DNA of 64,000 nucleotides from Curtobacterium sp. MCBD17_013 (GTDB lineage: Bacteria; Actinomycetota; Actinomycetes; Actinomycetales; Microbacteriaceae), in contig NZ_QKTU01000004.1 in NCBI RefSeq assembly GCF_003234565.1, positions 62,001-126,000 on the forward strand, in the 5' to 3' direction. The notes under the pieces were generated by a model. That model worked only from the letters and a program-made list of their open reading frames with translations. It had not been told where the DNA came from and ran no database searches. Below are positions 1 through 64,000 of the stretch, piece after piece; position 1 is the stretch's first letter; every line of letters starts with the position of its first letter. A program made the position numbers and the translations under genes.

Positions 1-100
1 CGTCGATGCTCGAGGGCTGCACGAGCGACGGGTCGTACGGGTCGAGGCCGATCCGTCCGGCGTCGAGCTGAGCGGTGATGTCGCGGTCGGAGAGCAGCAC
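1..100 (-). CDS. dcd: dCTP deaminase, N-terminal part only
   Basis: Only the first 33 codons lie in the window; the rest runs off the left edge. The frame reads from a GTG at 100-98 as [19 protein letters not shown], then [14 protein letters not shown], which matches the conserved start of actinobacterial dCTP deaminase (dUTP supply for dTMP synthesis). The QPSSID motif belongs to the nucleotide-binding core of this family. A TACGAT -10 hexamer ends six bases before the GTG, so the transcript is probably leaderless and the GTG is well supported as the start. Whether the enzyme is monofunctional or a bifunctional deaminase/dUTPase cannot be told from this fragment. Confidence 0.88.
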
Positions 101-106
101 GGGTCG

Positions 107-112
107 ATCGTA
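107..112 (-). promoter_or_regulatory. -10 hexamer of leaderless dcd
   Basis: On the minus strand this reads TACGAT. It is followed by six bases and then the GTG start, so transcription would begin at or next to the start codon. Confidence 0.6.
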
Positions 113-223
113 TTGCGCGCGGTCCGGACGGTGCCAGCCGCCTCCGCCCGCGACCGTCGTGCACTGAGTGGGGCCGCAGCGCCCGGCCTGTGGAGACTCA
201 GCGGGCGTGTCGGGAGGCGGACG

Positions 224-229
224 TACGAT
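224..229 (+). promoter_or_regulatory. candidate -10 hexamer for the CopD-CtaG gene
   Basis: TACGAT, giving a start of transcription near 236 and a leader of about 68 bases to the ATG at 304. It lies inside the longest open frame (GTG at 190), which argues against that upstream start. No convincing -35 was seen. Confidence 0.35.
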
Positions 230-303
230 TGACCGTCCGCGCACCCCGGCCCTCCCGGCCCCGCCGCGCATCCGCTGATGAGAACAGGCCGTCGAGACCA
301 GGC

Positions 304-2445
304 ATGACCGTCACCTCCTCCCCCGCCGAGGGCGCCCCCACCACTGCCGACGACCGCGTCGACCCCTCGCGCAGCGCTGGTTCCGACACCGACGGCGCAC
401 TGCCGGGAGGCCCAGCACCGGACACCGAGCCCGCTCCGGCCCGCGCGTCCACCGTCGCGACGGTCCTCGCCATCGCGGTGCCGCTCGCGGTGGCCTGTGC
501 GGTGGGGTCGATGGCGTTCACGGGGGCGCTGACGGGCGACCGGTCACTGGTCGACGCCGGGAACTTCGTCGCCGTCAGCCTGCCGATCGCCCGCGCCGTG
601 CACGACGGCATGGCCGCGCTCACCGTCGGGCTGCTCATCGTCGCCGCGTTCGCGCTGCCGGCCCAGCGCAAGGACCCGAAGCAGATGTCGCGGATCCAGC
701 ACCGCGCCGCACGGTGGGCCGCCGTGTCGGGGTCCGTCTGGTTCCTCGCCGCGGTCGTCGGGGTGCTCCTCACGGCCGCGACCACCCTCAGCGTGCCGTT
801 GACGAGCCCCGTGTACGCGCGGAACTTCCTGGTGTTCGCGTTCCAGGTCGAGATCGGCGAGTCCCTCGTGGTCTCGGCGGCGGCAGTCCTCATCGCCACG
901 GCGATCGCCGCGTTCGCCACCCGCGTCACGACGCTCGCCGTCGCCACGTGCTTCGCGCTGTTCGCCTTGCTGCCGCTCGCGCTCTCCGGGCACTCGGCGG
1001 GGTCGTTGCAGCACGCGAACGCGGTCAACTCGCTCGCGATCCACCTGGTCGGCGTGTGCGTCTGGGTCGGCGGTCTGGTCGCGGTGGTGCTCCTGCGCAC
1101 GGGCACGAAGGGCGCGACGGGCCGGGTCGTCGCCCGCTACTCGACGCTCGCGGGCTGGTGCTTCGGTGCCGTCGCGTTCTCGGGGATCATCAACGCGTCG
1201 CTCCGGATCACCGGCCCCGGCGACCTCGTGACCACGCCCTACGGCTGGCTCATCACGATCAAGGCGACGATCCTCGTCCTGCTCGGGATCGCGGGCGTGG
1301 TGCAGCGTCGCCGACTGGTGCCGGGCCTCCTGCGGGACCCGTCCGACCGGCGCCTGTTCGTGCGGTTCGCCCTGGCCGAGATCGTGTTCATGGCGATCGC
1401 CATGGGCGTCTCGGTCGGTCTGTCGCGGAGCCAGCCGCCGGTGCCGCAGACGCCGGTCGTGGGCGACGACGCCCGCAGCGGCCTGATCGGGTTTCCGTAC
1501 CCGCCCGCACAGACCCTGCACACGTTCCTGACCCAGTGGCAGATCGACTGGGCGTGGCTCGCCGTCGCGGTGACGATGGCCGTCTGGTACCTGCTCGCGG
1601 TCCGCAAGCTCCGTCGCCGCGGCGACAAGTGGCCCGTCCACCGGACGGTGGCGTGGCTGCTCGGATGCGTCCTGTTCGTCTGGTTCACGAGCGGTGGGCC
1701 CGCGGTCTACGGGATGATCCACTTCTCGAGCCACATGATCCAGCACATGGGTCTCATGATGTTCGTGCCGCTGCCGCTCGTGCTCGGCGGCCCCGTGCTC
1801 CTGGCGCTGCGGACCCTGCCCGTGCGGAACGACGGCAGCCGGGGCTCGCGCGAGTGGCTCATGCTGTTCGTGCATTCCCGCTACATGCACTTCCTCGGGC
1901 AGCCCGCCGTGGCGGGGACCCTCTTCGCGGGCTCGCTCATCGTCTTCTACTTCACGCCCGCGTTCCAGTACGCCATGCAGTCCCACGAGTGGCACGTCGT
2001 GATGGTCGTGCACTTCATCCTGAGCGGGTACCTGTTCTTCTGGGTCTTCATCGGGGTCGACCCGGGGCCGAAGCGTCCGCCGTACCCCATCCTGATCATC
2101 GCGCTGCTGGCCACGCTCGCCTTCCACGCGTTCTTCGGGGTCGCGGTCATGACGAGTTCCGACGTCTACGCGCTCGATTGGTACCACGCGCTCGGGCAGA
2201 CGAACGACGCCGCGCTCCTCGCCGACCAGCACACCGGCGGGGGGATCGCCTGGGGCGCCTCGGAGATCCCGATGGTGCTCGTCGCGCTGCTCGTCGTCCG
2301 GGGCTGGATCCAGTCGGACGAGCGCACCGCCAAGCGCCTCGACCGGCAGGCGGACCGTGACGGCGACGCCGAACTCAACGCGTACAACGAGCGGCTCGCG
2401 GCGATGAACGGCCGTCGGGCTCCCGGCGCTGGGGACCAGCGGTAG
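304..2445 (+). CDS. CopD-CtaG fusion: copper resistance D / cytochrome c oxidase assembly membrane protein
   Basis: A 713-residue polytopic membrane protein. After a Pro/Ala-rich N-terminus of about 55 residues, the first half holds roughly eight hydrophobic segments typical of CopD/YcnJ copper-transport domains. The second half is a caa3-type CtaG domain, recognisable by the histidine-rich helix [17 protein letters not shown] (around residue 470) and later [11 protein letters not shown]. CtaG proteins help deliver copper to cytochrome oxidase; the fusion is common in Actinobacteria. The open frame extends to a GTG at 190, but the ATG at 304 avoids a non-conserved Arg/Pro-rich extension and lies downstream of the likely promoter. 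No strong ribosome site is seen. A second CopD-CtaG gene lies at 10025-11989. Confidence 0.82.
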
Positions 2446-2447
2446 CA

Positions 2448-2494
2448 CCCCGGCCGCCTTCCGCTGCGCCGAGCGGGGGAACCGGCGGCCGGGG
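2448..2494. terminator. bidirectional hairpin between convergent genes
   Basis: Perfect 11-base arms CCCCGGCCGCC (2448-2458) and GGCGGCCGGGG (2484-2494) around a 25-base loop, placed exactly between the stop codons of the CopD-CtaG gene and the convergent gene at 2499. There is no U-tract, as is usual in genomes this GC-rich. Confidence 0.6.
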
Positions 2495-2498
2495 GTCG

Positions 2499-2846
2499 TC
2501 AGCTCCCCCGGACGATGCAGACCGCGTCGAGCGCTCGGGCTGCCTCCTCGGCGGCGGCGACCCCGGCCTCCCCGTCCGGCCCGTAGGGCGCGACGGCGTC
2601 GACCCACCACAGCGGTACGGGCAGCGGGGGCGCGTCGGGCAGGATGCGCTCCACCTCGCTCGCGGCGTCGACCCGGTGCACACCGAGGACGCTGATCACG
2701 GGGTGATCGGCGTCACGGCAGACCTGGAGCACGGAGCCGTCGTCGAGGGCGCGCACGCCCCAACCGTCCGCGTGCGCGACGATCGCTTCCGCCACCTCCC
2801 GCAGGTCGACGGGCTTGCGGGAGAGCAGGGTGACGTCACGGGGCAC
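2499..2846 (-). CDS. unrecognised cytoplasmic protein coupled to the DUF6177-like gene
   Basis: About 115 residues beginning VPRDVTLLSRKPVDLREV if the GTG at 2846 is used; a GGAGG sits five bases upstream of it. An ATG at 2870 in the same frame is the alternative (123 residues) but has a weaker ribosome site. Either start overlaps the end of the upstream gene, so translation is probably coupled. The protein is soluble and mixed alpha/beta, with a repeated Trp pair near residue 75 (PLWWVDAVAPYGPDG) and an alanine-rich C-terminal helix. I do not recognise a family. Its tight pairing with a DUF6177-like gene suggests they act together. Confidence 0.6.
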   Translation of the reverse strand: MPRDVTLLSRKPVDLREVAEAIVAHADGWGVRALDDGSVLQVCRDADHPVISVLGVHRVDAASEVERILPDAPPLPVPLWWVDAVAPYGPDGEAGVAAAEEAARALDAVCIVRGS

Positions 2847-3888
2847 CGGCGCCTCCGAGCGTCCGTGCATCGTGCTCGTCGAGGGCGCCCTCGGCCTGCG
2901 CCGGCTCGAGCGGGCCACCGCCCACGAGCGTCAGGAAGCGGTCCTCGTCCATGCGGTCGAGGAACGCCTCGAGCGCATCCCAGCCGGAGTCGAACCGGAC
3001 GAGGAGACCCTCGTGGTCGTCCGACCCGAAGGTCTCGATGCGGGTGTCGGCGGGAGGCCAGTGGCCGCTGCGGTCGAGGAACGCCGTCGCCTCGGGGCCG
3101 ACGACGACCGCGGCGGGCTCGGGCTCGCCGTACGACACCGCGCGGGCCATGTGGTCAGCATCGCCGTGGCGCCGCATGACGACGCCGAACACCGGGACGA
3201 CGTCGTTCGCGACCTCGCGGACGGCGTCGAGCACGGCGTCCACTCCGCCGTCCGGCTCGGTGACCATGGCCGAGAGCGTCTCGACCACGAAGCCGTTCGT
3301 CATGCGCGCGGTCATGGTGGCCGCCATGCCGTCCCCGATCGCGTACGAGGTGCTGACGTCCGGCGCGCGGTGCTTGGCGTACTGGGTGACGACCCAGCGG
3401 TCCCACGGCACGGTGAGCGGCTCGGCGGTTCCCCATCGCTCCGGGCAGCTGTCCGCCGCGTCGCAGAGCGCCTCGAGCGCACCGCCGACGTTGATCTCGC
3501 GGTCGGGGTGGTGTCGGAGCGTCAGGTCGATGCTCACCTGCGGGACGGCGTGCGGGGCGACCGGGTGCTCGGGCGACGGTGTCCCGGACAGTTCCGGGCC
3601 GCGGAGCACGAAGTCGTCGATGGAGGTCGCACGGACCCCGGTGCGGCCGTCGCGCAGGGAGCCGTCGCGGTCCGTGACGGCCCATGCCGCACCGTGGGCA
3701 CCGAGGGCGTGCCGGAGCGCGGGTGTGATCGCGGCGTCGGCCTCGGTCCGGAGCACGACGAGGCGTTCGCTCGTCGCGGCTCGGGCGAGCAACGACGCGA
3801 GGGCATCGGTGAGCCAGACCACCGGGGCACTCGACTCGACCACGATCGCCGGTCCGACGACGTCGTCGATGAGTGGGTGTCTGACCAT
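2836..3888 (-). CDS. DUF6177-like protein
   Basis: 350 residues starting MVRHPLIDDVVGPAIVVES at an ATG preceded by GAGG (GAGGCGAAGCGG). The protein is soluble, with alternating beta strands and helices and no obvious catalytic motif. Its layout (a short N-terminal segment, then ERLVVLRTEADAAITPALRH, then a central GRTGVRATSIDDFVLRG) resembles the DUF6177 family, which in other actinobacteria is found near type VII secretion genes. I make that assignment from memory only. The downstream partner overlaps its 3' end. A type VII-like FHA-FtsK locus does occur at the far end of this window, but 58 kb away, so no link can be claimed from position. Confidence 0.5.
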   Translation of the reverse strand: MVRHPLIDDVVGPAIVVESSAPVVWLTDALASLLARAATSERLVVLRTEADAAITPALRHALGAHGAAWAVTDRDGSLRDGRTGVRATSIDDFVLRGPELSGTPSPEHPVAPHAVPQVSIDLTLRHHPDREINVGGALEALCDAADSCPERWGTAEPLTVPWDRWVVTQYAKHRAPDVSTSYAIGDGMAATMTARMTNGFVVETLSAMVTEPDGGVDAVLDAVREVANDVVPVFGVVMRRHGDADHMARAVSYGEPEPAAVVVGPEATAFLDRSGHWPPADTRIETFGSDDHEGLLVRFDSGWDALEAFLDRMDEDRFLTLVGGGPLEPAQAEGALDEHDARTLGGAGAP

Positions 3889-3966
3889 CCGCTTCGCCTC
3901 CCGAGTGCTGCTCACGGGCCGATGGGCACCGAGCGCAGGGAATCGCTCGGCACCGTGGACGGTACA

Positions 3967-3989
3967 CACGGACGCTCGGAGTGTCCGTG
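3967..3989. repeat. short inverted repeat upstream of the DUF6177-like gene
   Basis: Arms CACGGAC (3967-3973) and GTCCGTG (3983-3989) separated by nine bases, next to a TACCGT that could serve as a minus-strand -10 (3959-3964). It could be a regulator site; no assignment is possible. Confidence 0.3.
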
Positions 3990-4141
3990 GAGCACGGCCG
4001 CTCCCAGGGATCCTGGAGGGACGTGCCGGAGGCGGCCCGGGCCTCCCGGCTGGCACGGGCGCCCCGCTCCGCGTGCCGACGTGCGGCGATCGACCGGGAG
4101 GCCCCGCCCACCTCGTGCGCGCGGGTGCCGCGCGCATCCGC

Positions 4142-4147
4142 TAAGCT
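4142..4147 (+). promoter_or_regulatory. -10 hexamer of the tRNA-Gly gene
   Basis: TAAGCT, placing transcription start about 14 bases before the mature 5' end of the tRNA. Confidence 0.5.
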
Positions 4148-4167
4148 GGTTCGAGCCTCCGGGCGAC

Positions 4168-4241
4168 GCGAGTGTAGTTCAATGGTAGAACTCCAGCTTC
4201 CCAAGCTGGTAGCGCGGGTTCGATTCCCGTCACTCGCTCCA
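4168..4241 (+). tRNA. tRNA-Gly (anticodon CCC)
   Basis: A complete cloverleaf of 74 bases including encoded CCA. The acceptor stem pairs GCGAGTG with CACTCGC. The anticodon stem CCAGC/GCTGG encloses the loop TTCCCAA, giving anticodon CCC, which reads GGG glycine codons. The T arm carries GGTTCGATTCC. It stands alone, not in a tRNA cluster. Confidence 0.95.
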
Positions 4242-4566
4242 CAGCACCCCGTGTCGACCGCACGTTCCGCGATGCGTCCGCGTCGCTGGCACCGGCAGGG
4301 TGGAGGCGGCGACACGCGTGGAACACGACGCCTTCGGGGTCCCGGTCCACTGCGTCCGCTCGACGGGACGGGTAGCGCGTCGACAGGAGCAGGGACCGGG
4401 AGGGATACACCGCTCGGACCGGGCACGGGCGGGGTCCGGTCCGTCCGGGTGCAGCGGGTACTCCTCCGAGCGTAGGTGTCGGCCGGACGCCCGACAACGT
4501 CCCAGCGCGCCCCAGTTCGAGGGCGGCAGGGCACGAACCATGAGGGTACGAACGTAGGATCGAGCC
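4242..4566. other. intergenic stretch without a gene
   Basis: Between the tRNA and the ohrR-like gene I see no credible coding frame. The right end holds the ohrR-type promoter (4555-4560). A direct GTACGAACGTAG-like segment just upstream could be an operator, but its symmetry is poor. Confidence 0.5.
4555..4560 (+). promoter_or_regulatory. -10 hexamer of leaderless ohrR-like gene
   Basis: TAGGAT, ending six bases before the ATG at 4567, with no Shine-Dalgarno sequence between them. Confidence 0.6.
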
Positions 4567-5019
4567 ATGACCGCTGCGCCGGAGACCGTGGACCCGCTCG
4601 CCCTCGACCGTCAGCTCTGCTTCGCGCTCGCGGCGACGTCCCGGGCCGTGATCGGGCTGTACCGGCCGCTCCTCGAGCCGATGGGTCTCACGCATCCGCA
4701 GTACCTCGTGATGCTCGCGCTGTGGGAGGACTCCCCCAGGTCGGTCCGGGCGATCGCGCGCGAGCTGCACCTCGACTCGGCGACGCTCAGCCCCCTCCTC
4801 AAGCGGCTCGAGGCATCCGGCTACGTCCGTCGTGACCGCAGCCCGAGCGACGAGCGCCAGCTACAGGTGTCGTTGACGACCGCGGGTCGCGCTCTGCGCG
4901 AGCGGGCGCGGGCGGTGCCGCTCGCCGTCGCCGAGCGGCTCGGGTGGCCGGTCGCCCGTCTGGAGGCCCTGAAGGACGACCTGACGGCCCTCCTGTCGGT
5001 CGTCGACGACGCCTCCTGA
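4567..5019 (+). CDS. ohrR: MarR-family regulator of the OhrR (organic peroxide sensor) type
   Basis: 150 residues, winged-helix MarR fold. The N-terminus RQLCFALAATSRAVIGLYRP closely follows the OhrR pattern LCFALY.ASRA, and Cys18 corresponds to the peroxide-reactive cysteine. The recognition helix region reads SATLSPLLKRLEASGYVRR, and the wing has DRSPSDERQLQVSLT. OhrR represses ohr until the cysteine is oxidised by an organic hydroperoxide. No ohr peroxidase gene lies next to it, which is unusual; the target may be elsewhere or the neighbouring zinc-ribbon gene. The start is fixed by a -10 hexamer six bases upstream. Its stop codon lies inside a terminator stem. Confidence 0.82.
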   Translation: MTAAPETVDPLALDRQLCFALAATSRAVIGLYRPLLEPMGLTHPQYLVMLALWEDSPRSVRAIARELHLDSATLSPLLKRLEASGYVRRDRSPSDERQLQVSLTTAGRALRERARAVPLAVAERLGWPVARLEALKDDLTALLSVVDDAS

Positions 5020-5042
5020 CCCGTCGCTCGTGGTCAGGAGGC
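5011..5042 (+). terminator. terminator hairpin overlapping the ohrR stop codon
   Basis: Arms GCCTCCTGACC (5011-5021) and GGTCAGGAGGC (5032-5042) are a perfect 11-base match with a 10-base loop. The TGA at 5017-5019 is part of the left arm. Confidence 0.65.
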
Positions 5043-5092
5043 AGAACAGCGTCGTACACTGATCATTAGGGCACAAACGAACTGGAGGAGCG

Positions 5093-5302
5093 ATGGCGGG
5101 TCGATTCGGACGCTGGTACACGCGCTGGAACACGACGCTCATCGAGAAGATGGGGCCGTCGCAGATCGGCGCCGGGCGGCCCGAGGGCCCCGACGACCGC
5201 ACGGTGGACCGCGCGTGCCCGATCTGCGGCGCGCCCCTCTCACAGCACCGCGTCGAACGCCGCGAAGGGCAGCGGGCATCGTCGACGTTGCACTGCCCCT
5301 GA
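5093..5302 (+). CDS. small zinc-ribbon protein of unknown role
   Basis: 69 residues, MAGRFGRWYTRWNTTLIEKM at the N-terminus, then a CPIC pair (Cys42, Cys45) and a C-terminal HCP (His67, Cys68), with His52 between. These could bind one zinc ion as a ribbon. A strong ribosome site (GGAGGAG, two bases spacing from CG-ATG) supports the ATG. A TACACT at about 5053 may be its -10. I do not recognise the family beyond a small conserved actinobacterial protein. It follows the ohrR-like gene after a terminator, so it is probably transcribed on its own. Confidence 0.72.
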   Translation: MAGRFGRWYTRWNTTLIEKMGPSQIGAGRPEGPDDRTVDRACPICGAPLSQHRVERREGQRASSTLHCP

Positions 5303-5365
5303 CCCGGGCGCAGCCCCTCCCCGGATCCGGACGCAGCCGCTCTCCGAACCGGGAACCGGACCGCG

Positions 5366-6157
5366 TCAGTCCGTCGTCGCCGCGATCTCGTACGCCTTCG
5401 CCGGGATCTGCGTGGCGAACTTCCCGCCGCTCACGTCGATGAGCGCGCCGGTGACGTACCCGGCCGCTCGGCTCGCGAGGAAGCAGACCACGTCGGCCAC
5501 GTCGTCGGCGGTCTCCCAGCGGCGGAGCGACAGCGTGTCGAGCAGCCGCGCCTGCGCTGCGTCGTCCATGTCGGCGAAGCCGTTCATCGCCGTCGGCACC
5601 ATGCCCGGGGCGTAGGCGTTCACCGTGACGCCCCACGGCCCGAGTTCACCCGCCAGGACCCGCGTGAACTGCACGACCGCCGCCTTCGAGGCCGCGTAGG
5701 CGGCGCTCCCGACGCTCGGCACGATCGCCGCGAACGACGCCGCGTTGACGATGCGTCCGGACCGCTGCGCCCGCATGGTCGGGATCACCGCTTGGCTCAT
5801 CAGGAACACCCCGCCCACGTTGACGTCGAAGCACCGCCGCCAGCGGTCGGGGTCGAGCGTGTCGATGGTGCCCTCGACGTTGATGCCGGCGTTGTTCACG
5901 AGCACGTCGATCCGTCCGGCGCGCTCGACGATCGTCGCGATCGCGGAGCGGACCGAGGCCGGGTCGCTGACGTCGCACACGAGCTCGACGAACCGGTCGG
6001 CCGACGTCGGAGCGGCTCCGTCGTCCGCCGCGCCGAACGCCAGGTCGAGCGCGAACACCGTCGCACCCTCGGCGAGGAACCGCTCCGCGATGGTGCGTCC
6101 GATCCCCCGGCCCGCACCGCTCACCACGACCACCTGGTCGTTGAACTCGATCAGCAT
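5366..6157 (-). CDS. SDR-family NAD(P)-dependent oxidoreductase
   Basis: 263 residues, the usual length of a classical short-chain dehydrogenase. The nucleotide site is GAGRGIG (about residues 15-21), followed by NNAG near 88 and the catalytic Ser plus YAASK (SxnYxxxK) around 140-160. The C-terminal GALIDVSGGK is typical of 3-oxoacyl-ACP-reductase-like SDRs. The substrate is unknown. The start MLIEFNDQ is chosen because GGAGG lies nearby; longer in-frame starts add a non-conserved extension. It is divergent from a second SDR gene 62 bases away, which suggests shared control or a two-enzyme pathway, though the two are not close copies. Confidence 0.85.
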   Translation of the reverse strand: MLIEFNDQVVVVSGAGRGIGRTIAERFLAEGATVFALDLAFGAADDGAAPTSADRFVELVCDVSDPASVRSAIATIVERAGRIDVLVNNAGINVEGTIDTLDPDRWRRCFDVNVGGVFLMSQAVIPTMRAQRSGRIVNAASFAAIVPSVGSAAYAASKAAVVQFTRVLAGELGPWGVTVNAYAPGMVPTAMNGFADMDDAAQARLLDTLSLRRWETADDVADVVCFLASRAAGYVTGALIDVSGGKFATQIPAKAYEIAATTD

Positions 6158-6219
6158 CCTCGCTGCCTCCACCCGTCCGCGTCGTGCCGCCGAGCATACT
6201 GACGACAGGAGGACGGACG

Positions 6220-6945
6220 ATGAGCGATGACGCACGGGTGCTGTGGATCACGGGCGGCGGGACCGGGATGGGGCGCGCGGCGGCGCGGACGGCTGCGGCC
6301 GCAGGGTGGCGCGTCGCGGTGAGCGGCCGTCGCCGGGAGGCCCTGGACGCGGTGGTGGCCGAGGTCCGGTCCGACGGTGGGGACGCGATCGCCCTGCCGG
6401 TCGACGTGACGGACCGGCGGGCCCTGGCCGCCGCCCACGCCGAGCTCGTCGATCGTCTGGGCCGCATCGACGGTCTCGTCCTCGCCGCCGGTCTCAACGA
6501 CCCGGCCCGACGATGGGCAGACCAGGACCTCGCCCGCTTCACACAGATCGTCGACACGAACCTCACGGCGGTGGTGGCGGCGGTCGACCTCGCGCTGCCG
6601 GAGCTGCGGCGGGCGGCCGGCGTCGTGGTCGTGGTGTCGTCGTACTCGGGATGGCAGTTCTCGCCCGGGGCCGGCGTGGCCTACAGCGCGAGCAAGACCG
6701 CCCTGGGATCCGTCGTCCGGACGTTGAACGACCAGGAGGCCGAGCACGGCGTCCGGGCCTGCCATCTGTGCCCGGGAGACGTCGACTCGGACTTCCTGGC
6801 GATGCGTCCGGTCGTGCCGGACGCCGACGCCCGCGCGGTGATGCTCACGCCCGAGGACGTCGCCGCAGCCGTGCAGTTCGTCCTCGACGCCCCCGGACAC
6901 GTCCGCGTCGACGAGCTCGTCATCTCGCCCGTCTCGCAGCGCTGA
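6220..6945 (+). CDS. SDR-family oxidoreductase
   Basis: 241 residues. The Rossmann motif is GGGTGMG (about 12-18), with the conserved Asn-region AAGLND in place of NNAG and the catalytic set VSSYSGW, then YSASK. The start MSDDARVLW follows AGGAGG at a suitable distance. Lacking the canonical NNAG, it belongs to a more divergent SDR branch. Substrate unknown. Its divergent partner is the SDR at 5366-6157; a CATACT at 6195-6200 is a possible -10. Confidence 0.84.
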   Translation: MSDDARVLWITGGGTGMGRAAARTAAAAGWRVAVSGRRREALDAVVAEVRSDGGDAIALPVDVTDRRALAAAHAELVDRLGRIDGLVLAAGLNDPARRWADQDLARFTQIVDTNLTAVVAAVDLALPELRRAAGVVVVVSSYSGWQFSPGAGVAYSASKTALGSVVRTLNDQEAEHGVRACHLCPGDVDSDFLAMRPVVPDADARAVMLTPEDVAAAVQFVLDAPGHVRVDELVISPVSQR

Positions 6946-6984
6946 ACCGCGGCGACGGCCTCACGCACTCCGGCCAACCGCTCG

Positions 6985-7845
6985 TCAGCGGTGACCACCC
7001 CCACCGGCGTGGTGCATGCCGTCGGCGAGCCACACCGCGAGCATCGTGAGCACGACGCTCCCCGACGCCGCCATCCGGCCCGCGACGAGCAGTGACGGAC
7101 CGTCCGCCGCGTCGCTCACCACGAACACGACCGCGGCGACGGCGCCGATGAGCACGGCGATGCCGAGGGCCGCCAGGAGCGCTCCGGTGACGAGGACGCG
7201 CGGCCCCCGCGGAGCGTCGCGGTCGCCCCGCAGGCCGAGGTCGACCCGCGGTCCGACCGCCCGGACGATCCCGAGCCAGAAGAGCGCGACCCCACACGCG
7301 CCGATGATGTCGCTCATGCGGTGCCAGCCGTAGACGACGGTCTGGTTCGCCACGATCACCGCGTAGGCGGCGCCGACGAGCAGCACCACGGGCCGGAACC
7401 GCCGGGGGGTCACCATGAGCACCGCGAACGACGCCGCGAGCGCGATCGTGGCGTGACCCGACGGGAACGAGTTCGGGGTCGTCGACCCGGCGATCTCAGG
7501 GCGCGCGGCGATACGCTTGAGCAAGGTCGACGTCCCCGCGGACGCGAGCACCACGACCCCGGCTCCGATGCCCACGCCGAGCCGCCGGCGGCCCAGACCG
7601 ACGGCGACGATCACGACGACGAGCAGCAGGATCACCGGGACCGAGATGACGTTGAGCGCGGTGTCGGACCCGAACAGGTCCGTGTCCCGGACCCCGCTCA
7701 GCGCAGCGTCCTCGAGGCGCTGACCGATCGGGGTCAGCACGGCGGCCGCGTAGACGAGAGGCACGACCACGAAACCCACGGCAGCGAGCAGGAACCACCG
7801 TCCCCGACGTGACACCTCACCGGTGCGGTCGGGCGTGAAGGTCAC
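6985..7845 (-). CDS. PAP2-family phosphatase, membrane bound
   Basis: 286 residues with six or more hydrophobic segments. The acid-phosphatase signature is present in order: KRIAARPEI (motif KxxxxxxRP), PSGH in NSFPSGHATIA, and the last motif GWHRMSDIIG (SRxxxxxHxxxD-like). These enzymes remove phosphate from lipid pyrophosphates or phosphatidic acid at the membrane face. The GTG at 7845 is chosen over in-frame ATGs further upstream because AGAGGAG lies five bases before it and because a longer start would run into the divergent DUF4383 promoter area. Two extra C-terminal TM segments follow the catalytic part. Confidence 0.83.
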   Translation of the reverse strand: MTFTPDRTGEVSRRGRWFLLAAVGFVVVPLVYAAAVLTPIGQRLEDAALSGVRDTDLFGSDTALNVISVPVILLLVVVIVAVGLGRRRLGVGIGAGVVVLASAGTSTLLKRIAARPEIAGSTTPNSFPSGHATIALAASFAVLMVTPRRFRPVVLLVGAAYAVIVANQTVVYGWHRMSDIIGACGVALFWLGIVRAVGPRVDLGLRGDRDAPRGPRVLVTGALLAALGIAVLIGAVAAVVFVVSDAADGPSLLVAGRMAASGSVVLTMLAVWLADGMHHAGGGGHR

Positions 7846-8056
7846 GGGACTCCTCTTGATCGGGGCGGTGGTCGTCGGCGTGGGCATCCGCATCGTGGCG
7901 GCGCTCCGATTGGGCCGGTCGGGGCGGGACACGATACCGTTTCCCCGCCCGCCGGAGGCTGAGAGCGACCACCGACCGTCGCGCTCGGCGCGCATCTGGG
8001 CGGCACTGACCCACGATCCCGAGGACGACCACGACGTCCGAGGAGAGGAGAACGAG

Positions 8057-8512
8057 ATGTCCATCGTCCAGCCGAGCTTCGCGTCCTCACCGAACCGGGC
8101 GCTCGCCATGACGGCGGGTTCGATGTTCGCCATCTGGGGCATCCTGGGCTTCCTCTTCGCGGGCAACGGCGGCCACCACTTCCTCGGCAACGAAGGCGGC
8201 TACCTCTGGGGCGCGTTCCTCGTGAACCCCGCCCTGGCGTTCATCTGGACGGCGCTCGCGGCCGCCCTCCTCATCGCCGGCATGGGGACGCTCCCGTCGG
8301 CGCGGGGCATGAACCTGCTCGTCGGCGTCATCGTCCTCGTGATCGGCGTCTACGGGTTCGTGTTCATGAACACGAGCGCGAACGTCCTGGCGGCGAACAC
8401 CACCGACAACGTGTTCCACGTCATCGTCGGCGCGATCCTCGTGCTCACCGCGATCGGTGCCGACAAGCAGAACCTGCGGGCGATCCGCGGCCTCAACCGC
8501 GCCGGCGCCTGA
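8057..8512 (+). CDS. DUF4383 four-TM membrane protein
   Basis: 151 residues with four hydrophobic helices (about 15-35, 62-82, 90-110, 118-138). The beginning SPNRALAMTAGSMFAIWGIL and the end DNVFHVIVGAILVLTAIG match the DUF4383 family of Actinobacteria, whose function is unknown. A GAGGAG ribosome site precedes the ATG. It is divergent from the PAP2 gene and followed by a strong hairpin terminator. Confidence 0.78.
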   Translation: MSIVQPSFASSPNRALAMTAGSMFAIWGILGFLFAGNGGHHFLGNEGGYLWGAFLVNPALAFIWTALAAALLIAGMGTLPSARGMNLLVGVIVLVIGVYGFVFMNTSANVLAANTTDNVFHVIVGAILVLTAIGADKQNLRAIRGLNRAGA

Positions 8513-8533
8513 GCGCTCCCGTTCCACGCCACC

Positions 8534-8567
8534 GACGACGCCCCCGGGACATCCCGGGGGCGTCGTC
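8534..8567 (+). terminator. terminator of the DUF4383 gene
   Basis: Perfect 16-base arms GACGACGCCCCCGGGA (8534-8549) and TCCCGGGGGCGTCGTC (8552-8567) with a two-base loop centre. Confidence 0.75.
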
Positions 8568-8613
8568 CTGTCCGCGCGGCGCGCCGCATGGGAGGCACTC
8601 CCCGGCTCCCCCG

Positions 8614-8727
8614 TCATCGCCCGGTCTCCGCAGCCAGCGGCCTCGTCATCCCCCGGTCACCGCGTCACCACCGGTCATCGCCCCCCGGTCACCGCGCGAT
8701 CACCCGGCCACCGCGTCAGCGGACGCG
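8614..8727. repeat. degenerate short repeats, CCGGTCACCGCG type
   Basis: Non-coding DNA before the helicase stop codon carries CCCGGTCACCGCG twice, plus variants such as CCCGGTCTCCGC and CCCGGCCACCGCG, mixed with GTCATC. The copies are imperfect and irregularly spaced (about 18-36 bases). Likely a decayed tandem repeat rather than a regulatory array. Confidence 0.45.
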
Positions 8728-8732
8728 CGAGC

Positions 8733-10028
8733 TCACCGGGGCGGCGCCGGCAACGCGGTCGCGACGATCCGCGGCGCCTCGGACATGAAGCGCCGGACGT
8801 CGTTGTCGACGATGATGTCGCGCGGCCGGAGGTCCCGTGTCATGTAGAGCCCGTCGAGCGAGGTGATCCGGCTCAGCGCGACGTACGCCTGCCCCGCGCT
8901 GAACACCCGGTTCCCGAGGTCGACGACGGCGCGGTCGTACGTCTTGCCCTGCGACTTGTGGATCGTGACGGCCCAGGCGAGGCGGAGCGGGAACTGCTGG
9001 AACTCGCCGACGACGTCCTTCTTGAGCTCCTTCGTCGCCGCGGAGTACGAGTACTTGACCTTCTCCCACACGCTCGGCTGGACCTCGAACTCCTCGTCGT
9101 CGACCTCGACCCAGACGGTGTCGCGGATCTTCGTGACGACGCCGATCGTCCCGTTCACCCACCGCTGGTCGGCGTCGTTCCGCAGGAACATGACGTGTGC
9201 GCCGGGCTTCAGCTCGAGCGCCTCGTCGGCGGGGTGGTTCCGGCCGCCGAAGTCCCCGCTCACCTCGGCCTTGGCGGTCTTCACGCGGCCGGGCAGTCGG
9301 TCGAGGGCGGTCTTGTTGATCCGCGCGACGGTGTCATTCCGGGTCGCGAGGGTGATCACGCCGTCCGGAGCCGGTCGCGCTCCCGCGGTGTTGAGCGCGT
9401 TCGCGACGTCCGCCGTGACCCGCCCGTGGCGCACGGCCGTGAGCATCGCTGCGAACGCGTCGTCACGCTGCCGGTGGATGCGGGCCAGCTCGACGATGTG
9501 CAGCTCGGTCTCGAGCCACACCTTGGCGTCGAAGAACCACATCGACCGGTAGTGGTCGGCGAAGTACGCCCGCTCGTCGGCGTCCCCCGGCACCGGCGGC
9601 AACTGGTAGGGGTCTCCGAACATGACGACCTGCACGCCGCCGAAGGGCTCGCGGGAGCGCTGGCGTGCCTTGCGGAGGGAGCGGTCGATGGCGTCGAGCA
9701 GGTCTGCGTTGACCATCGAGATCTCGTCGATGACGACGGTGTCGATCGTGTTGAGCAGCTTGCGGACCTCGCTGTTCTGCTCGAGGTCGGCGTCCGCGAT
9801 GAGCCCGATCGGCAGCCGGAACAGCGAGTGGATCGTCTGACCGCCGACGTTGAGCGCTGCGACACCCGTGGGCGCGCAGATGACCACCTGCTTGGCGGTG
9901 TTCCACGACAGGTGGTGCAGGAGGGTCGACTTGCCGGTGCCCGCCCGGCCGGTGATGAACACGTGGTCACGGGTGGACTCGATGTACTCGAAGACCGCCC
10001 GCTGCTCCGGCGTCAGCTCGGGACTCAT
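8733..10028 (-). CDS. PIF1-like / RecD-type DNA helicase
   Basis: 431 residues, superfamily 1B helicase. Walker A is GRAGTGKST (about 27-35), Walker B/motif II is VVIDEISMV (about 97-105), and motif III reads FGDPYQLPPV. The C-terminal part has the UvrD_C2-like motif VTIHKSQGKTYD, then AYVALSRI (motif VI). PIF1-type enzymes unwind DNA 5' to 3' and act on G-quadruplexes and stalled forks in other organisms; the role here is inferred only. The ATG overlaps the stop of the upstream CopD-CtaG gene (ATGA), so the two are translated from one message, an odd pairing. Confidence 0.82.
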   Translation of the reverse strand: MSPELTPEQRAVFEYIESTRDHVFITGRAGTGKSTLLHHLSWNTAKQVVICAPTGVAALNVGGQTIHSLFRLPIGLIADADLEQNSEVRKLLNTIDTVVIDEISMVNADLLDAIDRSLRKARQRSREPFGGVQVVMFGDPYQLPPVPGDADERAYFADHYRSMWFFDAKVWLETELHIVELARIHRQRDDAFAAMLTAVRHGRVTADVANALNTAGARPAPDGVITLATRNDTVARINKTALDRLPGRVKTAKAEVSGDFGGRNHPADEALELKPGAHVMFLRNDADQRWVNGTIGVVTKIRDTVWVEVDDEEFEVQPSVWEKVKYSYSAATKELKKDVVGEFQQFPLRLAWAVTIHKSQGKTYDRAVVDLGNRVFSAGQAYVALSRITSLDGLYMTRDLRPRDIIVDNDVRRFMSEAPRIVATALPAPPR

Positions 10029-11989
10029 GACCGGCCCACCGCCGTCGTCACACCGGCGTCGACCCGGGCCGTCGGACCCGTGGACCGGACGGTCGGCTCA
10101 CCCTCGGACGAGGAGCGTCGGGACCGCACGAGCACCACCACGACGACGAGCACGAGGAAGGCGATGCCGGCCACGACGAGCACGAGTCCGCCCCGCGCTT
10201 GGTCGACCACGGGATCGGGGCCCCACGTCCGGCCCATCGCGCCGAACCAGGACGCCTGGACCAGGCCGAGCGGGCCTCGGAGCACCGAGCCGAGCACCAC
10301 CATCGACGCCGCGACGAGCGCCCCGCTGCCGATCCGGACCAGTGCCGCGCCGGTGCTCGGGCGCCGAGCCCCGACCGCCACCGGCGTCAGGAGCGTCGGC
10401 ACGGCGACGAGCCCCACCGCGAGGAACACGACGTCGGTCACCGTGCGGGTGATGCCGTCGTCGGCCGCCCACCGCAGGGCGTCGGTGTCGACGTACGCCC
10501 ACCAGAGCGCGCCGAGGAGCACGGCCGCGGGGAACGGCTGCGCGAGGTACCGGACGACCACGTTGTCGACGAGGATCCCGGTCCACTCGCGGACGCCGGT
10601 GCTGCCGTCCTGCCGTGGGTGCACCGCGGCCCGGATCAGGAGGACCGGACCGGCACCCCAGGCGAGCACCGGCACGAGGAGCCCGAGGAGGACGTGCTCG
10701 GCGAGCGCCGACGACACGAGGAACCGGTCGTACCGGTGCAGCGCGCCGTTCGTCGCGGCGAGCAGCACGAGCACCGTCGCGATCGCCGACACGGTCCGCA
10801 GCACCGGCCACCGCCGATCCTGACGCCGGAGGCGGATGACCCCGGCCGCGTACACCGCGGCGAGCAGCACGACGGCCATGACCCAGAACAGGTCGAGCGA
10901 GCCGCCGGTGAGCCACGTCCACCCACCGGGCGCGGCGGGCAGACGATCGTCGGTGAGCAGTTCGGCGGGCGTGGGGTCGCTGGTCGTGCTCAGGGCGACC
11001 TGGTCGACCGGGGGCGCAGTGCGGGCGAGCGCCGCCGCGAAGCCCGACGCGACGCCCATCACCGCGAGCTCGGCGACCACGAGCGTCCAGAAGGGGCGCC
11101 GTCGGGCGGGGTCGGCCGCGAGCGCGACGACGGTCCGACGACGCTGCAGTGCGCCGAGCACCCCGATGCCCAGGAGCGCCGCGGTCTTGACGAGCACGAG
11201 GACGCCGTACGGGGTGAGCAACGCCCCCCAACTCCCGACGCGGATCGATGCGGAGGCGTACCCCGAGGCGGCCACGAGCACGAAGCACCCGAGCGCGATG
11301 CTCGAGTACCGCGCGGTGACGAGCGGCAGCCGCTCGGCGGGGAGGACGCCGCGGAGGAGCGCCAGGGAGAGCAGCCCGCCGACCCAGAGCGCCGCGCCGA
11401 CGAGGTGCAGTCCGAGTGCCGTGACGGCTGCGTCGTGGCTGGCCGTGCCCGCGGCGTGCCCCTGCTCGGCCATCGGGACCAGGCCGACCATCGCGACGCC
11501 GGCGACGAGGGCCACGAGCCCGCGGGAGCGGACCGCGAAGCAGAGGACCGTGACCACGGCGGCGACGAGGACCGTGACGATCCACGCCAACCCGAGATCC
11601 GTGCCGGTCAGGAACACGCTGAGGGACTGGCCGAACTGCTGGTCGAGCGTGACCGGGACGTCCACGACGCTGAGGAACGAGAAGAACGTGGTGACCGCGG
11701 CGGCGACCGTCCACACGCCGGCGGAGGCGGCGGCGACGTCGAGTGCTCGGTTCCACTCCGGTGCCGTGCGGGACAGCGCGACGGTGGCGAGCCCGAGGCC
11801 GCCGATGGTCGCGGCGGCCGCCAGGTCCACCACGGTCTTGGCGATCGGCAGACCGAACCGGACGGCGGCACCGGGATCCGACACGAGCGGGGCGTCCGCC
11901 GCACCACCGATGACGAGTGCCACGAGCACGGACACGAACGCCACGAGGAGCAGCACCGCGGGCGCGGCGATCCGGGCGAGACGAGTCAC
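10025..11989 (-). CDS. second CopD-CtaG fusion membrane protein
   Basis: 654 residues, about 14-16 hydrophobic segments. The first half resembles CopD, with the histidine-containing AEQGHAAGTASHDAAV and GLHLVGAALWVGGLL. The second half resembles CtaG, with HRYDRFLVSSALAEHVLLG and repeated Pro/Gly-rich TM starts. The CtaG half is more diverged than in the 304-2445 copy, and its central His-rich helix is replaced by LAEHVLLGLLVP. The GTG at 11989 is strongly supported: TAGGCT (-10) ends six bases upstream and no Shine-Dalgarno exists, so it is leaderless. The last codons overlap the PIF1-like helicase start. Confidence 0.78.
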   Translation of the reverse strand: MTRLARIAAPAVLLLVAFVSVLVALVIGGAADAPLVSDPGAAVRFGLPIAKTVVDLAAAATIGGLGLATVALSRTAPEWNRALDVAAASAGVWTVAAAVTTFFSFLSVVDVPVTLDQQFGQSLSVFLTGTDLGLAWIVTVLVAAVVTVLCFAVRSRGLVALVAGVAMVGLVPMAEQGHAAGTASHDAAVTALGLHLVGAALWVGGLLSLALLRGVLPAERLPLVTARYSSIALGCFVLVAASGYASASIRVGSWGALLTPYGVLVLVKTAALLGIGVLGALQRRRTVVALAADPARRRPFWTLVVAELAVMGVASGFAAALARTAPPVDQVALSTTSDPTPAELLTDDRLPAAPGGWTWLTGGSLDLFWVMAVVLLAAVYAAGVIRLRRQDRRWPVLRTVSAIATVLVLLAATNGALHRYDRFLVSSALAEHVLLGLLVPVLAWGAGPVLLIRAAVHPRQDGSTGVREWTGILVDNVVVRYLAQPFPAAVLLGALWWAYVDTDALRWAADDGITRTVTDVVFLAVGLVAVPTLLTPVAVGARRPSTGAALVRIGSGALVAASMVVLGSVLRGPLGLVQASWFGAMGRTWGPDPVVDQARGGLVLVVAGIAFLVLVVVVVLVRSRRSSSEGEPTVRSTGPTARVDAGVTTAVGRS

Positions 11990-11995
11990 CCGTCC

Positions 11996-12001
11996 AGCCT
12001 A
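11996..12001 (-). promoter_or_regulatory. -10 hexamer of leaderless CopD-CtaG gene
   Basis: Minus-strand TAGGCT, six bases before the GTG at 11989. Confidence 0.6.
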
Positions 12002-12068
12002 CGGCGATGCCCCGGCGACCCCGACCGACTGTGGATCGCGGTCGTGGAACGCACGACAGGCCGGGAAC

Positions 12069-12105
12069 GACGACGGGGACGGCGCAACGCGCCGTCCCCG
12101 TCGTC
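12069..12105 (-). terminator. terminator of the HU gene
   Basis: Perfect 17-base arms (12069-12085 and 12089-12105; outer sequence GACGACGGGGAC) with a three-base loop, 13 bases after the HU stop codon. Confidence 0.75.
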
Positions 12106-12117
12106 GATTCGCCGTCG

Positions 12118-12405
12118 TTACTTGACGGCGGCCTTGAGCTTGCTGCCCGCGCTCACCTTGACGCTGTCGCTCGCGGCGATCTCGAGCGCCTCGCCCGTCT
12201 GCGGGTTGCGGCCCGTGCGGGCGGCGCGGTGGGTCTTCTCGAACGCGATCCACCCGGGGATCGAGATCTTGGCGCCCTCGCTGAGCGACTTCGACACGAC
12301 GGAGAAGAGCGCGTCGACGACGCCGTTGACGGCGGCCTGGCTCTGGCCCGACTCGGTCGCGATCGCGGCGACGAGCTCGGTGCGGTTGAGGGACTTGTCA
12401 GCCAT
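12118..12405 (-). CDS. HU-family DNA-binding protein
   Basis: 95 residues, full length for HU. The N-terminal helices read KSLNRTELVAAIATESGQSQ and the beta arm region carries GRNPQTGEALEIAASDSVKV, the diagnostic HU/IHF signature. It bends and compacts DNA as a homodimer. It lacks the long Lys/Ala/Pro tail of mycobacterial HupB. The ATG has GAGGAGG nearby. Upstream, TAGGTT (12501-12506) and TACGGT (12491-12496) on the minus strand are possible -10 elements. A strong hairpin follows the gene. Confidence 0.93.
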   Translation of the reverse strand: MADKSLNRTELVAAIATESGQSQAAVNGVVDALFSVVSKSLSEGAKISIPGWIAFEKTHRAARTGRNPQTGEALEIAASDSVKVSAGSKLKAAVK

Positions 12406-12606
12406 GGATGTCCTCCTCGGACTCTCAGCGGTACAGACCGGGCGCATGCCGCACCCGAGCGGGGTGACCACGAGGCCGAGGGCCCGTGGAACCGTAGGCG
12501 AACCTACCAGCCACCCGGGCGCATCCCGGCCAACTCGCCCGGATTCTCGCGGTTCCTCGGGGCTGCTGGGGCTGCTGTGACCCATGTGACCGAGCGCACG
12601 GCCCAT

Positions 12607-12683
12607 CGCATCACCCGCGGACGACCGCATCACCCGCGGACGACCGCATCACCCTGGGTCGACCGCATCACCCAGGGAACGAC
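12607..12683. repeat. tandem repeat, about 19 bases x 4
   Basis: Units start with CGCATCACCC at 12607, 12626, 12645 and 12664. The first two are identical (ending GCGGACGAC); the third and fourth have TGGGTCGAC and AGGGAACGAC. The unit length is not a multiple of three and the region is non-coding. Confidence 0.8.
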
Positions 12684-12719
12684 GAACGCTCCCCGACCCG
12701 AGGGACGAGGAGCGTTCGT
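12682..12719 (-). terminator. terminator of the rpmB-rpmG-rpsN operon
   Basis: Arms CGAACGCTCC (12683-12692) and GGAGCGTTCG (12709-12718), extendable by one A-T pair, 32 bases beyond the rpsN stop codon. Confidence 0.7.
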
Positions 12720-12751
12720 TCGTGGTGACCCGCCGTGTCAGCGGGTCGGCG

Positions 12752-13057
12752 TCACCAGGACGACTTGGTGATGCCGGGGAGCTCGCCGCGGTGGGCCATG
12801 GAGCGGAAGCGGACACGGCTGATGCCGAACTCGCGGATGTTGCCGCGGGGGCGACCGTCGATGGCGTCGCGGTTGCGGTAGCGGACCGGCGAGGCGTCGC
12901 GCGGGAGCTTCTGCAGGCCGACGCGGGCGGCCTCGCGGCTCTCGTCGGTGCCGTTCGGGTCCACGAGGGCCTTCTTCAGCTCGAGACGACGCTCGGCGTA
13001 GCGCTCGATGATGACCGCGCGCTGGTCGTTCTTGGCGATCTTGCTCTTCTTGGCCAT
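12752..13057 (-). CDS. rpsN: 30S ribosomal protein S14, zinc-independent type
   Basis: 101 residues, the long form of S14. It lacks the CxxC-CxxC zinc ribbon of the 61-residue form. The C-terminal half carries the conserved [20 protein letters not shown] and [21 protein letters not shown]. It assembles in the 30S head. It is third in the operon rpmB-rpmG-rpsN; two bases separate it from the rpmG stop. In many actinobacteria these three paralogues replace zinc-binding versions under zinc starvation, but here I see no Zur box at the operon promoter. Confidence 0.96.
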
Positions 13058-13059
13058 GC

Positions 13060-13230
13060 TTAGCGCTCCTCGCGGAAGTCGACGTGCTTGCGGATGACCG
13101 GGTCGTACTTCTTGAGCACGAGGCGGTCGGGGTTGTTCCGGCGGTTCTTCTTGGTCACGTAGGTGAACCCGGTGCCCGCCGTGGAACGGAGCTTGATGAT
13201 CGGACGGATGTCCTGACCGCGCTTGGCCAT
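13060..13230 (-). CDS. rpmG: 50S ribosomal protein L33, cysteine-free type
   Basis: 56 residues, [19 protein letters not shown] at the start and [16 protein letters not shown] at the end, both typical of L33. The CxxC pairs of the zinc-binding form are missing. The ATG shares one base with the rpmB stop (TGATG), so the two are translationally coupled. Confidence 0.96.
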
Positions 13231-13466
13231 CAGATCTTCTCCCCACGGGCCAGGATGTCCTTGACCACGGACTCGATGCCGCGGGCGTCGATCACCTTGA
13301 TGCCCTTCGCGCTGACGGTGAGCGTGACGTTGCGCCGGAGCGACGGCACGAAGTACGTCTTCTTCTGCACGTTCGGGTCGAAGCGGCGCTTCGTCCGACG
13401 GTGCGAGTGTGAGATGTTGTGTCCGAAGCCGGGAACGGCGCCGGTCACCTGGCAGACTGCTGCCAT
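13230..13466 (-). CDS. rpmB: 50S ribosomal protein L28
   Basis: 78 residues. [20 protein letters not shown] and [10 protein letters not shown] are the L28 signature. Only one cysteine remains, so it cannot form the four-cysteine zinc site of some L28 proteins. A strong GGAGGAG ribosome site precedes the ATG. It is the first gene of the operon, behind a leader of about 213 bases. Confidence 0.96.
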
Positions 13467-13679
13467 GGTCTCCTCCTGAGATGGTTACCGTGCGGCCGGA
13501 TCGGCCACACCCAAGGTCACTTGCCTGGCGCGCACGCGCTCGTGTCGACCGATCGACAGGAGCGAGGGGGGTGTGCGCACCGCCCCGTCCGTTCCCGAGG
13601 GAGCGGATCCGCGCGACCACGGCTGCTGCGATGGTCGGAGGGCAGAACAACAGTTCGCCGCGCGGACGCGACGGACCAA
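13467..13679 (-). promoter_or_regulatory. long 5' leader of rpmB-rpmG-rpsN
   Basis: From the predicted transcription start near 13679 to the rpmB ATG there are about 213 untranslated bases. A GC-rich hairpin, GTGTGGCC-GATC-CGGCCGCAC, sits about 20-40 bases before the ribosome site on the minus strand. Leaders of this length ahead of ribosomal-protein genes often carry an autoregulatory fold; whether this one does is unknown. Confidence 0.45.
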
Positions 13680-13685
13680 GCGACA

Positions 13686-13714
13686 AGCCTACGTGAGGCC
13701 CGGGCGCGTCGCAA
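13686..13714 (-). promoter_or_regulatory. strong promoter of rpmB-rpmG-rpsN
   Basis: Minus-strand TTGCGA (-35, 13714-13709), a 17-base spacer, and TAGGCT (-10, 13691-13686). This is one of the best -35/-10 pairs in the window. Confidence 0.7.
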
Positions 13715-13922
13715 GCCGCGCCTCCCGGCCGGCCGCACGCGGCCACCGCTCGCTCCCGCGCCGAGAGAGCACGACGCGCCGCTCGCGTCCGCCGAGAGAG
13801 CACGACTCGCCGTACGGGAGGAACGTGAGTGGCCCGTCTTGCACGCTCGCGAGCCGAGGCCCGACCGGGGCCGGCGGCCGGCCGGGGCCCGGGCCGGCGG
13901 CGGGGCCGGACCGCACCCGGGG

Positions 13923-15377
13923 TCACCGCTCGCGCTGGGGCGCCATCCCCGTCGGACGCACGAGGGTGAACTGCTCCTGCCGCACCCAGTACAGGCCCGT
14001 CGCACGGCGCTCCTCACGCGTCGCGAACCGGTACAGGAACATCCGCGCACGGATCCACCGGGGACGCCGCCCGTCGAACGGGTCCACCCGGAGCAGGCGG
14101 AGCGTCGGCCGGTCCGCCTCGAGCAGGCGCACGACGAACACCCGGAACCAGCCGTCGTCGGCGCCGAGTGCCAGGAACCACATGAGCCAGTCGAGCCGCA
14201 GGTGGTACGGCGCGAACTGCCGCGGGCGCCGGCGCGGGTCCCCCGGTTTCCCCTTGAACTCGTACGGGACCCAGTCGCCCTCCTGCGGGACCTCGGCCTC
14301 CGTGCCCTCGACGATCACCTCGGACCGCTGCTGCGTCACGCTGCCGAACGCCCCGTACGCGTTGACGAGGTGCCAGCGGTTGAAGCTCGCGTTCATGAGC
14401 TGCCGCTTCGACACCAGGTTCTTCGCGGGCGGCCACGACAGCCAGAGCAGGAGCAGCCCGACGAGCACGGTGAGCACGACGAACCACACGGGCGTCGCGG
14501 TCGGCCCCGCGGCAGCGTCCACTGCGGGGATCACCGCGCCGAACGCCCGGTCGTCGATGGCGGCGAACGCCAGCAGCATCGTGAGGACGTTGAGCCACGC
14601 GAAGTTGCCGCTCACCACGAGCCAGAGCTGCGTGATGACGACGAGCGCCGCGGCGATGCTCGCGACCGGCTGGGGTGCGAACAGGAACAACGGCACGACG
14701 AGCTGCACGACGTGACTGCCGAGCGTCTCGAACCGGTGCACGGGCTTCGGCAGCAGGTGCGCGGTGCGGCTCATGGGATTGGGCATCGGCTGCGTCTCGT
14801 GGTGGTAGTACAGCGCGGTCAGGTCCCGCCACGACGCGTCGCCCCGCATCTTGATCATCCCCGCACCGAACTCGAGCCGGAACACGAGCCAGCGGATCGC
14901 GAACAGGACGATCACCGACGGGGCGACGTCGTCCGAGCCGAGGAACGCGACCGTGAACCCGGCCTCGAGGAGCAACGACTCCCATCCGAAGCCGTAGAAC
15001 GTCTGGCCGACGTCGACGATCGACATGTACCCGAGCCACATGAGCAGGAACACGACCGCGGGCACCCAGGCGGGCCCGAGCTGCGGCAACCCGGCGACGA
15101 CCGACAGCGCGAGCACGACGCCCGCTCCCGCGAGCATCCGCAGCCGCCGGTCGGTGTACGGGATCCACCGCCACACGATCGGCTGCTGCTGCGCGTACCG
15201 GAGCCGCATGTACCGGGGCACGGGCAGGAGGCCGTGCTCACCGAGCAACGCCGGGAACTGCGCGAGCGTGGACAGGAACGCGATGGCGTAGACCGCCGCG
15301 ACACCACGCTGCAGCACCTGGCGCGCCAGGTCGTAGTCGGTTGCGCCGGCCCACGTGGTCAGCGTGCTCACGTCCAT
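13923..15377 (-). CDS. lipase-maturation-factor (LMF1)-like membrane protein
   Basis: 484 residues with about eight to ten TM segments in the first two thirds, then a soluble C-terminal part. The pattern matches bacterial LMF1 relatives: an N-terminal [18 protein letters not shown], a central [38 protein letters not shown] spread over residues 170-215, and a C-terminal [20 protein letters not shown] followed by [13 protein letters not shown]. The eukaryotic protein helps fold lipases; the bacterial role is unknown. The ATG at 15377 lies seven bases after a TAGCCT hexamer, so it is leaderless. Confidence 0.82.
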
Positions 15378-15384
15378 GGCCGGG

Positions 15385-15390
15385 AGGCTA
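15385..15390 (-). promoter_or_regulatory. -10 hexamer of leaderless LMF1-like gene
   Basis: Minus-strand TAGCCT, seven bases before the ATG. Confidence 0.6.
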
Positions 15391-15490
15391 CGCGCGTCCG
15401 GGTCGGGACCGGTCCGGCCGGGCGCAGGGCAGGTGGGCACCGGGCCGGGCGAGCGCAGGGCCGGCGAATGCCGCGCCGGCGAGCGCGGGG

Positions 15491-16222
15491 TCAGACCCCC
15501 TGCGTCGGCCGCGGCGCGAGCGCCTCGACGATAAGCGCCCCGAGCTCCGCCGGCCGGGTGGACATCGCCCAGTGCCCGGTGTCGAGGCCGACGATGCGGA
15601 GGTCCTCGGTCGCCGCGAGCTCGGTCGCCCAGTCCGCGTGCGCCGTGATCCCCGCGGTGAGCTCGTCCGGGCTCATCTCGCTCGTGATGACCGTCGTCGG
15701 GACCCGGCGGCGTGCCTCGTCCGTCAGCCGGAAGTGCTGTCGGGTCGCCCCCGCGGGCACGGGGATCGCCCGCGCCTGCAGTGCCGCCCACTGCTCGTCG
15801 GTGGTGTCGCGGACCATGGCCTCGCCGAACGCCGAACGCTCCGGGAACGGCACGACGCCGTCGACCACCGGGAACTCGTCGTTGTCCCAGTCGCCCTCCG
15901 GGAACGGGATCGCGTCGACGTACACCGCGGCACGGATGCGCGCCGCCCGGCGGTCGACCGCGACGCCGACCACGGCGCCCGAGGCCGAGTGCCCGACGAG
16001 GGCGATCGACTCGGCACCCGAGGTCGTGCGGCTCGCCGCGTCGACGCGGTTCACGACGGCCTGGACCTGGTCCTCGAACCCGACCGACGCGGGGTCGTCG
16101 CCCGGGTGCATCCCGGGGAGCGTCAGGGCCTCGACCTCGTGCCCGGCGGCGCGGAGGACCGGGGCGACGTCGTCCCACGCGCTCGCGTCGAGCCACATCC
16201 CCGGCACCAGGATCACGTACAT
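15491..16222 (-). CDS. alpha/beta-hydrolase
   Basis: 243 residues. The N-terminus MYVILVPGMWLDASAW places the oxyanion region right after the first strand. The nucleophile elbow is VGHSASG (Ser about 97), the acid is in the EMSPDE region, and the catalytic His is in GLDTGHWAMST near the C-terminus. The overall layout resembles esterases of the EstC/hydroxynitrile-lyase-like group. Substrate unknown. The ATG lies seven bases after TAGGCT, so this gene is leaderless. Confidence 0.82.
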   Translation of the reverse strand: MYVILVPGMWLDASAWDDVAPVLRAAGHEVEALTLPGMHPGDDPASVGFEDQVQAVVNRVDAASRTTSGAESIALVGHSASGAVVGVAVDRRAARIRAAVYVDAIPFPEGDWDNDEFPVVDGVVPFPERSAFGEAMVRDTTDEQWAALQARAIPVPAGATRQHFRLTDEARRRVPTTVITSEMSPDELTAGITAHADWATELAATEDLRIVGLDTGHWAMSTRPAELGALIVEALAPRPTQGV

Positions 16223-16229
16223 GCGCCGC

Positions 16230-16235
16230 AGCCTA
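16230..16235 (-). promoter_or_regulatory. -10 hexamer of leaderless hydrolase gene
   Basis: Minus-strand TAGGCT, seven bases before the ATG at 16222. Confidence 0.6.
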
Positions 16236-16255
16236 ACGCCGACCCGGGACGGACG

Positions 16256-16289
16256 GGGAGGCGTGTGCCGGACCCGCGTGGTGCCTCCC
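16256..16289 (-). terminator. possible terminator after zur
   Basis: Seven-base arms GGGAGGC and GCCTCCC with a 20-base loop, 30 bases beyond the zur stop codon. Weak compared with other hairpins here. Confidence 0.35.
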
Positions 16290-16321
16290 GGCCGGCCCGT
16301 GCTGCGGTGCGCCGCCCCGTG

Positions 16322-16822
16322 TCAGCGCCGCGCGCTGCAGGCCGCGCACTCGCCGAACACGTCGACGACGTGGTTCGCGCGGGTGAACCCGTGCTCCGCG
16401 GCGACGCGCTGCGCCCACGACTCGACCTCGTCCGCCTCGATCTCGACGGTGGTGCCGCACGTGCGGCAGATGAGGTGGTGGTGGTGCGTGCCCGGCGTGC
16501 AGGCGCGGTACAGGGTCTCGCCGTCCTGCTGCAGGACGTCCGCGGCGCCCTCGTCGGCCAGACCGCCGAGCGCGCGGTAGACGGTCGCGAGGCCGATCGT
16601 CGACCCGGTGTCACGGAGCCGGGCGTGCAGACCCTGGGCGCTCACGAAGCCCTCGGTGGCGTCGAGGGCCTCGCGCACCGCCCCGCGCTGCCGGGTCGTG
16701 CGCTTGTGCGGGGTCGCGTCGGCGGTGTCCGCCGCGGGCAGGGCGTCCGTCGCGTCCGTCGCGTCCGTCGCGTCCGTCGCGTCCGTCGCGTCCGTCGCGT
16801 CCGTCGCGTCCGTCGGGGTCAT
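16322..16822 (-). CDS. zur: Fur-family regulator, probably the zinc repressor Zur
   Basis: 166 residues. After an odd N-terminus the DNA-binding domain reads RTTRQRGAVREALDATEGFVS and STIGLATVYRALGGLADEG. The metal-binding part has HHHHLICRTCG and a second pair CAAC, the Fur-family structural zinc site. It is the last gene of znuC-znuB-zur, and the operon promoter carries a Zur box, so autoregulation by zinc is likely. The N-terminus contains eight tandem Thr-Asp-Ala units encoded by perfect 9-base DNA repeats, which may vary in number between strains. The ATG overlaps the znuB stop (ATGA). Confidence 0.88.
   Translation of the reverse strand: MTPTDATDATDATDATDATDATDATDALPAADTADATPHKRTTRQRGAVREALDATEGFVSAQGLHARLRDTGSTIGLATVYRALGGLADEGAADVLQQDGETLYRACTPGTHHHHLICRTCGTTVEIEADEVESWAQRVAAEHGFTRANHVVDVFGECAACSARR
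16743..16814. repeat. coding minisatellite, 9 bases x 8, in zur
   Basis: Eight perfect copies of GCGTCCGTC (plus strand) encode (Thr-Asp-Ala)8 at residues 4-27 of the Zur protein. Perfect identity at the DNA level, including third bases, suggests recent slippage. Confidence 0.92.
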
Positions 16823-17751
16823 GCACCCACCTCCGCTGGGGTCGTCGTGGTCACTGGGTCCTCGCGTGCCGCTCGGCGGGCGATGCGGTCCCGCCCCCGA
16901 GCGTCCCGCCGACCACCGACGATCCGACAGACGACCCAGATGGCGAACGAGATCGTGGTCACGTACGGGCTGATCGGCAGGCCTCCGCCGAGGGCGAGCA
17001 GGATGCCGCCGACGACACTCGTCACCGCGAACACCATCGACAGGACGGGCACGAGCACGGGGTGCACGGTCACGCGGAGGGCCGCCGCGGCGGGGGTGAC
17101 GAGCAGCGAGAGCACGAGCAGGGCCCCGACGACCTGCACGGACACCGCGGTCGCCAGCCCGAGGACGAGCATGAACAGGAGGGCGAGGGTCCGGACCGGC
17201 AGTCCCGCGGCCGCGGCCACGTCGGGGTCGACGCTGGCGAAGTGCAACGGTCGCCAGATGACGAGGAGCGTCACGACGACGATCGCCGCGACGACGAGCA
17301 GGATGCCGAGCTGGGGGTCGTCGACGGCCACGATCTGCCCGGTGAGCAGCCCGAACTTGTTCGCCGCGCGGCCCCGGTACAGCGCGAGGCACAGGATCCC
17401 GAGGCCGAGGCCGAACGGCATGAGCACCGCGATGATCGAGTTGCGCTCGCGGGCCCGGGAGCCGAGCAGGCCGATGACGACCGCGGCGAGCACGGACCCG
17501 ACGAGCGACCCCGCGACGACGTCGACGCCCATGAGCAGTGCGGCGGACGCCCCGGCGAACGACAGCTCGCTGATGCCGTGCACGGCGAACGGCAGGTTGC
17601 GGGCCACGACGAACGGCCCGATGAGCCCCCCGACGATCCCGAGTACCGCGCCGGCGAGGATCGAGTTCCGCACGAGGCCGAGCAGCGCGCCGAAGTCCTG
17701 GAACGAGAACACGGTCGAGAGCAGCTGGTGCAGGTCGGTGGCGAGGATCAT
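16819..17751 (-). CDS. znuB: zinc/manganese ABC transporter permease
   Basis: 310 residues with about nine TM helices, ABC-3 family. Diagnostic parts are GISELSFAGASAALLMG, AGLPVRTLALLFMLVLG and the conserved VQVVGALLVLSLLVTPAAAA. It forms the membrane channel for the ZnuC ATPase. It overlaps znuC by four bases upstream and zur by four bases downstream. No periplasmic/lipoprotein binding subunit (ZnuA) gene is in this operon. Confidence 0.9.
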   Translation of the reverse strand: MILATDLHQLLSTVFSFQDFGALLGLVRNSILAGAVLGIVGGLIGPFVVARNLPFAVHGISELSFAGASAALLMGVDVVAGSLVGSVLAAVVIGLLGSRARERNSIIAVLMPFGLGLGILCLALYRGRAANKFGLLTGQIVAVDDPQLGILLVVAAIVVVTLLVIWRPLHFASVDPDVAAAAGLPVRTLALLFMLVLGLATAVSVQVVGALLVLSLLVTPAAAALRVTVHPVLVPVLSMVFAVTSVVGGILLALGGGLPISPYVTTISFAIWVVCRIVGGRRDARGRDRIARRAAREDPVTTTTPAEVGA

Positions 17752-18632
17752 CGGCGCGCCGGTCCTTCCGTCGCGTCGTCGGCGATCCGGAGGTCGTGAT
17801 CGCCCTCGTGGTGGTGGTGCTCACCGAGGTGGTCGTGCGGGTCGTTCGAACCGACGATGACGATCCGCCCCATGGTCCGGACGACGTCGACCGGCGTGCC
17901 GTACAGGTCGGACAGGACGTCGGCGCGGAGGACCTCGTCGGGCGCGCCGATCCGGAAGCGGCCGCGCGCGATGTAGAGCACGCGGTCGACGACGTCGAGG
18001 ATCGGGTTGACGTCGTGCGTCACGAACAGCACGGCGGCGTCCCGCTGGCGACGCTGCCGGTCGATGAGCGCGGTCACCTCGCGCTGGTGCCGGAGGTCCA
18101 GCGAGATGAGGGGTTCGTCGCAGAGCAGGAGCGCGGGATCCGCGGCGATCGCCTGGCCGACCCGGGCGCGCTGCTGCTCGCCGCCGGACAGCTCGGCGAC
18201 CGGGGCGTCGGCGAACGCGGCGGCGCCGACCTCGTCGAGGATCGCGTCGATGCGGGCGCGTTCCGCCGCGCGGGCCGGGCGGAGGCCCCACCGGTGCCCG
18301 GTCACCCCGAGCGCCACCAGGTCCCGGGTCCGCAGCGGCGTGCCCGACTCCATGAGCCGCTGCTGGGGGACGTACCCGATGCGCCGGTGTCCGCGGGTGA
18401 CGGGTTCGCCGAGGAACCGGATCGAGCCGGTCGTGAGCGTCTGCTGCCCGAGCACGGTGCGCAGCAGGCTCGTCTTGCCGGCGCCGTTCGGTCCGAGGAC
18501 CGCGAGGAACTCACCCGGCCGGACGTCGAGGTCGAGGTCGTGCCAGAGGTGCCGTGACCCGTACGCGAGCCCGGCGCCACGCAGGGACAGGACGGCGTCC
18601 TGCTCGTCCTCGTGGGGTGCGCGCGGGGTCAC
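17748..18632 (-). CDS. znuC: zinc/manganese ABC transporter ATP-binding protein
   Basis: 294 residues. Walker A GPNGAGKT (about 48-55), signature LSGGEQQR, Walker B ALLLCDEPLISLD and H-loop VTHD are all intact. The C-terminus carries a histidine-rich tail (HDHLGEHHHHEGDHD) that could bind zinc; such tails are common in zinc-handling proteins. The start is a GTG with GAGGAAGG upstream. A Zur box overlaps the promoter. Confidence 0.9.
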   Translation of the reverse strand: MTPRAPHEDEQDAVLSLRGAGLAYGSRHLWHDLDLDVRPGEFLAVLGPNGAGKTSLLRTVLGQQTLTTGSIRFLGEPVTRGHRRIGYVPQQRLMESGTPLRTRDLVALGVTGHRWGLRPARAAERARIDAILDEVGAAAFADAPVAELSGGEQQRARVGQAIAADPALLLCDEPLISLDLRHQREVTALIDRQRRQRDAAVLFVTHDVNPILDVVDRVLYIARGRFRIGAPDEVLRADVLSDLYGTPVDVVRTMGRIVIVGSNDPHDHLGEHHHHEGDHDLRIADDATEGPARR

Positions 18633-18677
18633 GGCGGTCCTTCCTCGCGGCGAACGCCCGTGCGCTGCCGCCCCTCG

Positions 18678-18706
18678 ACGCTAGACCTGTTGAGAATGAT
18701 CGTCAA
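18678..18706 (-). promoter_or_regulatory. promoter of znuC-znuB-zur
   Basis: Minus-strand TTGACG (18706-18701), 17-base spacer, TAGCGT (18683-18678). The start of transcription would be near 18671, about 38 bases before the GTG. Confidence 0.7.
18690..18706. promoter_or_regulatory. Zur box over the znuC promoter
   Basis: TTGAGAATGATCGTCAA, a good match to the actinobacterial Zur operator TGAnAATGATnnTCA. It covers the -35 and most of the spacer of the znuC promoter, so zinc-loaded Zur should block RNA polymerase. Confidence 0.8.
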
Positions 18707-18710
18707 AACC

Positions 18711-18756
18711 ACGGACGGGAGGCGCGGTACCGACCGGCACCGCGCCTCCCGTCCGT
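18711..18756 (-). terminator. terminator of the PTS EIIC gene
   Basis: Perfect 18-base arms (18711-18728 and 18739-18756) with a 10-base loop, 10 bases after the EIIC stop codon. It also separates that gene from the znu promoter. Confidence 0.8.
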
Positions 18757-18765
18757 CGCGCCACG

Positions 18766-20013
18766 TCAGGGCGTGGTGGCCGCCTCGACCGACTCGGCCG
18801 CCGCGTCGTCCTCGCGCCCCGGGGTCCGGAGGTTCCAGCGTTTGATGACGAAGCTGAAGACGAAGTAGTAGATGACGCCGTAGGCGATGCCGATCGGGAT
18901 GAGCCAGATCGCGCCCTGCGCCTTGCCGAAGTTGAGCACGTAGTCGATCGCGCCCGCGGAGAACGTGAAGCCGTCGTGGATCCCGAGCGCGTTGACGAGT
19001 GCGAGCGACGTGCCGGTCAGGACCGCGTGCACGACGTAGAGCGGCCAGGCCACGAACATGAAGGAGTACTCGAGCGGCTCGGTGATGCCCGTGACGAACG
19101 AGGTGAGCGCGGCCGAGAGCATGATGCCGCCGACGACCTTGCGGTTCTGCGGCTTCGCGTGACGCCAGATCGCCAGGGCCGCGCCCGGGAGACCGAACAT
19201 CATGATCGGGAAGAACCCGGTCATGAAGATGCCGGCGTGCGGGTCGCCCGCGAAGAAGCGGTTGAGGTCGCCGTGCGCGCCGTGGTAGTCGCCGATGATG
19301 AACCAGACGACCGAGTTGAGGATCTGGTGGAGGCCCGTCGGGATGAGCAGGCGGTTCGCCGCGCCGTAGATCCCGCCGCCGACGACCGAGTTGGACGCGA
19401 CCGCGTTGCCGATCCAGGTGATCACGGCGTCGAACGGGATGTAGAGGAACGCCATCGCCACGCCGATGAACAGCCCGGCGAACGCGCTGAGGATCGGGAC
19501 CAGGCGTCGGCCGGAGAAGAACCCGATGAAGTCGGGCAGCTTCGTCCGGTGGAACCGCTGCCAGAGCACCGCGGACACGAGCCCCATCACGATGCCGCCG
19601 AGGACCCCGTAGTTGATCGTGGGCACGGTGCCGGCGGCGTTCTTGTGGGTGCCGAGCACGATGGGCGACATCGCGGTGAACACGCTCGAGAGCACCATGT
19701 AGCCGACGACCGCGGCGAGGGCGGTCGACCCGTCGGACTTCTTGGCCCAACCGATCGCGATGCCGACGGCGAAGATGAGCGGCAGCCACGTGAAGACGCC
19801 GTTGCCCGCGGCGGAGATGACCGCGGCCCACTGCCCGAAGCCGGGGATGGCGCCGAGCAGGTCGGCCTGCCCGAGGCGGAGCAGGATGCCGGCGGCCGGG
19901 AGCACCGCGATCGGGAGCATGAGGCTCCGGCCGAGCCGCTGCAGGTTGGCGAACGCGCGACTGGGCTTCTTGGCCGGTGGGGTGGACACCGGGACGGCTT
20001 CGGCCGTGGTCAT
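18766..20013 (-). CDS. PTS transporter subunit EIIC, glucose/N-acetylglucosamine type
   Basis: 415 residues with about ten TM segments. FANLQRLGRSLMLPIAVLPAAGILLRLG at residues 21-48 is the typical EIIC start, and GITEPLEYSFMFVAW and HDGFTFSAGAIDYVLNFG belong to the substrate region of the GlcNAc/glucose family. It moves sugar across the membrane while EIIB phosphorylates it. EIIB and EIIA are encoded divergently as separate proteins. The ATG at 20013 follows AGAGGA; an in-frame ATG six codons upstream is possible. A GntR-type operator lies between the divergent genes. Confidence 0.88.
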   Translation of the reverse strand: MTTAEAVPVSTPPAKKPSRAFANLQRLGRSLMLPIAVLPAAGILLRLGQADLLGAIPGFGQWAAVISAAGNGVFTWLPLIFAVGIAIGWAKKSDGSTALAAVVGYMVLSSVFTAMSPIVLGTHKNAAGTVPTINYGVLGGIVMGLVSAVLWQRFHRTKLPDFIGFFSGRRLVPILSAFAGLFIGVAMAFLYIPFDAVITWIGNAVASNSVVGGGIYGAANRLLIPTGLHQILNSVVWFIIGDYHGAHGDLNRFFAGDPHAGIFMTGFFPIMMFGLPGAALAIWRHAKPQNRKVVGGIMLSAALTSFVTGITEPLEYSFMFVAWPLYVVHAVLTGTSLALVNALGIHDGFTFSAGAIDYVLNFGKAQGAIWLIPIGIAYGVIYYFVFSFVIKRWNLRTPGREDDAAAESVEAATTP

Positions 20014-20073
20014 GGTGGATCCTCTCGTCATCGGGTGGAGCATGGGTGGTTGATGCCCGGATCCCGCGTCGGT

Positions 20074-20089
20074 ACTGTTCGAGAACAGT
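20074..20089. promoter_or_regulatory. palindrome in the EIIC/EIIB intergenic region
   Basis: ACTGTTC-GA-GAACAGT, seven-base perfect arms. It differs from the GntR-type operator next to it and could bind a second regulator. Confidence 0.45.
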
Positions 20090-20092
20090 GCC

Positions 20093-20115
20093 GGTCCTGT
20101 CCGGTCATGACCAGT
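20093..20115. promoter_or_regulatory. GntR/DasR-type operator, PTS copy
   Basis: Holds the palindrome GGTCATGACC (20103-20112) inside a 23-base block that recurs with two changes at 21697-21719, upstream of the GntR gene. The core resembles the DasR site TGGTCTAGACCA. Confidence 0.65.
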
Positions 20116-20204
20116 TCGCTGTAGTCTCCACATCAGCGTGGTCCGTGTCAACAACCCGGTCCCGGCCCCGTCGAGACCGCAGTTCATCCCCTGGAGGAGG
20201 ACCC

Positions 20205-20435
20205 ATGTCGAAGGCAGAAGCGATCGTGGCAGCACTCGGCGGCGCCGACAACATCGAGGAGGTCGAGGGCTGCATCACGCGCCTCCGCACCGAGGTGGTC
20301 GACCCGTCGCTCGTCGACGAGGCCGCGCTCAAGCAGGCGGGTGCGATCGCCGTCGTCGCCATGGGCACCGGCGTGCAGGTGATCGTCGGCCCCGAGGCCG
20401 ACAACCTGGCGCAGGACATCGAGGACATCCTGTGA
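20205..20435 (+). CDS. PTS EIIB subunit, glucose/GlcNAc type
   Basis: 76 residues. The phosphorylation cysteine is Cys23 in EVEGCITRLRTEV, the CxTRLR motif of this family. It accepts phosphate from EIIA and passes it to the incoming sugar. The ATG has a very strong GGAGGAGG site. The stop overlaps the GTG of the EIIA gene, so EIIB and EIIA are made together. Confidence 0.92.
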   Translation: MSKAEAIVAALGGADNIEEVEGCITRLRTEVVDPSLVDEAALKQAGAIAVVAMGTGVQVIVGPEADNLAQDIEDIL

Positions 20436-20884
20436 CGGACGTCCGCACGCCGTTCGCCGGACCGGTCGTCGGGCTCGCCGACGTGCCGGATCCGGTGTTC
20501 GCGGGCCAGCTCGTCGGGGCGGGCGTCGCCGTGCGCCCGGACGAGCACGCCCGGTCCGTGACGGCGGTGGCGCCCGTGGCGGGCACGATCGTCAAGCTCC
20601 ACCCGCACGCGTTCGCGATCGAGGGCGCCGAGGGCACGGACGTCCTCGTGCACGTCGGCATCGACACGGTCAAGCTCGGCGGTGCGGGGTTCGAGCTCCT
20701 CGCCGCCGAGGGGGACACCGTCGCGGCCGGTGACCCCGTCGTGCGGTTCGACCCGGCGGCGATCGTGGCGGCCGGCTACGCCCCGGTGTGCCCGGTCGTC
20801 GTCCTCGGTTCGACGCCCGACTCGGTCCCCCAGGACGCCGTGGGCAGCTCCGTGCCCGAGGGCGCGACGCTCTACACGACCTAG
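20432..20884 (+). CDS. PTS EIIA subunit, glucose type
   Basis: 150 residues, close to Crr/EIIA-Glc. The start is the GTG at 20432 (GTGA overlap with EIIB). The active-site histidine is in VLVHVGIDTV (His74), with the second conserved histidine in LHPHAFAI. The TAG stop lies within CTAG, which also supplies the stop of the convergent GntR gene, so the two genes share their last bases. Confidence 0.9.
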   Translation: MTDVRTPFAGPVVGLADVPDPVFAGQLVGAGVAVRPDEHARSVTAVAPVAGTIVKLHPHAFAIEGAEGTDVLVHVGIDTVKLGGAGFELLAAEGDTVAAGDPVVRFDPAAIVAAGYAPVCPVVVLGSTPDSVPQDAVGSSVPEGATLYTT

Positions 20885-21651
20885 ATCAGCGCGATCGTCC
20901 GCGGCGCCTCGGCCGAGACCTCCATCTGGACGCGGTACCGGTCGCTCCGGTACCAGCTCCGGGTGTGCTCCACCGGGCCGGGTTCGGCGAACGACACGCG
21001 GTCGAACACGAGCACGGGCGCGCCGGTCCGCGTGCCGAGGAGTGTCGCCACGTCGTCGCTCGCCGGGTCCGCCGCGACCGTCTGCACCGCGCGGACGATC
21101 GGCAGCCCGTACCGATCGGCCACCAGCGAGTACACCGAGCCGCTGAGGTCGTGCTCCAGGAGCCCCGGGTACGCGGCGCGCGAGAACCAGGCGTCGTCGA
21201 TCGACACGGGGACGCCGTCGGCGAGCCGCAGGCGCTTCAGGTGGACGGCGACGTCGTCGGACTCGAGGTGCAGGGCGGCCGCGGTGTCCGCGGGCGCGAC
21301 CCGTTCCTCCCGGACGAGCACGACCGTGGTCGGCGTGTGTCCGAGCGCACGCATCTCCTCGGTGAACGAGGCGAGGTGGAGCGTCGACTGCACGGGTCGG
21401 TGCGCGACGAACGTGCCCTTGCCGCGGACACGCGTCAGGTAGCCCTCGTTGACGAGTTGGCCGAGGGCCTCGCGCACGGTGATGCGGCTGACGCCGTACT
21501 CGGTGATGAGCTGCCGCTCCGAGGGGATGGCGGCGCCCGGCTGCAGTCGCTCGGTCACGAGTTCGAGCAGGATCCGCCGGAGCTGCGCGTGCTTCGGGAT
21601 CGCGCTCTCGGTGATCCGTCGTGCCGCACCCTCGTCGCTGCGTCGTGCCAC
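20881..21651 (-). CDS. GntR-family (HutC/DasR-type) regulator
   Basis: 256 residues. The winged helix-turn-helix at the N-terminus reads PSERQLITEYGVSRITVREA, and the C-terminal UTRA ligand domain carries LRLADGVPVSIDDAWF and FDRVSFAEPGPVEHTRSWYR. HutC-type members linked to PTS genes sense amino-sugar phosphates such as GlcN-6-P. The GTG at 21651 has GAGGAG eight bases upstream. Its own promoter region and that of the PTS genes share a 23-base operator, which supports control of both. A role as the GlcNAc repressor is an inference. Confidence 0.85.
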   Translation of the reverse strand: MARRSDEGAARRITESAIPKHAQLRRILLELVTERLQPGAAIPSERQLITEYGVSRITVREALGQLVNEGYLTRVRGKGTFVAHRPVQSTLHLASFTEEMRALGHTPTTVVLVREERVAPADTAAALHLESDDVAVHLKRLRLADGVPVSIDDAWFSRAAYPGLLEHDLSGSVYSLVADRYGLPIVRAVQTVAADPASDDVATLLGTRTGAPVLVFDRVSFAEPGPVEHTRSWYRSDRYRVQMEVSAEAPRTIALI

Positions 21652-21696
21652 GCGTCGTACTCCTCGCCCGCAGTGGAGGCCCGGCGACCGGGGGCT

Positions 21697-21719
21697 GGTC
21701 CTGTGCGGACATGACCAGT
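21697..21719. promoter_or_regulatory. GntR/DasR-type operator, autoregulatory copy
   Basis: Same 23-base block as 20093-20115, with 21 of 23 bases identical (GGTCCTGT, one change, CGG, one change, CATGACCAGT). It lies 46 bases upstream of the regulator start. Confidence 0.65.
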
Positions 21720-21936
21720 CGAGCACACAGTAGCGAACAGCGCTGGGAGCGCCAGGGTCATCCGGCGGGACGGGACCGCGGGTGACAGCGGATCCCCGCC
21801 CGGGTGAGTGCGTGCCGTAAAGGAGCGACGCCGACGGGCGGATCGGTGCGGTTCGACGTCCTCGACACGTCCGGACCCGCACACCATGCGGTCTCGGGAC
21901 GCCGACCCCCGACGCCCCGTGATGTGGAGGGACCCC

Positions 21937-23235
21937 GTGCTCGACGCGCCACTCCTCGCCGCCGCGATCGCCACGCACCTCGCCCTCGCCGCGGCCCTGA
22001 CGGCCTTCGCGGCCCTCACGCTCCTGTGGTCCCTGCACACGCAGGCATCACCGGAGCGGGTGGCGCGGAGCCGGTTCGACCGGACGCCGCGGGCGTGCAC
22101 GCGGTCGTTCTCGCTCCTCGTGCCGGCCCGGCACGAGGAGGGGGTCCTCGCGGACACGCTCGACCTGCTCGCCGCCCAGACGCACCCGCGGTTCGAGGTG
22201 ATCGTCATCGTCGGGCACGACGACCGCGCGACGGCCCGGATCGCCGAGGCCGCGGCGGCCCGGCACCCGGACCACGTCCGCGTGGTGGTCGACCGGGGGC
22301 GGGTGAAGACGAAGCCGCGCGCCCTGAACCGTGGGCTCGCGGTCGCCACGGGCAGCGTCATCGGGGTGTTCGACGCCGAGGACGACGTGCACGAGCGACT
22401 CCTCGAGCGGGTGGACGCGCGGTTCGCGGAGACGGGCGCGGACGTGGTGCAGGGCGGGGTGCAGCTGATGAACCACGCGCGGTCGTGGTGGCGCGTCCGG
22501 AACGTGGTCGAGTACGCGCTGTGGTTCGGGTCACGGCTGCACGCGCACGCGGCGGCGGGGGTCGTGCCCCTCGCGGGGAACACCGTGTTCGTCCGCCGTC
22601 GGGTGCTCGAGCGGATCGGCGGCTGGCAGGACGACTGCCTCGCCGAGGACTGCGAGCTCGGCATCCGGCTCTCCGCAGCGGGCGCCCGGATCGACGTCGT
22701 CACGGACCCGACGTACTCGACCCGCGAGGAGACCCCGCCGGACCTCCGGGGGCTCCTCCGCCAGCGCGTGCGCTGGAACCAGGGGTTCCTCCAGGTGCTG
22801 CGTGGCGGCGCCTGGAAGGGCCTTCCGTCGTGGCGGCGGCGCACGCTCGCCCGCGTCGTGCTCGGCATGCCGTTCGCGCAGGTGCTCATCGGCATGTCGG
22901 TCCCGGTGGCCGTCGTCGAGACGCTGGCGGTGCGCCTCCCGGTCCCCGTGACGCTCGTGACGCTCGCGCCCGTGGCGCCGTCCGCGCTCATGCTCGTGGT
23001 CGAGTGCCTCGCGCTCGACCAGTTCGGTCGCGCCTTCGGCCGTCGGGTCCGGCCGGCGGACCACGTCCGACTCGTGCTCGGGGCGATCCCGTTCCAGGTC
23101 GTCCTGTCCGTCGCGGCCGTCGTCGCGGTGTGGCGCGAGGTGCGCGGCGACCACTCGTGGCAGAAGACGGTGCACACCGGCCTGCACCGGCGTCAGCGGC
23201 GCGGTGCCCCCACGCCGGGCCGGGCCCCGGCGTGA
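21937..23235 (+). CDS. glycosyltransferase family 2, membrane associated
   Basis: 432 residues. An N-terminal TM helix (about 5-30) is followed by a GT-A domain with FSLLVPARHEEG, VIGVFDAEDD (DXD-like), CLAEDCELGIRL and the QxxRW-type QRVRWNQG, then two to three C-terminal TM helices. This is the plan of processive or polysaccharide GT2 enzymes. The GTG at 21937 has GGAGGG five bases upstream; an ATG at 21922 is an alternative. It overlaps the next gene (GTGA), so GT2 and GT39 act together, probably in cell-envelope glycan synthesis. Confidence 0.82.
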   Translation: MLDAPLLAAAIATHLALAAALTAFAALTLLWSLHTQASPERVARSRFDRTPRACTRSFSLLVPARHEEGVLADTLDLLAAQTHPRFEVIVIVGHDDRATARIAEAAAARHPDHVRVVVDRGRVKTKPRALNRGLAVATGSVIGVFDAEDDVHERLLERVDARFAETGADVVQGGVQLMNHARSWWRVRNVVEYALWFGSRLHAHAAAGVVPLAGNTVFVRRRVLERIGGWQDDCLAEDCELGIRLSAAGARIDVVTDPTYSTREETPPDLRGLLRQRVRWNQGFLQVLRGGAWKGLPSWRRRTLARVVLGMPFAQVLIGMSVPVAVVETLAVRLPVPVTLVTLAPVAPSALMLVVECLALDQFGRAFGRRVRPADHVRLVLGAIPFQVVLSVAAVVAVWREVRGDHSWQKTVHTGLHRRQRRGAPTPGRAPA

Positions 23236-24752
23236 GCAGCCGCTCCGCGGTCCTGCGGGGAGTGGTCTGGTGCGGACCCGTGCTCGTGGTCGAGATCGTG
23301 GCACTGTGCGTCGGCCTCGGCCGCACGCCCCAGCGCGCCGACGACGAGGGCACGTACGTCGCGCAGGCCTGGTCCTCACTGCACTCGGGCGCGCTCGCCC
23401 ACTACACCTACTGGTACGACCATCCCCCGGCGGGGTGGATGCAGCTCGCCCTGTGGTTCGGCGCGACGGGTGCGCTGGCACGGCACCAGTCCGCGGTGCT
23501 CGCCGGCCGGGAGGCCGTGGTCACCGCCACCCTCGCGGCCACCGTCCTGACCTGGCTGTTGACCCGACGCCTGGGCGGCTCCCCGGTCGCGGCCACCGTC
23601 GCGGCGGCGGTCTTCGCGATCTCGCCGCTGGCGGTCGCGTTCCACCGGATGGTCTACCTCGACGACCTCGCCGTGCCGTGGGTCCTGCTCGCGGCGGTCC
23701 TGGTCACGGCGCGACACCGTCAGCTGCCGGCCTGGGCCGGCGCGGCCGCCGCGTGCGCGGTCGCGGTCCTCACCAAGGAGACGACGGTGCTCGTCGTCCC
23801 GTTCCTGGCGTGGGTCGCCGCGCAGCGCGGGCACCCGGCCGTCCGCCGCACCGCCGCCGGTGTGGCGGTGCCGCTCTTCGTCCTGCTCGTCGCCGTGTAC
23901 CCGGTGTCGGCCGCGATCAAGGACGAACTCCTCCCCGGCGCGGGTCACGTGAGCCTCCTGGGGTCGGCGTGGTTCCAGGTCGCCGGTCGGGAGGCCGGGG
24001 GTTCCGTCCTCGACGCGACGAGCGACACCGCGCGCACGCTGGCGTCGTGGTGGTCCCTCGACGCCCCCTTCGTCGTCGCCGGGCTCGCCGCCGCGGTGCT
24101 CGCCACGGCCCGGCAGCGGCTCCGCCCGATCGCCGTCCTCGTGCTCGGACACGTCGCCGTGGCGCTCCGGCCCGGCGGGTACCTGCCCGTCCCGTTCGTC
24201 GTCGTGCTCCTGCCGTTCGGTGCCGTCCTCGTGGCGCTCGTCGTGGAGGGCGGCCTGCGCCCATGGCTGCGACACGACCGCCGGTTCCCCCGGTCGTTGA
24301 CGCGTGCCATGGCGGCCGGCACGGTGCTCGCGGTGGTCGCCGTCGGCGCGTTCTGGGTGCCGAGCGCCACGCAGGGCCTCCGCTGGCTGACGACCGCCGA
24401 TGCCGACCGTCCGATGCGATCCGCCGAACGGTGGCTCGCCGCCCACGTCGGTCGACACGCGGTCGTGGTGGTCGACGACGCCATGTGGCTCGACCTCGTG
24501 CGCGCCGGCCGTGACCCCGACGACGTCGTGTGGTTCCACAAGCTCGACAGCGATCCGGAGGTCCGACGCCGCACCGACGACGGCCGCAGGGTCGACTACG
24601 TGGTCACGACCGTGTCCGTGCGCGAGGACCTGCCGCACCTGCCCCTCGTCCGCGCCGCGGTGCGGCGGGCCGTGCTCGAACGACGGTTCGGTTCGGGCGA
24701 GGACCGCGTCGACGTGTGGCGGGTGGCACGACGGACGGGTGGCCGGGCGTGA
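23232..24752 (+). CDS. glycosyltransferase family 39-like (PMT/ArnT superfamily) membrane protein
   Basis: 506 residues, about 10-12 TM segments. After the first helix comes TPQRADDEGTYVAQAW, with the acidic pair that serves as metal/catalytic site in GT-C enzymes, then YWYDHPPAGW. A short soluble C-terminal domain follows (residues about 390-506). These enzymes use lipid-linked sugars. The start is GTG in GTGA overlap with the GT2 gene. Its stop codon lies exactly in the loop of a terminator hairpin. Confidence 0.8.
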   Translation: MSSRSAVLRGVVWCGPVLVVEIVALCVGLGRTPQRADDEGTYVAQAWSSLHSGALAHYTYWYDHPPAGWMQLALWFGATGALARHQSAVLAGREAVVTATLAATVLTWLLTRRLGGSPVAATVAAAVFAISPLAVAFHRMVYLDDLAVPWVLLAAVLVTARHRQLPAWAGAAAACAVAVLTKETTVLVVPFLAWVAAQRGHPAVRRTAAGVAVPLFVLLVAVYPVSAAIKDELLPGAGHVSLLGSAWFQVAGREAGGSVLDATSDTARTLASWWSLDAPFVVAGLAAAVLATARQRLRPIAVLVLGHVAVALRPGGYLPVPFVVVLLPFGAVLVALVVEGGLRPWLRHDRRFPRSLTRAMAAGTVLAVVAVGAFWVPSATQGLRWLTTADADRPMRSAERWLAAHVGRHAVVVVDDAMWLDLVRAGRDPDDVVWFHKLDSDPEVRRRTDDGRRVDYVVTTVSVREDLPHLPLVRAAVRRAVLERRFGSGEDRVDVWRVARRTGGRA

Positions 24753-24771
24753 CGCCCGACCACCCGTCCGT
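24731..24771. terminator. terminator with the stop codon in its loop
   Basis: Arms of 19 bases (24731-24749 and 24753-24771, outer ACGGACGGGTGG) with one C/A mismatch; the three-base loop is the TGA stop of the GT39 gene. It lies between convergent genes and can serve both. Confidence 0.7.
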
Positions 24772-24788
24772 GGTCCCGCGCGCAGTGC

Positions 24789-26807
<2,019 letters not shown>

Positions 26808-26908
26808 CCGTCCATCCAACCGGGCGAGGGCCGCGCGTGTCCGCAACCGACGTGACGGCCACGTTCCGGGGACAGCCGGGTACCCGACGCGCGTCCATGG
26901 AGAGCGCG

Positions 26909-26914
26909 TACCGT
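26909..26914 (+). promoter_or_regulatory. -10 hexamer of leaderless small acidic gene
   Basis: TACCGT, seven bases before the ATG at 26922. Confidence 0.5.
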
Positions 26915-26921
26915 CCCCGGC

Positions 26922-27335
26922 ATGACGGATCAGGAGCACGGACGGATCGACCAGGACGACCCCGAGACGACACAGACGGAACGGGTGACACGGATCCAGG
27001 ACGACGCAGCGCGTCTCGGGCTCGCCATGGTGGGCGAGGCGACCGCGATGACGACCGGCGACGAGGACGGCTTCCGCGCGAGCGAGGAGAACCTCCGCGA
27101 GGTCGTCGCCGAACTCGTCGACGAACCGCTCACGCCGCGACAGGAACAGGTCGTCGAGACCCTCGGGGCCATGGGCGGCAGCCTCACGGCCGGCCTCGGG
27201 AGCGCGCTCGCGCAGGAGCAGGACCGTGAGCCCACGGAGGTGCTCGGCGGTGCGGCCGCGAGCATCGTGTGGCAGCAGCGACTCGCTGACGTCGAACAGG
27301 ACGTCGACGACATCGAGGACGTCGAGGACCGCTGA
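26922..27335 (+). CDS. acidic helical protein of unknown function
   Basis: 137 residues, very acidic (Asp/Glu rich at both ends, ending DVEQDVDDIEDVEDR), predicted helical, no signal or TM segment. I do not recognise a family. The central TPRQEQVVETLGAMGGSL suggests a small helical bundle. A -10 hexamer seven bases upstream supports the ATG as a leaderless start. It is convergent with the CPBP protease gene, and both stop codons lie in one hairpin. Confidence 0.65.
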   Translation: MTDQEHGRIDQDDPETTQTERVTRIQDDAARLGLAMVGEATAMTTGDEDGFRASEENLREVVAELVDEPLTPRQEQVVETLGAMGGSLTAGLGSALAQEQDREPTEVLGGAAASIVWQQRLADVEQDVDDIEDVEDR

Positions 27336-27353
27336 GCCACCACGCGCTCAGCG
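27330..27353. terminator. hairpin holding both convergent stop codons
   Basis: Arms CGCTGAGC (27330-27337) and GCTCAGCG (27346-27353). The left arm contains the TGA of the acidic protein; the right arm contains, on the other strand, the TGA of the CPBP gene. Confidence 0.5.
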
Positions 27354-28196
27354 CGGGGTCGCCCCGCCGCTGGTGTGGACCCGGTCCTGCGGAGCGCGAC
27401 GGAGCGCGACGACCATCCCCATGACCGCGGCGACCACGATGACGGCCGTCCCGGCGACCACGAGCAGCGGCGGAACGCCCACGGCGGCGTGCCCGCGGAA
27501 CCCGAGGATCCCGTTGGAGAGCGCGTGCAGCAGCACGGCACCCCAGAGCGCCCCCGCCACGCGTCGGGCCAGGTAGCAGGCCGAGCCGAGCACGAAGGTC
27601 GTCACGACCTGGTAGAGACCACCCGCCGCCTCACCCTGGTTGAGCAGGTGCATGAGGGCGAACACCGCGGTCGACACCAGCCAGACCACCCATTCCGGTG
27701 TCGCCCGGCGCAGCCCCGACACGAGGATCCCACGGAAGACGAGCTCTTCGACCACCGCGACCGCGATCACGGCGACGACGAGCGCCCCGAGGTACCCGGC
27801 GGCGCCGGAGCGGACCGGAGCGAGGAACGTCAGGACCGCCACCACGACGTACGCGACGAGTGCCGCCACCGCCCACCACGGGCGAGCGGACGCGCTCTCG
27901 GCGAGCACCCGACGCCACCCGCCGAACACGGTCACGATCACCGCGAACACGACCAGCAGCACGCCCTCGCCCGCCGACTGGTGCAGGAGCGCCTGCGACG
28001 ACGACAGCGGGTTCACGCCCGACCCGGTGCTGACGGCCTGCCCGGCGAGGACGGCGAACGGGAGCACCAGCACCACCACGATCGTGACCGCGACGGCCAG
28101 CCACGGACGCTCGATGCGCGCCGGGAAGGGTCGTGGTCGGCCGGAGCGGTCGGGACCCGAGCGGGGTCCGGGCGAGGGCACGGGCGAAGCGGACAT
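27348..28196 (-). CDS. CPBP-family intramembrane metalloprotease
   Basis: 282 residues with about eight TM helices after a Pro/Arg-rich cytoplasmic N-terminus of about 30 residues. The CPBP (Abi) motifs are present: EELVFRG (about residues 150-156), FALMHLLNQG and a final LLHALSNGILG. The paired glutamates and the histidines are the presumed zinc-type catalytic site. Bacterial members are linked to bacteriocin self-immunity or peptide processing, but no bacteriocin gene is beside it. Ribosome site GAGGAG precedes the ATG. Confidence 0.84.
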   Translation of the reverse strand: MSASPVPSPGPRSGPDRSGRPRPFPARIERPWLAVAVTIVVVLVLPFAVLAGQAVSTGSGVNPLSSSQALLHQSAGEGVLLVVFAVIVTVFGGWRRVLAESASARPWWAVAALVAYVVVAVLTFLAPVRSGAAGYLGALVVAVIAVAVVEELVFRGILVSGLRRATPEWVVWLVSTAVFALMHLLNQGEAAGGLYQVVTTFVLGSACYLARRVAGALWGAVLLHALSNGILGFRGHAAVGVPPLLVVAGTAVIVVAAVMGMVVALRRAPQDRVHTSGGATPR

Positions 28197-28289
28197 GGGC
28201 GACTCCTCGAGGACGAAACCTGGTATATCGGTCGTGGTCCAAGCCTAGGCGTGATCGAGGACGCCGACGCGCGGGCCCCCGCCGCCCTG

Positions 28290-28334
28290 GACGTCGCCGC
28301 TCCGGACGTGGCCGCTCCGGACGTCGCCCGTCAG
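28290..28334. repeat. tandem repeat, 15 bases x 3, at the 3' end of the E2 gene
   Basis: GACGTCGCCGCTCCG, GACGTGGCCGCTCCG and a diverged third copy, GACGTCGCCCGTCAG, that includes the stop codon of the E2 gene. Confidence 0.7.
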
Positions 28335-29830
28335 TCGAGCAGCAGCGCCGGCTCCTCCATGACGGACGCGACGTCCTGCACGAAGCGGCTGGCGACGTCG
28401 CCGTCCACCACACGATGGTCGAAGCTCGCGCCGATCGTGGTGACCATGCGCGATCGGACCTCGCCGTCGACGACCCACGGCTTCGGCTTGATCGTGCCCA
28501 TCGCGACGATCCCGACCTCGCCCGGGTTGAGGATCGGGGTTCCCGTGTCCATGCCGAACACGCCGATGTTCGTGATCGTGACCGTGCCCGCCGCCATGTC
28601 CTCGGGCGTCGTCTTGCCGTCCCTCGCCGTCAGCGTGAGCCGTTCGAGCGCCTGCGCGAGCTCGAACAGCGACATGTCCTGGGCGTCCTTGACGTTCGGC
28701 ACGATGAGACCGCGCGGGGTGGCCGCGGCGATCCCGAGGTTCACGAAGTGGTGCACGATGATCTCGCGGTCGGTCCACGTCGAGTTCACGGTGGGGTTCC
28801 GCCGCACCGCCCAGATCACCGCCTTCGCCATGATGAGCAACGGCGACACCTTGACCCCGGCGAACGTGGGCGAGGTCTTGAGTCGTGCGACGAACTCCAT
28901 CGCACGGCTCGCGTCGACGTCGACGAACAGGCTGACGTGCGGCGCGGTGAACGCGCTCGACGTCATCGCGGTCGCGATCGCCTTGCGCACGCCCTTGACC
29001 GGGATCCGCTCTTCGCGCACGTCGCCCCACTCGGGGGTCTCGAGGTTGCGGAACACCGTGGCCTGGGTCGCGGAGCGGATGACGTCGTCGCGCGTGACCT
29101 CGCCCGCGAGCCCGGTCGCGACGACGGCGGTCAGGTCGACACCGAGGTCCTTCGCGAGCTTGCGGATCGGCGGCTTGGCGACGACCGGCAGCGCCGACGC
29201 GGCCGGCACGCTCTGGGGGCGACGCGCTGCAGCCGCCTCGTGCGCGGCCTCCTGGTCGGCCCGAGCGGTCGCCCGCCCCGCCTCGACGGCCACGGCGGCA
29301 GCGCGACGGGCACCGGGCCGGCGGCGCGACGGCGCACCGGCGGCGGACCCGTAGCCGACGAGGACCGCGCCCGACGCCTCGTCGGTGCCGAGCGGCATCG
29401 CGGTGTCGGCGATCTGCGGGGTCATCGTGACGGTCGGTGCGTCGAGGACCGCGGTCGTGCCTCCCGACCGGGCGGGGCCCGCAGCACCCGCCGCGGTGCC
29501 GTCCGACGCGGAGTCGGCCGCTTCGGCGCCCGAGCGGGCCCCGGCGGGGCCGCTCTCGCCGGGGCCGCCCTCGCCGGAGCCGACCTCGACCGGGCAGTCG
29601 ACCTGGATGATCGGCACGCCGACCTCCACCGTGGCGCCCTCGTCCACGAGCAGCCGCGTCACCGTCCCCGCGAACGGCGAGGGGAGCTCGACGAGCGACT
29701 TGGCGGTCTCGATCTCGACGAGGACCTGGTCGACACTGACCTCGTCCCCGAGCGCGACGCGCCACTGCACGATCTCGGCTTCGGTGAGGCCTTCTCCCAC
29801 ATCGGGGAGCGGGAATTCTGCGACGGGCAT
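28331..29830 (-). CDS. branched-chain 2-oxoacid dehydrogenase E2 (dihydrolipoamide acyltransferase)
   Basis: 499 residues. A single lipoyl domain at the N-terminus carries the lipoylated Lys in [14 protein letters not shown] (about residue 45). A Pro/Ala/Gly linker of about 90 residues follows, then the E3/E1-binding domain [20 protein letters not shown], a short hinge and the catalytic domain with [10 protein letters not shown] near residue 470. It transfers acyl groups to CoA. It is the third gene of E1alpha-E1beta-E2. No E3 (lpd) gene is adjacent, so E3 must be shared. ATG start at [14 protein letters not shown]; 55 bases separate it from the E1beta gene. Confidence 0.9.
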
Positions 29831-29885
29831 GGTGACTCCGTTCTCGGTCGGGCCGGCGCGGCCAGGGAACCGCGCTCGGACAGGA

Positions 29886-30935
29886 TCAGTAGGCGAGCGC
29901 GCGGTCCACGGCCTCGAGCACGCGGTCGGCGTCGGGCAGGTGCAGGTGCTCCAACTTCGACTGCGGGAACGGGATGTCGAACCCCGAGACCCGCAGGGGC
30001 GGTGCCTGGAGCGTGTAGAAGGTCCTCTCGGCGATGGTCGCCGCGATCTCGCTGCCGAGACTGACGAAGCCGGAGGCCTCTTGCGCGATCACGACACGGC
30101 CGGTCCGACGAGCGGACTCGAGCAGGGGCTCCCAGTCGATGGGCGACAGCGATCGGAGGTCGACGACCTCGAGGCTCGTGCCCTCGGTCTCGGCGATCTC
30201 GGCCGCCTGGAGCAGCGTCGACACCATCGCGCCGTGCCCGACCACCGTGACGTCGGACCCCGTCCGGGCGATGCGCGTCGTGTGCATCGGGACGCCGCCG
30301 TCGACCAGGTCGACCTGCCCCTTCGGCCAGTACCGGCTCTTCGGCTCGAGGAACACGACCGGGTCCGCCGACCGGATCGCCTCCTGGATCATCCAGTAGG
30401 CGTCGTTCGGGGTGCTCGGGCTCACCACGCGGAGGCCCGGGGTGTGCGCGAAGTACGTCTCGGGGCTCTCCTGGTGGTGCTCGACCGCGCCGATGTGGCC
30501 GCCGTAGGGGATCCGGATCACGACGGGCACCGACATGTGGGCCGGCAGGCGGTTCGCCATCTTCGCGAGCTGCGACGTGATCTGGTCGAACCCGGGCCAC
30601 ACGAAGCCGTCGAACTGGATCTCGACGACGGGCCGGTACCCGCGGAGCGCCAGGCCGATCGCGGTGCCGATGATCCCCGACTCGGCGAGCGGGGTGTCCA
30701 TGACGCGCTGCGACCCGAACCGCTCCTGCAACCCCTCGGTGATCCGGAACACGCCACCGAGCGTGCCGATGTCCTCGCCCATGAGCAGCACCCGCGGGTC
30801 CTGCTCCATCGCGGCGGCGAGCCCGGCGTTCAGCGCCTTCGCCATCGGGAGGACCGGGGCCGGATCCGACGGGACCGCCCCCGCACCCGGGTGGGTGCGC
30901 AGGGTGTAGTCGACGAGCTCCTCGGTCCCGCTCAC
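29886..30935 (-). CDS. 2-oxoacid dehydrogenase E1 component, beta subunit
   Basis: 349 residues. The transketolase-type pyrimidine domain reads [18 protein letters not shown] and [18 protein letters not shown], and the C-terminal domain has [10 protein letters not shown] and [11 protein letters not shown]. With E1alpha it forms the thiamin-diphosphate heterotetramer that decarboxylates branched-chain 2-oxoacids; products feed branched fatty acid synthesis typical of this group of bacteria. The GTG at 30935 overlaps the E1alpha stop (GTGA). Confidence 0.92.
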
Positions 30936-32074
30936 GCGGCATCGCCTCCTGCGGTGTCGTGGGCCGCCTCGTACGCGCGCAACCACGCGCGCTGCTCGGC
31001 GACGCGTGGGTGCGCCTCGCGGTACACGTGGTCGAACATGGCCTCCATCGGCGGGACCTGGAGGGCCGTGGTCCGGCGTCGCACGTCGGCCGCGACGTCC
31101 TCGGCCTCCTCCTCGATCGCGGCGAGCCACGACTCGTCCACGCCGCGCGCCCGCAGGTGACGCTCGGACCGGACGATCGGGTCGCGCGCGACCCACGCGG
31201 CGAGTTCGTCGTCGCCGCGGTACCGCGTCGGGTCGTCCGAGGAGGTGTGTGCGCCGATCCGGTAGGTCTCGGCCTCGATGAAGCGGGGGCCGCGACCGGC
31301 GCGGGCGTCGTCGGCGGCCGCGAGGGTCGTCGTGTAGGCCGCGAGGACGTCGTTGCCGTCGATGTGCACACTGGGGATCCCGAACCCGCGGGTCCGGTCG
31401 ACGAGCGGCGTCGGCGACTGCACCGACACCGGCACCGAGATCGCCCAGTGGTTGTTCTGCAGGAAGAACACCACGGGCGCACCGGTGCTCGCGGCGAAGA
31501 CGTACGCCTCGCTGACGTCGCCCTGGCTCGTCGCACCGTCGCCGTAGTAGACGATCGTGCAGGCGTCGACCCCCGGGTCGCCCGTACCGACCACGCCGTC
31601 GAGCCGCTGCCCCATCGCGTAGCCGGTGGCGTGCAGGGCCTGGGAGCCGATGACGAGCGTGTAGATGTGGGTGTTGCCCCGGGCGTCCGGGTCCCACCCG
31701 CCGTGGGCGTTGCCGCGGAACACGCCGATGATCTCCATCGGGTCGACACCGCGGGTCAGGGCGACGGCGTGCTCCCGGTACGAGGGGAACACGTGGTCCT
31801 GCGGACGCAGGGCGTGCGCGGACCCGACCTGGGCGGCCTCTTGCCCGTGGCTCGGTGCCCACAAGCCGAGCTGGCCCTGTCGCTGCAGGTTCGCCGCAGT
31901 GTGGTCGAAGCGTCGGGTGACGACCATGTCGCGGTGCAGACCGAGCAGGACGTCGTCGGGGATGTTCCGCGCGACGGCGGCGTACTCGGCGTTCGTGTCG
32001 TCCTCGACGAACCGCCCGTCGGGGTCGAGGATGCGGATCGTGGTCGTCGCGGGACCCGCGGCGGGGGAAGGCAT
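30932..32074 (-). CDS. 2-oxoacid dehydrogenase E1 component, alpha subunit
   Basis: 380 residues. The thiamin diphosphate motif is GDGATSQGDVSEAYVFAA ending in FLQNN (GDG-x(25-30)-NN), and YRIGAHTSSDDPTRYR is the conserved phosphorylation-loop region. HGQEAAQVGSAHALRPQDHV is typical of the branched-chain E1alpha group. The ATG at 32074 lies seven bases after TAGGTT, so the operon message is probably leaderless; a TTG three codons earlier lies inside the promoter and is rejected. Confidence 0.92.
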   Translation of the reverse strand: MPSPAAGPATTTIRILDPDGRFVEDDTNAEYAAVARNIPDDVLLGLHRDMVVTRRFDHTAANLQRQGQLGLWAPSHGQEAAQVGSAHALRPQDHVFPSYREHAVALTRGVDPMEIIGVFRGNAHGGWDPDARGNTHIYTLVIGSQALHATGYAMGQRLDGVVGTGDPGVDACTIVYYGDGATSQGDVSEAYVFAASTGAPVVFFLQNNHWAISVPVSVQSPTPLVDRTRGFGIPSVHIDGNDVLAAYTTTLAAADDARAGRGPRFIEAETYRIGAHTSSDDPTRYRGDDELAAWVARDPIVRSERHLRARGVDESWLAAIEEEAEDVAADVRRRTTALQVPPMEAMFDHVYREAHPRVAEQRAWLRAYEAAHDTAGGDAA

Positions 32075-32081
32075 GCGGACC

Positions 32082-32087
32082 AACCTA
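32082..32087 (-). promoter_or_regulatory. -10 hexamer of leaderless E1alpha gene
   Basis: Minus-strand TAGGTT, seven bases before the ATG, in the 29-base gap after the aminotransferase stop. Confidence 0.55.
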
Positions 32088-32103
32088 CTGGCCGCGCGAG
32101 GCC

Positions 32104-33177
32104 CTACTCCGTGAGACTCCCGACAACGTGCTGGGCGGTCCGCAAGAGCGTGTCGACAGCCTCCGACTCCCCGATCGACACCCGGATGCCCTCGGGAGCG
32201 AACGCGCGCACCATGATCCCGGCCCGCTCGAACACCTCGGCGGCGGCGGCGGTGCGCTCACCCGCCGGCAGCCAGACGAAGTTGCCCTGCGCGACCGGGA
32301 CGCGCCAGCCCTGGTCGAGCAAGGCGTCGCGCACGCGGTCCCGGAGCGCCGCGATGCGGTCGACCCGCTCGAGGAGTTCCGGCTCACGCTCCAGGCTCAC
32401 GAGCGCGGCCGCCTGGGCCTGCGCCGTGACCGACAGCGGGATCGCGGTCGACCGGGCGGCGTCGAGCACGGACGCCGGGCCGAGCGCGTAGCCGATGCGG
32501 AGGCCCGCGAGCCCGTACGCCTTCGAGAACGTCCGGAGCACGACGAGGTTCGGGTAGCGCTCGAGCAGCCCGGCGCCGCGGACGGCGTCCGGGTCCGTCA
32601 CGAACTCGGCGTAGGCCTCGTCGAGGACCACGAGCAGGTCGGTCGGCACCGATTCCATGAACGCGGCGAACTCGGCGCCCGTGACGATCGGCCCGGTCGG
32701 GTTGTTCGGCGAGCAGACGATCGCCATGCGGGTCCGCTCCGTGACCGCGGCCGCCATCGCCGACAGGTCGTGGCCACCGTCCAGTCGGTTCGGGACCTGC
32801 ACGCTCTCGGCCCCCGCGACCGTGACGAGTCCGGGGTAGGCCTCGAACGACCGCCAGGCGTAGACGACCTCGTCGCCCGGGCCCGCCGCGGCCTTGGCGA
32901 GCTCGTGCAGGATCGCGACGCTGCCGGACGCGACGTGGACCTCGTCCACCGTCAGTCCGAACCGGGCGGCGAGGACCGCCCGCACCGCGATCGCCGAGGC
33001 GTCCGGGTACCGGTTGTACGCGGTCTGGCGCTGGACGGCCTCGACCACGCCGGGCAGCGGGTCGAACGGGTTCTCGTTGCTCGAGAGCTTGAAGGCGTCG
33101 CCGGGCGCCTGACGGCCCTGCCGGTAGGCCGGGAGTGCCGCGATCTCGGGACGGAGGCGGACGGGCTGCTGGGTCAC
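32104..33177 (-). CDS. histidinol-phosphate / aromatic amino acid aminotransferase (Pat/HisC2 type)
   Basis: 357 residues, class I/II PLP aminotransferase. [15 protein letters not shown] is the substrate-binding start, [12 protein letters not shown] and DEAYAEF hold the PLP contacts, and the PLP lysine is in [16 protein letters not shown]. Actinobacterial members of this branch often act on phenylalanine/tyrosine (Pat) rather than in histidine synthesis; no his genes are near, and a 2-oxoacid dehydrogenase operon follows. The GTG at 33177 lies six bases after TAGGCT, so it is leaderless. Confidence 0.88.
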
Positions 33178-33183
33178 CCGGTC

Positions 33184-33189
33184 AGCCTA
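33184..33189 (-). promoter_or_regulatory. -10 hexamer of leaderless aminotransferase gene
   Basis: Minus-strand TAGGCT, six bases before the GTG at 33177. Confidence 0.6.
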
Positions 33190-33246
33190 GCGACGCACAC
33201 CGTCCGGCCCTCGGCGCAGGACGGTCACCGCGGGCAGTATGGGGGC

Positions 33247-33645
33247 ATGCGATTCCTCGTCCGACTCGTCGTCAACGCCGTGGCCCTCTGGCTCACGACG
33301 CTCATCGTCCCCGGCGTGCACGTCGACGCCTTCGGCGATCAGGGGCTCGTCGCCACCGTCCTGACCTACCTGCTCGTCGCGTTCGTGTTCGGGCTCGTGA
33401 ACGGGATCATCGGGACCCTGATCCGCATCGTCGCGTTCCCGATCTACATCCTGACGCTCGGGCTCGTGTCGTTCATCGTGAACGCCGTCCTGCTGCTCGT
33501 CGTCGCCGGGATCTCGACCTCGATCGGTTTCGGTCTGCGGGTCGACAGCTTCGGGTGGGGCATCGTCGGCGCGTTCGTGCTCGCCGTCTTCGCCTGGCTC
33601 ATCGGCCTCCTGGCCCGCCCGGTCATCCGGCACGCGCGGGCCTGA
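33247..33645 (+). CDS. phage-holin-superfamily-4-like small membrane protein
   Basis: 132 residues with four TM helices. NAVALWLTTLIVPGVHVD, the conserved GLVNGIIGTLIRIVAFP and YILTLGLVSFIVNAVLL match the widespread PF04020 (holin superfamily IV/YvlD) membrane proteins. The name is historical; there is no sign of a phage here. A GGGGG just before the ATG may serve as a weak ribosome site. It is divergent from the aminotransferase gene. Confidence 0.84.
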   Translation: MRFLVRLVVNAVALWLTTLIVPGVHVDAFGDQGLVATVLTYLLVAFVFGLVNGIIGTLIRIVAFPIYILTLGLVSFIVNAVLLLVVAGISTSIGFGLRVDSFGWGIVGAFVLAVFAWLIGLLARPVIRHARA

Positions 33646-33679
33646 CCCCGCCCTTCGCCCTCTCCTCCCCCTCTCACCC

Positions 33680-33739
33680 GCGAGATCGCACTCGTTGCCG
33701 CTTGGCACGGGTCCAAAGCGGCAACGAGTGCGATCTCGC
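33680..33739. repeat. dispersed palindrome element A (24-base arms)
   Basis: Perfect 24-base arms (33680-33703 and 33716-33739) beginning GCGAGATCGCACTCGTTGCC, 12-base loop. It lies between the convergent holin-like and Hsp20 genes. A close relative occurs at 41235-41298, and a third element with the same GAGATCGCA ends at 45444-45507. Confidence 0.85.
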
Positions 33740-33750
33740 CTGAGTGGTGG

Positions 33751-33794
33751 GCACGACGAAGGGCCCCGACCGATGGTCGGGGCCCTTCGCGTGC
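33751..33794 (-). terminator. terminator of the hsp20 gene
   Basis: Arms CGAAGGGCCCCGAC (33757-33770) and GTCGGGGCCCTTCG (33776-33789) with outer GCACG/CGTGC pairing around one bulged A; two bases after the hsp20 stop. Confidence 0.78.
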
Positions 33795-33795
33795 G

Positions 33796-34254
33796 TCAGG
33801 ACTGCAGTTCCGCGGGACCGGCCTCGGCGCCGGCACCGACGCGGAGGGTCTGGCCGCTCGGGTTGCCGGTCGTGACCTCGATCCGGCGGGGCTTGGCGGC
33901 CTCGCTGACCGGGATCGTGACGCTGAGCACGCCGTTGTCGTAGCTCGCCGCGATGCGGGCCGTGTCCAGGCCCTGCCCGAGCGTCAGCTGGCGCAGGAAC
34001 GAGCCCGACTGGCGCTCGCGGGTGATCCACTTGGCGCCGTCCGGGGCCCCGACGGTCCGCTCGGCGCGGATCGTCAGGAGCTGACCGTCGACGTCGATGT
34101 CCACCGAGCCCGGGTCGATGCCCGGCAGGTCCGCGCTCAGGACGTAGTGGTCGCCGTCGCGGTAGAGGTCCATCGGCATCACACGGGGACCGCGGGTCTC
34201 GAACAGGCTGCTCGCCATGCGGTCGAGCTCACGGAACGGGTCGAAGTTGGCCAT
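33796..34254 (-). CDS. Hsp20-family small heat shock protein
   Basis: 152 residues. The alpha-crystallin domain runs from PMDLYRDGDHYVLSADLPGI to YDNGVLSVTIPVSE, including the conserved A/GxLxV-type motif NGVLSVTIPV. It holds unfolding proteins as an ATP-independent chaperone. The ATG at 34254 is chosen with AAGGAG nine bases upstream; an ATG two codons earlier (34260) is only three bases from that site. Upstream lie both a HAIR and a CIRCE operator, so control by HspR and HrcA is expected. Confidence 0.93.
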   Translation of the reverse strand: MANFDPFRELDRMASSLFETRGPRVMPMDLYRDGDHYVLSADLPGIDPGSVDIDVDGQLLTIRAERTVGAPDGAKWITRERQSGSFLRQLTLGQGLDTARIAASYDNGVLSVTIPVSEAAKPRRIEVTTGNPSGQTLRVGAGAEAGPAELQS

Positions 34255-34288
34255 CGTCATCAGCTCCTTCGTGTCGAGTGATCGAGGA

Positions 34289-34309
34289 CTTGAGTCGCAT
34301 CGACTCAAG
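34289..34309. promoter_or_regulatory. HAIR operator (HspR site)
   Basis: CTTGAGT-N7-ACTCAAG, a perfect match to the HspR consensus, located between the likely transcription start and the ribosome site. Confidence 0.9.
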
Positions 34310-34317
34310 CTGTGACC

Positions 34318-34347
34318 AGATTAGCACTCGGGCGGGTCGAGTGCTAG
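34318..34347 (-). promoter_or_regulatory. hsp20 promoter
   Basis: Minus-strand CTAGCA (34347-34342), an 18-base spacer and TAATCT (34323-34318). The CIRCE element covers almost the whole promoter. Confidence 0.5.
34321..34347. promoter_or_regulatory. CIRCE operator (HrcA site)
   Basis: TTAGCACTC-N9-GAGTGCTAG: one base off the CIRCE consensus TTAGCACTC-N9-GAGTGCTAA. Confidence 0.88.
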
Positions 34348-34412
34348 AAGGATGCCGAGAGGTCGCCGAGTCTTCGCCGAGATCCCGGTCGGCCGGTCCG
34401 GCCGACCGGTCC

Positions 34413-34450
34413 GGCCGGCTGGCCGGCTGGCCGGCTGGCCGGCTGGCCGG
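34413..34450. repeat. tandem repeat GGCCGGCT x 4.75
   Basis: Four perfect copies plus GGCCGG, ending eight bases before the stop codon of the alpha-mannosidase gene. Self-complementary, so it may also act as a terminator for that operon. Confidence 0.75.
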
Positions 34451-34458
34451 GACCGCCG

Positions 34459-37400
34459 TCAGGCCCGCCGCACCCGCAGCGTCGCGATCTCGAACGGACG
34501 GAGCGTCAGCGTCACGGGCTCGTCCGCACCCCAGGCACCCGAGCCCGGCTCGCCAGCGGCGAGGTCACGCTCGAGCAGGTCGGTCCGCGTGGCCGAGGCC
34601 ACGGGGAACCCGAGGTCGACGAGCACGTCCGTCGCCCGCCCGCCGCGTGCCTCGTACAGGCGGACGACGACGTCGCCGGAGCGGTCCTCCGCGAGCTTGA
34701 CGGCCTCCACGAACACCGCCGGGTCCGACACGGTGACGATCGGTGCGACCGGGGTGTCCCCCGCGACCGCGCGCACCGGCAGGTTGAGCCGGTACCCACT
34801 GTCGGCGGCGTCGAGCACCGTCGCTCCCACCCGGAGGACCGTGCGGAACACGTGCCGGCCCTGGTCCGCCGACGGGTCCGGGAACTTCGGCCCGCGCACG
34901 AGCGATTCACGCACGAGCGTCGTGGTCCCACCGTCGGGCCGCGTCACGCGGGTGATGTCGTGCCCGTACGTCGAGTCGTTCGCCACCGCGACCCCGAACC
35001 CCGGCTCGGCCACGTGCACCCAGCGGTGCGCGCTCGTCTCGAACCGCGCGAAGTCCCACGAGGTGTTCTGGTGGGTCGGCCGGTCGATGTGACCGAACTG
35101 GATCTCCGACGACGCCTGGTCGGCCTTGACGTCGATCGGGAACCCGAGCTTGAGCAACTTCTGCTGCTCGTGCCAGTCGACCTCGGTCTCGACGTGGAGT
35201 TCCGGCTCGCCGTGGAGGGCCGAGAACCGGGTGGTGACGGTGGAGTCGTGGAACGCACGGGTCACGACGAGCCGGTCCCCCTCGACCGCGATCGTGTCGG
35301 CCGTCGCGAGCTCGGTCGCGTGCCGCTGGTACGACCGGTCGATGTCCCAGGCGTCCCACTGGTTCGGGGTGTCGCGGAACACCGTGTACAGCGCGCCCCG
35401 GGTGCCGGGGGCGATCGCCTCGCGCCCCGACGCGGCGTCGACGACGGATGCCACGAGCCCGTCGTCGTCGACGGTCGCCACCACGACACCGGTGTCGAAC
35501 ACCCACGCGTCGCCCCGCCGGACGGGAGGAACGGCTTCCGGCTCCGGGACGACCTCGCCAGCCAGCGCGGTCACCCCCTCCGCGCGGACCGGCGCCGCGT
35601 TGAAGCGCACGACCGCGCCGGTCGTCCCGTCGCCGCCGACGCCGAGGGCGTCCGCGGTGGTCGGTGCGTCGAGCGGGCCCGCACCGTCGGCGATCGCGGT
35701 CGAGGAGGCGGCGACCCCGGCGAGCGCGGCGGCTCCCCCGTTGGCGAGCGCGGACGTCGACGTGCCGATGAGCCCCTCGAGCGTCGCCGCGACGGCCGCG
35801 TAGTGCTCCTCCGCGACCTCGTACACCCAGGCGATGCTCGAGCCGGGCAGGATGTCGTGGAACTGCTGGAGGAGCACGGTGTGCCAGGCGTCCTCGAGCG
35901 CCGCGTACGGGTAGTCGAGGCCGAGTCGCACGGCCGCGGTCGTCGCCCAGAGCTCGGCCTCGCGGAGCAGGTGCTCCGACCGCCGGTTCCCCTGCTTGGT
36001 CCGGATCTGCGACGTGTAGGTGCCGCGGTGGAACTCGAGGTACATCTCCCCCGACCACACCGACGGCGACGGCAGCAGACGCTCGAGCTCCTCGTACACG
36101 TCGGCCGGGGTGCCGAGCTCGACGCGCGGCGAGCCCTCCAGGTCGTGCTGGCGGTGCGCCGCGGCGAGCATCTCGGGCGTGGGGCCGCCACCGCCGTCGC
36201 CGAACCCGTACAGGAGCATCGAGACGTCGGCGGTGCCGCGCTCCTTGTTCTGCCGTTCGCCGCGGTGCAGGTCCGCCGGGGACAGCTCGGAGTTGTACGT
36301 GTCCGCGGGCGGGAAGTGCGTGAGCACCCTCGAGCCGTCGATGCCCTCCCAGTGGAACGACGTGTGCGGCATGACGTTCGTCTCGTTCCACGACGGCTTC
36401 TGCGTCAGGAACCACCGGGAGCCGGCCGCGCGGATGATCTGCGGGAGGGCGCCGGTGTAGCCGAACGAGTCGGGCAGCCAGGCCTCGCGGGGTTCGAACC
36501 CGAGCTCGTCGATGAAGAACCGCTTGCCGGCGACGAACTGCCGAGCGAGGGCCTCACCGCCGGGGAGGTTCGTGTCCGACTCGACCCACATGCCGCCGAC
36601 CGGGATCCAACGGCCCTCGGCGACCCGCTCCTTGATGCGGGCGAAGACCTCCGGGTAGTGGTCCCGCATCCACGCGTACTGCTGCGCGCTCGAGCAGGCG
36701 AAGGTGAACTCGGGGTCGCGGTCCATGAGCTCGAGGACGTTCGAGAACGTCCGGGCACACTTGCGGATGGTCTCGCGCACGGGCCACAACCACGCCGAGT
36801 CGATGTGGGCGTGCCCGACCGCGATCGCACGGTGCGACGCGACCGAGGCGGGCACGTCGAGCACGGCACGGAGCACGGCGCGGACGTCGGCGGCGGACCC
36901 GGCGACGTCGTCGGGGTCCAGGGCGTCCGCGGCGCGCTCGAGGGTCCGCAGGACGTCCGCCCCGCGGGTGGAGTCCGTGGGGAGTTCGGTGAGGAGGCCG
37001 CGGAGCACCGAGAGGTCCTGCTGCAGCTCCCAGACGACGTCGTCCCGCTCCGCGAGTGCGAGCTCCCGGAGCCGGTAGATGGGCTCGTGCCCCGCCGTGC
37101 GCTTCGATCCGAGCGGGGTCGCGTCGTACGCGAAGTGCCCGCCGACGTCGGGGTTCGCGGCCGCCTCGATCCAGAGGTCCACCGTGCCACCCGGCCCGGC
37201 CGTGATCGGCACCGCGGTGTTGCGGGGCTCGATCGCCTTGACGGTGCTGCCGTCCGGCCGGAACACGAGCCCCTCGGCCTGGAACCCGGCCTGGCGCGCG
37301 CTGAAGCCCAGGTCGACGACGAGGTCGACGCTCGTGCCCTCGCCGGTGCCGAAGTCGTCGGGCACGGTGCCCGTCACGTGGAACCAGGTCGTGCCCCAGG

Positions 37401-37596
37401 GCTTCCCACCCCACGGGTCGCCGATCGCGAACGGCTCGTACGTCTGCGCGACGGCCTCGGTGAACGCCACGGGTTCGTCCGGCACCTGCCAGGCCGTGAT
37501 GGTGACGGGAGCGGTCCGGCGGTGCACGTGGGGGTCGATGCGGTCGCGGACGAGCCGGGCGATGCGGCTCTGGACGAGGGGTTCGTCGTGGTGCAC
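34459..37596 (-). CDS. alpha-mannosidase, GH38
   Basis: 1045 residues, full length. An N-terminal beta region of about 240 residues precedes the catalytic domain, whose zinc/histidine motif is GHAHIDSAWLWP (about residue 255) and whose nucleophile Asp is in LPDSFGYTGALPQ (about 378). C-terminal beta domains follow, with HQNTSWDFARFE. It has no signal peptide, so it acts in the cytoplasm on imported mannosides. It follows the sugar ABC importer genes on the same strand, so its substrate is probably what they import. The GTG at 37596 has AGGAAGG seven bases upstream. Confidence 0.92.
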   Translation of the reverse strand: MHHDEPLVQSRIARLVRDRIDPHVHRRTAPVTITAWQVPDEPVAFTEAVAQTYEPFAIGDPWGGKPWGTTWFHVTGTVPDDFGTGEGTSVDLVVDLGFSARQAGFQAEGLVFRPDGSTVKAIEPRNTAVPITAGPGGTVDLWIEAAANPDVGGHFAYDATPLGSKRTAGHEPIYRLRELALAERDDVVWELQQDLSVLRGLLTELPTDSTRGADVLRTLERAADALDPDDVAGSAADVRAVLRAVLDVPASVASHRAIAVGHAHIDSAWLWPVRETIRKCARTFSNVLELMDRDPEFTFACSSAQQYAWMRDHYPEVFARIKERVAEGRWIPVGGMWVESDTNLPGGEALARQFVAGKRFFIDELGFEPREAWLPDSFGYTGALPQIIRAAGSRWFLTQKPSWNETNVMPHTSFHWEGIDGSRVLTHFPPADTYNSELSPADLHRGERQNKERGTADVSMLLYGFGDGGGGPTPEMLAAAHRQHDLEGSPRVELGTPADVYEELERLLPSPSVWSGEMYLEFHRGTYTSQIRTKQGNRRSEHLLREAELWATTAAVRLGLDYPYAALEDAWHTVLLQQFHDILPGSSIAWVYEVAEEHYAAVAATLEGLIGTSTSALANGGAAALAGVAASSTAIADGAGPLDAPTTADALGVGGDGTTGAVVRFNAAPVRAEGVTALAGEVVPEPEAVPPVRRGDAWVFDTGVVVATVDDDGLVASVVDAASGREAIAPGTRGALYTVFRDTPNQWDAWDIDRSYQRHATELATADTIAVEGDRLVVTRAFHDSTVTTRFSALHGEPELHVETEVDWHEQQKLLKLGFPIDVKADQASSEIQFGHIDRPTHQNTSWDFARFETSAHRWVHVAEPGFGVAVANDSTYGHDITRVTRPDGGTTTLVRESLVRGPKFPDPSADQGRHVFRTVLRVGATVLDAADSGYRLNLPVRAVAGDTPVAPIVTVSDPAVFVEAVKLAEDRSGDVVVRLYEARGGRATDVLVDLGFPVASATRTDLLERDLAAGEPGSGAWGADEPVTLTLRPFEIATLRVRRA

Positions 37597-37738
37597 GGGG
37601 ATGCCTTCCTGGTGACGGGCGTGCGTGTGGAGGGGTCGGTGGTGACGGATCCGGTCGTGGCGGGACCGGCGCTGGTGGACGGGCCGGGGCGTGGCGGGGC
37701 TGCGGTCCGTGACGGATCGCGGTCGGGCCTCCCGGGCG

Positions 37739-38653
37739 TCAGCCCTTGATGCCGCCCGCCAGCGCGTTCCCGCCGCCGAGGCCGCGGGAGACGATCACGT
37801 AGAGGGCGATCACCGGGACGGAGTAGAGGATCGAGAAGGCGGCGAGCTGCCCGTACGCCACCGATCCGTACTGCCCGAAGAAGTTGAAGATGCTGACCGC
37901 GGCGGGTTGCTTGTCGGGCGAGAGCAGCAGGACGAACGGGACGAAGAAGTTCCCCCACGCCTGGATGAACACGAAGATGAACACGACGGCGATGCCCGGA
38001 CGCATGAGCGGCACGACGATCCGGGTCAGCGTCGCCATCATGGAGGCGCCGTCGGTCCAGGCGGCCTCCTCGAGCTGCACGGGCACGGAGTCCATGAAGT
38101 TCTTCGCCATCCAGATCGCCATCGGCAGGCTCGTCGCGGCGAGGAAGAACACGGTCCCGGCGACGTTGTCGATGAGGTTGAGCGACACGAACAGGCTGTA
38201 GACCGGCACCATCATCGCGGTGATCGGCAGGCCCGTCCCGAACAGGATCCCGTACAGGAACGGCTTGTTGACCCGCATCCGGTAGCGCGACAACGGGTAC
38301 GCGGCGAGGATCGCGATGACGACCGTGACGATCGCGCATCCGCCCGACAGGATGAGGCTGTTGAGCAACGGCACGAACGCGAGCTGCGGCGTGAGGACCT
38401 TCGTGAAGTTGTCGAGGGTGAAGTGCGTCGGCAGCTTGACGCTCAGGGTCGCGCTCGCGTCGAACGATGCGAGGACGAGCCAGACGAGCGGCACGGCGAA
38501 GCAGATCGCGACGATCGCCAGGACGACGTTCGCCACCCAGCGCATCGTCCGGTGCCCCGGGCTCGTCATGTGCAGCGACCGGGCGTGGTCGCGGGCACCC
38601 GTGCGCGCGTTCCCCGGCACGGTGGCCGTGGGTTGGTCGATCGTGATGGCCAT
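37739..38653 (-). CDS. carbohydrate ABC transporter permease, MalG type
   Basis: 304 residues, six TM helices after a 40-residue cytoplasmic N-terminus. The EAA loop is LEEAAWTDGASMMATLTRIV followed by VPLMRPG, the docking site for the ATPase. The ATPase itself is not encoded here; a shared MsiK-like subunit is usual in actinobacteria. It starts two bases after the stop of the MalF-type gene. Confidence 0.92.
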   Translation of the reverse strand: MAITIDQPTATVPGNARTGARDHARSLHMTSPGHRTMRWVANVVLAIVAICFAVPLVWLVLASFDASATLSVKLPTHFTLDNFTKVLTPQLAFVPLLNSLILSGGCAIVTVVIAILAAYPLSRYRMRVNKPFLYGILFGTGLPITAMMVPVYSLFVSLNLIDNVAGTVFFLAATSLPMAIWMAKNFMDSVPVQLEEAAWTDGASMMATLTRIVVPLMRPGIAVVFIFVFIQAWGNFFVPFVLLLSPDKQPAAVSIFNFFGQYGSVAYGQLAAFSILYSVPVIALYVIVSRGLGGGNALAGGIKG

Positions 38654-38655
38654 GG

Positions 38656-39603
38656 TCAGTCCACCTCCGGCTTCAGCGCCCGGATGTACACGATCGAGAA
38701 GACCGCGCCGACGATGAGGAGGATCGTCGCGATGGCCGTCCCGAACCCGAGCTGCGAGAACTTGAACGCCTCCTGGTACGCCAGGATCGGCAGGGTCGAG
38801 CTGTTCGTGCCGGGGCCGCCACCGGTCATCACGTAGATGAGGGTGAACACCGACAGGGTCTGCAGGGTGGTGAGCATGAGGTTCGTCGAGATGCTCCGCC
38901 GGATGACCGGCAGGGTGATGTACGCGAGCCGCTGCCAGCCGGTGGCACCGTCGACCTCGGCGCTCTCGGTGATCTCGTCAGGAACCTCCTGCACGGCCGC
39001 CGAGTAGACGAGCATCGAGAACGCGGTCCCGCGCCAGATGTTCGCCAGGATGATCGCGATCATCGGGTACGTGTAGAGCCAGTTCGCGCCGGTGATCCCG
39101 ATCATCGACAGGAACGTGTTGAGCGTGCCCTTGTCGTTGAAGAACGCGTAGGCCGCGAACGAGGCGACGATCTCGGGGAGCACCCACGCGGCCACCACGA
39201 AGGTGCCGACGAGTGCCCGGATCACCCGGTTCGCCTCCCGCATGAGCAGTGCCAGGCCGAGGCCGAGCACGTTCTGCCCGATCACCGCGGAGCCGATGAG
39301 GAACACGAGCGTCAGCAGCACGGACTTCGGGAAGTCCTTGTCCTGGAACAGGTCGACGTAGTTCTTGAGTCCGACGAACTGCTGGCTCGACGCGGCCGCG
39401 CCGGTGAGCGCGGAGTTCGTGAACGAGCCGTAGAACGACGAGATGATCGGCCCGACCAGGAACACGACGATGAGGACCATCGCCGGCACGAGCGGCGTCG
39501 CCCGTGCGGCCGTGCGCAGGCCGTGTCCGCTCCGCCGCCGGGGCGGGTCCGTTCGTCGGGGTCCGCGGGTGCCGGGCAGGGCCGGCGCGATCTGGGTTGC
39601 CAT
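38656..39603 (-). CDS. carbohydrate ABC transporter permease, MalF type
   Basis: 315 residues, six TM helices. The EAA loop is ITESAEVDGATGWQRLAYIT followed by LPVIRRS. The N-terminus is basic (PRRTDPPRRRSGHGLR). It pairs with the MalG-type permease. A long hairpin lies in the 160-base gap upstream of it. Confidence 0.92.
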   Translation of the reverse strand: MATQIAPALPGTRGPRRTDPPRRRSGHGLRTAARATPLVPAMVLIVVFLVGPIISSFYGSFTNSALTGAAASSQQFVGLKNYVDLFQDKDFPKSVLLTLVFLIGSAVIGQNVLGLGLALLMREANRVIRALVGTFVVAAWVLPEIVASFAAYAFFNDKGTLNTFLSMIGITGANWLYTYPMIAIILANIWRGTAFSMLVYSAAVQEVPDEITESAEVDGATGWQRLAYITLPVIRRSISTNLMLTTLQTLSVFTLIYVMTGGGPGTNSSTLPILAYQEAFKFSQLGFGTAIATILLIVGAVFSIVYIRALKPEVD

Positions 39604-39703
39604 CGGGGTACCGCCTCTTCGCTGGGTCGTGGCCGGTGGGGTGGGGTGACCGGGTCGGGCCGGGAGGCGCGGTGCGGGCCCGTCCGGGCTCGCAGGCTCG
39701 CCC

Positions 39704-39751
39704 GGCGCCCGCCGCGGATCGCTGGCGCGATCCCGCTGAGCGGCGGGCGCC
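39704..39751 (-). other. intercistronic hairpin between binding protein and permeases
   Basis: Arms GGCGCCCGCCGC (39704-39715) and GCGGCGGGCGCC (39740-39751) enclose a second hairpin GGATCG/CGATCC. It sits just after the solute-binding protein gene inside the operon. In many sugar ABC operons such a structure protects the binding-protein message and lowers permease expression. Confidence 0.65.
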
Positions 39752-39763
39752 CGGCCGGCCGGC

Positions 39764-41122
39764 CTACTTGATCTGGACGGTGTGGTCCTGACCGACCACC
39801 CCGATCACCGCCTTGTCGTAGGTCGCAGCCGCCTGTTTCGGCGTCTGCTGCCCGGTCATCACGGATTCCATGGCCACCTGGATGGCGTTCGAGATCTGGC
39901 TGTAGTCGCTCGTCGCCGGGCGGAAGTTCGTGTGTTCCACGAGTCCGGAGAAGAACTTGAACGTCGGGTTGGACGCGTCGTAGGTCGGGTCCTCGGCGAC
40001 GTCACTGCGCACCGCGATCTGGCTGTTCTGGATGTCGTACTTGAGCGACCCCTGCTTGTCCAACGCCATCGTGATGAAGTTGAACGCGGCCTGCGGGTTC
40101 CCGGAATGCGCCCCGACCGCGAGCGTCCAGCCACCGGACATGCTGTTGTAGCCCGGGGCCTGGCCGTTCTGCGTCGGCATCGGCGCCTGACCGAGCACGC
40201 TCGACCACTGCGACCACGGAGCCGTCCCGGTCTTCAGCCACGTGCCGGACTGCCACGAACCGTCGAGGTCGATCGCCAGCTGGCCCTTCGGCAGCCACGT
40301 GTTCGCGACGGTCGTGCCGACGTTCGGGTCGAGTTCCTGCTGCGGTGTCGGGCCGAGGCCGCCCTGGTAGACGTCCTTGACGAACTGGAGCGCGTCGACG
40401 AACTGCTTCGAGCCCGTCACCCACTTCTTGTTCTGGTAGAGGGTGTTGCCCTTGCCGTCCGCCCCGTACAGGAGCATCTCGAAGCCCTGCATGGTCGAGG
40501 CCTCGCCCTGCGGCTTGCCCGAGTACATGTGGAACGGGATGACGCTCGGGTCCTTGGCCTTGATCGTCTTCGCCGCGTCGAGGACGTCCTGCCAGGTCTT
40601 CGGCTGCCACGGAACGGGCAGCCCGACCTTCTTGAAGATGTCCTTGTTGTACCAGAGGGCCCGGGTGTCGGTGCCCATCGGGACGCCGTAGGTCTTGCCG
40701 TCGACGCCCTGCCCCGCCTGCTTGGCGTTCGTGTAGAACTTGCTCCAGTCGCTCCACTTGGCCGTGTACTTGTCGAGCGGCAGGAGGTACCCGGCCTGCG
40801 CGTCCGCCTTGACGAGGAACGTGTCCTCGTACATGACGTCAGGCGCGGTGGCCGACGCCTTGTTCATGAGCGCGAGCTTCGTGTAGTAGTCGTTCTCCTG
40901 CGCCTGGATCGGCACCAGGTCGACGGTCATGTTCGGGTACTTCTTCTCGAACGCCGCCTTGACGTCCTTCATGTGGTGGTCGAGCTGCTGGAAGCTGCCG
41001 AACTTCTGGTACGCGATCTTGATGGTGTCGCTGCTCGAGGATCCCGAGCTGCTGCACCCGGCCAGGGCCAGGGCTGCGACCGCTGCTGCTGCGACCGCGG
41101 CGATGAGACGAGGGCGTTTCAT
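39764..41122 (-). CDS. extracellular sugar-binding lipoprotein of an ABC importer
   Basis: 452 residues. A lipoprotein signal ends at the lipobox LALAGC (Cys about 28), followed by a Ser-rich linker and a family 1 solute-binding fold (KIAYQKFGSFQQLDHHMKDV, ATAPDVMYEDTFLVKADAQA, LAIDLDGSWQSG). It captures the substrate, probably an oligosaccharide containing mannose, given the downstream alpha-mannosidase. The ATG at 41122 follows AAGGAG. A palindromic operator lies about 50-75 bases upstream. Confidence 0.92.
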   Translation of the reverse strand: MKRPRLIAAVAAAAVAALALAGCSSSGSSSSDTIKIAYQKFGSFQQLDHHMKDVKAAFEKKYPNMTVDLVPIQAQENDYYTKLALMNKASATAPDVMYEDTFLVKADAQAGYLLPLDKYTAKWSDWSKFYTNAKQAGQGVDGKTYGVPMGTDTRALWYNKDIFKKVGLPVPWQPKTWQDVLDAAKTIKAKDPSVIPFHMYSGKPQGEASTMQGFEMLLYGADGKGNTLYQNKKWVTGSKQFVDALQFVKDVYQGGLGPTPQQELDPNVGTTVANTWLPKGQLAIDLDGSWQSGTWLKTGTAPWSQWSSVLGQAPMPTQNGQAPGYNSMSGGWTLAVGAHSGNPQAAFNFITMALDKQGSLKYDIQNSQIAVRSDVAEDPTYDASNPTFKFFSGLVEHTNFRPATSDYSQISNAIQVAMESVMTGQQTPKQAAATYDKAVIGVVGQDHTVQIK

Positions 41123-41173
41123 GGTGCTCCTTTGCTCCACAGGACGCTTCGGGCTCCCTTGCCCGGTCCGCGA

Positions 41174-41195
41174 TTAGTCCACCGTATGGACTTAA
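41174..41195. promoter_or_regulatory. palindromic operator upstream of the sugar ABC operon
   Basis: TTAGTCCA-N5-TGGACTTAA, near-perfect dyad with one extra T in the right arm. A TTGACA lies immediately beside it on the minus strand. The neighbouring ROK repressor is the best candidate to bind it. Confidence 0.55.
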
Positions 41196-41234
41196 TGCTT
41201 GTCAAGCACCACGGGGGTGCGTTTCGCCCCGATC

Positions 41235-41298
41235 CCGCGAGATCGCACTCGTTGCCGTTCAGCACGCGCTCAGAGCGACAACGAGTGCGATTTCGCGG
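41235..41298. repeat. dispersed palindrome element B
   Basis: Left part CCGCGAGATCGCACTCGTTG (41235 on), right part 41273-41298 ending ATTTCGCGG. Arms pair with a few mismatches. It shares arms and part of the loop with element A at 33680-33739. It lies 40 bases beyond the stop codon of the ROK gene. Confidence 0.82.
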
Positions 41299-41337
41299 AG
41301 AGGGGGCTGCCTGGCCGACCGGCGGCCGGGGCGGCAC

Positions 41338-42678
41338 TCAGCGGTCGATGAGCAGGGTGGAGGCCCGGGGCGACAACGTCGTGTCGAGCACCAGACACGC
41401 CGCTCCCACGGCGGTGACGTCCTCGTCGATCTCGCTCTGCTCGACCACGACGGGGTGCTTCGCCACGAGGACCGGCGACGACGCGATCGCCTGCGCGGCC
41501 GCGGGCAGGGCCTCCACGGCGATGCGCGACCAGAAGGGTCCGCCGAACACGACGCGGTCCACGTCGAGCAGGTTGACGATGACCACGACCGCACGGCCCA
41601 TCGCGGTGCCGGCCGCCGCGGCGATCGCCCGCGCGATCGGGTCGCCCTCCGCGACCAGGGCCGACAGCTCGGAGAACGCGGCGTCGACCGCGGCCACGTC
41701 GGTGGGGCCGTCCCCGGTCGCCCAGGGCGCGCCGATGTCCAGTCCGGCCGCGGCGCCGAAGCGGACCAGGCGCTCGGGCGTCACGGTGTCGCCGACCTCG
41801 GCCCGGCCCTCCCCCGACCGGGTGGCCCGGGTCGTCACCGGCGCGGTGCCGACCCCCCGGCTGCCGCGGTCCGGTGTCCGGCGCGGGCCCGGCCCCTCGG
41901 GCAGCTCGGCCAGCAGGCCCTGGTCGATCATGATGTGGCCGGCGTCGCCGGCGTTCCCGCCCGCTCCGCGGAGCGGCTCGTGGTCGATCACGAGCCCGAC
42001 GCCGAACCCGGTGCCGTAGTACACGAAGGCGAAGTTCCGGGCCGACGCCTCGTCGGTCAGCCACATCTCGCCGACGGCGGCGGCCGTCACGTCCTTCTCG
42101 AGCAGGACCGGGAGGCCCGTGGCCGCGGCGAGCGCGTCGCGCACCGGGACGTCCCGCCACCGGGGCAGGAACGGCGGGTCGAGGACGACGCCCCGTTCCG
42201 GGTCGATCGGTCCGGGCGAGGCCACCCCGACGCCGAGCACCGCCGCGCGGTCGACGCCTGCGTCGGTGACGAGTCGCTCGACCGCGTCGGCCATCGTCGA
42301 CACGACGTCGTCCGGGTTCGCCGCGGAGGGCGTCGGGACGCTCGCCCCGGCGACGACCGCCCCCCTGAGGTCGAGGAGCACGCTCGTGACGACCGCCGGG
42401 TCGACGTGGACACCGACGGCGTACCGACTGGTGGGATCGAGTCGGAGGATCGTGCGGGGTTTGCCGCGGCCCGCGACCACGGTGCCCGACTCGACGACCA
42501 TGCCCGCGTCGATGAGGTGCCGGGTGACGTTGGACACGGTCTGGGGGCTGAGCCCCGTGCGGTCGGCGAGCTCGACGCGACTCAGCCCGTCGGTGCTCCG
42601 GCGGATCGCGTCGAGGACCACGGTGCGGTTGAACCCGCCGATGGCCGGGAGGTTGGCACCGCGTCGATGCTCGGCCAT
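41338..42678 (-). CDS. ROK-family transcriptional repressor
   Basis: 446 residues. The winged helix-turn-helix is at the N-terminus (LSRVELADRTGLSPQTVSNV), followed by the ROK sugar-kinase-like domain with VGVGVASPGPIDPERG and NFAFVYYGTGFGVGLVI. The usual ROK zinc motif CxCGxxGCxE after the conserved GH is absent: here it reads GDAGHIMIDQGLLAELPEG with no cysteines, so ligand binding may differ. Position just upstream of the sugar ABC operon and a palindrome near that promoter suggest it controls mannoside use. Ribosome site GGAGGAG. Confidence 0.87.
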   Translation of the reverse strand: MAEHRRGANLPAIGGFNRTVVLDAIRRSTDGLSRVELADRTGLSPQTVSNVTRHLIDAGMVVESGTVVAGRGKPRTILRLDPTSRYAVGVHVDPAVVTSVLLDLRGAVVAGASVPTPSAANPDDVVSTMADAVERLVTDAGVDRAAVLGVGVASPGPIDPERGVVLDPPFLPRWRDVPVRDALAAATGLPVLLEKDVTAAAVGEMWLTDEASARNFAFVYYGTGFGVGLVIDHEPLRGAGGNAGDAGHIMIDQGLLAELPEGPGPRRTPDRGSRGVGTAPVTTRATRSGEGRAEVGDTVTPERLVRFGAAAGLDIGAPWATGDGPTDVAAVDAAFSELSALVAEGDPIARAIAAAAGTAMGRAVVVIVNLLDVDRVVFGGPFWSRIAVEALPAAAQAIASSPVLVAKHPVVVEQSEIDEDVTAVGAACLVLDTTLSPRASTLLIDR

Positions 42679-42789
42679 CGCTCCTCCGTTCGTCCGGGGC
42701 CGACCCTATCGCCCGACCCGCCACGCCCGGGCGTCCTGGTTCTCCGGAAGCTCGTGGCAGCCCCTCTGGTCCGCTCGCAGGAGCACCGC

Positions 42790-42795
42790 TACCCT
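42790..42795 (+). promoter_or_regulatory. -10 hexamer of leaderless GNAT gene
   Basis: TACCCT, seven bases before the ATG at 42803. Confidence 0.55.
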
Positions 42796-42802
42796 GACCG
42801 GC

Positions 42803-43255
42803 ATGACGGACCTCCGCCTCGAGCCCCTCTCCGCCGCGACGATCGTCGCGGCGAACTCGCTCACGCTCAAGCCAGGGCAGGAGCAGTACGTCCAGCCGGT
42901 GTCGCACTCCATCGCCGAGGCCTACGTCCGACCGACGACGGCCTGGCCGCGCGTGGTGCTCGACGGCGACGAGGTCGTCGGGTTCATCATGGGGAACTTC
43001 GACGCCGAGAACAGCCAGGAGGAGCTCCGCAGCTGCATCTGGCGGCTCAACGTCGCCGCTTCGGCCCAGGGCCGCGGAGTCGGCCGGTTCGCCGTGCACG
43101 GCCTGGCAGAGGAAGCCCGCTCGCGCGGGTTCGACCGGCTGACCGTCATGTTCGAGCCCGGCGACGACGGCCCCGAGCCGTTCTTCCGCGCGATCGGGTT
43201 CCAGGTCATCGGCGAGACGCAGTACGGGGAGCACTTCGCCGCCCTGACACTCTGA
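42803..43255 (+). CDS. GNAT-family N-acetyltransferase, spermidine/diamine-acetyltransferase-like
   Basis: 150 residues. The acetyl-CoA motif is NVAASAQGRGVGRFAV (Q/RxxGxG/A). The N-terminal LKPGQEQYVQPVSHSIAEAY and the end PFFRAIGFQVIGE resemble BltD/PaiA-type polyamine acetyltransferases, but the substrate cannot be fixed from sequence alone. The ATG is seven bases after a TACCCT hexamer, so it is leaderless. The alkyltransferase-like gene follows five bases after its stop. Confidence 0.82.
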   Translation: MTDLRLEPLSAATIVAANSLTLKPGQEQYVQPVSHSIAEAYVRPTTAWPRVVLDGDEVVGFIMGNFDAENSQEELRSCIWRLNVAASAQGRGVGRFAVHGLAEEARSRGFDRLTVMFEPGDDGPEPFFRAIGFQVIGETQYGEHFAALTL

Positions 43256-43260
43256 ACCCG

Positions 43261-43584
43261 GTGGTGGACGAGCCCGGAGACCCCGGCACGGACTTCGGCG
43301 CCGCGGTGGCCGATGTGGTCCGCGGCATCCCGCCCGGCCGGGTGATGACGTACGGCGACGTCGCGGCGGTGCTCGGCTCTCGGGCGTCGCGGCAGGTCGG
43401 CCGGGTCATGGCGCACGAGGGCCACGGTCTGCCGTGGTGGCGCGTCGTCCGCGCCGGGGGTCTGCCGCCCGTCGAGCACGAGGCCCGCGCCCTCGAGCAC
43501 TGGCGCACCGAGGGGACCCCGCTCCGGCCGGGCACCCCGACCTGGAGGGTCGACATGCGTCGGGCGCGTTGGTCGCCCTCCTGA
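43261..43584 (+). CDS. alkyltransferase-like protein (ATL), MGMT family without the active cysteine
   Basis: 107 residues. The MGMT DNA-binding core is present (VRGIPPGRVMTYGDVAAVLG, RQVGRVMAHEG), but the active-site PCHR is replaced by PWWRVVRAGG, with Trp in the cysteine position. ATL proteins bind O6-alkylguanine and flag it for nucleotide excision repair. Two tandem GTG codons (43261, 43264) are possible starts; neither has a strong ribosome site, so coupling to the GNAT gene is likely. Confidence 0.86.
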   Translation: MVDEPGDPGTDFGAAVADVVRGIPPGRVMTYGDVAAVLGSRASRQVGRVMAHEGHGLPWWRVVRAGGLPPVEHEARALEHWRTEGTPLRPGTPTWRVDMRRARWSPS

Positions 43585-43688
43585 ACCGCTCGCGGGGGAC
43601 ACACCCTGACCGGAGTCGGCCTGCACCGCGCGTACCGTCCCGGGGGGCCGGGCGTTCCCGTCGTCCGGCGACGAACAGGAGGAGCACC

Positions 43689-44837
43689 ATGCGAGCAGTC
43701 GTCTACAACGGACCGCGCGACGTCAGCGTCCAGGACGTCCCCGACGCCCGGATCGAGAAGCCGACCGACATCCTCATCCGGGTGACCGCCACGAACATCT
43801 GCGGGTCGGACCTGCACATGTACGACGGCCGGACGGACATCGAGCCGGGCAGCGTCTTCGGACACGAGAACCTCGGCGAGGTGATCGAGGTCGGCTCCGG
43901 GGTCGAGAAGGTCTCGGTCGGCGAGCGCGTCGTCCTCCCCTTCAACATCGCCTGCGGCTTCTGCAAGAACTGCGAGCGCGGCTGGTCGAGCTTCTGCCTG
44001 ACGACGCAGCCGAACCCGGAGACGGCCGGTGCGGCGTACGGCTACGCGGACATGGGTCCGTACCGCGGCGGGCAGGCGGAGCTCCTCCGCGTGCCGTTCG
44101 GTGACTACAACGCACTCCGTCTCGGCGAGGACTCGGTCGAGAAGGAGAACGACTACGCGATGCTGTCGGACATCTTCCCCACCGGATGGCACGGCACCGA
44201 GCTCGCGGGGGTGAAGCCGGGCGACTCGGTCGTCGTGTACGGCGCCGGCCCGGTCGGGTTGATGGCGGCACTGTCGGCCACGATCAAGGGTGCCGCGAAG
44301 GTCATGGTCGTCGACCGGCAGCCGGACCGCCTGCGTCTGGTGGAGTCGATCGGTGCGATCCCGATCAACGACGCCGAGGTCGACCCCGTCCAGGCGGTCC
44401 TCGACCAGACCATGGGGCTCGGGGCGGACGCCGGTGTGGAGGCCGTCGGGTACCAGGCACACGACCCCGAGGGCAACGAGCAGCCGAACCTCGTGCTGAA
44501 CCGCCTCATCGCGTCCGTGCGGTTCACGGGCGGCATCGGCGTCGTCGGTGTCTACCTGCCGCAGGACCCGGGCGCCTCGGACGAGCTCGCCAAGAACGGG
44601 CAGATCGCGCTCGACTACGGCACGTTCTTCTTCAAGGGCCAGCACATGGGCACCGGGCAGGCGCCGGTCAAGCGGTACAACCGGCAGCTCCGCGACCTCA
44701 TCGCCGCGGGCAAGGCGGAACCGTCCTTCATCGTGAGCCACGACCTGCCGCTCGACCAGGCACCGGACGCGTACCGGCACTTCGACGCCCGCGACGAGGG
44801 CTGGACGAAGGTCGTGCTGCACCCCGCCTCGGCCTGA
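43689..44837 (+). CDS. zinc-dependent alcohol dehydrogenase, glutathione-independent formaldehyde dehydrogenase type
   Basis: 382 residues, MDR family. Catalytic zinc ligands are Cys in NICGSDLHMYDG and His/Glu in FGHENLGEV; the structural zinc loop is CGFCKNCERGWSSFC. The NAD site is YGAGPVGLMAA. The long insert around DYAMLSDIFPTGWHG and EAVGYQAHDPEGNEQPN is characteristic of the FdhA/formaldehyde-dismutase branch. It oxidises formaldehyde or other short aldehydes and alcohols. Ribosome site GGAGGAG. Confidence 0.9.
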   Translation: MRAVVYNGPRDVSVQDVPDARIEKPTDILIRVTATNICGSDLHMYDGRTDIEPGSVFGHENLGEVIEVGSGVEKVSVGERVVLPFNIACGFCKNCERGWSSFCLTTQPNPETAGAAYGYADMGPYRGGQAELLRVPFGDYNALRLGEDSVEKENDYAMLSDIFPTGWHGTELAGVKPGDSVVVYGAGPVGLMAALSATIKGAAKVMVVDRQPDRLRLVESIGAIPINDAEVDPVQAVLDQTMGLGADAGVEAVGYQAHDPEGNEQPNLVLNRLIASVRFTGGIGVVGVYLPQDPGASDELAKNGQIALDYGTFFFKGQHMGTGQAPVKRYNRQLRDLIAAGKAEPSFIVSHDLPLDQAPDAYRHFDARDEGWTKVVLHPASA

Positions 44838-44864
44838 CCGGTCGCCGGGCCGCGGCCGTCAGGC
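44832..44864. terminator. hairpin holding both convergent stop codons
   Basis: Arms GCCTGAC (44832-44838) and GTCAGGC (44858-44864), extendable with a bulge. The TGA of the ADH gene is in the left arm and that of the DUF805 gene in the right. Confidence 0.5.
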
Positions 44865-45383
44865 GGTCGCGCGCCCGGCCTCCAGGTCGTAGCGGTCGCC
44901 CCGCGGGGCGGTCGGCAGGGCGAGCAGCACGAGCAGCACGAGGTTGACGACCGGGACGAGGTCGAGCAGCAGCCACCACCCGCTGCGTCCCGTGTCGTGC
45001 AGGCGTCGGACCCCGAGCGCGATCGTCGGCAGGAGCGTGGCGAGGCCCCAGACCGCGCTGACGGCCACGACGACGACGATCGCGATGACGGGCCCGTCCG
45101 GGACGCCGCTCGTGGTCGTGCCCGAGGGCAGCGTGGCCACGGTGACCCCGAAGACGATCCCGGCCACGATGCCGAACACGAGACCCACCAGCGCCGCGAC
45201 GAGCAGCCACCACCAGCACTCGCTGCGGCTCGCGCGGCCCCGCAGCACCACGTAGCCGCGCCAGAACCGGCGGACGGCGACGGGCAGCGGGGCGCCGTAC
45301 CAGGGCACGCCGATCGGGAGGGCCGCAGCGGGGCCTCCCGTCCGGTCCGGTCGGGTCGTGGTCGGTCGGGCACCGTCGCTCAT
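44859..45383 (-). CDS. DUF805 membrane protein
   Basis: 174 residues. FWRGYVVLRGRASRSECWWW followed by several TM helices and the conserved IALGVRRLHDTGRSGWWLLL are the DUF805 (YhaH-like) signature; function unknown. Start MSDGARP at 45383 is preferred: a CAGGAT hexamer ends seven bases upstream. An ATG three codons earlier (45392) would overlap that element. Confidence 0.84.
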   Translation of the reverse strand: MSDGARPTTTRPDRTGGPAAALPIGVPWYGAPLPVAVRRFWRGYVVLRGRASRSECWWWLLVAALVGLVFGIVAGIVFGVTVATLPSGTTTSGVPDGPVIAIVVVVAVSAVWGLATLLPTIALGVRRLHDTGRSGWWLLLDLVPVVNLVLLVLLALPTAPRGDRYDLEAGRATA

Positions 45384-45443
45384 GGGGACCATCCTGCCCT
45401 GTCCGGGGACGCCCCCGCGCCGCCCCCGCGCCGTCCTCGGAGT

Positions 45444-45507
45444 CGCCGAGATCGCAGAACACGCCGCTCACATGAGGACGTGAGCGGCGTGTTCTGCGAT
45501 CTCGGCG
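45444..45507. repeat. dispersed palindrome element C (28-base arms)
   Basis: Perfect 28-base arms (45444-45471 and 45480-45507) starting CGCCGAGATCGCAGAACACG, eight-base loop. Outer GAGATCGCA is shared with elements A and B; the inner part differs. It lies 66 bases past the stop codon of the ABC exporter operon. Confidence 0.85.
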
Positions 45508-45573
45508 GGAGGACCGGGCCGGCGGGAGGACCGGAGCGGCCGGACCGGGGCCGGCCGGACCGGGGCCGGCGGG

Positions 45574-47553
45574 TCAGACCAAGCTGTCCCGCCAGGCCGC
45601 GTGGAGCTGAGCGAACCGGCCGGTACCCGCGATGAGGTCGTCCGGCGTGCCGTCCTCGACGATCTGCCCGTGTTCCATGACGAGCACCCGGTGGGCGATC
45701 GCGACCGTCGAGAGGCGGTGCGCGATGATCACGGCGGTGCGGTCGGCGAGCAGGGTCTCGAGACCCTCCTGCACGAGCCGCTCGCTCGGGATGTCGAGCG
45801 ACGCCGTGGCCTCGTCGAGGATGAGCACGCGCGGGTCCGCCAGGAACGCCCGGGCGAACGACAGCAGCTGCCGCTGGCCCGCCGACACCCGGCCACCGCG
45901 CTTGTTGACGTCGGTGTCGTACCCGTCGGGCAGCGCCTCGATGAACGTGTGGGCGCCGACGGCCTTCGCCGCCCGCTCGATCTCGGCCCGTGACGCCCCC
46001 GGCTTGCCGAGCGCGATGTTGTCCGCGACGGACCCCGAGAACAGGTACGCCTCTTGCGTGACCATGACGATCGCGCGCCGCATGTCCCGCGGGTCGAGGT
46101 CGCGCAGGTCGATGCCGTCGAGCCGCACGGAGCCCTGTGACGGGTCGTAGAACCGCGCCATGAGCTTCGCGAGCGTCGACTTGCCCGCGCCCGTCGACCC
46201 CACGAGCGCGATCGTCTGACCGGCCGGGATGTGCAGGTCGAACTCGGGGAGCACGACCGTCTCGGCGTTGTACGCGAACACGACGTCGTCGAAGTCGACG
46301 CGGCCCTTCGCCTGGGCGAGGTGCTGCGGCCGGACCGGGTCCGGCACGCTCGGCTCCTCCTCGAGCACGCCCGAGATCTTCTCCATCGCAGCGGACGCCG
46401 ACTGGTACCCGTTGTAGAACATCGCGAGCTGTTCGGCCGGGTCGAAGAACCGCCGGGCGTACAGGGCGACGGCGAGCAGGGCGCCGATCTCGAGCGAGCC
46501 ATCGACGACGCGGAACGCGCCGATGATGACGACCGCCGCGAGCGTCGCGTTGCCGATGAGCACGAGGCCCGGATCGAACGTCCCGAACAGGTTGAACACC
46601 TTGGCGTTCGCGGCGCGGTAGTCCTCGACGTACCCGGCGTACTCGTCGCGGTTGCGGGACTCCTTGCGGAACGCCTGCACCGCCCGGATGCCCGTCATGG
46701 TCTCGACGAAGTGCACGATCACCCGGGCGCTCGTGACACGCGTCGCCCGGAACAGCTGCTGCGAGCGCTTCTGGAACCACCGGGTCAGGAACCACAGCGG
46801 CACGAGGGCGATCGCGAGCACGAGGCCGGACGTCGGGTCGAGCGACACGAGCGCGATGGCGGTGAACACCATGTAGAGCACGCCCTGGATGAGCTGGTTC
46901 AGCCCGGAGTCGAGGAGTTCGCGGATCGAGTCGAGGTCGCTCGTCTGGCGCGAGATGATCCGCCCGGACGTGTAGGTCTCGTGGAACTCGAGGCTCAGAC
47001 GCTGGGTGTGCAGGAACACGCGCTTGCGCAGGTCGAGCAGGATCTTCTGGCTGATCTTCGCCGCGAGCACGGTGTACCAGGCGGTGAGCAGCGCGCCCGC
47101 GACGGCGACGACGATGTAGCCGGCCACCACGAGGTACGCGGGGAGCCAGTCCTGTCGGTGGAGCACCGACGGCAGCGCGCTGTCGATGCCGTACGCGATG
47201 AGGGTTGGACCGGCCACCTGCGCGCCGGTCGACACCACCACGACGATCGCGATCGTCCACAGGTCGCGCCGGAGCGGTCCGAGCAGCGAGCGCATGAGCG
47301 CGAGCGACCGACGCCGGAGCCGTCGGCTCTCGGCCTTCGTGAAGTGCTCCCGCTCCTCGCCGCGCACACCGCGCACGGTGATGGAGGCGGTGACCGGCTG
47401 CCCGTCGTCGGCCGCGGTGACGGCGGCGGCCGGGCCTCCCGGCTGTGCGGTGTCCGTGGCGGGCTGGGCCCGCTCCTCGAACTCGGTCTGGTACTCGTCC
47501 TCGGGCTCGCCGGGGGCGTCCGGCCTGGCCGACGTCCGCTGGGGGTCGCTCAT
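45574..47553 (-). CDS. ABC exporter half-transporter with canonical catalytic glutamate
   Basis: 659 residues: about 85 residues of cytoplasmic N-terminus, six TM helices, then an ATPase domain. Walker A is GSTGAGKST, the signature is a variant VSAGQRQ, and Walker B with its catalytic Glu is [13 protein letters not shown]. Together with the upstream gene it forms a heterodimer like TM287/TM288 or LmrCD. Substrate unknown; drugs, lipids or peptides are all possible. It overlaps the upstream partner by four bases (ATGA). Confidence 0.88.
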
Positions 47554-49361
47554 GCCAGTGCCTCCTCTCGCGCGGTCGCGTCGTCCTCGTCGAGCGAGGA
47601 GATGACGTAGCGGTAGTGGTCGTTCGTGGCCATCAGGTCGTGGTGCGTCCCGACGGCGGTGATGCGCCCGTCCTGCATGAGCGCGACCCGGTCGGCCAAC
47701 GTTACGGTGGAGGGGCGGTGCGCGACGATGAGCGAGGTCGTCTCGGCGAGGACGCGTCGGAGTCCCGCCTCGACCCGGGCCTCGGTGTCGACGTCGAGCG
47801 CCGACAACGGGTCGTCGAGCACGAGCACGCTCGGTCGGGCGGCGATCGCCCGGGCCAGTGCGAGCCGCTGCCGTTGCCCGCCGGACAGGCTCAGGCCCTC
47901 CTCGCCGACGCGGGTGTCGACGCCGTCCGGGAGCCGGTCGACGAACTCCGCCTGCGCGACGTCGAGCGCCTCGCGGAGCAGGGCCTCGGCCTCGTCCCCC
48001 GAGACGTCCGGGCGGCCGAGGAGCACGTTGTCCCGCACCGAGGCGCTGAAGAGCGTGGCGTCCTCGAACGCGACGCCGACCCGGTGCCGCAGTTCCTCGC
48101 GCGTGAGCTCGCGGACGTCGACACCGTCGATCGTGATCGAGCCGCCCGTGACGTCGTACAGACGCGGCACCAGGGCGAGCAACGTCGTCTTGCCCGACCC
48201 GGTGAGCCCGACGAGCGCCATCGTCTCGCCCGGCTGCAGGACGAGCTCCACCCCGTCGACGAGGTCCGGCGTGCCCGCGGGCGCGTCCTGGTAACGGAAG
48301 TGCACGTCGGTGAACGTCAACGCACCACGGGGGTCGGTGATCGTGCGCGGACGCTCCGGGTCCTGGATCGTGTTCTCGGAGTCCATGACCTCGAAGAACC
48401 GGTCGACCGCGGTCCGGGTGTCGAACGTCATCGACAGCAGGAAGCCGATGGACTCGATCGGGAACCGGAGGACCGCCGCTGCCGAGAAGAACGCGAACAG
48501 CTCCCCGACCGTCAGGTGGCCCTGCGACGCCAGCCAGATCCCGGCGAGCAGGCACAGTGCGAACGCGACGTCGGGCACGAGCAGGAGCCACAGCCAGATG
48601 CCGGCGATGGCCCGGGCCTTCTCGATCTCGGTGCCCCGGAGCTGCTCGGCCTGTTCGCTGAACTCGTCGAGCTTGTACCGGCCGCGGCCGAACGCCTTGA
48701 GCACGCGGATGCCGTGCACCGACTGCTCCACACTCGTCGCGAGGTCACCCACCTGGTCCTGGCTGCGCCGGGCGACGACCGAGTACTTGCGCTCGAACAC
48801 GAGGCCGTTGATCCAGATCGGGATCGACGCGACCATGAAGATGAGCGCGAGCAGCCAGCTCCACGTGAACAGCACGCCGAAGCCGACGATGATCGTGACG
48901 ATGTTGACGACGAGCAGCACGATGCCGAACGCCAACCAGCGTCGGATCAGGCTGAGGTCCGACACCGACCGCGACAGCAGCTGACCCGACTGCCACCGGT
49001 CGTGGAACGCGACCGGCAGGTCCTGGAGCTTGGCGTAGAGGGCGTTCCGCATGCGCGACTCGACGTACGTGCCCGGCCGGAGGACCAGGCGACGGCGGGC
49101 GGCGATCATGAGGGCCTCGAGCACCCCGAGGCCGAGCACCGCCAGGCCCGCGGGGACGATCTGGCCACGGTCGCCGGACTTCAGCGGCCCGTCGACCAGG
49201 GCCTGCAGGACGAACGGGATCGCGAGCGCGACGAGCGACGCGACCATCGCGGCGACCATGCCGAGCACGATGCGCCCGATCGCGGGCTGGACGTAGGGGT
49301 AGATCCGCGCGATGGCGCGGAAGGTGGACGGACGCGCTGCTGCAGCGGGCGTTCTCGACAT
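47550..49361 (-). CDS. ABC exporter half-transporter with degenerate ATP site
   Basis: 603 residues: six TM helices, then an ATPase domain. Walker [10 protein letters not shown] and the signature LSGGQRQ are intact, but after Walker B the catalytic glutamate is replaced by Asp ([12 protein letters not shown]). Its own Walker B pairs with the variant signature of the partner, giving one degenerate and one active ATP site, as in known heterodimeric exporters. It is preceded by a leader with a 29-codon ORF and hairpins. ATG at [11 protein letters not shown]. Confidence 0.88.
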
Positions 49362-49421
49362 GGGGAGACCTCATCGTCGAACCGGTCGGGACCGGAGTGC
49401 GGATTGATGCGACCTCCGACC

Positions 49422-49458
49422 CGTCGGGCGGGCCGGGAGGCGGGACCTCCGCCCGACG
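49422..49458 (-). other. hairpin in the leader of the ABC exporter operon
   Basis: Perfect arms CGTCGGGCGG (49422-49431) and CCGCCCGACG (49449-49458) with inner GGAGG/CCTCC, about 60 bases before the exporter start. A smaller hairpin GACGCC-GA-GGCGTC lies at 49502-49515. These could act as attenuator or ribosome-responsive structures. Confidence 0.5.
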
Positions 49459-49575
49459 TCATGGTGACGATGGGCGTGGCCGGGTGGGGCGGGCGGGGGC
49501 GGACGCCGAGGCGTCACGCGCCGCGAGCGGCGGACCGGTGACCCGTCGGCGGCGTGCTGGTCCCCGCGGGGGCGA

Positions 49576-49665
49576 CTAGCGGAACGTCGGTCCCTCGACG
49601 GACGGGGCGACGACTCCGAAGGCGTCCAGGCCGGCGGGAGCCAGGGTGCTGGTCATCGCGTTCAT
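49576..49665 (-). CDS. 29-residue leader or precursor peptide
   Basis: Reads MNAMTSTLAPAGLDAFGVV then APSVEGPTFR and stops with TAG. A GGAG lies six bases before the ATG. By my count 25 of 28 codons after the start end in G or C, as in real genes here, and a strong promoter reads directly into it. An in-frame ATG at 49686 would give 36 residues. It is followed by two hairpins and the heterodimeric ABC exporter. It could be a regulatory leader peptide (ribosome-mediated attenuation) or a small exported or modified peptide. No RiPP modification enzyme is nearby. I recognise no family. Confidence 0.5.
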   Translation of the reverse strand: MNAMTSTLAPAGLDAFGVVAPSVEGPTFR

Positions 49666-49745
49666 CGTCACTCCAGTCGTCGTCATCGTCACGCCGACCA
49701 CCGGGCCGCGCTGGTGGGGCGTGTCGAGGCCGGTCGGAGCCTCAC

Positions 49746-49775
49746 AGACTATTCGCAGCCGCCCTCAGGTCGCAA
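49746..49775 (-). promoter_or_regulatory. promoter of the leader peptide and ABC exporter operon
   Basis: Minus-strand TTGCGA (49775-49770), 18-base spacer, TAGTCT (49751-49746). Transcription would begin near 49739, about 75 bases before the peptide ATG. Confidence 0.65.
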
Positions 49776-49904
49776 CGAGGTCCGGCGTGTCGCCCTACTC
49801 GCGTTGCACCCGCCTGTCCTGCGGCGGTTCCGGCGCCTGCGAACGGCTGGGGACATACGCCTCCTGTAACCGCTCCCCGCATCACAAGCGACGGCCAAAG
49901 TCGT

Positions 49905-49910
49905 TATGCT
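49905..49910 (+). promoter_or_regulatory. -10 hexamer of the low-GC cassette
   Basis: TATGCT, six bases before the GTG at 49917, so the cassette appears leaderless. Confidence 0.55.
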
Positions 49911-49916
49911 CCCCCC

Positions 49917-50435
49917 GTGGCACGGGACGGCGACGCGGCGAAGCATGGCTATCGCGTTGGGAACCACGAACTTCACTTCGGCGTCCGTTTTTGGGTAGCC
50001 CTTTTCCTTGCCATAGGACTTGTCGCAATCGGCATGTACACCTCGCCGAGAAATCTCACGGCCGGAGTTCTGGTCGGCGTTGCCGGCGTGATTGGCGCGC
50101 TGCTTGGCGTTCTACTTGATATCACTCCTGTTTCGACGGACCGATCAGTTGAGGCTCGGAGCGCGATTCGCGCACTACACCGTTTGAGCCAAGATATTGA
50201 GAGCATCCAAGCACGGGTAACTCTGATCGCAGCAGAGCGCCTCACGCAGCGAGCCGCTATTCCGATTGCTCTTGTGTCAGAGGACCTGGAAGGCGTCCGA
50301 ACAGGCCTCTACTCTGCAATAGTCGAATGGGACCGGATTGCCCCCGGGTCGTCGAATGTGATCGAGGAAATTAGAACAGCCGGGAGTGAGTTGCTAGCGA
50401 AGCTCTCGAAGGAAGATGGCAGGAGCGAAGGTTGA
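49917..50435 (+). CDS. two-TM coiled-coil protein of unknown function (low-GC cassette gene 1)
   Basis: 172 residues. Two TM helices near the N-terminus (FWVALFLAIGLVAIGMY and LTAGVLVGVAGVIGALLGVL, about 25-75) are followed by a helical, probably coiled-coil cytoplasmic part of about 95 residues. I recognise no family. G+C content is far below the neighbourhood (32 of 60 bases in 50161-50220, against 47 of 60 in 51001-51060), and many codons end in A or T, so recent transfer is likely. The GTG start is fixed by a -10 hexamer six bases upstream. The stop overlaps the start of gene 2 (TTGA). Confidence 0.68.
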   Translation: MARDGDAAKHGYRVGNHELHFGVRFWVALFLAIGLVAIGMYTSPRNLTAGVLVGVAGVIGALLGVLLDITPVSTDRSVEARSAIRALHRLSQDIESIQARVTLIAAERLTQRAAIPIALVSEDLEGVRTGLYSAIVEWDRIAPGSSNVIEEIRTAGSELLAKLSKEDGRSEG

Positions 50436-50896
50436 CAGACGCACAGAAGGTTCAGGGCAAGGTAGCGGAAATCGTCAGCGATCGGGAGGTGATCTTGAAC
50501 CGGGGGGAACGAGACGGCGTCGAACAGGGAATGTACTTCGCCATCCTCGACCCCGACTTCGTCAGCGTGACGGACCCCGACAGCAACGAAGATCTTGGCG
50601 GTATCCGTCTCGTCAAGGTGGCGGTACAAGCCGTCGAGGTCGCCCCTCACCTCACCCTTGCTCGAACGTTCAGAACCCGAACCGTGAACGTAGGTGGTAC
50701 TGCCGCTGGTATTGGGTCCATACTCGCTGCAACACAGCCGCCGCGCTACGTCGAGCGTGTCGAGCGTCTGACGATCGACGAGAGCACCCGCCGCAAAATC
50801 GATCCGTCTGAGAGTGTCGTCGGGCGCGGGGATCCGTTCGAGGAGATCGACGAGGACGACGCCGAGGACATCAAATCCATCACTATTTGGCGGTGA
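50432..50896 (+). CDS. small beta-rich protein of unknown function (low-GC cassette gene 2)
   Basis: 154 residues, starting at a TTG (MTDAQKVQGKVAEIVSDREV) that overlaps the stop of gene 1; AGGAG lies upstream. The first 60 residues (GKVAEIVSDREVILNRG, then GVEQGMYFAILDP) have the pattern of a small beta-barrel like the C-terminal domain of FlgT, here without any flagellar gene. The C-terminus is acidic (EEIDEDDAEDIKSITIWR). Low G+C like gene 1. The two were probably acquired together and may work as a membrane protein with a soluble partner. Confidence 0.66.
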   Translation: MTDAQKVQGKVAEIVSDREVILNRGERDGVEQGMYFAILDPDFVSVTDPDSNEDLGGIRLVKVAVQAVEVAPHLTLARTFRTRTVNVGGTAAGIGSILAATQPPRYVERVERLTIDESTRRKIDPSESVVGRGDPFEEIDEDDAEDIKSITIWR

Positions 50897-50956
50897 ACTA
50901 CTTGCGCATTCCTCTGCCTCTTCCCCAGTAGTAGCAGCTCGAGCCCGATCCGCATG

Positions 50957-52621
50957 TCAGTGGAAGAAGTGGCGTTCGCCCGTGAAGTACATCGTCACGC
51001 CGGCCGCGTTCGCCGCAGCGATCACCTCGGCGTCGCGCACGGACCCGCCGGGCTGGACCACCGCCCGGACACCCGCGTCGATGAGGACCTGCAGCCCGTC
51101 GGCGAACGGGAAGAAGGCGTCGGAGGCGGCCACCGACCCCGCGGCGCGGTCGCCCGCCCGGGTCACGGCGAGGTGGCACGAGTCGACCCGGTTCACCTGG
51201 CCCATGCCGACGCCGACGCTCGCCCCGGCGTTCGCCAGCAGGATCGCGTTCGACTTGACGGCCCGGCAGGCCTTCCACGCGAACGCGAGGTCCGCGAGGG
51301 TGGCGTCGTCCGCGGCGTCCCCGGACACGAGGTCCCACGTCGCCTGGTCGAACGTCGTGAACCGGTCGGCGTCCTGCACGAGGAACCCGCCCGAGATCTG
51401 CTTGACCTCGCGGGGCGCCAGGGCGAAGTCGGCCGGCAGGGTGAGCAGCCGGATGTTCTTCTTGGCGGACAGGATCTCGACGGCCTCGGGGTCGAACGCG
51501 GGTGCGATCACGACCTCGGTGAAGATGTCCGCCACAGCCTCGGCCATGCCGCGCGACACGGGGCGGTTCGCCGCGATGACCCCGCCGAACGCCGACAGGG
51601 GATCGCACGCGTGGGCACGGGCGTGGGCGTCGGCGATCGGGTCGGCCGCGTCGGGTGCCGCGACCGCGATGCCGCAGGGGTTCGCGTGCTTGATGATCGC
51701 GACCGCCGGCTCCGTGAAGTCGTACGCGGCACGGAGCGCTGCGTCGGCGTCGACGTAGTTGTTGTACGACATCTCCTTGCCGTGCAGCTGGGTCGCCTGC
51801 GCGATGCCGTGGCCGTCGGCGGCGGTGTAGAGCGCGGCGGCCTGGTGCGCGTTCTCGCCGTAGCGGAGACCCGCCGCGAGCGAGCCCTCGAGCTGGATCG
51901 TCGGTGCGAAGCCGCTGGCGCCGGACCCGTCCGCTGATCCGTTCCCCGGGCCTCCCGGCTGCGCGACGTCGCCATGGACCGTCGGGCCGCCCGCGACGTG
52001 CTCGGTGAAGTACGCGGCCACGGCGGTGTCGTACGCCGCGGTGTGGGCGAAGGCCGCGGTGGCGAGCCGACGGCGGAGGGCGAGGTCCGTGCCTCCCGAC
52101 CGGACCGCGGCGATGACCTCGGCGTACGACGACGGCGAGACCACGACGGCCACGTTGGCGTGGTTCTTCGCGGATGCGCGCACCATCGCGGGGCCGCCGA
52201 TGTCGACGTTCTCGACGACCGTCGCCGTGTCCGCACCCGACGCCACGGTCTCGACGAAGGGGTAGAGGTTCACGACGACGAGCTCGAACGGCGCGATCCC
52301 GAGGTCGGCGAGCTGCTGCTCGTGCGACTCGAGCCGCAGATCGGCGAGCAGACCCGCGTGCACGGCCGGGTGCAGGGTCTTCACGCGGCCGTCGAGGGAC
52401 TCGGGGAACCCGGTGATCGCGGCGACCTCGGTGACGCCGATGCCCGAGTCGGCGATGGCCTTCGCCGTCGACCCCGTGGACACGATCTCGACCCCGGCGG
52501 CGTCGAGGGCCGCGGCGAGGTCGAGGAGGCCGGACTTGTCGCTCACCGAGATGAGCGCGCGGCGGACGGCGACGCGGTCGCGCTCGCGGTAGAGGCTGGG
52601 ATCGGCGGCGTGGGCGCTCAT
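50957..52621 (-). CDS. purH: bifunctional AICAR transformylase / IMP cyclohydrolase
   Basis: 554 residues. The N-terminal IMP cyclohydrolase domain has [18 protein letters not shown] and [19 protein letters not shown]; the C-terminal transformylase domain has [24 protein letters not shown] and the end [12 protein letters not shown] then [14 protein letters not shown]. It carries out the last two steps to IMP. A Gly/Ser-rich insert (about residues 220-240) separates the domains. The ATG overlaps the purN stop (ATGA). Confidence 0.97.
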
Positions 52622-53211
52622 GCGCGGGCGAGTTCCTTCAGGTCGACGGTTCCGTTGGCGATGTCGAGGACGGTCTGGATGAGCAGCCGTCGCTCCACGT
52701 GCTTGATGCGGTCGTGCAGCGTGGACTCGGAGTCGTCCGGCTCCACGGGGATCCGCTCCTGGACGATGATCGGGCCGCTGTCGACGCCGTCGTCGACGAG
52801 GATGACGCTCGCGCCCGTCTCCCGCACGCCCGCGACGAGGGCGTCCCGCACGGCGTGCGCGCCGGGGAACTCGGGCAGGTGGGCGGGGTGGGTGTTGACG
52901 ATCGCGGGGCTGAACTCGGCGACGACGTCGTGCGGGAGCAGCCGCATGAACCCCGAGAGCACGAGCAGGTCGGGCGTCCACGGGCGGATCTGCTCGGCCA
53001 GGGCGGCACCCCACTCCTGCCGGGTCGCGAACGCCGTGAAGGGGACCGTGAAGGTCGGGATGCCGTACTCCTCGCCGAGGTCGAGCCCCTCGGCGTCACG
53101 ATCCGCACCGATCGCGACGACCCGTGCGGGGTACTCGGCGTCCCGTGCGGCGTCGAGCAGCGCGCGGAGGTTCGATCCGGCACCGGAGATCAGCACCACC
53201 AGTTCGAGCAC
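52618..53211 (-). CDS. purN: phosphoribosylglycinamide formyltransferase
   Basis: 197 residues. [17 protein letters not shown] binds the phosphate, [10 protein letters not shown] and [16 protein letters not shown] carry the catalytic Asn/His, and [15 protein letters not shown] has the catalytic Asp. It adds the formyl group in purine synthesis and is coupled to purH. The GTG at 53211 lies seven bases after TAGGCT: leaderless, so purN-purH have their own promoter. Confidence 0.96.
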
Positions 53212-53218
53212 GGTCGCC

Positions 53219-53224
53219 AGCCTA
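53219..53224 (-). promoter_or_regulatory. -10 hexamer of leaderless purN
   Basis: Minus-strand TAGGCT, seven bases before the GTG at 53211. Confidence 0.6.
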
Positions 53225-53228
53225 CCGG

Positions 53229-53310
53229 GTGTCGTTCAGCGGGCGGCGTCGCCGCGGGTGTCGTTCAGCGGGCGGCGTCGCCGCGGCTGTCGTTCAGCGG
53301 CCGGCGTCGC
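53229..53310. repeat. tandem repeat, 29 bases x about 2.8, at the 3' end of the perM-like gene
   Basis: Copies at 53229-53257 and 53258-53286 are identical (starting GTGTCGTTCAGCGGGCGGCG); the third (from 53287) has changes and contains the real stop codon. Each copy repeats the gene's last codons plus stop on the minus strand. Confidence 0.85.
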
Positions 53311-55018
53311 CCTTGGGCCGACGCCACCACGGGAGCTCGTGCTCGGGGATCTCGTCGACGACGTCGGTGTCCCACTGGTCCGCCTCGCCGCCGACCGCTT
53401 CGGGGGACGTCGACTCGGCGCCGTCGGACCCTCTGGTCTCAGCGTGCCGGGACGGCCGGGCCGCCCATCCGAGCGGGAGCTGGGGCAGCGCGGCCTCGCG
53501 TTCCCGCTCGCGCTCGCGCTCGAGCTCGCGGACGACCTCCGGGTCCCCGTCGGACACCGGCTCGGTCGGCTGCTCGGGGTGCGCGATCGTCGCACCACTG
53601 CGTCCCGTCACGCGGAACCGGGAGTGGCCACCGGTGCGGCCGCCCACCGTCGTCGTGTCCGCCGCCCCGGCCCGGCCGAGCGCGCCGAGGAACCCGCCGT
53701 CGTCGTCCTCGGTGATGGTGTCCACGGGGAGCGGGGCGGCCGCCTCCGCATCGTCGTCGCGCCAGCGTTCACGGCGGGGCAGCCAGGAGTCGCGCTCCGG
53801 CCACCGCACCAGGTCGCTGCCGACCGCGAGCGCGAGGACCGCCGGCACACCGGCCTCGAGCGCGGCGAGTGCCCCGACGGCGACGGGGGACGGCCCGACG
53901 GTGACGAGTCGTCCGGGGCCGAGGGAACCGGCGGTCAGCCACGCGGCGAGTCCCGTCGCCAGCCCCGCCACCACGCCGATGCCGACGCCGGCGATGGCGC
54001 GGCGTCCGGCCGTGTTCCCCTCCGCGAGGGCGCGGACGAGCCGCGGGCGGAGCAGCGCGGCGACGAGGAACGCCCCGACGGCGGGCACCAGCACGGACAG
54101 CAGGCCGAACGCGTGTCCTCCGGTGGGAAGCGCGCCGAGGACGGGGATGCCCGGGATCGGACCGAGGGTCGTGCCGATCGGCGAGACGTCCGACCCGGTG
54201 CCGATCGCGAACCCGGGGCCGACGATCCACGCCATCGCCCAGCCGACGAGGTCGGGCAGGAACGCGAGTTCACCGACCGTGATCGCGAGACCGCCGACGA
54301 GTCCCGCGTGCGACTGCTCGTAGAGCGTGATGACCTGGGCGTACGACCCGAGCACGAGCAGGGCGACGAGCAGGGCCGCCGCGGTCACGAGCACCGCCAC
54401 GACGCCGAGACCGCCGCGCAGCGCCACGTCGGTCACGGAGCGCCACGGGCCCGGGATCCGGTCGACGGCGTCGAGCACCGCGGCGGTCGCGGGGTCGGGA
54501 TCGGCGCCCCGGCGGCGTCGGGCGACCTCGGCCGCCACGAGCAGCGGCACGGCGTACCAGAGGGTCGGCAGCAGGACCGACTGCCAGATCGAGGGACGAG
54601 CCGCGACGCTGACGGTCGACAGCGCGACGGCGAGCGCCAACGCGGCGACGACGACGATGCCGGCGATGCTGCCGGTCACGCGGTGTTCGGTCTCGGCGAG
54701 GCGTCGACCGGCGCGTGCGCCGAGCCACGCGGTGATCACCGCGAACCCGAGCGCCGCGATCGTCAGGACGATGGGCGCGTCGGCGCCGCTGAGGCCGGTC
54801 GCCTTGGCGGTGGCGGCGTCGAGCACGAAGGTGACGTCGACGCCGTGGCCGATCAGCCAGACGCTCCCCGCCGCCCGCCAGAACGCGAGCCACGGGACCT
54901 GCAGGCCGTACTCGATGCCCCAGAGGAGCGTCAGCGGCACGAGGGCGATCCCGACGCCGACGGCGACCGTCACGACGGCCTCGACGGCGGCGAAGAGAGC
55001 GGTGCCCGGGCGGTTCAT
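53294..55018 (-). CDS. DUF6350 / PerM-like cell-division-associated membrane protein
   Basis: 574 residues with about ten or more TM helices and a charged C-terminal tail of about 120 residues (EREREREREAALPQL). Its position between sucCD and purN-purH matches mycobacterial perM (Rv0955), needed for stable cell division under stress. I assign it on synteny, size and topology. The ATG lies eight bases after TATCCT. The stop codon is within the third copy of a 29-base tandem repeat. Confidence 0.8.
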   Translation of the reverse strand: MNRPGTALFAAVEAVVTVAVGVGIALVPLTLLWGIEYGLQVPWLAFWRAAGSVWLIGHGVDVTFVLDAATAKATGLSGADAPIVLTIAALGFAVITAWLGARAGRRLAETEHRVTGSIAGIVVVAALALAVALSTVSVAARPSIWQSVLLPTLWYAVPLLVAAEVARRRRGADPDPATAAVLDAVDRIPGPWRSVTDVALRGGLGVVAVLVTAAALLVALLVLGSYAQVITLYEQSHAGLVGGLAITVGELAFLPDLVGWAMAWIVGPGFAIGTGSDVSPIGTTLGPIPGIPVLGALPTGGHAFGLLSVLVPAVGAFLVAALLRPRLVRALAEGNTAGRRAIAGVGIGVVAGLATGLAAWLTAGSLGPGRLVTVGPSPVAVGALAALEAGVPAVLALAVGSDLVRWPERDSWLPRRERWRDDDAEAAAPLPVDTITEDDDGGFLGALGRAGAADTTTVGGRTGGHSRFRVTGRSGATIAHPEQPTEPVSDGDPEVVRELEREREREREAALPQLPLGWAARPSRHAETRGSDGAESTSPEAVGGEADQWDTDVVDEIPEHELPWWRRPKGDAGR

Positions 55019-55026
55019 CGCGGACG

Positions 55027-55032
55027 AGGATA
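55027..55032 (-). promoter_or_regulatory. -10 hexamer of the perM-like gene
   Basis: Minus-strand TATCCT, eight bases before the ATG at 55018; probably leaderless or with a one-base leader. Confidence 0.45.
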
Positions 55033-55038
55033 CGGGAG

Positions 55039-55073
55039 GGCCCGCCGCACACCGGGTCGGCGCGCGGCGGGCC
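55039..55073 (-). terminator. terminator of sucC-sucD
   Basis: Perfect arms GGCCCGCCGC (55039-55048) and GCGGCGGGCC (55064-55073), 10 bases after the sucD stop. Confidence 0.65.
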
Positions 55074-55082
55074 GGGCGACAC

Positions 55083-55973
55083 TCAGCCGAGTGCGGCGAC
55101 TGCCTCCCGCAGCAGGGCCGCGGTCTCGCTCGGGGTCTTGCCGACGCGGACCCCGGCGGCCTCGAGCGCCGCCTTCTTCGCCTCGGCCGTGCCGGCCGAG
55201 CCGGACACGATCGCCCCGGCGTGCCCCATGGTCTTGCCCTCCGGCGCCGTGAACCCGGCGACGTAGCCCACCACCGGCTTCGTGACGTTGGCCTTGATGA
55301 AGTCGGCCGCGCGTTCCTCGGCGTCGCCGCCGATCTCGCCGATCATGACGATCGCGGTCGTCTCGGGGTCGGCCTCGAACGCGGCGAGCGCGTCGATGTG
55401 CGTCGTGCCGATGACCGGGTCGCCGCCGATGCCGATCGCGGTGGAGAACCCCAGGTCCCGGAGCTCGTACATCATCTGGTAGGTCAGCGTGCCCGACTTC
55501 GACACGAGGCCGATCGGCCCCTTGCCCGTGATGTTCGCGGGGGTGATGCCGACGAGGGACTCACCCGGCGTGATGATGCCGGGGCAGTTCGGCCCGATGA
55601 TCCGGGTCTTCCCGCCGAGCGCCTTCGCGTGTGCCCAGAACTCCGCCGCGTCCTGCACCGGGATGCCCTCGGTGATGACGACGACGAGGGGGATCTCGGC
55701 GTCGATGGCCTCCATCACGGCGTCCTTCGCGAAGGCCGGCGGGACGAACACGATCGACGTGTCCGCTCCGGTCTCCTGGATGGCCTCGGTCACCGAGCCG
55801 AACACGGGCAGGGTGACGTCGCCGTGTGTGACCGTCGTGCCGGCCTTGCGCGCGTTCACGCCGCCGACGACCTTCGTCCCGGCCTTGAGCATGAGCGCGG
55901 TGTGCTTCGTGCCCTCGCCGCCGGTGATGCCCTGGACGATGACCTTCGAGTCCTTGTCGAGGAAGATGGACAT
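55083..55973 (-). CDS. sucD: succinate-CoA ligase, alpha subunit
   Basis: 296 residues. [15 protein letters not shown] binds Co[13 protein letters not shown] is conserved, and the phosphorylated histidine is in [12 protein letters not shown] (about 245). With SucC it makes ATP or GTP from succinyl-CoA in the TCA cycle. AAGGG precedes the ATG; 14 bases separate it from sucC. Confidence 0.97.
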
Positions 55974-55987
55974 GGTGCTGGTCCCTT

Positions 55988-57157
55988 CTAGGCCGCGGCC
56001 GCGGCGAGTTCGGCGGCCTTCTCGGCCGCGTCGTCCATGGTCGCCACGACGGTGACGAGCGGGTGTGCCGCCTCGGCGAGGATGCGCCGGCCCTCGTCCA
56101 CGTTGTTGCCGTCGAGCCGCACGACGATCGGCTTCGTGGCCGCGTCGCCGAGGATCCCGAGCGCGGCGACGATGCCGTTCGCGACGGCGTCGCACGCGGT
56201 GATCCCGCCGAAGACGTTGACGAAGACGCTCTTCACCTGCGGGTCCCCGAGGATGACGTCGAGGCCGTTGGCCATGACCTCCGCCGAGGCGCCGCCGCCG
56301 ATGTCGAGGAAGTTGGCGGGCTTGACGCCGCCGTGGCGCTCCCCCGCGTACGCGACGACGTCGAGCGTCGACATGACGAGCCCGGCTCCGTTGCCGATGA
56401 CGCCGACCTCGCCGTCGAGCTTGACGTAGTTGAGGCCGTGCGCCCCGGCCTTCGCCTCGAGCGGGTCGGCCGAGGCGCTGTCCTCGAGCGCGGCGTGGTC
56501 CTCGTGCCGGAAACCCGCGTTGTCGTCGAGCGACACCTTGCCGTCCAGCGCGAGGATCTGGCCGTCCTCGGTGCGGACGAGCGGGTTGACCTCGACGAGC
56601 GTGGCGTCCTCGCCCTGGAACACGCCGTAGAGCGCGACGAACACGGGCACGACCGCGGGGATCAGGTCCTCGGGGAACCCGGCCTGGCGTGCGATCTGCT
56701 CGGCCTCGGCGTCGTTGATCCCGGTGAGCGGGTTGACCTCGACGCGGGCGAGTGCCTCGGGCTTCTCGACCGCGAGCTGCTCGATCTCCATGCCGCCCTC
56801 GACGCTGACGAGCGACAGGTACGAGCGGTTGGCGCGGTCGAGCAGCACGGAGAAGTAGAACTCCTCGGCGATCTGCGCGCCCTGCGCCACCATCACGCGG
56901 TGCACGGTGTGGCCCTTGATGTCGAGCCCGAGGATGGCCTGCGCGGCCTCGTACGCCTCGTCGGGGGTCTTCGCGACCTTGACCCCACCGGCCTTCCCAC
57001 GCCCGCCGACCTTGACCTGCGCCTTCACCACGACGACCCCGCCGATGCGCTCGGCCGCCGCGCGGGCCTCGTCGGGGGTGTCGGCGATGATGCCCTGCAG
57101 GACGGGGACGCCGGAGGACTCGAAGAGGTCCCTGGCTTGGTACTCGAAAAGATCCAC
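55988..57157 (-). CDS. sucC: succinate-CoA ligase, beta subunit
   Basis: 389 residues. The ATP-grasp domain begins [20 protein letters not shown] and includes [19 protein letters not shown]; the C-terminal CoA-ligase domain has [24 protein letters not shown] and VFGGITACD. The start is a GTG at 57157 with GAGGAAG upstream. First gene of the sucC-sucD operon. Confidence 0.97.
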
Positions 57158-57349
57158 GCTGTTCTTCCTCACCGCGATGTGCGTCTTCGGGCAGCGCCGT
57201 CGTCGTGCGTCGGCGCTGGTCGGACGGTCGCACTCGACGTCGAGGTCGCTCGATGTCGAGACAACGGCCGCGGCCAGCCTAGCGCTCCGGGCCGGTCGTA
57301 CCCCGGCCGCCGGGTCGCCTCCGAGCGGCGCTCCGGCAGGGTGTCGTGC

Positions 57350-59005
57350 ATGAGCGATGACATCCGCGACCGTGCCGAGGCGACCGCCCGCGAGGTCTTC
57401 GGTTGGGAGGCCCTGCACGCCGGCCAGGCCGAGGCGATCGAGGCGGTGGTCGGCGGACGTGACACCCTCGCCGTGATGCCGACCGGCTACGGCAAGTCCG
57501 GCATCTACCAGGTGGCGGGGCTCCTCATCGACGGCCCGACCGTCGTCGTCTCCCCGCTCATCGCGCTGCAGGACGACCAGGTGGCGGGGCTCGAGGCGCG
57601 AGAGCAGACCGGCGGACCCCGTGCGGTCGCCGTCAACTCGACCCGGTCCGCGGGCGAGGTCGAACAGGCATGGGCCGACCTGGCGAGCGGAGACGCCGAG
57701 TACGTGTTCCTCGCGCCCGAGCAGCTCGCGAAGGACGAGGTCGTCGAACGCCTGCTCGACCTCGGCGTGCGCCTGTTCGTCGTCGACGAGGCCCACTGCG
57801 TGTCGAGCTGGGGGCACGACTTCCGCCCCGACTACCTCGTCCTCGGCGAGGTCGTCGAGCGGCTCGGTCACCCGACGGTCCTCGCCATGACCGCGACCGG
57901 CTCGGGTCCGGTCCGGTCCGAGATCGTCGAGCGGCTCGCCATGCGGGACCCGCTCGAGCTGAGCCGCGGGTTCGACCGGCCGAACCTCCGGCTCGAGGTC
58001 GTGCGTCACAGCGACGACGACGGCAAGCGGGCCGCCGTCGTCGAGCAGGTGGCGGCCCTCCCGGTCCCCGGTCTGCTGTACGTGGCGACCCGCAAGGAGA
58101 CCGAGTGGTACGCGGACGAGCTGGCGGACCGCGGGCGGAACGTCCGCGCGTACCACGCCGGACTCAAGGCGTCCGAGCGGCAGGAGGTGCACGAGGCGTT
58201 CCTCGCCGGCACCCTCGACGTCGTCGTCGCGACGAACGCGTTCGGCATGGGCATCGACAAGCCGGACGTGCGCTTCGTCGTGCACGCCGACGTGCCCGAG
58301 TCCGTCGACGCGTACTACCAGGAGATCGGCCGGGCCGGACGCGACGGCGATCCGGCGACCACGACCCTCCACTACCGGGCCGAGGACCTCGGGCTGCGGC
58401 GGTTCTTCGCGTCCGGCACGCCCGCCAAGGCGAAGCTCCGCACGGTGTTCGACGCCGTGCCCGACGACGGCGCGATCCGTCGTCCCGAGCTCGCCGAGGC
58501 GGCGGAGGTGCCCACGCGGTCCCTCGGCCGCTACGCGAACGCCCTCGTCGAGGGCGGGGCGCTCGAGGAGACCGAGGACGGCCTCGTCCGCACCGACGAC
58601 GACGCCGCGCGGGACGCGGACGCCGCCGCCGACGCCGCGGTCGCCCGCGCCGAGGACCGTGAGCGGATCGAGGAGTCGCGCATCGCGATGATGCGGCAGT
58701 ACGCCGAGACCCTCGGTTGCCGACGCCAGTTCCTGCTCGGCTACTTCGGCGACGAGCTGCCCCAGCCCTGCGGCAACTGCGACACGTGCGCCTCCGGCTC
58801 GGCGTACGCGCAGGACGCCCACGTGGCGGACGGCTCGAACGACGCCGCGTACCCGCCGGACTCCGAGGTCGAGCACGACGAGTGGGGTCACGGGACCGTC
58901 ATGAGCACCGAGGAGGACCGGATCACCGTGTTCTTCGAGTCGGTGGGGTACCGCGTGCTGTCGATCGACGCGGTGCGCGAGCGGGGCCTCCTGCGGACCG
59001 TCTGA
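57350..59005 (+). CDS. RecQ-like ATP-dependent DNA helicase
   Basis: 551 residues. Helicase motifs in order: [12 protein letters not shown] (Walker A), [17 protein letters not shown] (motif II and the RecQ aromatic loop), [15 protein letters not shown], and [13 protein letters not shown] (motif VI). A zinc-binding segment has Cys at about 457 and CGNCDTC near 475-481. The usual HRDC domain is missing; instead the C-terminus has an SH3-like [20 protein letters not shown]. It differs from housekeeping RecQ in length, so it is likely an accessory repair helicase. ATG at [12 protein letters not shown]; no clear ribosome site. Confidence 0.88.
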
Positions 59006-59308
59006 CGGCCGTCGTCACCCGCTGCCGGCGGCCCGGCGCGGGTCGGGGAAGGCGCGGCCGCTCGACCACCCGTCGGCGGCCGCGCTCCACTCCCCCGAGC
59101 CAGAGCAGCCTGGCCCCCGCGGGCGTCGCGCAGGTGACCGCCCGGTGAACACCGCGTGGCGGATCGCGGTCCGATGCGTCGCCACGGCGTTGCCTGTGCG
59201 GCACCTCCGGATGCCGGGGCCGGGAGGCCCGGTGCGGGTACCCAGGAACCGTCACCCGACGCGGTGGCCCAGCGGCGCACCCGCGCCGACCCGACGACAG
59301 GAGTCACC
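59006..59308. other. intergenic stretch with terminator only
   Basis: This 303-base gap contains a recQ terminator hairpin (59052-59085), one copy of the over-represented 11-base motif (59218-59228) and the ribosome site of the next gene. No coding frame is convincing. Confidence 0.5.
59052..59085 (+). terminator. terminator of the RecQ-like gene
   Basis: Perfect arms GCGCGGCCGC (59052-59061) and GCGGCCGCGC (59076-59085), 14-base loop. Confidence 0.6.
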
Positions 59309-59743
59309 ATGAGCAAGGACGTCAACACGAAGGCCCAGCAGCACCTCGGCGAACTGCTCCAGCAGCGTGCGTTCGACCGGTTCGGCGAGGTGTGGGCCGA
59401 GGACGTCGTCGACCACGACCCGGCTCCGGGCGCCGCTCCGGGGCTGGCGGGCATCGTCGCCTTCTGGCAGGAGTTCACGACCGCGTTCCCGGACGTCGCC
59501 CTGCAGCCCGAGACGCTCGTCGCCGACGACGACTCCGTCTCGGTCGTGTTCACGATCACCGGCACGCACAGCGGCGAGTTCCAGGGCCACGCGCCCACCG
59601 GCCGGACCTTCCGCGTCCGGGGACTGCAGACCGCGCGGTTCGAGGACGGCAAGATCGTCGAGCGCTGGGGCGCGACCGACGAGAAGGGCCTCGCCGAGCA
59701 GCTGCACCTGACCGGCGGCGAGACGCACTTCGTCACGGCCTGA
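59309..59743 (+). CDS. SnoaL-like / ester cyclase family protein
   Basis: 144 residues, a small alpha+beta barrel of the NTF2/SnoaL fold. VWAEDVVDHDPAPGAAPGL, FWQEFTTAFPDVALQPETLV and GRTFRVRGLQTARFEDGKIV are the conserved parts; the histidine and aspartates line the pocket in the polyketide cyclases. Most genomic members have no known substrate. GGAG lies before the ATG. It stands alone. Confidence 0.83.
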   Translation: MSKDVNTKAQQHLGELLQQRAFDRFGEVWAEDVVDHDPAPGAAPGLAGIVAFWQEFTTAFPDVALQPETLVADDDSVSVVFTITGTHSGEFQGHAPTGRTFRVRGLQTARFEDGKIVERWGATDEKGLAEQLHLTGGETHFVTA

Positions 59744-59831
59744 CCCCGACCGCCCCGCTCCGCACACCGGCGCGGGGCGCCCCTCGGCCACCGTCCGGAG
59801 GCACACCCCGGCCGGACCGAGTACGAACGAA

Positions 59832-59857
59832 CGGGGACGGCACCACGGCCGTCCCCG
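59832..59857 (+). terminator. hairpin after the SnoaL-like gene
   Basis: CGGGGACGG (59832-59840) pairs with CCGTCCCCG (59849-59857) around an eight-base loop, 25 bases before the next ATG. It may end the upstream message or fold in the leader of the next. Confidence 0.5.
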
Positions 59858-59881
59858 CCACCAGCACCACGGGAGGACCCC

Positions 59882-60181
59882 ATGAGCGACCCCGCCATCG
59901 GACCGGACGACGACGCCACCGAGCTCCGCGAGCAGACGACGACCGACGACCAGGTCGCGTTCGACGAGGACCCGGACGCGATCCAGGAGTCCATCGAGAC
60001 CGTCACGAACGACGCCGTCGCCGGCGAGACCGTTGATCCGGAACCGGGCGACGGCACGGCGAACGGACCGACCGGCGGTGCCCCACGCGAGGGCGAACCG
60101 ATCCTCTGGGAGAACGACGGCGAGGACGAGCCCGAGTCCCAGGGCGTCGACTTCGGCAACGACGAGTACCGGTCGCTCTGA
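59882..60181 (+). CDS. small acidic protein of unknown function
   Basis: 99 residues, rich in Asp/Glu/Gly, probably unfolded, with no membrane or signal segment. The C-terminal GVDFGNDEYRSL may be a conserved tail. GGGAGG precedes the ATG. Its stop overlaps a possible CTG start of the next gene. I recognise no family. Confidence 0.6.
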   Translation: MSDPAIGPDDDATELREQTTTDDQVAFDEDPDAIQESIETVTNDAVAGETVDPEPGDGTANGPTGGAPREGEPILWENDGEDEPESQGVDFGNDEYRSL

Positions 60182-60231
60182 CGAGCGTCTCCCCGGCCGT
60201 CCGCCGGTTCGCGGCGGACGGCTCGCTCGTC

Positions 60232-60960
60232 ATGGCGGGCGGCCGCGCGATCCTGCTGCAGATCGCGGACCCGGTCGTCGCGGCCGGTGTCGCCCGGCAC
60301 AGTGACTTCGCGCACCGACCGCAGCAGCGGCTCGTGCACACGCTGCAGTACGTCTACGCGGTCGTGCTCGGCTCGCCCGCCGACGCCCGCGCCGCAGCAG
60401 CGTTCGTCGAGCACGCCCACCGACCCGTGCAGGGCGCCGACGACCCGGACCACCAGCTCTGGGTCGCCGCGACCCTGTACGAGTCGGCGCTCCGCATGCA
60501 CGAGGTGCTCCGCGGTCCGGTCGACCCGGCGCTGGCCGCAGCCGTGCTCACCGCGTACGAGCCGCTCGGCGGCGCGCTCCGAGTCCCCGCGGACCGGTGG
60601 CCGTCGACGCCCGCGGCCTTCGACGCGTACTGGCGCCGGGCCTCCGCGGCGCTCCGGGTGACCGACGAGGCACGCGGGGTGGTCCGGGACCTGTTCCACC
60701 CGCGCTTCGCGCCCGTCTGGATCCGCGCGCTCATGCCCGTCGCGCGGATCGTCACCGTCGGGATGCTGCCGCCCGACCTGCGGACGGCGTACGGGTTCGC
60801 GTGGGGAGGCTCCGAGCAACGCCGGTACGACCGCACCGTCGCCGTGCTGCGCCGGGTCGTGGCGGCGGTCCCGGGACCGGTGCGGCGCCTCCCGGTCCGG
60901 ATGCTGCTGCGGTCGCTCCGACGGGCGGCCGCACGCCGCACCACCGTCGCCGGCCGCTGA
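60232..60960 (+). CDS. oxygenase MpaB family (DUF2236) protein
   Basis: 242 residues from the first ATG. GGRAILLQIADPVVAAGVARH then SDFAHRP is the family N-terminus, and VRDLFHPRFAP and LPPDLRTAYGFAWG continue it; a conserved His/Asp set may bind haem or iron. The coding pattern extends upstream in frame to a CTG at 60178 (LTSVSPAVRRFAADGSLV), which overlaps the previous stop codon. No ATG, GTG or TTG lies in that stretch, so either a CTG start or the ATG at 60232 is used; I annotate the latter. Confidence 0.78.
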   Translation: MAGGRAILLQIADPVVAAGVARHSDFAHRPQQRLVHTLQYVYAVVLGSPADARAAAAFVEHAHRPVQGADDPDHQLWVAATLYESALRMHEVLRGPVDPALAAAVLTAYEPLGGALRVPADRWPSTPAAFDAYWRRASAALRVTDEARGVVRDLFHPRFAPVWIRALMPVARIVTVGMLPPDLRTAYGFAWGGSEQRRYDRTVAVLRRVVAAVPGPVRRLPVRMLLRSLRRAAARRTTVAGR

Positions 60961-61044
60961 GCGTCAGGCGCTGAGCCTCGGCCGCTGAGCGTCGGGCGCT
61001 GAGCATCAGGCGCTGAGCCTCAGCCGCTGAGCGCCAGCCGCTAC
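60955..61044. repeat. tandem repeat, 14 bases x about 6.4, starting at a stop codon
   Basis: CGCTGA or its variant recurs exactly every 14 bases at 60955, 60969, 60983, 60997, 61011, 61025 and 61039 (last copy CGCTAC). The first copy is the final Arg codon and stop of the DUF2236 gene; the last provides the TACGGT -10 of the next gene. Confidence 0.9.
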
Positions 61045-61047
61045 GGT
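61042..61047 (+). promoter_or_regulatory. -10 hexamer formed by the last tandem repeat
   Basis: TACGGT, seven bases before the ATG at 61055. Confidence 0.5.
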
Positions 61048-61054
61048 GGTCGGC

Positions 61055-61690
61055 ATGGGGGCCGACCACTTCGCCATCACCGTGCCGCGGACCTGGTTCG
61101 AGCTGCCGGTCCGACCCGAGCACCGCGACGACGCGATCAGCGCCCTCGTGCAGGAACGGGTCGGGGACCAGCCGACCCTGCGGGAGCACCGCACCGAGAT
61201 CGTCCGGATCCTCCGACGGTTCGCCCGGTCCGCCTGGGACTCCGGCGCCCGGTACTGCGCCGCGTTCGCGGAACCGAGCGACGACGGGATCGTGTCCGGT
61301 GCGCTGACGGTCAGCATGCTCCCGGCGCCCGGCGGGGACGACGATCCGCTCACGGCGCTGACCGACCGGGTCGCCATGCTGGCCGATCGGGACAGCGGTG
61401 ACGACGAGGCTGCGCGCGCGCACGTCGACCTCCACGACCTCCCCCGCGTCGGCCGGGTCCCACGGACCTGGGGCATCAGCCGGATCGTCGATCCGTCCGG
61501 GCAGCGGTCGTTCCCCGTCGCGACGATGCAGACGTTCGTGCCGATGGACGACCAGGTGGCACTCGTCAGCGTCGCCTCACCCGCGGTGGACCTCGCCGAG
61601 GCGCTGTTCGACCTCTTCGAGGCGGTGACGGACACGTTCGAGCTCATCGACGCGGGCGCGAGCGGTGCCACGGATCAGGAGGCGCGGTGA
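61055..61690 (+). CDS. unrecognised protein next to type VII secretion-like genes
   Basis: 211 residues, soluble, mixed alpha/beta. N-terminus HFAITVPRTWFELPVRPEHR, middle DLPRVGRVPRTWGISRIV, C-terminus VALVSVASPAVDLAEALFDL. I do not recognise it. It overlaps the FHA gene by one to four bases (TGATG/GTGATG), so it belongs functionally with it. The ATG at 61055 lies seven bases after TACGGT, so it is leaderless; a GTG at 61046 falls in the promoter. Confidence 0.68.
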   Translation: MGADHFAITVPRTWFELPVRPEHRDDAISALVQERVGDQPTLREHRTEIVRILRRFARSAWDSGARYCAAFAEPSDDGIVSGALTVSMLPAPGGDDDPLTALTDRVAMLADRDSGDDEAARAHVDLHDLPRVGRVPRTWGISRIVDPSGQRSFPVATMQTFVPMDDQVALVSVASPAVDLAEALFDLFEAVTDTFELIDAGASGATDQEAR

Positions 61691-62295
61691 TGCGCCTCCG
61701 GTTCCGTCGCCGTCGTCGTCCGGTCACCGTCGTGCCCGAACGGGTCGCGCCCGACGACGTCACGCGCATGGCCGCGGACGGCCGACTCGCACGGGTCGTG
61801 ACGACGCCACCGCCCGCGCCGCGGGCGAGTGCCGGACGGGTGCGGGACCTCCTCGCGGTGCTCCCGGAGCGGCCGCTCGGGCACACCGCGGCCACCGACG
61901 CCACGGCGCCGGCGCGGCCCGCCGCTGCCGTCGTCCTCGTGCTCGACGACGACCGACGCGTGCTCGTGCGTGGCCCCGGGGTCCTCGGACGCGACCCGTC
62001 GCTCCACGCCGCCGGGATCGACGACGACACCGTGCACCGGATCACGCTCGACGACCCGGATCGGTTGCTCAGCCGGACCCACCTGGCGTTCGGGTTCGGG
62101 GCCGAGGGCTCGTTCTGGGTCCTCGACGCGGACTCCGCCAACGGCGCCGAGCTGCACCGCCCGGGGTTCCCTTCCACGATGCTCTCGCGGGGCCAGCGCA
62201 CCACGATCCGCCCGGACGACGTCGTCGTCTTCGGGGGTCACGTGCTCCGCACCGAACCGGCGACCGCGCTCGTGCCCGAGACACCGCTCGACTGA
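61690..62295 (+). CDS. FHA-domain protein, type VII secretion-like locus
   Basis: 201 residues. After a basic N-terminus (RLRFRRRRRPV) and a linker comes the FHA fold: VLGRDPSLHAAG, then DDPDRLLSRTHLAFGF, ADSANGAELHRPG and GQRTTIRPDDVVVFGGH. The Arg, Ser and Asn that bind phosphothreonine are present. FHA proteins accompany EccC-type ATPases in many actinobacterial secretion loci. ATG at 61690 with AGGAGG seven bases upstream; GTG at 61687 is an alternative. It converges with the EccC-like gene. Confidence 0.84.
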   Translation: MRLRFRRRRRPVTVVPERVAPDDVTRMAADGRLARVVTTPPPAPRASAGRVRDLLAVLPERPLGHTAATDATAPARPAAAVVLVLDDDRRVLVRGPGVLGRDPSLHAAGIDDDTVHRITLDDPDRLLSRTHLAFGFGAEGSFWVLDADSANGAELHRPGFPSTMLSRGQRTTIRPDDVVVFGGHVLRTEPATALVPETPLD

Positions 62296-62309
62296 CGGCG
62301 CGCACGCGA

Positions 62310-64000
62310 TCAGTCGCCCTCCGGCACCTGCACCACCCGGAGGACGCCGTCCGCGTCGTGCAGCAACCCCCGCCCGGGCATGCGGTCCTGACCCAGCGCG
62401 CTCTTGGTCAGGCGCGCACCGATCAGGTCGCCGTCGACGGTGCTCAGCGGGGCGAGGAGCAGGCCCCGTCGCGCCTTCTTGGCGTCCACCTGCCAGCCGC
62501 GGAACCCGCTCGCCACGCCCTCGACGTCACCGCCGAGCACGAGGCCGACGCGGCGCCCCCGCTCCGACGCCATGATCGCGCGGAACACCGGCTCGGCATC
62601 GGTCTCCTTGAGCAGCTCCGCGTCGTCGACGAGCACGAGGGTGAAGCCCTCCGCCCCCTCGACCGCCGCGGCGAGGTCGTCCGCGCTGAGTCCGGGATCG
62701 GTGAACACGGTGCACCGTGCGTGCTCGGCCGCGAGTGCGCGCAGCGGTGAGTCGCGCGGGACGACCGCGACGACGCTCCCGCCCGTGTCCAGGGCGTGTC
62801 GGGCCATCGCGACCAACGTCGTGCTCTTGCCTGAGCGGGCGCTCCCCGCGACGACGAACACCGCGGTGTCGTCGACGAAGTCGTGGGTGTGGAAGCGGAG
62901 CTCGTCGCCGCCCACACCGACCCCGATCCTCCCGGCGCGCGCATCGGCGACCGGCAGGTACCGGACCGCCTCGGAGCGCGTGATCCCCTGCGGGAGCGCA
63001 TCGACCCGGACCGGCCGGGGCGCGTCCGCGGCCACCAACGCTCGGACCTCGTCACCGATCCCGCGGAGGGCGTCGGCCTGCGCCCGCCCGGTGGCGCCAC
63101 CGGGGAGCACGGCGATCTGGGTCTCGGTGGCCGTGGCGTTGCGGAACCCCCGACCGGGCGGGATGATCTCGGGCAGCTTCTTGCCGTTCACGCCCTCGTA
63201 CGCGTAGTCGCCGCGGTCCGCCAGGGCGAGCAGGAGCTTCCGCTCGACCTGGCTCGACATGCGCCCGGCGGTGAGCGTCCGATCCCCGGTGACGACGAGG
63301 TGCACGCCGACGCCGACGCCCTCGCGCAGGAGCGTCTGGACGGCGTCGTGCAGTGCGCCGTTCTCGACCTCGGCCAGCGAGGACATGAAGCCCTCCCACT
63401 GGTCGAGCAGGACCACGACGTGGGGCATGGGGACCTCGTCGGCGGCGGGCGCGGCCTCGCGCTGCTCGGCGATGGACCCGTACCCGCCGCGGGCGAACGC
63501 CGTCTGCCGCGTCCGGACGAGACCGAGCAGGGTGGTCACCAGCCGCGCGACACGTTCCGGCTCGTGTCGCTGCACCACTGCACCGCAGTGCGGGAGCGCG
63601 CCGATCGGCAGGAGGGCACCGTTGCCGCAGTCGATGCCGTAGAGGTGCACGTCCCCGACACCGAGCCGCAGGGCCATCGCGCCGGCGAGGGTCCGCAGCG
63701 CCTGACTGCGTCCGCTCCGCGGCGAGCCGATGACGAACAGGTGGCCGTCCTGGTCGAGGTCGAACACCAGGGGCCGCTGCTCCTGCCGGTCCGGGTGGTC
63801 CTCGAGCCCCCAGGCCACCGCGAGCGGCGCCGTCGCCGCGGACACGGCCTCCACGTCGGCCAGGGTCACGAGCGACGGCAACGGTGGGAGCCACGGCTTG
63901 CGCTGCTCGGGGACGCCGACCGCCATGGCCGCGTCGCCGACGGCCCGGACCAGCACGCTGAGGTCCGTGACCTCGACGTCGGCCAGGTCGGAAGCCGTCG
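62310..64000 (-). CDS. FtsK/SpoIIIE (EccC-type) ATPase, C-terminal part; runs off the window
   Basis: At least 563 residues; the frame is open to the right edge, so the N-terminus lies outside. Two ATPase modules are visible: one with GSPRSGRSQALRTL and VVVLLDQWEGF, a second with AGSARSGKSTTLVAMARH and LVLVDDAELL. The segment GVPEQRKPWLPPLPSLV between modules is typical of EccC, the motor of type VII secretion. The P-loops are degenerate in places (Ser/Arg for Gly), as is usual for EccC D2 and D3. The neighbouring FHA gene fits a secretion locus continuing to the right. Confidence 0.85.
   Translation of the reverse strand, partial: TASDLADVEVTDLSVLVRAVGDAAMAVGVPEQRKPWLPPLPSLVTLADVEAVSAATAPLAVAWGLEDHPDRQEQRPLVFDLDQDGHLFVIGSPRSGRSQALRTLAGAMALRLGVGDVHLYGIDCGNGALLPIGALPHCGAVVQRHEPERVARLVTTLLGLVRTRQTAFARGGYGSIAEQREAAPAADEVPMPHVVVLLDQWEGFMSSLAEVENGALHDAVQTLLREGVGVGVHLVVTGDRTLTAGRMSSQVERKLLLALADRGDYAYEGVNGKKLPEIIPPGRGFRNATATETQIAVLPGGATGRAQADALRGIGDEVRALVAADAPRPVRVDALPQGITRSEAVRYLPVADARAGRIGVGVGGDELRFHTHDFVDDTAVFVVAGSARSGKSTTLVAMARHALDTGGSVVAVVPRDSPLRALAAEHARCTVFTDPGLSADDLAAAVEGAEGFTLVLVDDAELLKETDAEPVFRAIMASERGRRVGLVLGGDVEGVASGFRGWQVDAKKARRGLLLAPLSTVDGDLIGARLTKSALGQDRMPGRGLLHDADGVLRVVQVPEGD

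Follow-up and report, generated by a model that had tools for sequence, protein, structure and literature searches.

Our results suggest that the 29-codon ORF located upstream of an ABC exporter operon in the window (the whole stretch of 64,000 nucleotides of Curtobacterium sp. MCBD17_013 DNA that was analysed) belongs to a family-wide set of leaders of about 30 codons, and that it probably serves as a translation sensor attenuating this operon. The attenuation is likely to be ribosome-mediated, with a probable dependence on Rho; its molecular mechanism and inducing signal are what we infer from the sequences of the window and of its relatives. The preliminary description of this DNA had proposed an attenuation-type leader as one of two readings of the arrangement. 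This reading is supported here, and widened to the family Microbacteriaceae, because the promoter block, the Shine-Dalgarno (SD) sequence, the start codon and the length of the ORF are conserved, because the ORF is absent where the leader is short, and because the C-terminal part of the peptide is under constraint. By its sequence, the layout is similar to that of the bmrB leader of Bacillus subtilis, with a different termination signal. Literature searches did not retrieve any published description of this leader.

The leader and the exporter genes in the window

The minus strand of the window displays, in this order, a promoter-like pair, a 5' UTR, the leader SD, the 29-codon ORF, a gap, and two half-transporter genes. 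As read from the sequence, the pair is composed of a -35-like element TTGCGA (49770-49775) and, 18 bp further, a -10-like element TAGTCT (49746-49751), which is followed by GTGAGGCTCC, with a predicted transcript start near 49739. The 5' UTR (49666-49740) includes the SD GGAG (49671-49674), 5 nt before the ATG at 49665. The ORF itself (MNAMTSTLAPAGLDAFGVVAPSVEGPTFR, 49576-49665, delimited from its sequence and its relatives) ends with the TAG at 49578-49576, and 214 nt without any obvious gene separate this stop from the first ABC gene, whose SD, GAGG, is located at 49369-49372. The ORF and its GGAG are indeed present where they were first described, and the GC bias of the third codon positions is also confirmed (26/29, compared with 19/29 and 17/29 at the first and second positions, in a stretch with 75% GC). 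ORFs of at least 25 codons are common in the window, and this single sequence gives no more-than-chance signal for the ORF; its relatives do.

The first ABC gene (half-transporter A, minus strand, 47550-49361, ATG at 49361) encodes a protein of 603 aa with an LSGGQ signature and a degenerate Walker B (VLVLDDP), and the second one (half-transporter B, minus strand, 45574-47553) a protein of 659 aa with a canonical Walker B (VLILDEA) and a deviant signature, VSAGQ. The two genes overlap by an ATGA at 47553, which agrees with their initial description as coupled. ABC_membrane and ABC_tran are the sole domains above the Pfam cut-offs in both proteins. Because their ATP sites are asymmetric (DD and LSGGQ in A, DE and VSAGQ in B), A and B are classified by sequence as a heterodimeric type IV (B-family) ABC exporter, one degenerate ATP site being the typical asymmetry of heterodimeric exporters. 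Their bacterial PDB matches, which ranked below eukaryotic B-family hits, include TM_0288, YheH and the multidrug transporter chain 6raf_A; we take TmrAB and BmrCD to be the names of the complexes behind such bacterial matches.

Conservation of the leader in Curtobacterium

The leader element was matched in all the 66 Curtobacterium genomes searched (weakly for G002 in one search, clearly in others). In the 65 leaders that were aligned, GGAGTGACGATG, which comprises the SD and the start codon, is identical, and the ORF is open in every case, with a length of 29 to 61 codons. Frameshifts or stop codons in close relatives had been proposed as a refutation of the ORF, and none was met in this genus. 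In other genera, the usual leader SD is of the GGAGG type. The distance from the start of the ORF to the orthologous exporter gene that follows it is 257-552 nt (63 of the 65 Curtobacterium leaders, in which the gene start was found by pattern). In-frame GTG and ATG codons located further upstream were rejected as starts: a 1-nt deletion in four relatives (L055 and L057-L059) breaks the longer frame and spares the ORF, so that the start is the ATG at 49665. Between the ORF and the exporter gene, the tetranucleotide GCAA is repeated in tandem 5 to 7 times in L023, L043, L044 and L046, and the length of this repeat differs among Curtobacterium relatives.

The support for the promoter comes from conservation. 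The combination of TTGC or TTGT, a spacing of 17-18 bp and TA[GT]NCT was found by pattern matching in 63 of the 65 Curtobacterium leaders, and the block TA[GT]NCTGNA[AG]GGCT recurs across the family in front of the exporter ortholog. No promoter was called when 49300-49850 was scanned for a sigma-70 consensus; the TTGCGA-18-TAGTCT elements initially reported are therefore in place, and their qualification as strong is not retained. The block over the -10 element and the start (AGYCT-GNA-RGGCT; 49738-49750 in the window, and loci L103-L168) forms an imperfect dyad of 5+5 bp, which may serve as an operator or simply be a promoter/initial-transcribed signal. A promoter-defined regulon was rejected, as TAGTCTGTRAGGCT has only one occurrence in the window's own genome with at most one mismatch allowed.

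Distribution in the Microbacteriaceae

Outside Curtobacterium, the leader was traced via the exporter gene and not by DNA-level searches, whose matches outside the genus (42 genomes, E 1e-5 to 1e-3) were short and were not taken as homologs. An ortholog of the exporter is present in 151 of 179 Microbacteriaceae genomes, representing 73 of 85 genera (E<=1e-170). We examined 67 loci from 40 genera, corresponding to the best matches together with a hand-picked spread among these 151 genomes (66 of the loci are outside Curtobacterium, and exporter starts were picked automatically). A short SD-led leader ORF precedes the exporter ortholog in 58 of the 67 loci and in 34 of the 40 genera. Fifty of these ORFs come from one scan (promoter block with mismatches allowed, followed by an SD-led ORF), which had called 51 before the doubtful V-start ORF of L154 was left out; the other eight come from a looser scan, where the promoter was not recognised and which has no shuffle control of its own. 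At the remaining nine loci (L113, L118, L126, L144, L154, L156, L162, L164 and L165), the promoter is less than 200 nt from the exporter gene and there is no ORF. Both states are observed in genera g37 and g41.

Among the 67 family loci, 49 have a leader of 195 nt or more, and in all 49 the promoter is followed by an SD-led ORF, compared with 0.5 of 49 in dinucleotide shuffles. The length of the ORF is also narrowly distributed (median of 30 codons and coefficient of variation, CV, of 0.22 in the 50 family loci), whereas simulations in which stops are as frequent as in these GC-rich leaders gave a CV of 0.94, the lowest of 20,000 being 0.54. Indeed, ORFs of 25-36 codons account for 37 of the 50 observed and for 6 of 50 simulated. 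The gap between the ORF and the exporter gene ranges roughly from 80 to 390 nt.

A strict scan was also applied to 80 named loci taken from public genomes; it called the ORF in 64 of them, and two were too short to judge. Among other genera, the ORF was called in all the loci of Curtobacterium (31/31), Leifsonia (5/5), Frondihabitans (3/3), Okibacterium (2/2) and Rhodoglobus (2/2), and in part or none of those of Frigoribacterium (6/8), Glaciihabitans (2/4), Salinibacterium (1/2) and Schumannella (0/2). On inspection, two loci missed by this strict scan do hold an ORF (L233 from Schumannella and L236 from Frigoribacterium), and two others show none (L237 and L278). That other families of the order possess the same leader was rejected, the promoter block and the ORF being found in 0 of 21 loci (L176-L196; L197 offered no anchor), compared with 7/7 for the promoter and 5/7 for the ORF in seven further family loci. 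One of the loci from other families, L185, contains an isolated SD-led ORF of 18 codons.

Termination signals and proposed mechanism

The untranslated stretch following the ORF in the window (49362-49575, minus strand) is C-rich and G-poor and represents a candidate Rho-loading region. Its (C-G)/(C+G) is 0.20, compared with 0.09 in the ABC gene of the window, and its last 215 nt (0.19) rank at the top of 21 upstream regions of the window, as defined by crude gene calls. In the family, C outnumbers G behind the ORF in 50 of 50 loci, with a mean (C-G)/(C+G) of 0.26. The same measure gives 0.02 for the region ahead of the promoter, -0.11 for the 5' UTR and 0.12 for the ABC gene, whose coding region also has more C than G in 50 of 50 loci. 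In Curtobacterium, the gap is positive in 63 of 63 leaders with a mean of 0.14, hardly above the 0.13 of the ABC gene. Because the C-rich, G-poor stretch resembles a Rho-loading site, we favour Rho-dependent attenuation with moderate confidence, a rut-like composition being in itself weak evidence for Rho. An intrinsic terminator was rejected, as no hairpin-plus-T site was detected in the leader of the window or in 63 Curtobacterium leaders, and as the weak hits in family leaders (4 of 51) are at unrelated places, without a shared U-tract terminator.

In the mechanism that we propose, the ribosomes of an unstressed cell would finish the leader ORF and leave, the C-rich RNA would be exposed, Rho would load on it, and most transcripts would end before the exporter gene. 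Drugs that target the ribosome, or a scarcity of aminoacyl-tRNA for the Thr/Ala/Ser-rich codons of the ORF, could slow ribosomes within it; the Rho-loading stretch would then be masked, either by the slowed ribosome or by an alternative pairing of the RNA, and the polymerase would reach the exporter genes. Against the Rho model, stalls early in the ORF would require an additional masking step. It also counts against our explanation that the loci without the leader evidently manage without it.

RNA structure and exposure of the exporter SD

The same elements could also be arranged as a translational attenuation of the erm/cat type, where the leader RNA would hide the ribosome-binding site of the exporter and a stalled ribosome would free it, transcription being uncut. 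We regard this explanation as unlikely. The leader ORF, the compensatory changes in the hairpins of Curtobacterium and the lack of a shared U-tract terminator are in agreement with it, and toiL from Escherichia coli is described as acting via both SD masking and Rho (PMC12121999). However, in 50 family leaders the pairing of the exporter SD does not exceed that of shuffles (unpaired fraction of 0.493 vs 0.477, p 0.14), and its masking was rejected as a family-wide rule. In the window, moreover, a modelled ribosome on the ORF barely changes the predicted exposure of this SD, from 0.36 to 0.33-0.52. The gap after the ORF is slightly more unpaired than shuffles (p 0.008; 50 family leaders).

The compensatory changes concern four hairpins in three parts of the Curtobacterium leader, among them one in the 5' UTR (35 relatives counted, window's species left out). 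Their covariation scores exceed those of all 500 shuffles, two of the hairpins being scored jointly; the counts of double-change pairs are not above shuffles in two of the analyses (5' UTR and post-stop hairpins), where 108 and 207 of 500 shuffles reach them. These structures were read from one sequence, and the counts used 35, 31 and 32 of the 65 Curtobacterium sequences, excluding near-identical rows, six divergent rows (that of the window, L043, L054, L055, L057 and L058) and, for two of the counts, a few more. Since the species of the window was dropped, these compensatory changes do not bear on the hairpins of the window itself. The two hairpins initially proposed between the ORF and the exporter (49502-49515 and 49422-49458) do fold in isolation. 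They are not conserved elements, other Curtobacterium carrying different ones. The strong hairpin GCGUGACGCCUCGGCGUCCGC (49498-49519, minus strand; -14.0 kcal/mol, z -3.9) showed no counterpart when the relatives were aligned. The long GC hairpin (49422-49458, minus strand) folds as 49420-49460 with -24.6 kcal/mol (z -1.5), and no terminator-like site was called on it. A weak hairpin after the stop (49556-49578, minus strand; -7.2 kcal/mol, z -0.42, not significant) is a possible counterpart of the conserved post-stop hairpin predicted in relatives. Taken as a whole, the leader of the window does not fold more stably than its shuffles (z 0.1), and an Rfam match to ar7 was rejected as chance (24 bits for a cut-off of 60).

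In Curtobacterium, the segment GUGGGG of the ORF matches the loop UCCCAC of the post-stop hairpin in 50 of the 55 leaders having this motif; a change on both sides keeps the match in two others, a one-side mismatch is present in three, and the motif is absent from 7 of 62. This pairing could be a switch. The corresponding segment of the window, GAGGGACC, has a poorer predicted pairing with CCCGC, and the pairing is therefore not a family rule. The 5' UTR of the window is predicted to fold so that the bases at the very beginning of the transcript, GCUCCG (49740-49735), pair with the SD region of the ORF, UGGAGU (49675-49670), and initiation on the leader ORF itself may be controlled in this way. 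In other genera, the transcript mostly starts with GGCUG, which does not match the leader SD region.

Constraint and composition of the leader peptide

Codon changes were counted on the tree of the exporter gene, using 57 distinct Curtobacterium sequences and single-step changes. Codons 2-24 have a dN/dS of 0.83 and do not present three-base periodicity, the other two frames giving 0.95 and 0.92. In contrast, the codons from 25 onward (10 columns) have a dN/dS of 0.34 with an excess of third-position changes (p 2e-7), the other frames giving 2.39 and 1.33. This excess was recovered in the shorter ORFs (p 2e-5, 33 sequences) and was not significant in the longer ones (p 0.33, 22 sequences). The dN/dS of the exporter gene is 0.18, in a count slightly different from that of these single-step ORF figures. 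An earlier count, in which codon changes of several bases were scored as non-synonymous, gave 1.54 for the ORF and the same 0.18 for the exporter; the ORF value is superseded by the single-step counts. The synonymous change along the peptide that had been expected of a peptide-encoding ORF is thus observed from codon 25 onward and not in codons 2-24. From this pattern, the frame of the ORF is probably translated, and the sequence of its peptide appears only loosely held.

A passive role of the ORF, whose translation would stabilise the mRNA or hold its 5' end open without any sensing, seems doubtful to us. It would agree with the drift of the peptide between genera, and the sensing with which it dispenses is putative. 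Nevertheless, neither a fixed length nor an in-frame C-terminal constraint would be required by such a role, and re-initiation at the exporter gene is unlikely across the gaps that follow the ORF.

It is improbable that the ORF encodes a product peptide (a signal, a bacteriocin or a RiPP) exported by the adjacent transporter, as suggested in the preliminary description of a peptide with its own exporter. The linkage to the exporter is conserved, and some Curtobacterium copies of the ORF stand in protein databases as "hypothetical protein". However, no common peptide sequence was seen between genera when the ORFs of the family were compared, and the only two codon differences in the ORF between the window and its relative of the same species are both non-synonymous. 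In addition, the exporter proteins have no Pfam match to a C39 peptidase above the cut-offs, and the selected flanking genes that were scanned did not include any RiPP-type enzyme (their matches are an importer permease, a solute-binding protein, a ROK regulator, a dehydrogenase, purH, DUF6350, a RecQ-like helicase and an mpaB-type oxygenase). Finally, a chance ORF in GC-rich DNA with rare stop codons, which the abundance of such ORFs in the window and the ordinary fold of the leader would allow, is refuted by the comparative data (fixed length, shuffle control, in-frame constraint, and invariant SD and start).

Returning to the attenuating leader, the length of the ORF is fixed and its sequence is free, from which we infer a sensor of ribosome position, and not a product peptide or one that arrests ribosomes by its sequence. 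No conserved arrest motif was seen in the leader peptides across genera. What the 49 family peptides do share is a gradient of composition, with Thr early, Val, Ala and Gly in the middle, and Arg and Pro towards the end. At residues 2-6, Thr reaches 42%, and its codon ACA makes up 14% of the codons there, compared with 0.4% in the ABC gene. Ala, Ser and Thr together make up 39.5% of the family ORFs, the two alternative frames giving 30.7% and 16.7%. In the first ten residues of the ORFs they amount to 49%, compared with 25% in the N-terminus of the exporter. The macrolide R-x-R motif was rejected as a family rule, R/K-x-R/K being present in 21 of 49 non-Curtobacterium peptides for 17.3 in shuffled ones (P 0.14); it is present in 53 of the 56 distinct Curtobacterium peptides outside the species of the window, whose own peptide lacks it. 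A wider proposal, which we put forward only tentatively, is that the drug-exporter leaders of the whole family gauge ribosome traffic by position and not by peptide sequence: a uORF of about 30 codons, with its Thr-rich start and its Arg/Pro-rich end, would time the loading of Rho on C-rich RNA, with no intrinsic terminator and no conserved arrest peptide.

Comparison with known systems

In the model of TnaC-type leaders, a short ORF is followed by a Rho-dependent site, which is masked when a ribosome is retained close to the stop codon. Tryptophan and a particular arrest sequence are both required by TnaC, whereas no shared arrest motif was seen in the family leader peptides. The nearest described system is the bmrB leader of bmrCD in Bacillus subtilis, where, as described, induction by 50S-targeting drugs needs translation of the leader, rare codons raise basal read-through, and an intrinsic terminator within the ORF is combined with an antiterminator (PMC4191407). 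As in that account of bmrB-bmrCD, a small SD-led ORF is located here between a promoter and a heterodimeric ABC exporter pair, and the ACA codons of the Microbacteriaceae ORFs are comparable with the rare codons reported for bmrB. In contrast to bmrB, no shared intrinsic terminator was found, and B. subtilis belongs to a different phylum.

Among actinobacterial uORFs, that of whiB7/wblC links translation state to the transcription of a drug-resistance function and uses a Rho-independent terminator, according to a review (PMC11550727). The leaders studied here are likewise actinobacterial uORFs; unlike in whiB7/wblC as reviewed, no such terminator was found in them, and they directly precede exporter genes rather than a transcription factor gene. 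Indeed, no WhiB-family regulator is present downstream of the window's leader, the downstream gene being an ABC half-transporter. The uORF toiL of topAI-yjhQ in E. coli is described as sensing several classes of ribosome-targeting drugs through premature Rho-dependent termination; on the same account, it masks a downstream SD, its downstream gene is a toxin-antitoxin system, and it does not contain Ala, Ser or Thr codons (PMC12121999). Compared with toiL as described there, the family leaders do not show family-wide SD masking, and their ORFs are rich in Ala, Ser and Thr codons. A survey based on terminators (PMC2965389) reported that candidate attenuators are numerous ahead of ABC transporters and that intrinsic terminators are few in Actinobacteria, and this scarcity, as reported, may explain why the leader was not listed in it.

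If our reading is true, a family of plant-associated and environmental genera would control an intrinsic ABC exporter via a ribosome-position sensor, which would be easily overlooked because its peptide is not conserved. According to PMC12121999, chloramphenicol is reported to stall ribosomes preferentially after Ala, Ser or Thr; together with the Thr/Ala/Ser-rich early codons of the ORFs, this preference would predict phenicol-like inducers. The 58 natural variants and nine natural absences could indicate which feature of the uORF matters (length, codons of the start region, composition of the end, or downstream RNA), and the nine short-leader loci, with the two genera showing both states, offer natural contrasts for function.

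Upstream of the leader, the ORFs tested within 49900-50950 did not give any Pfam match. This stretch of about 1 kb, located between purH and the leader, has a GC content of about 56-65%, compared with 70-75% in its flanks, and is perhaps an insertion.
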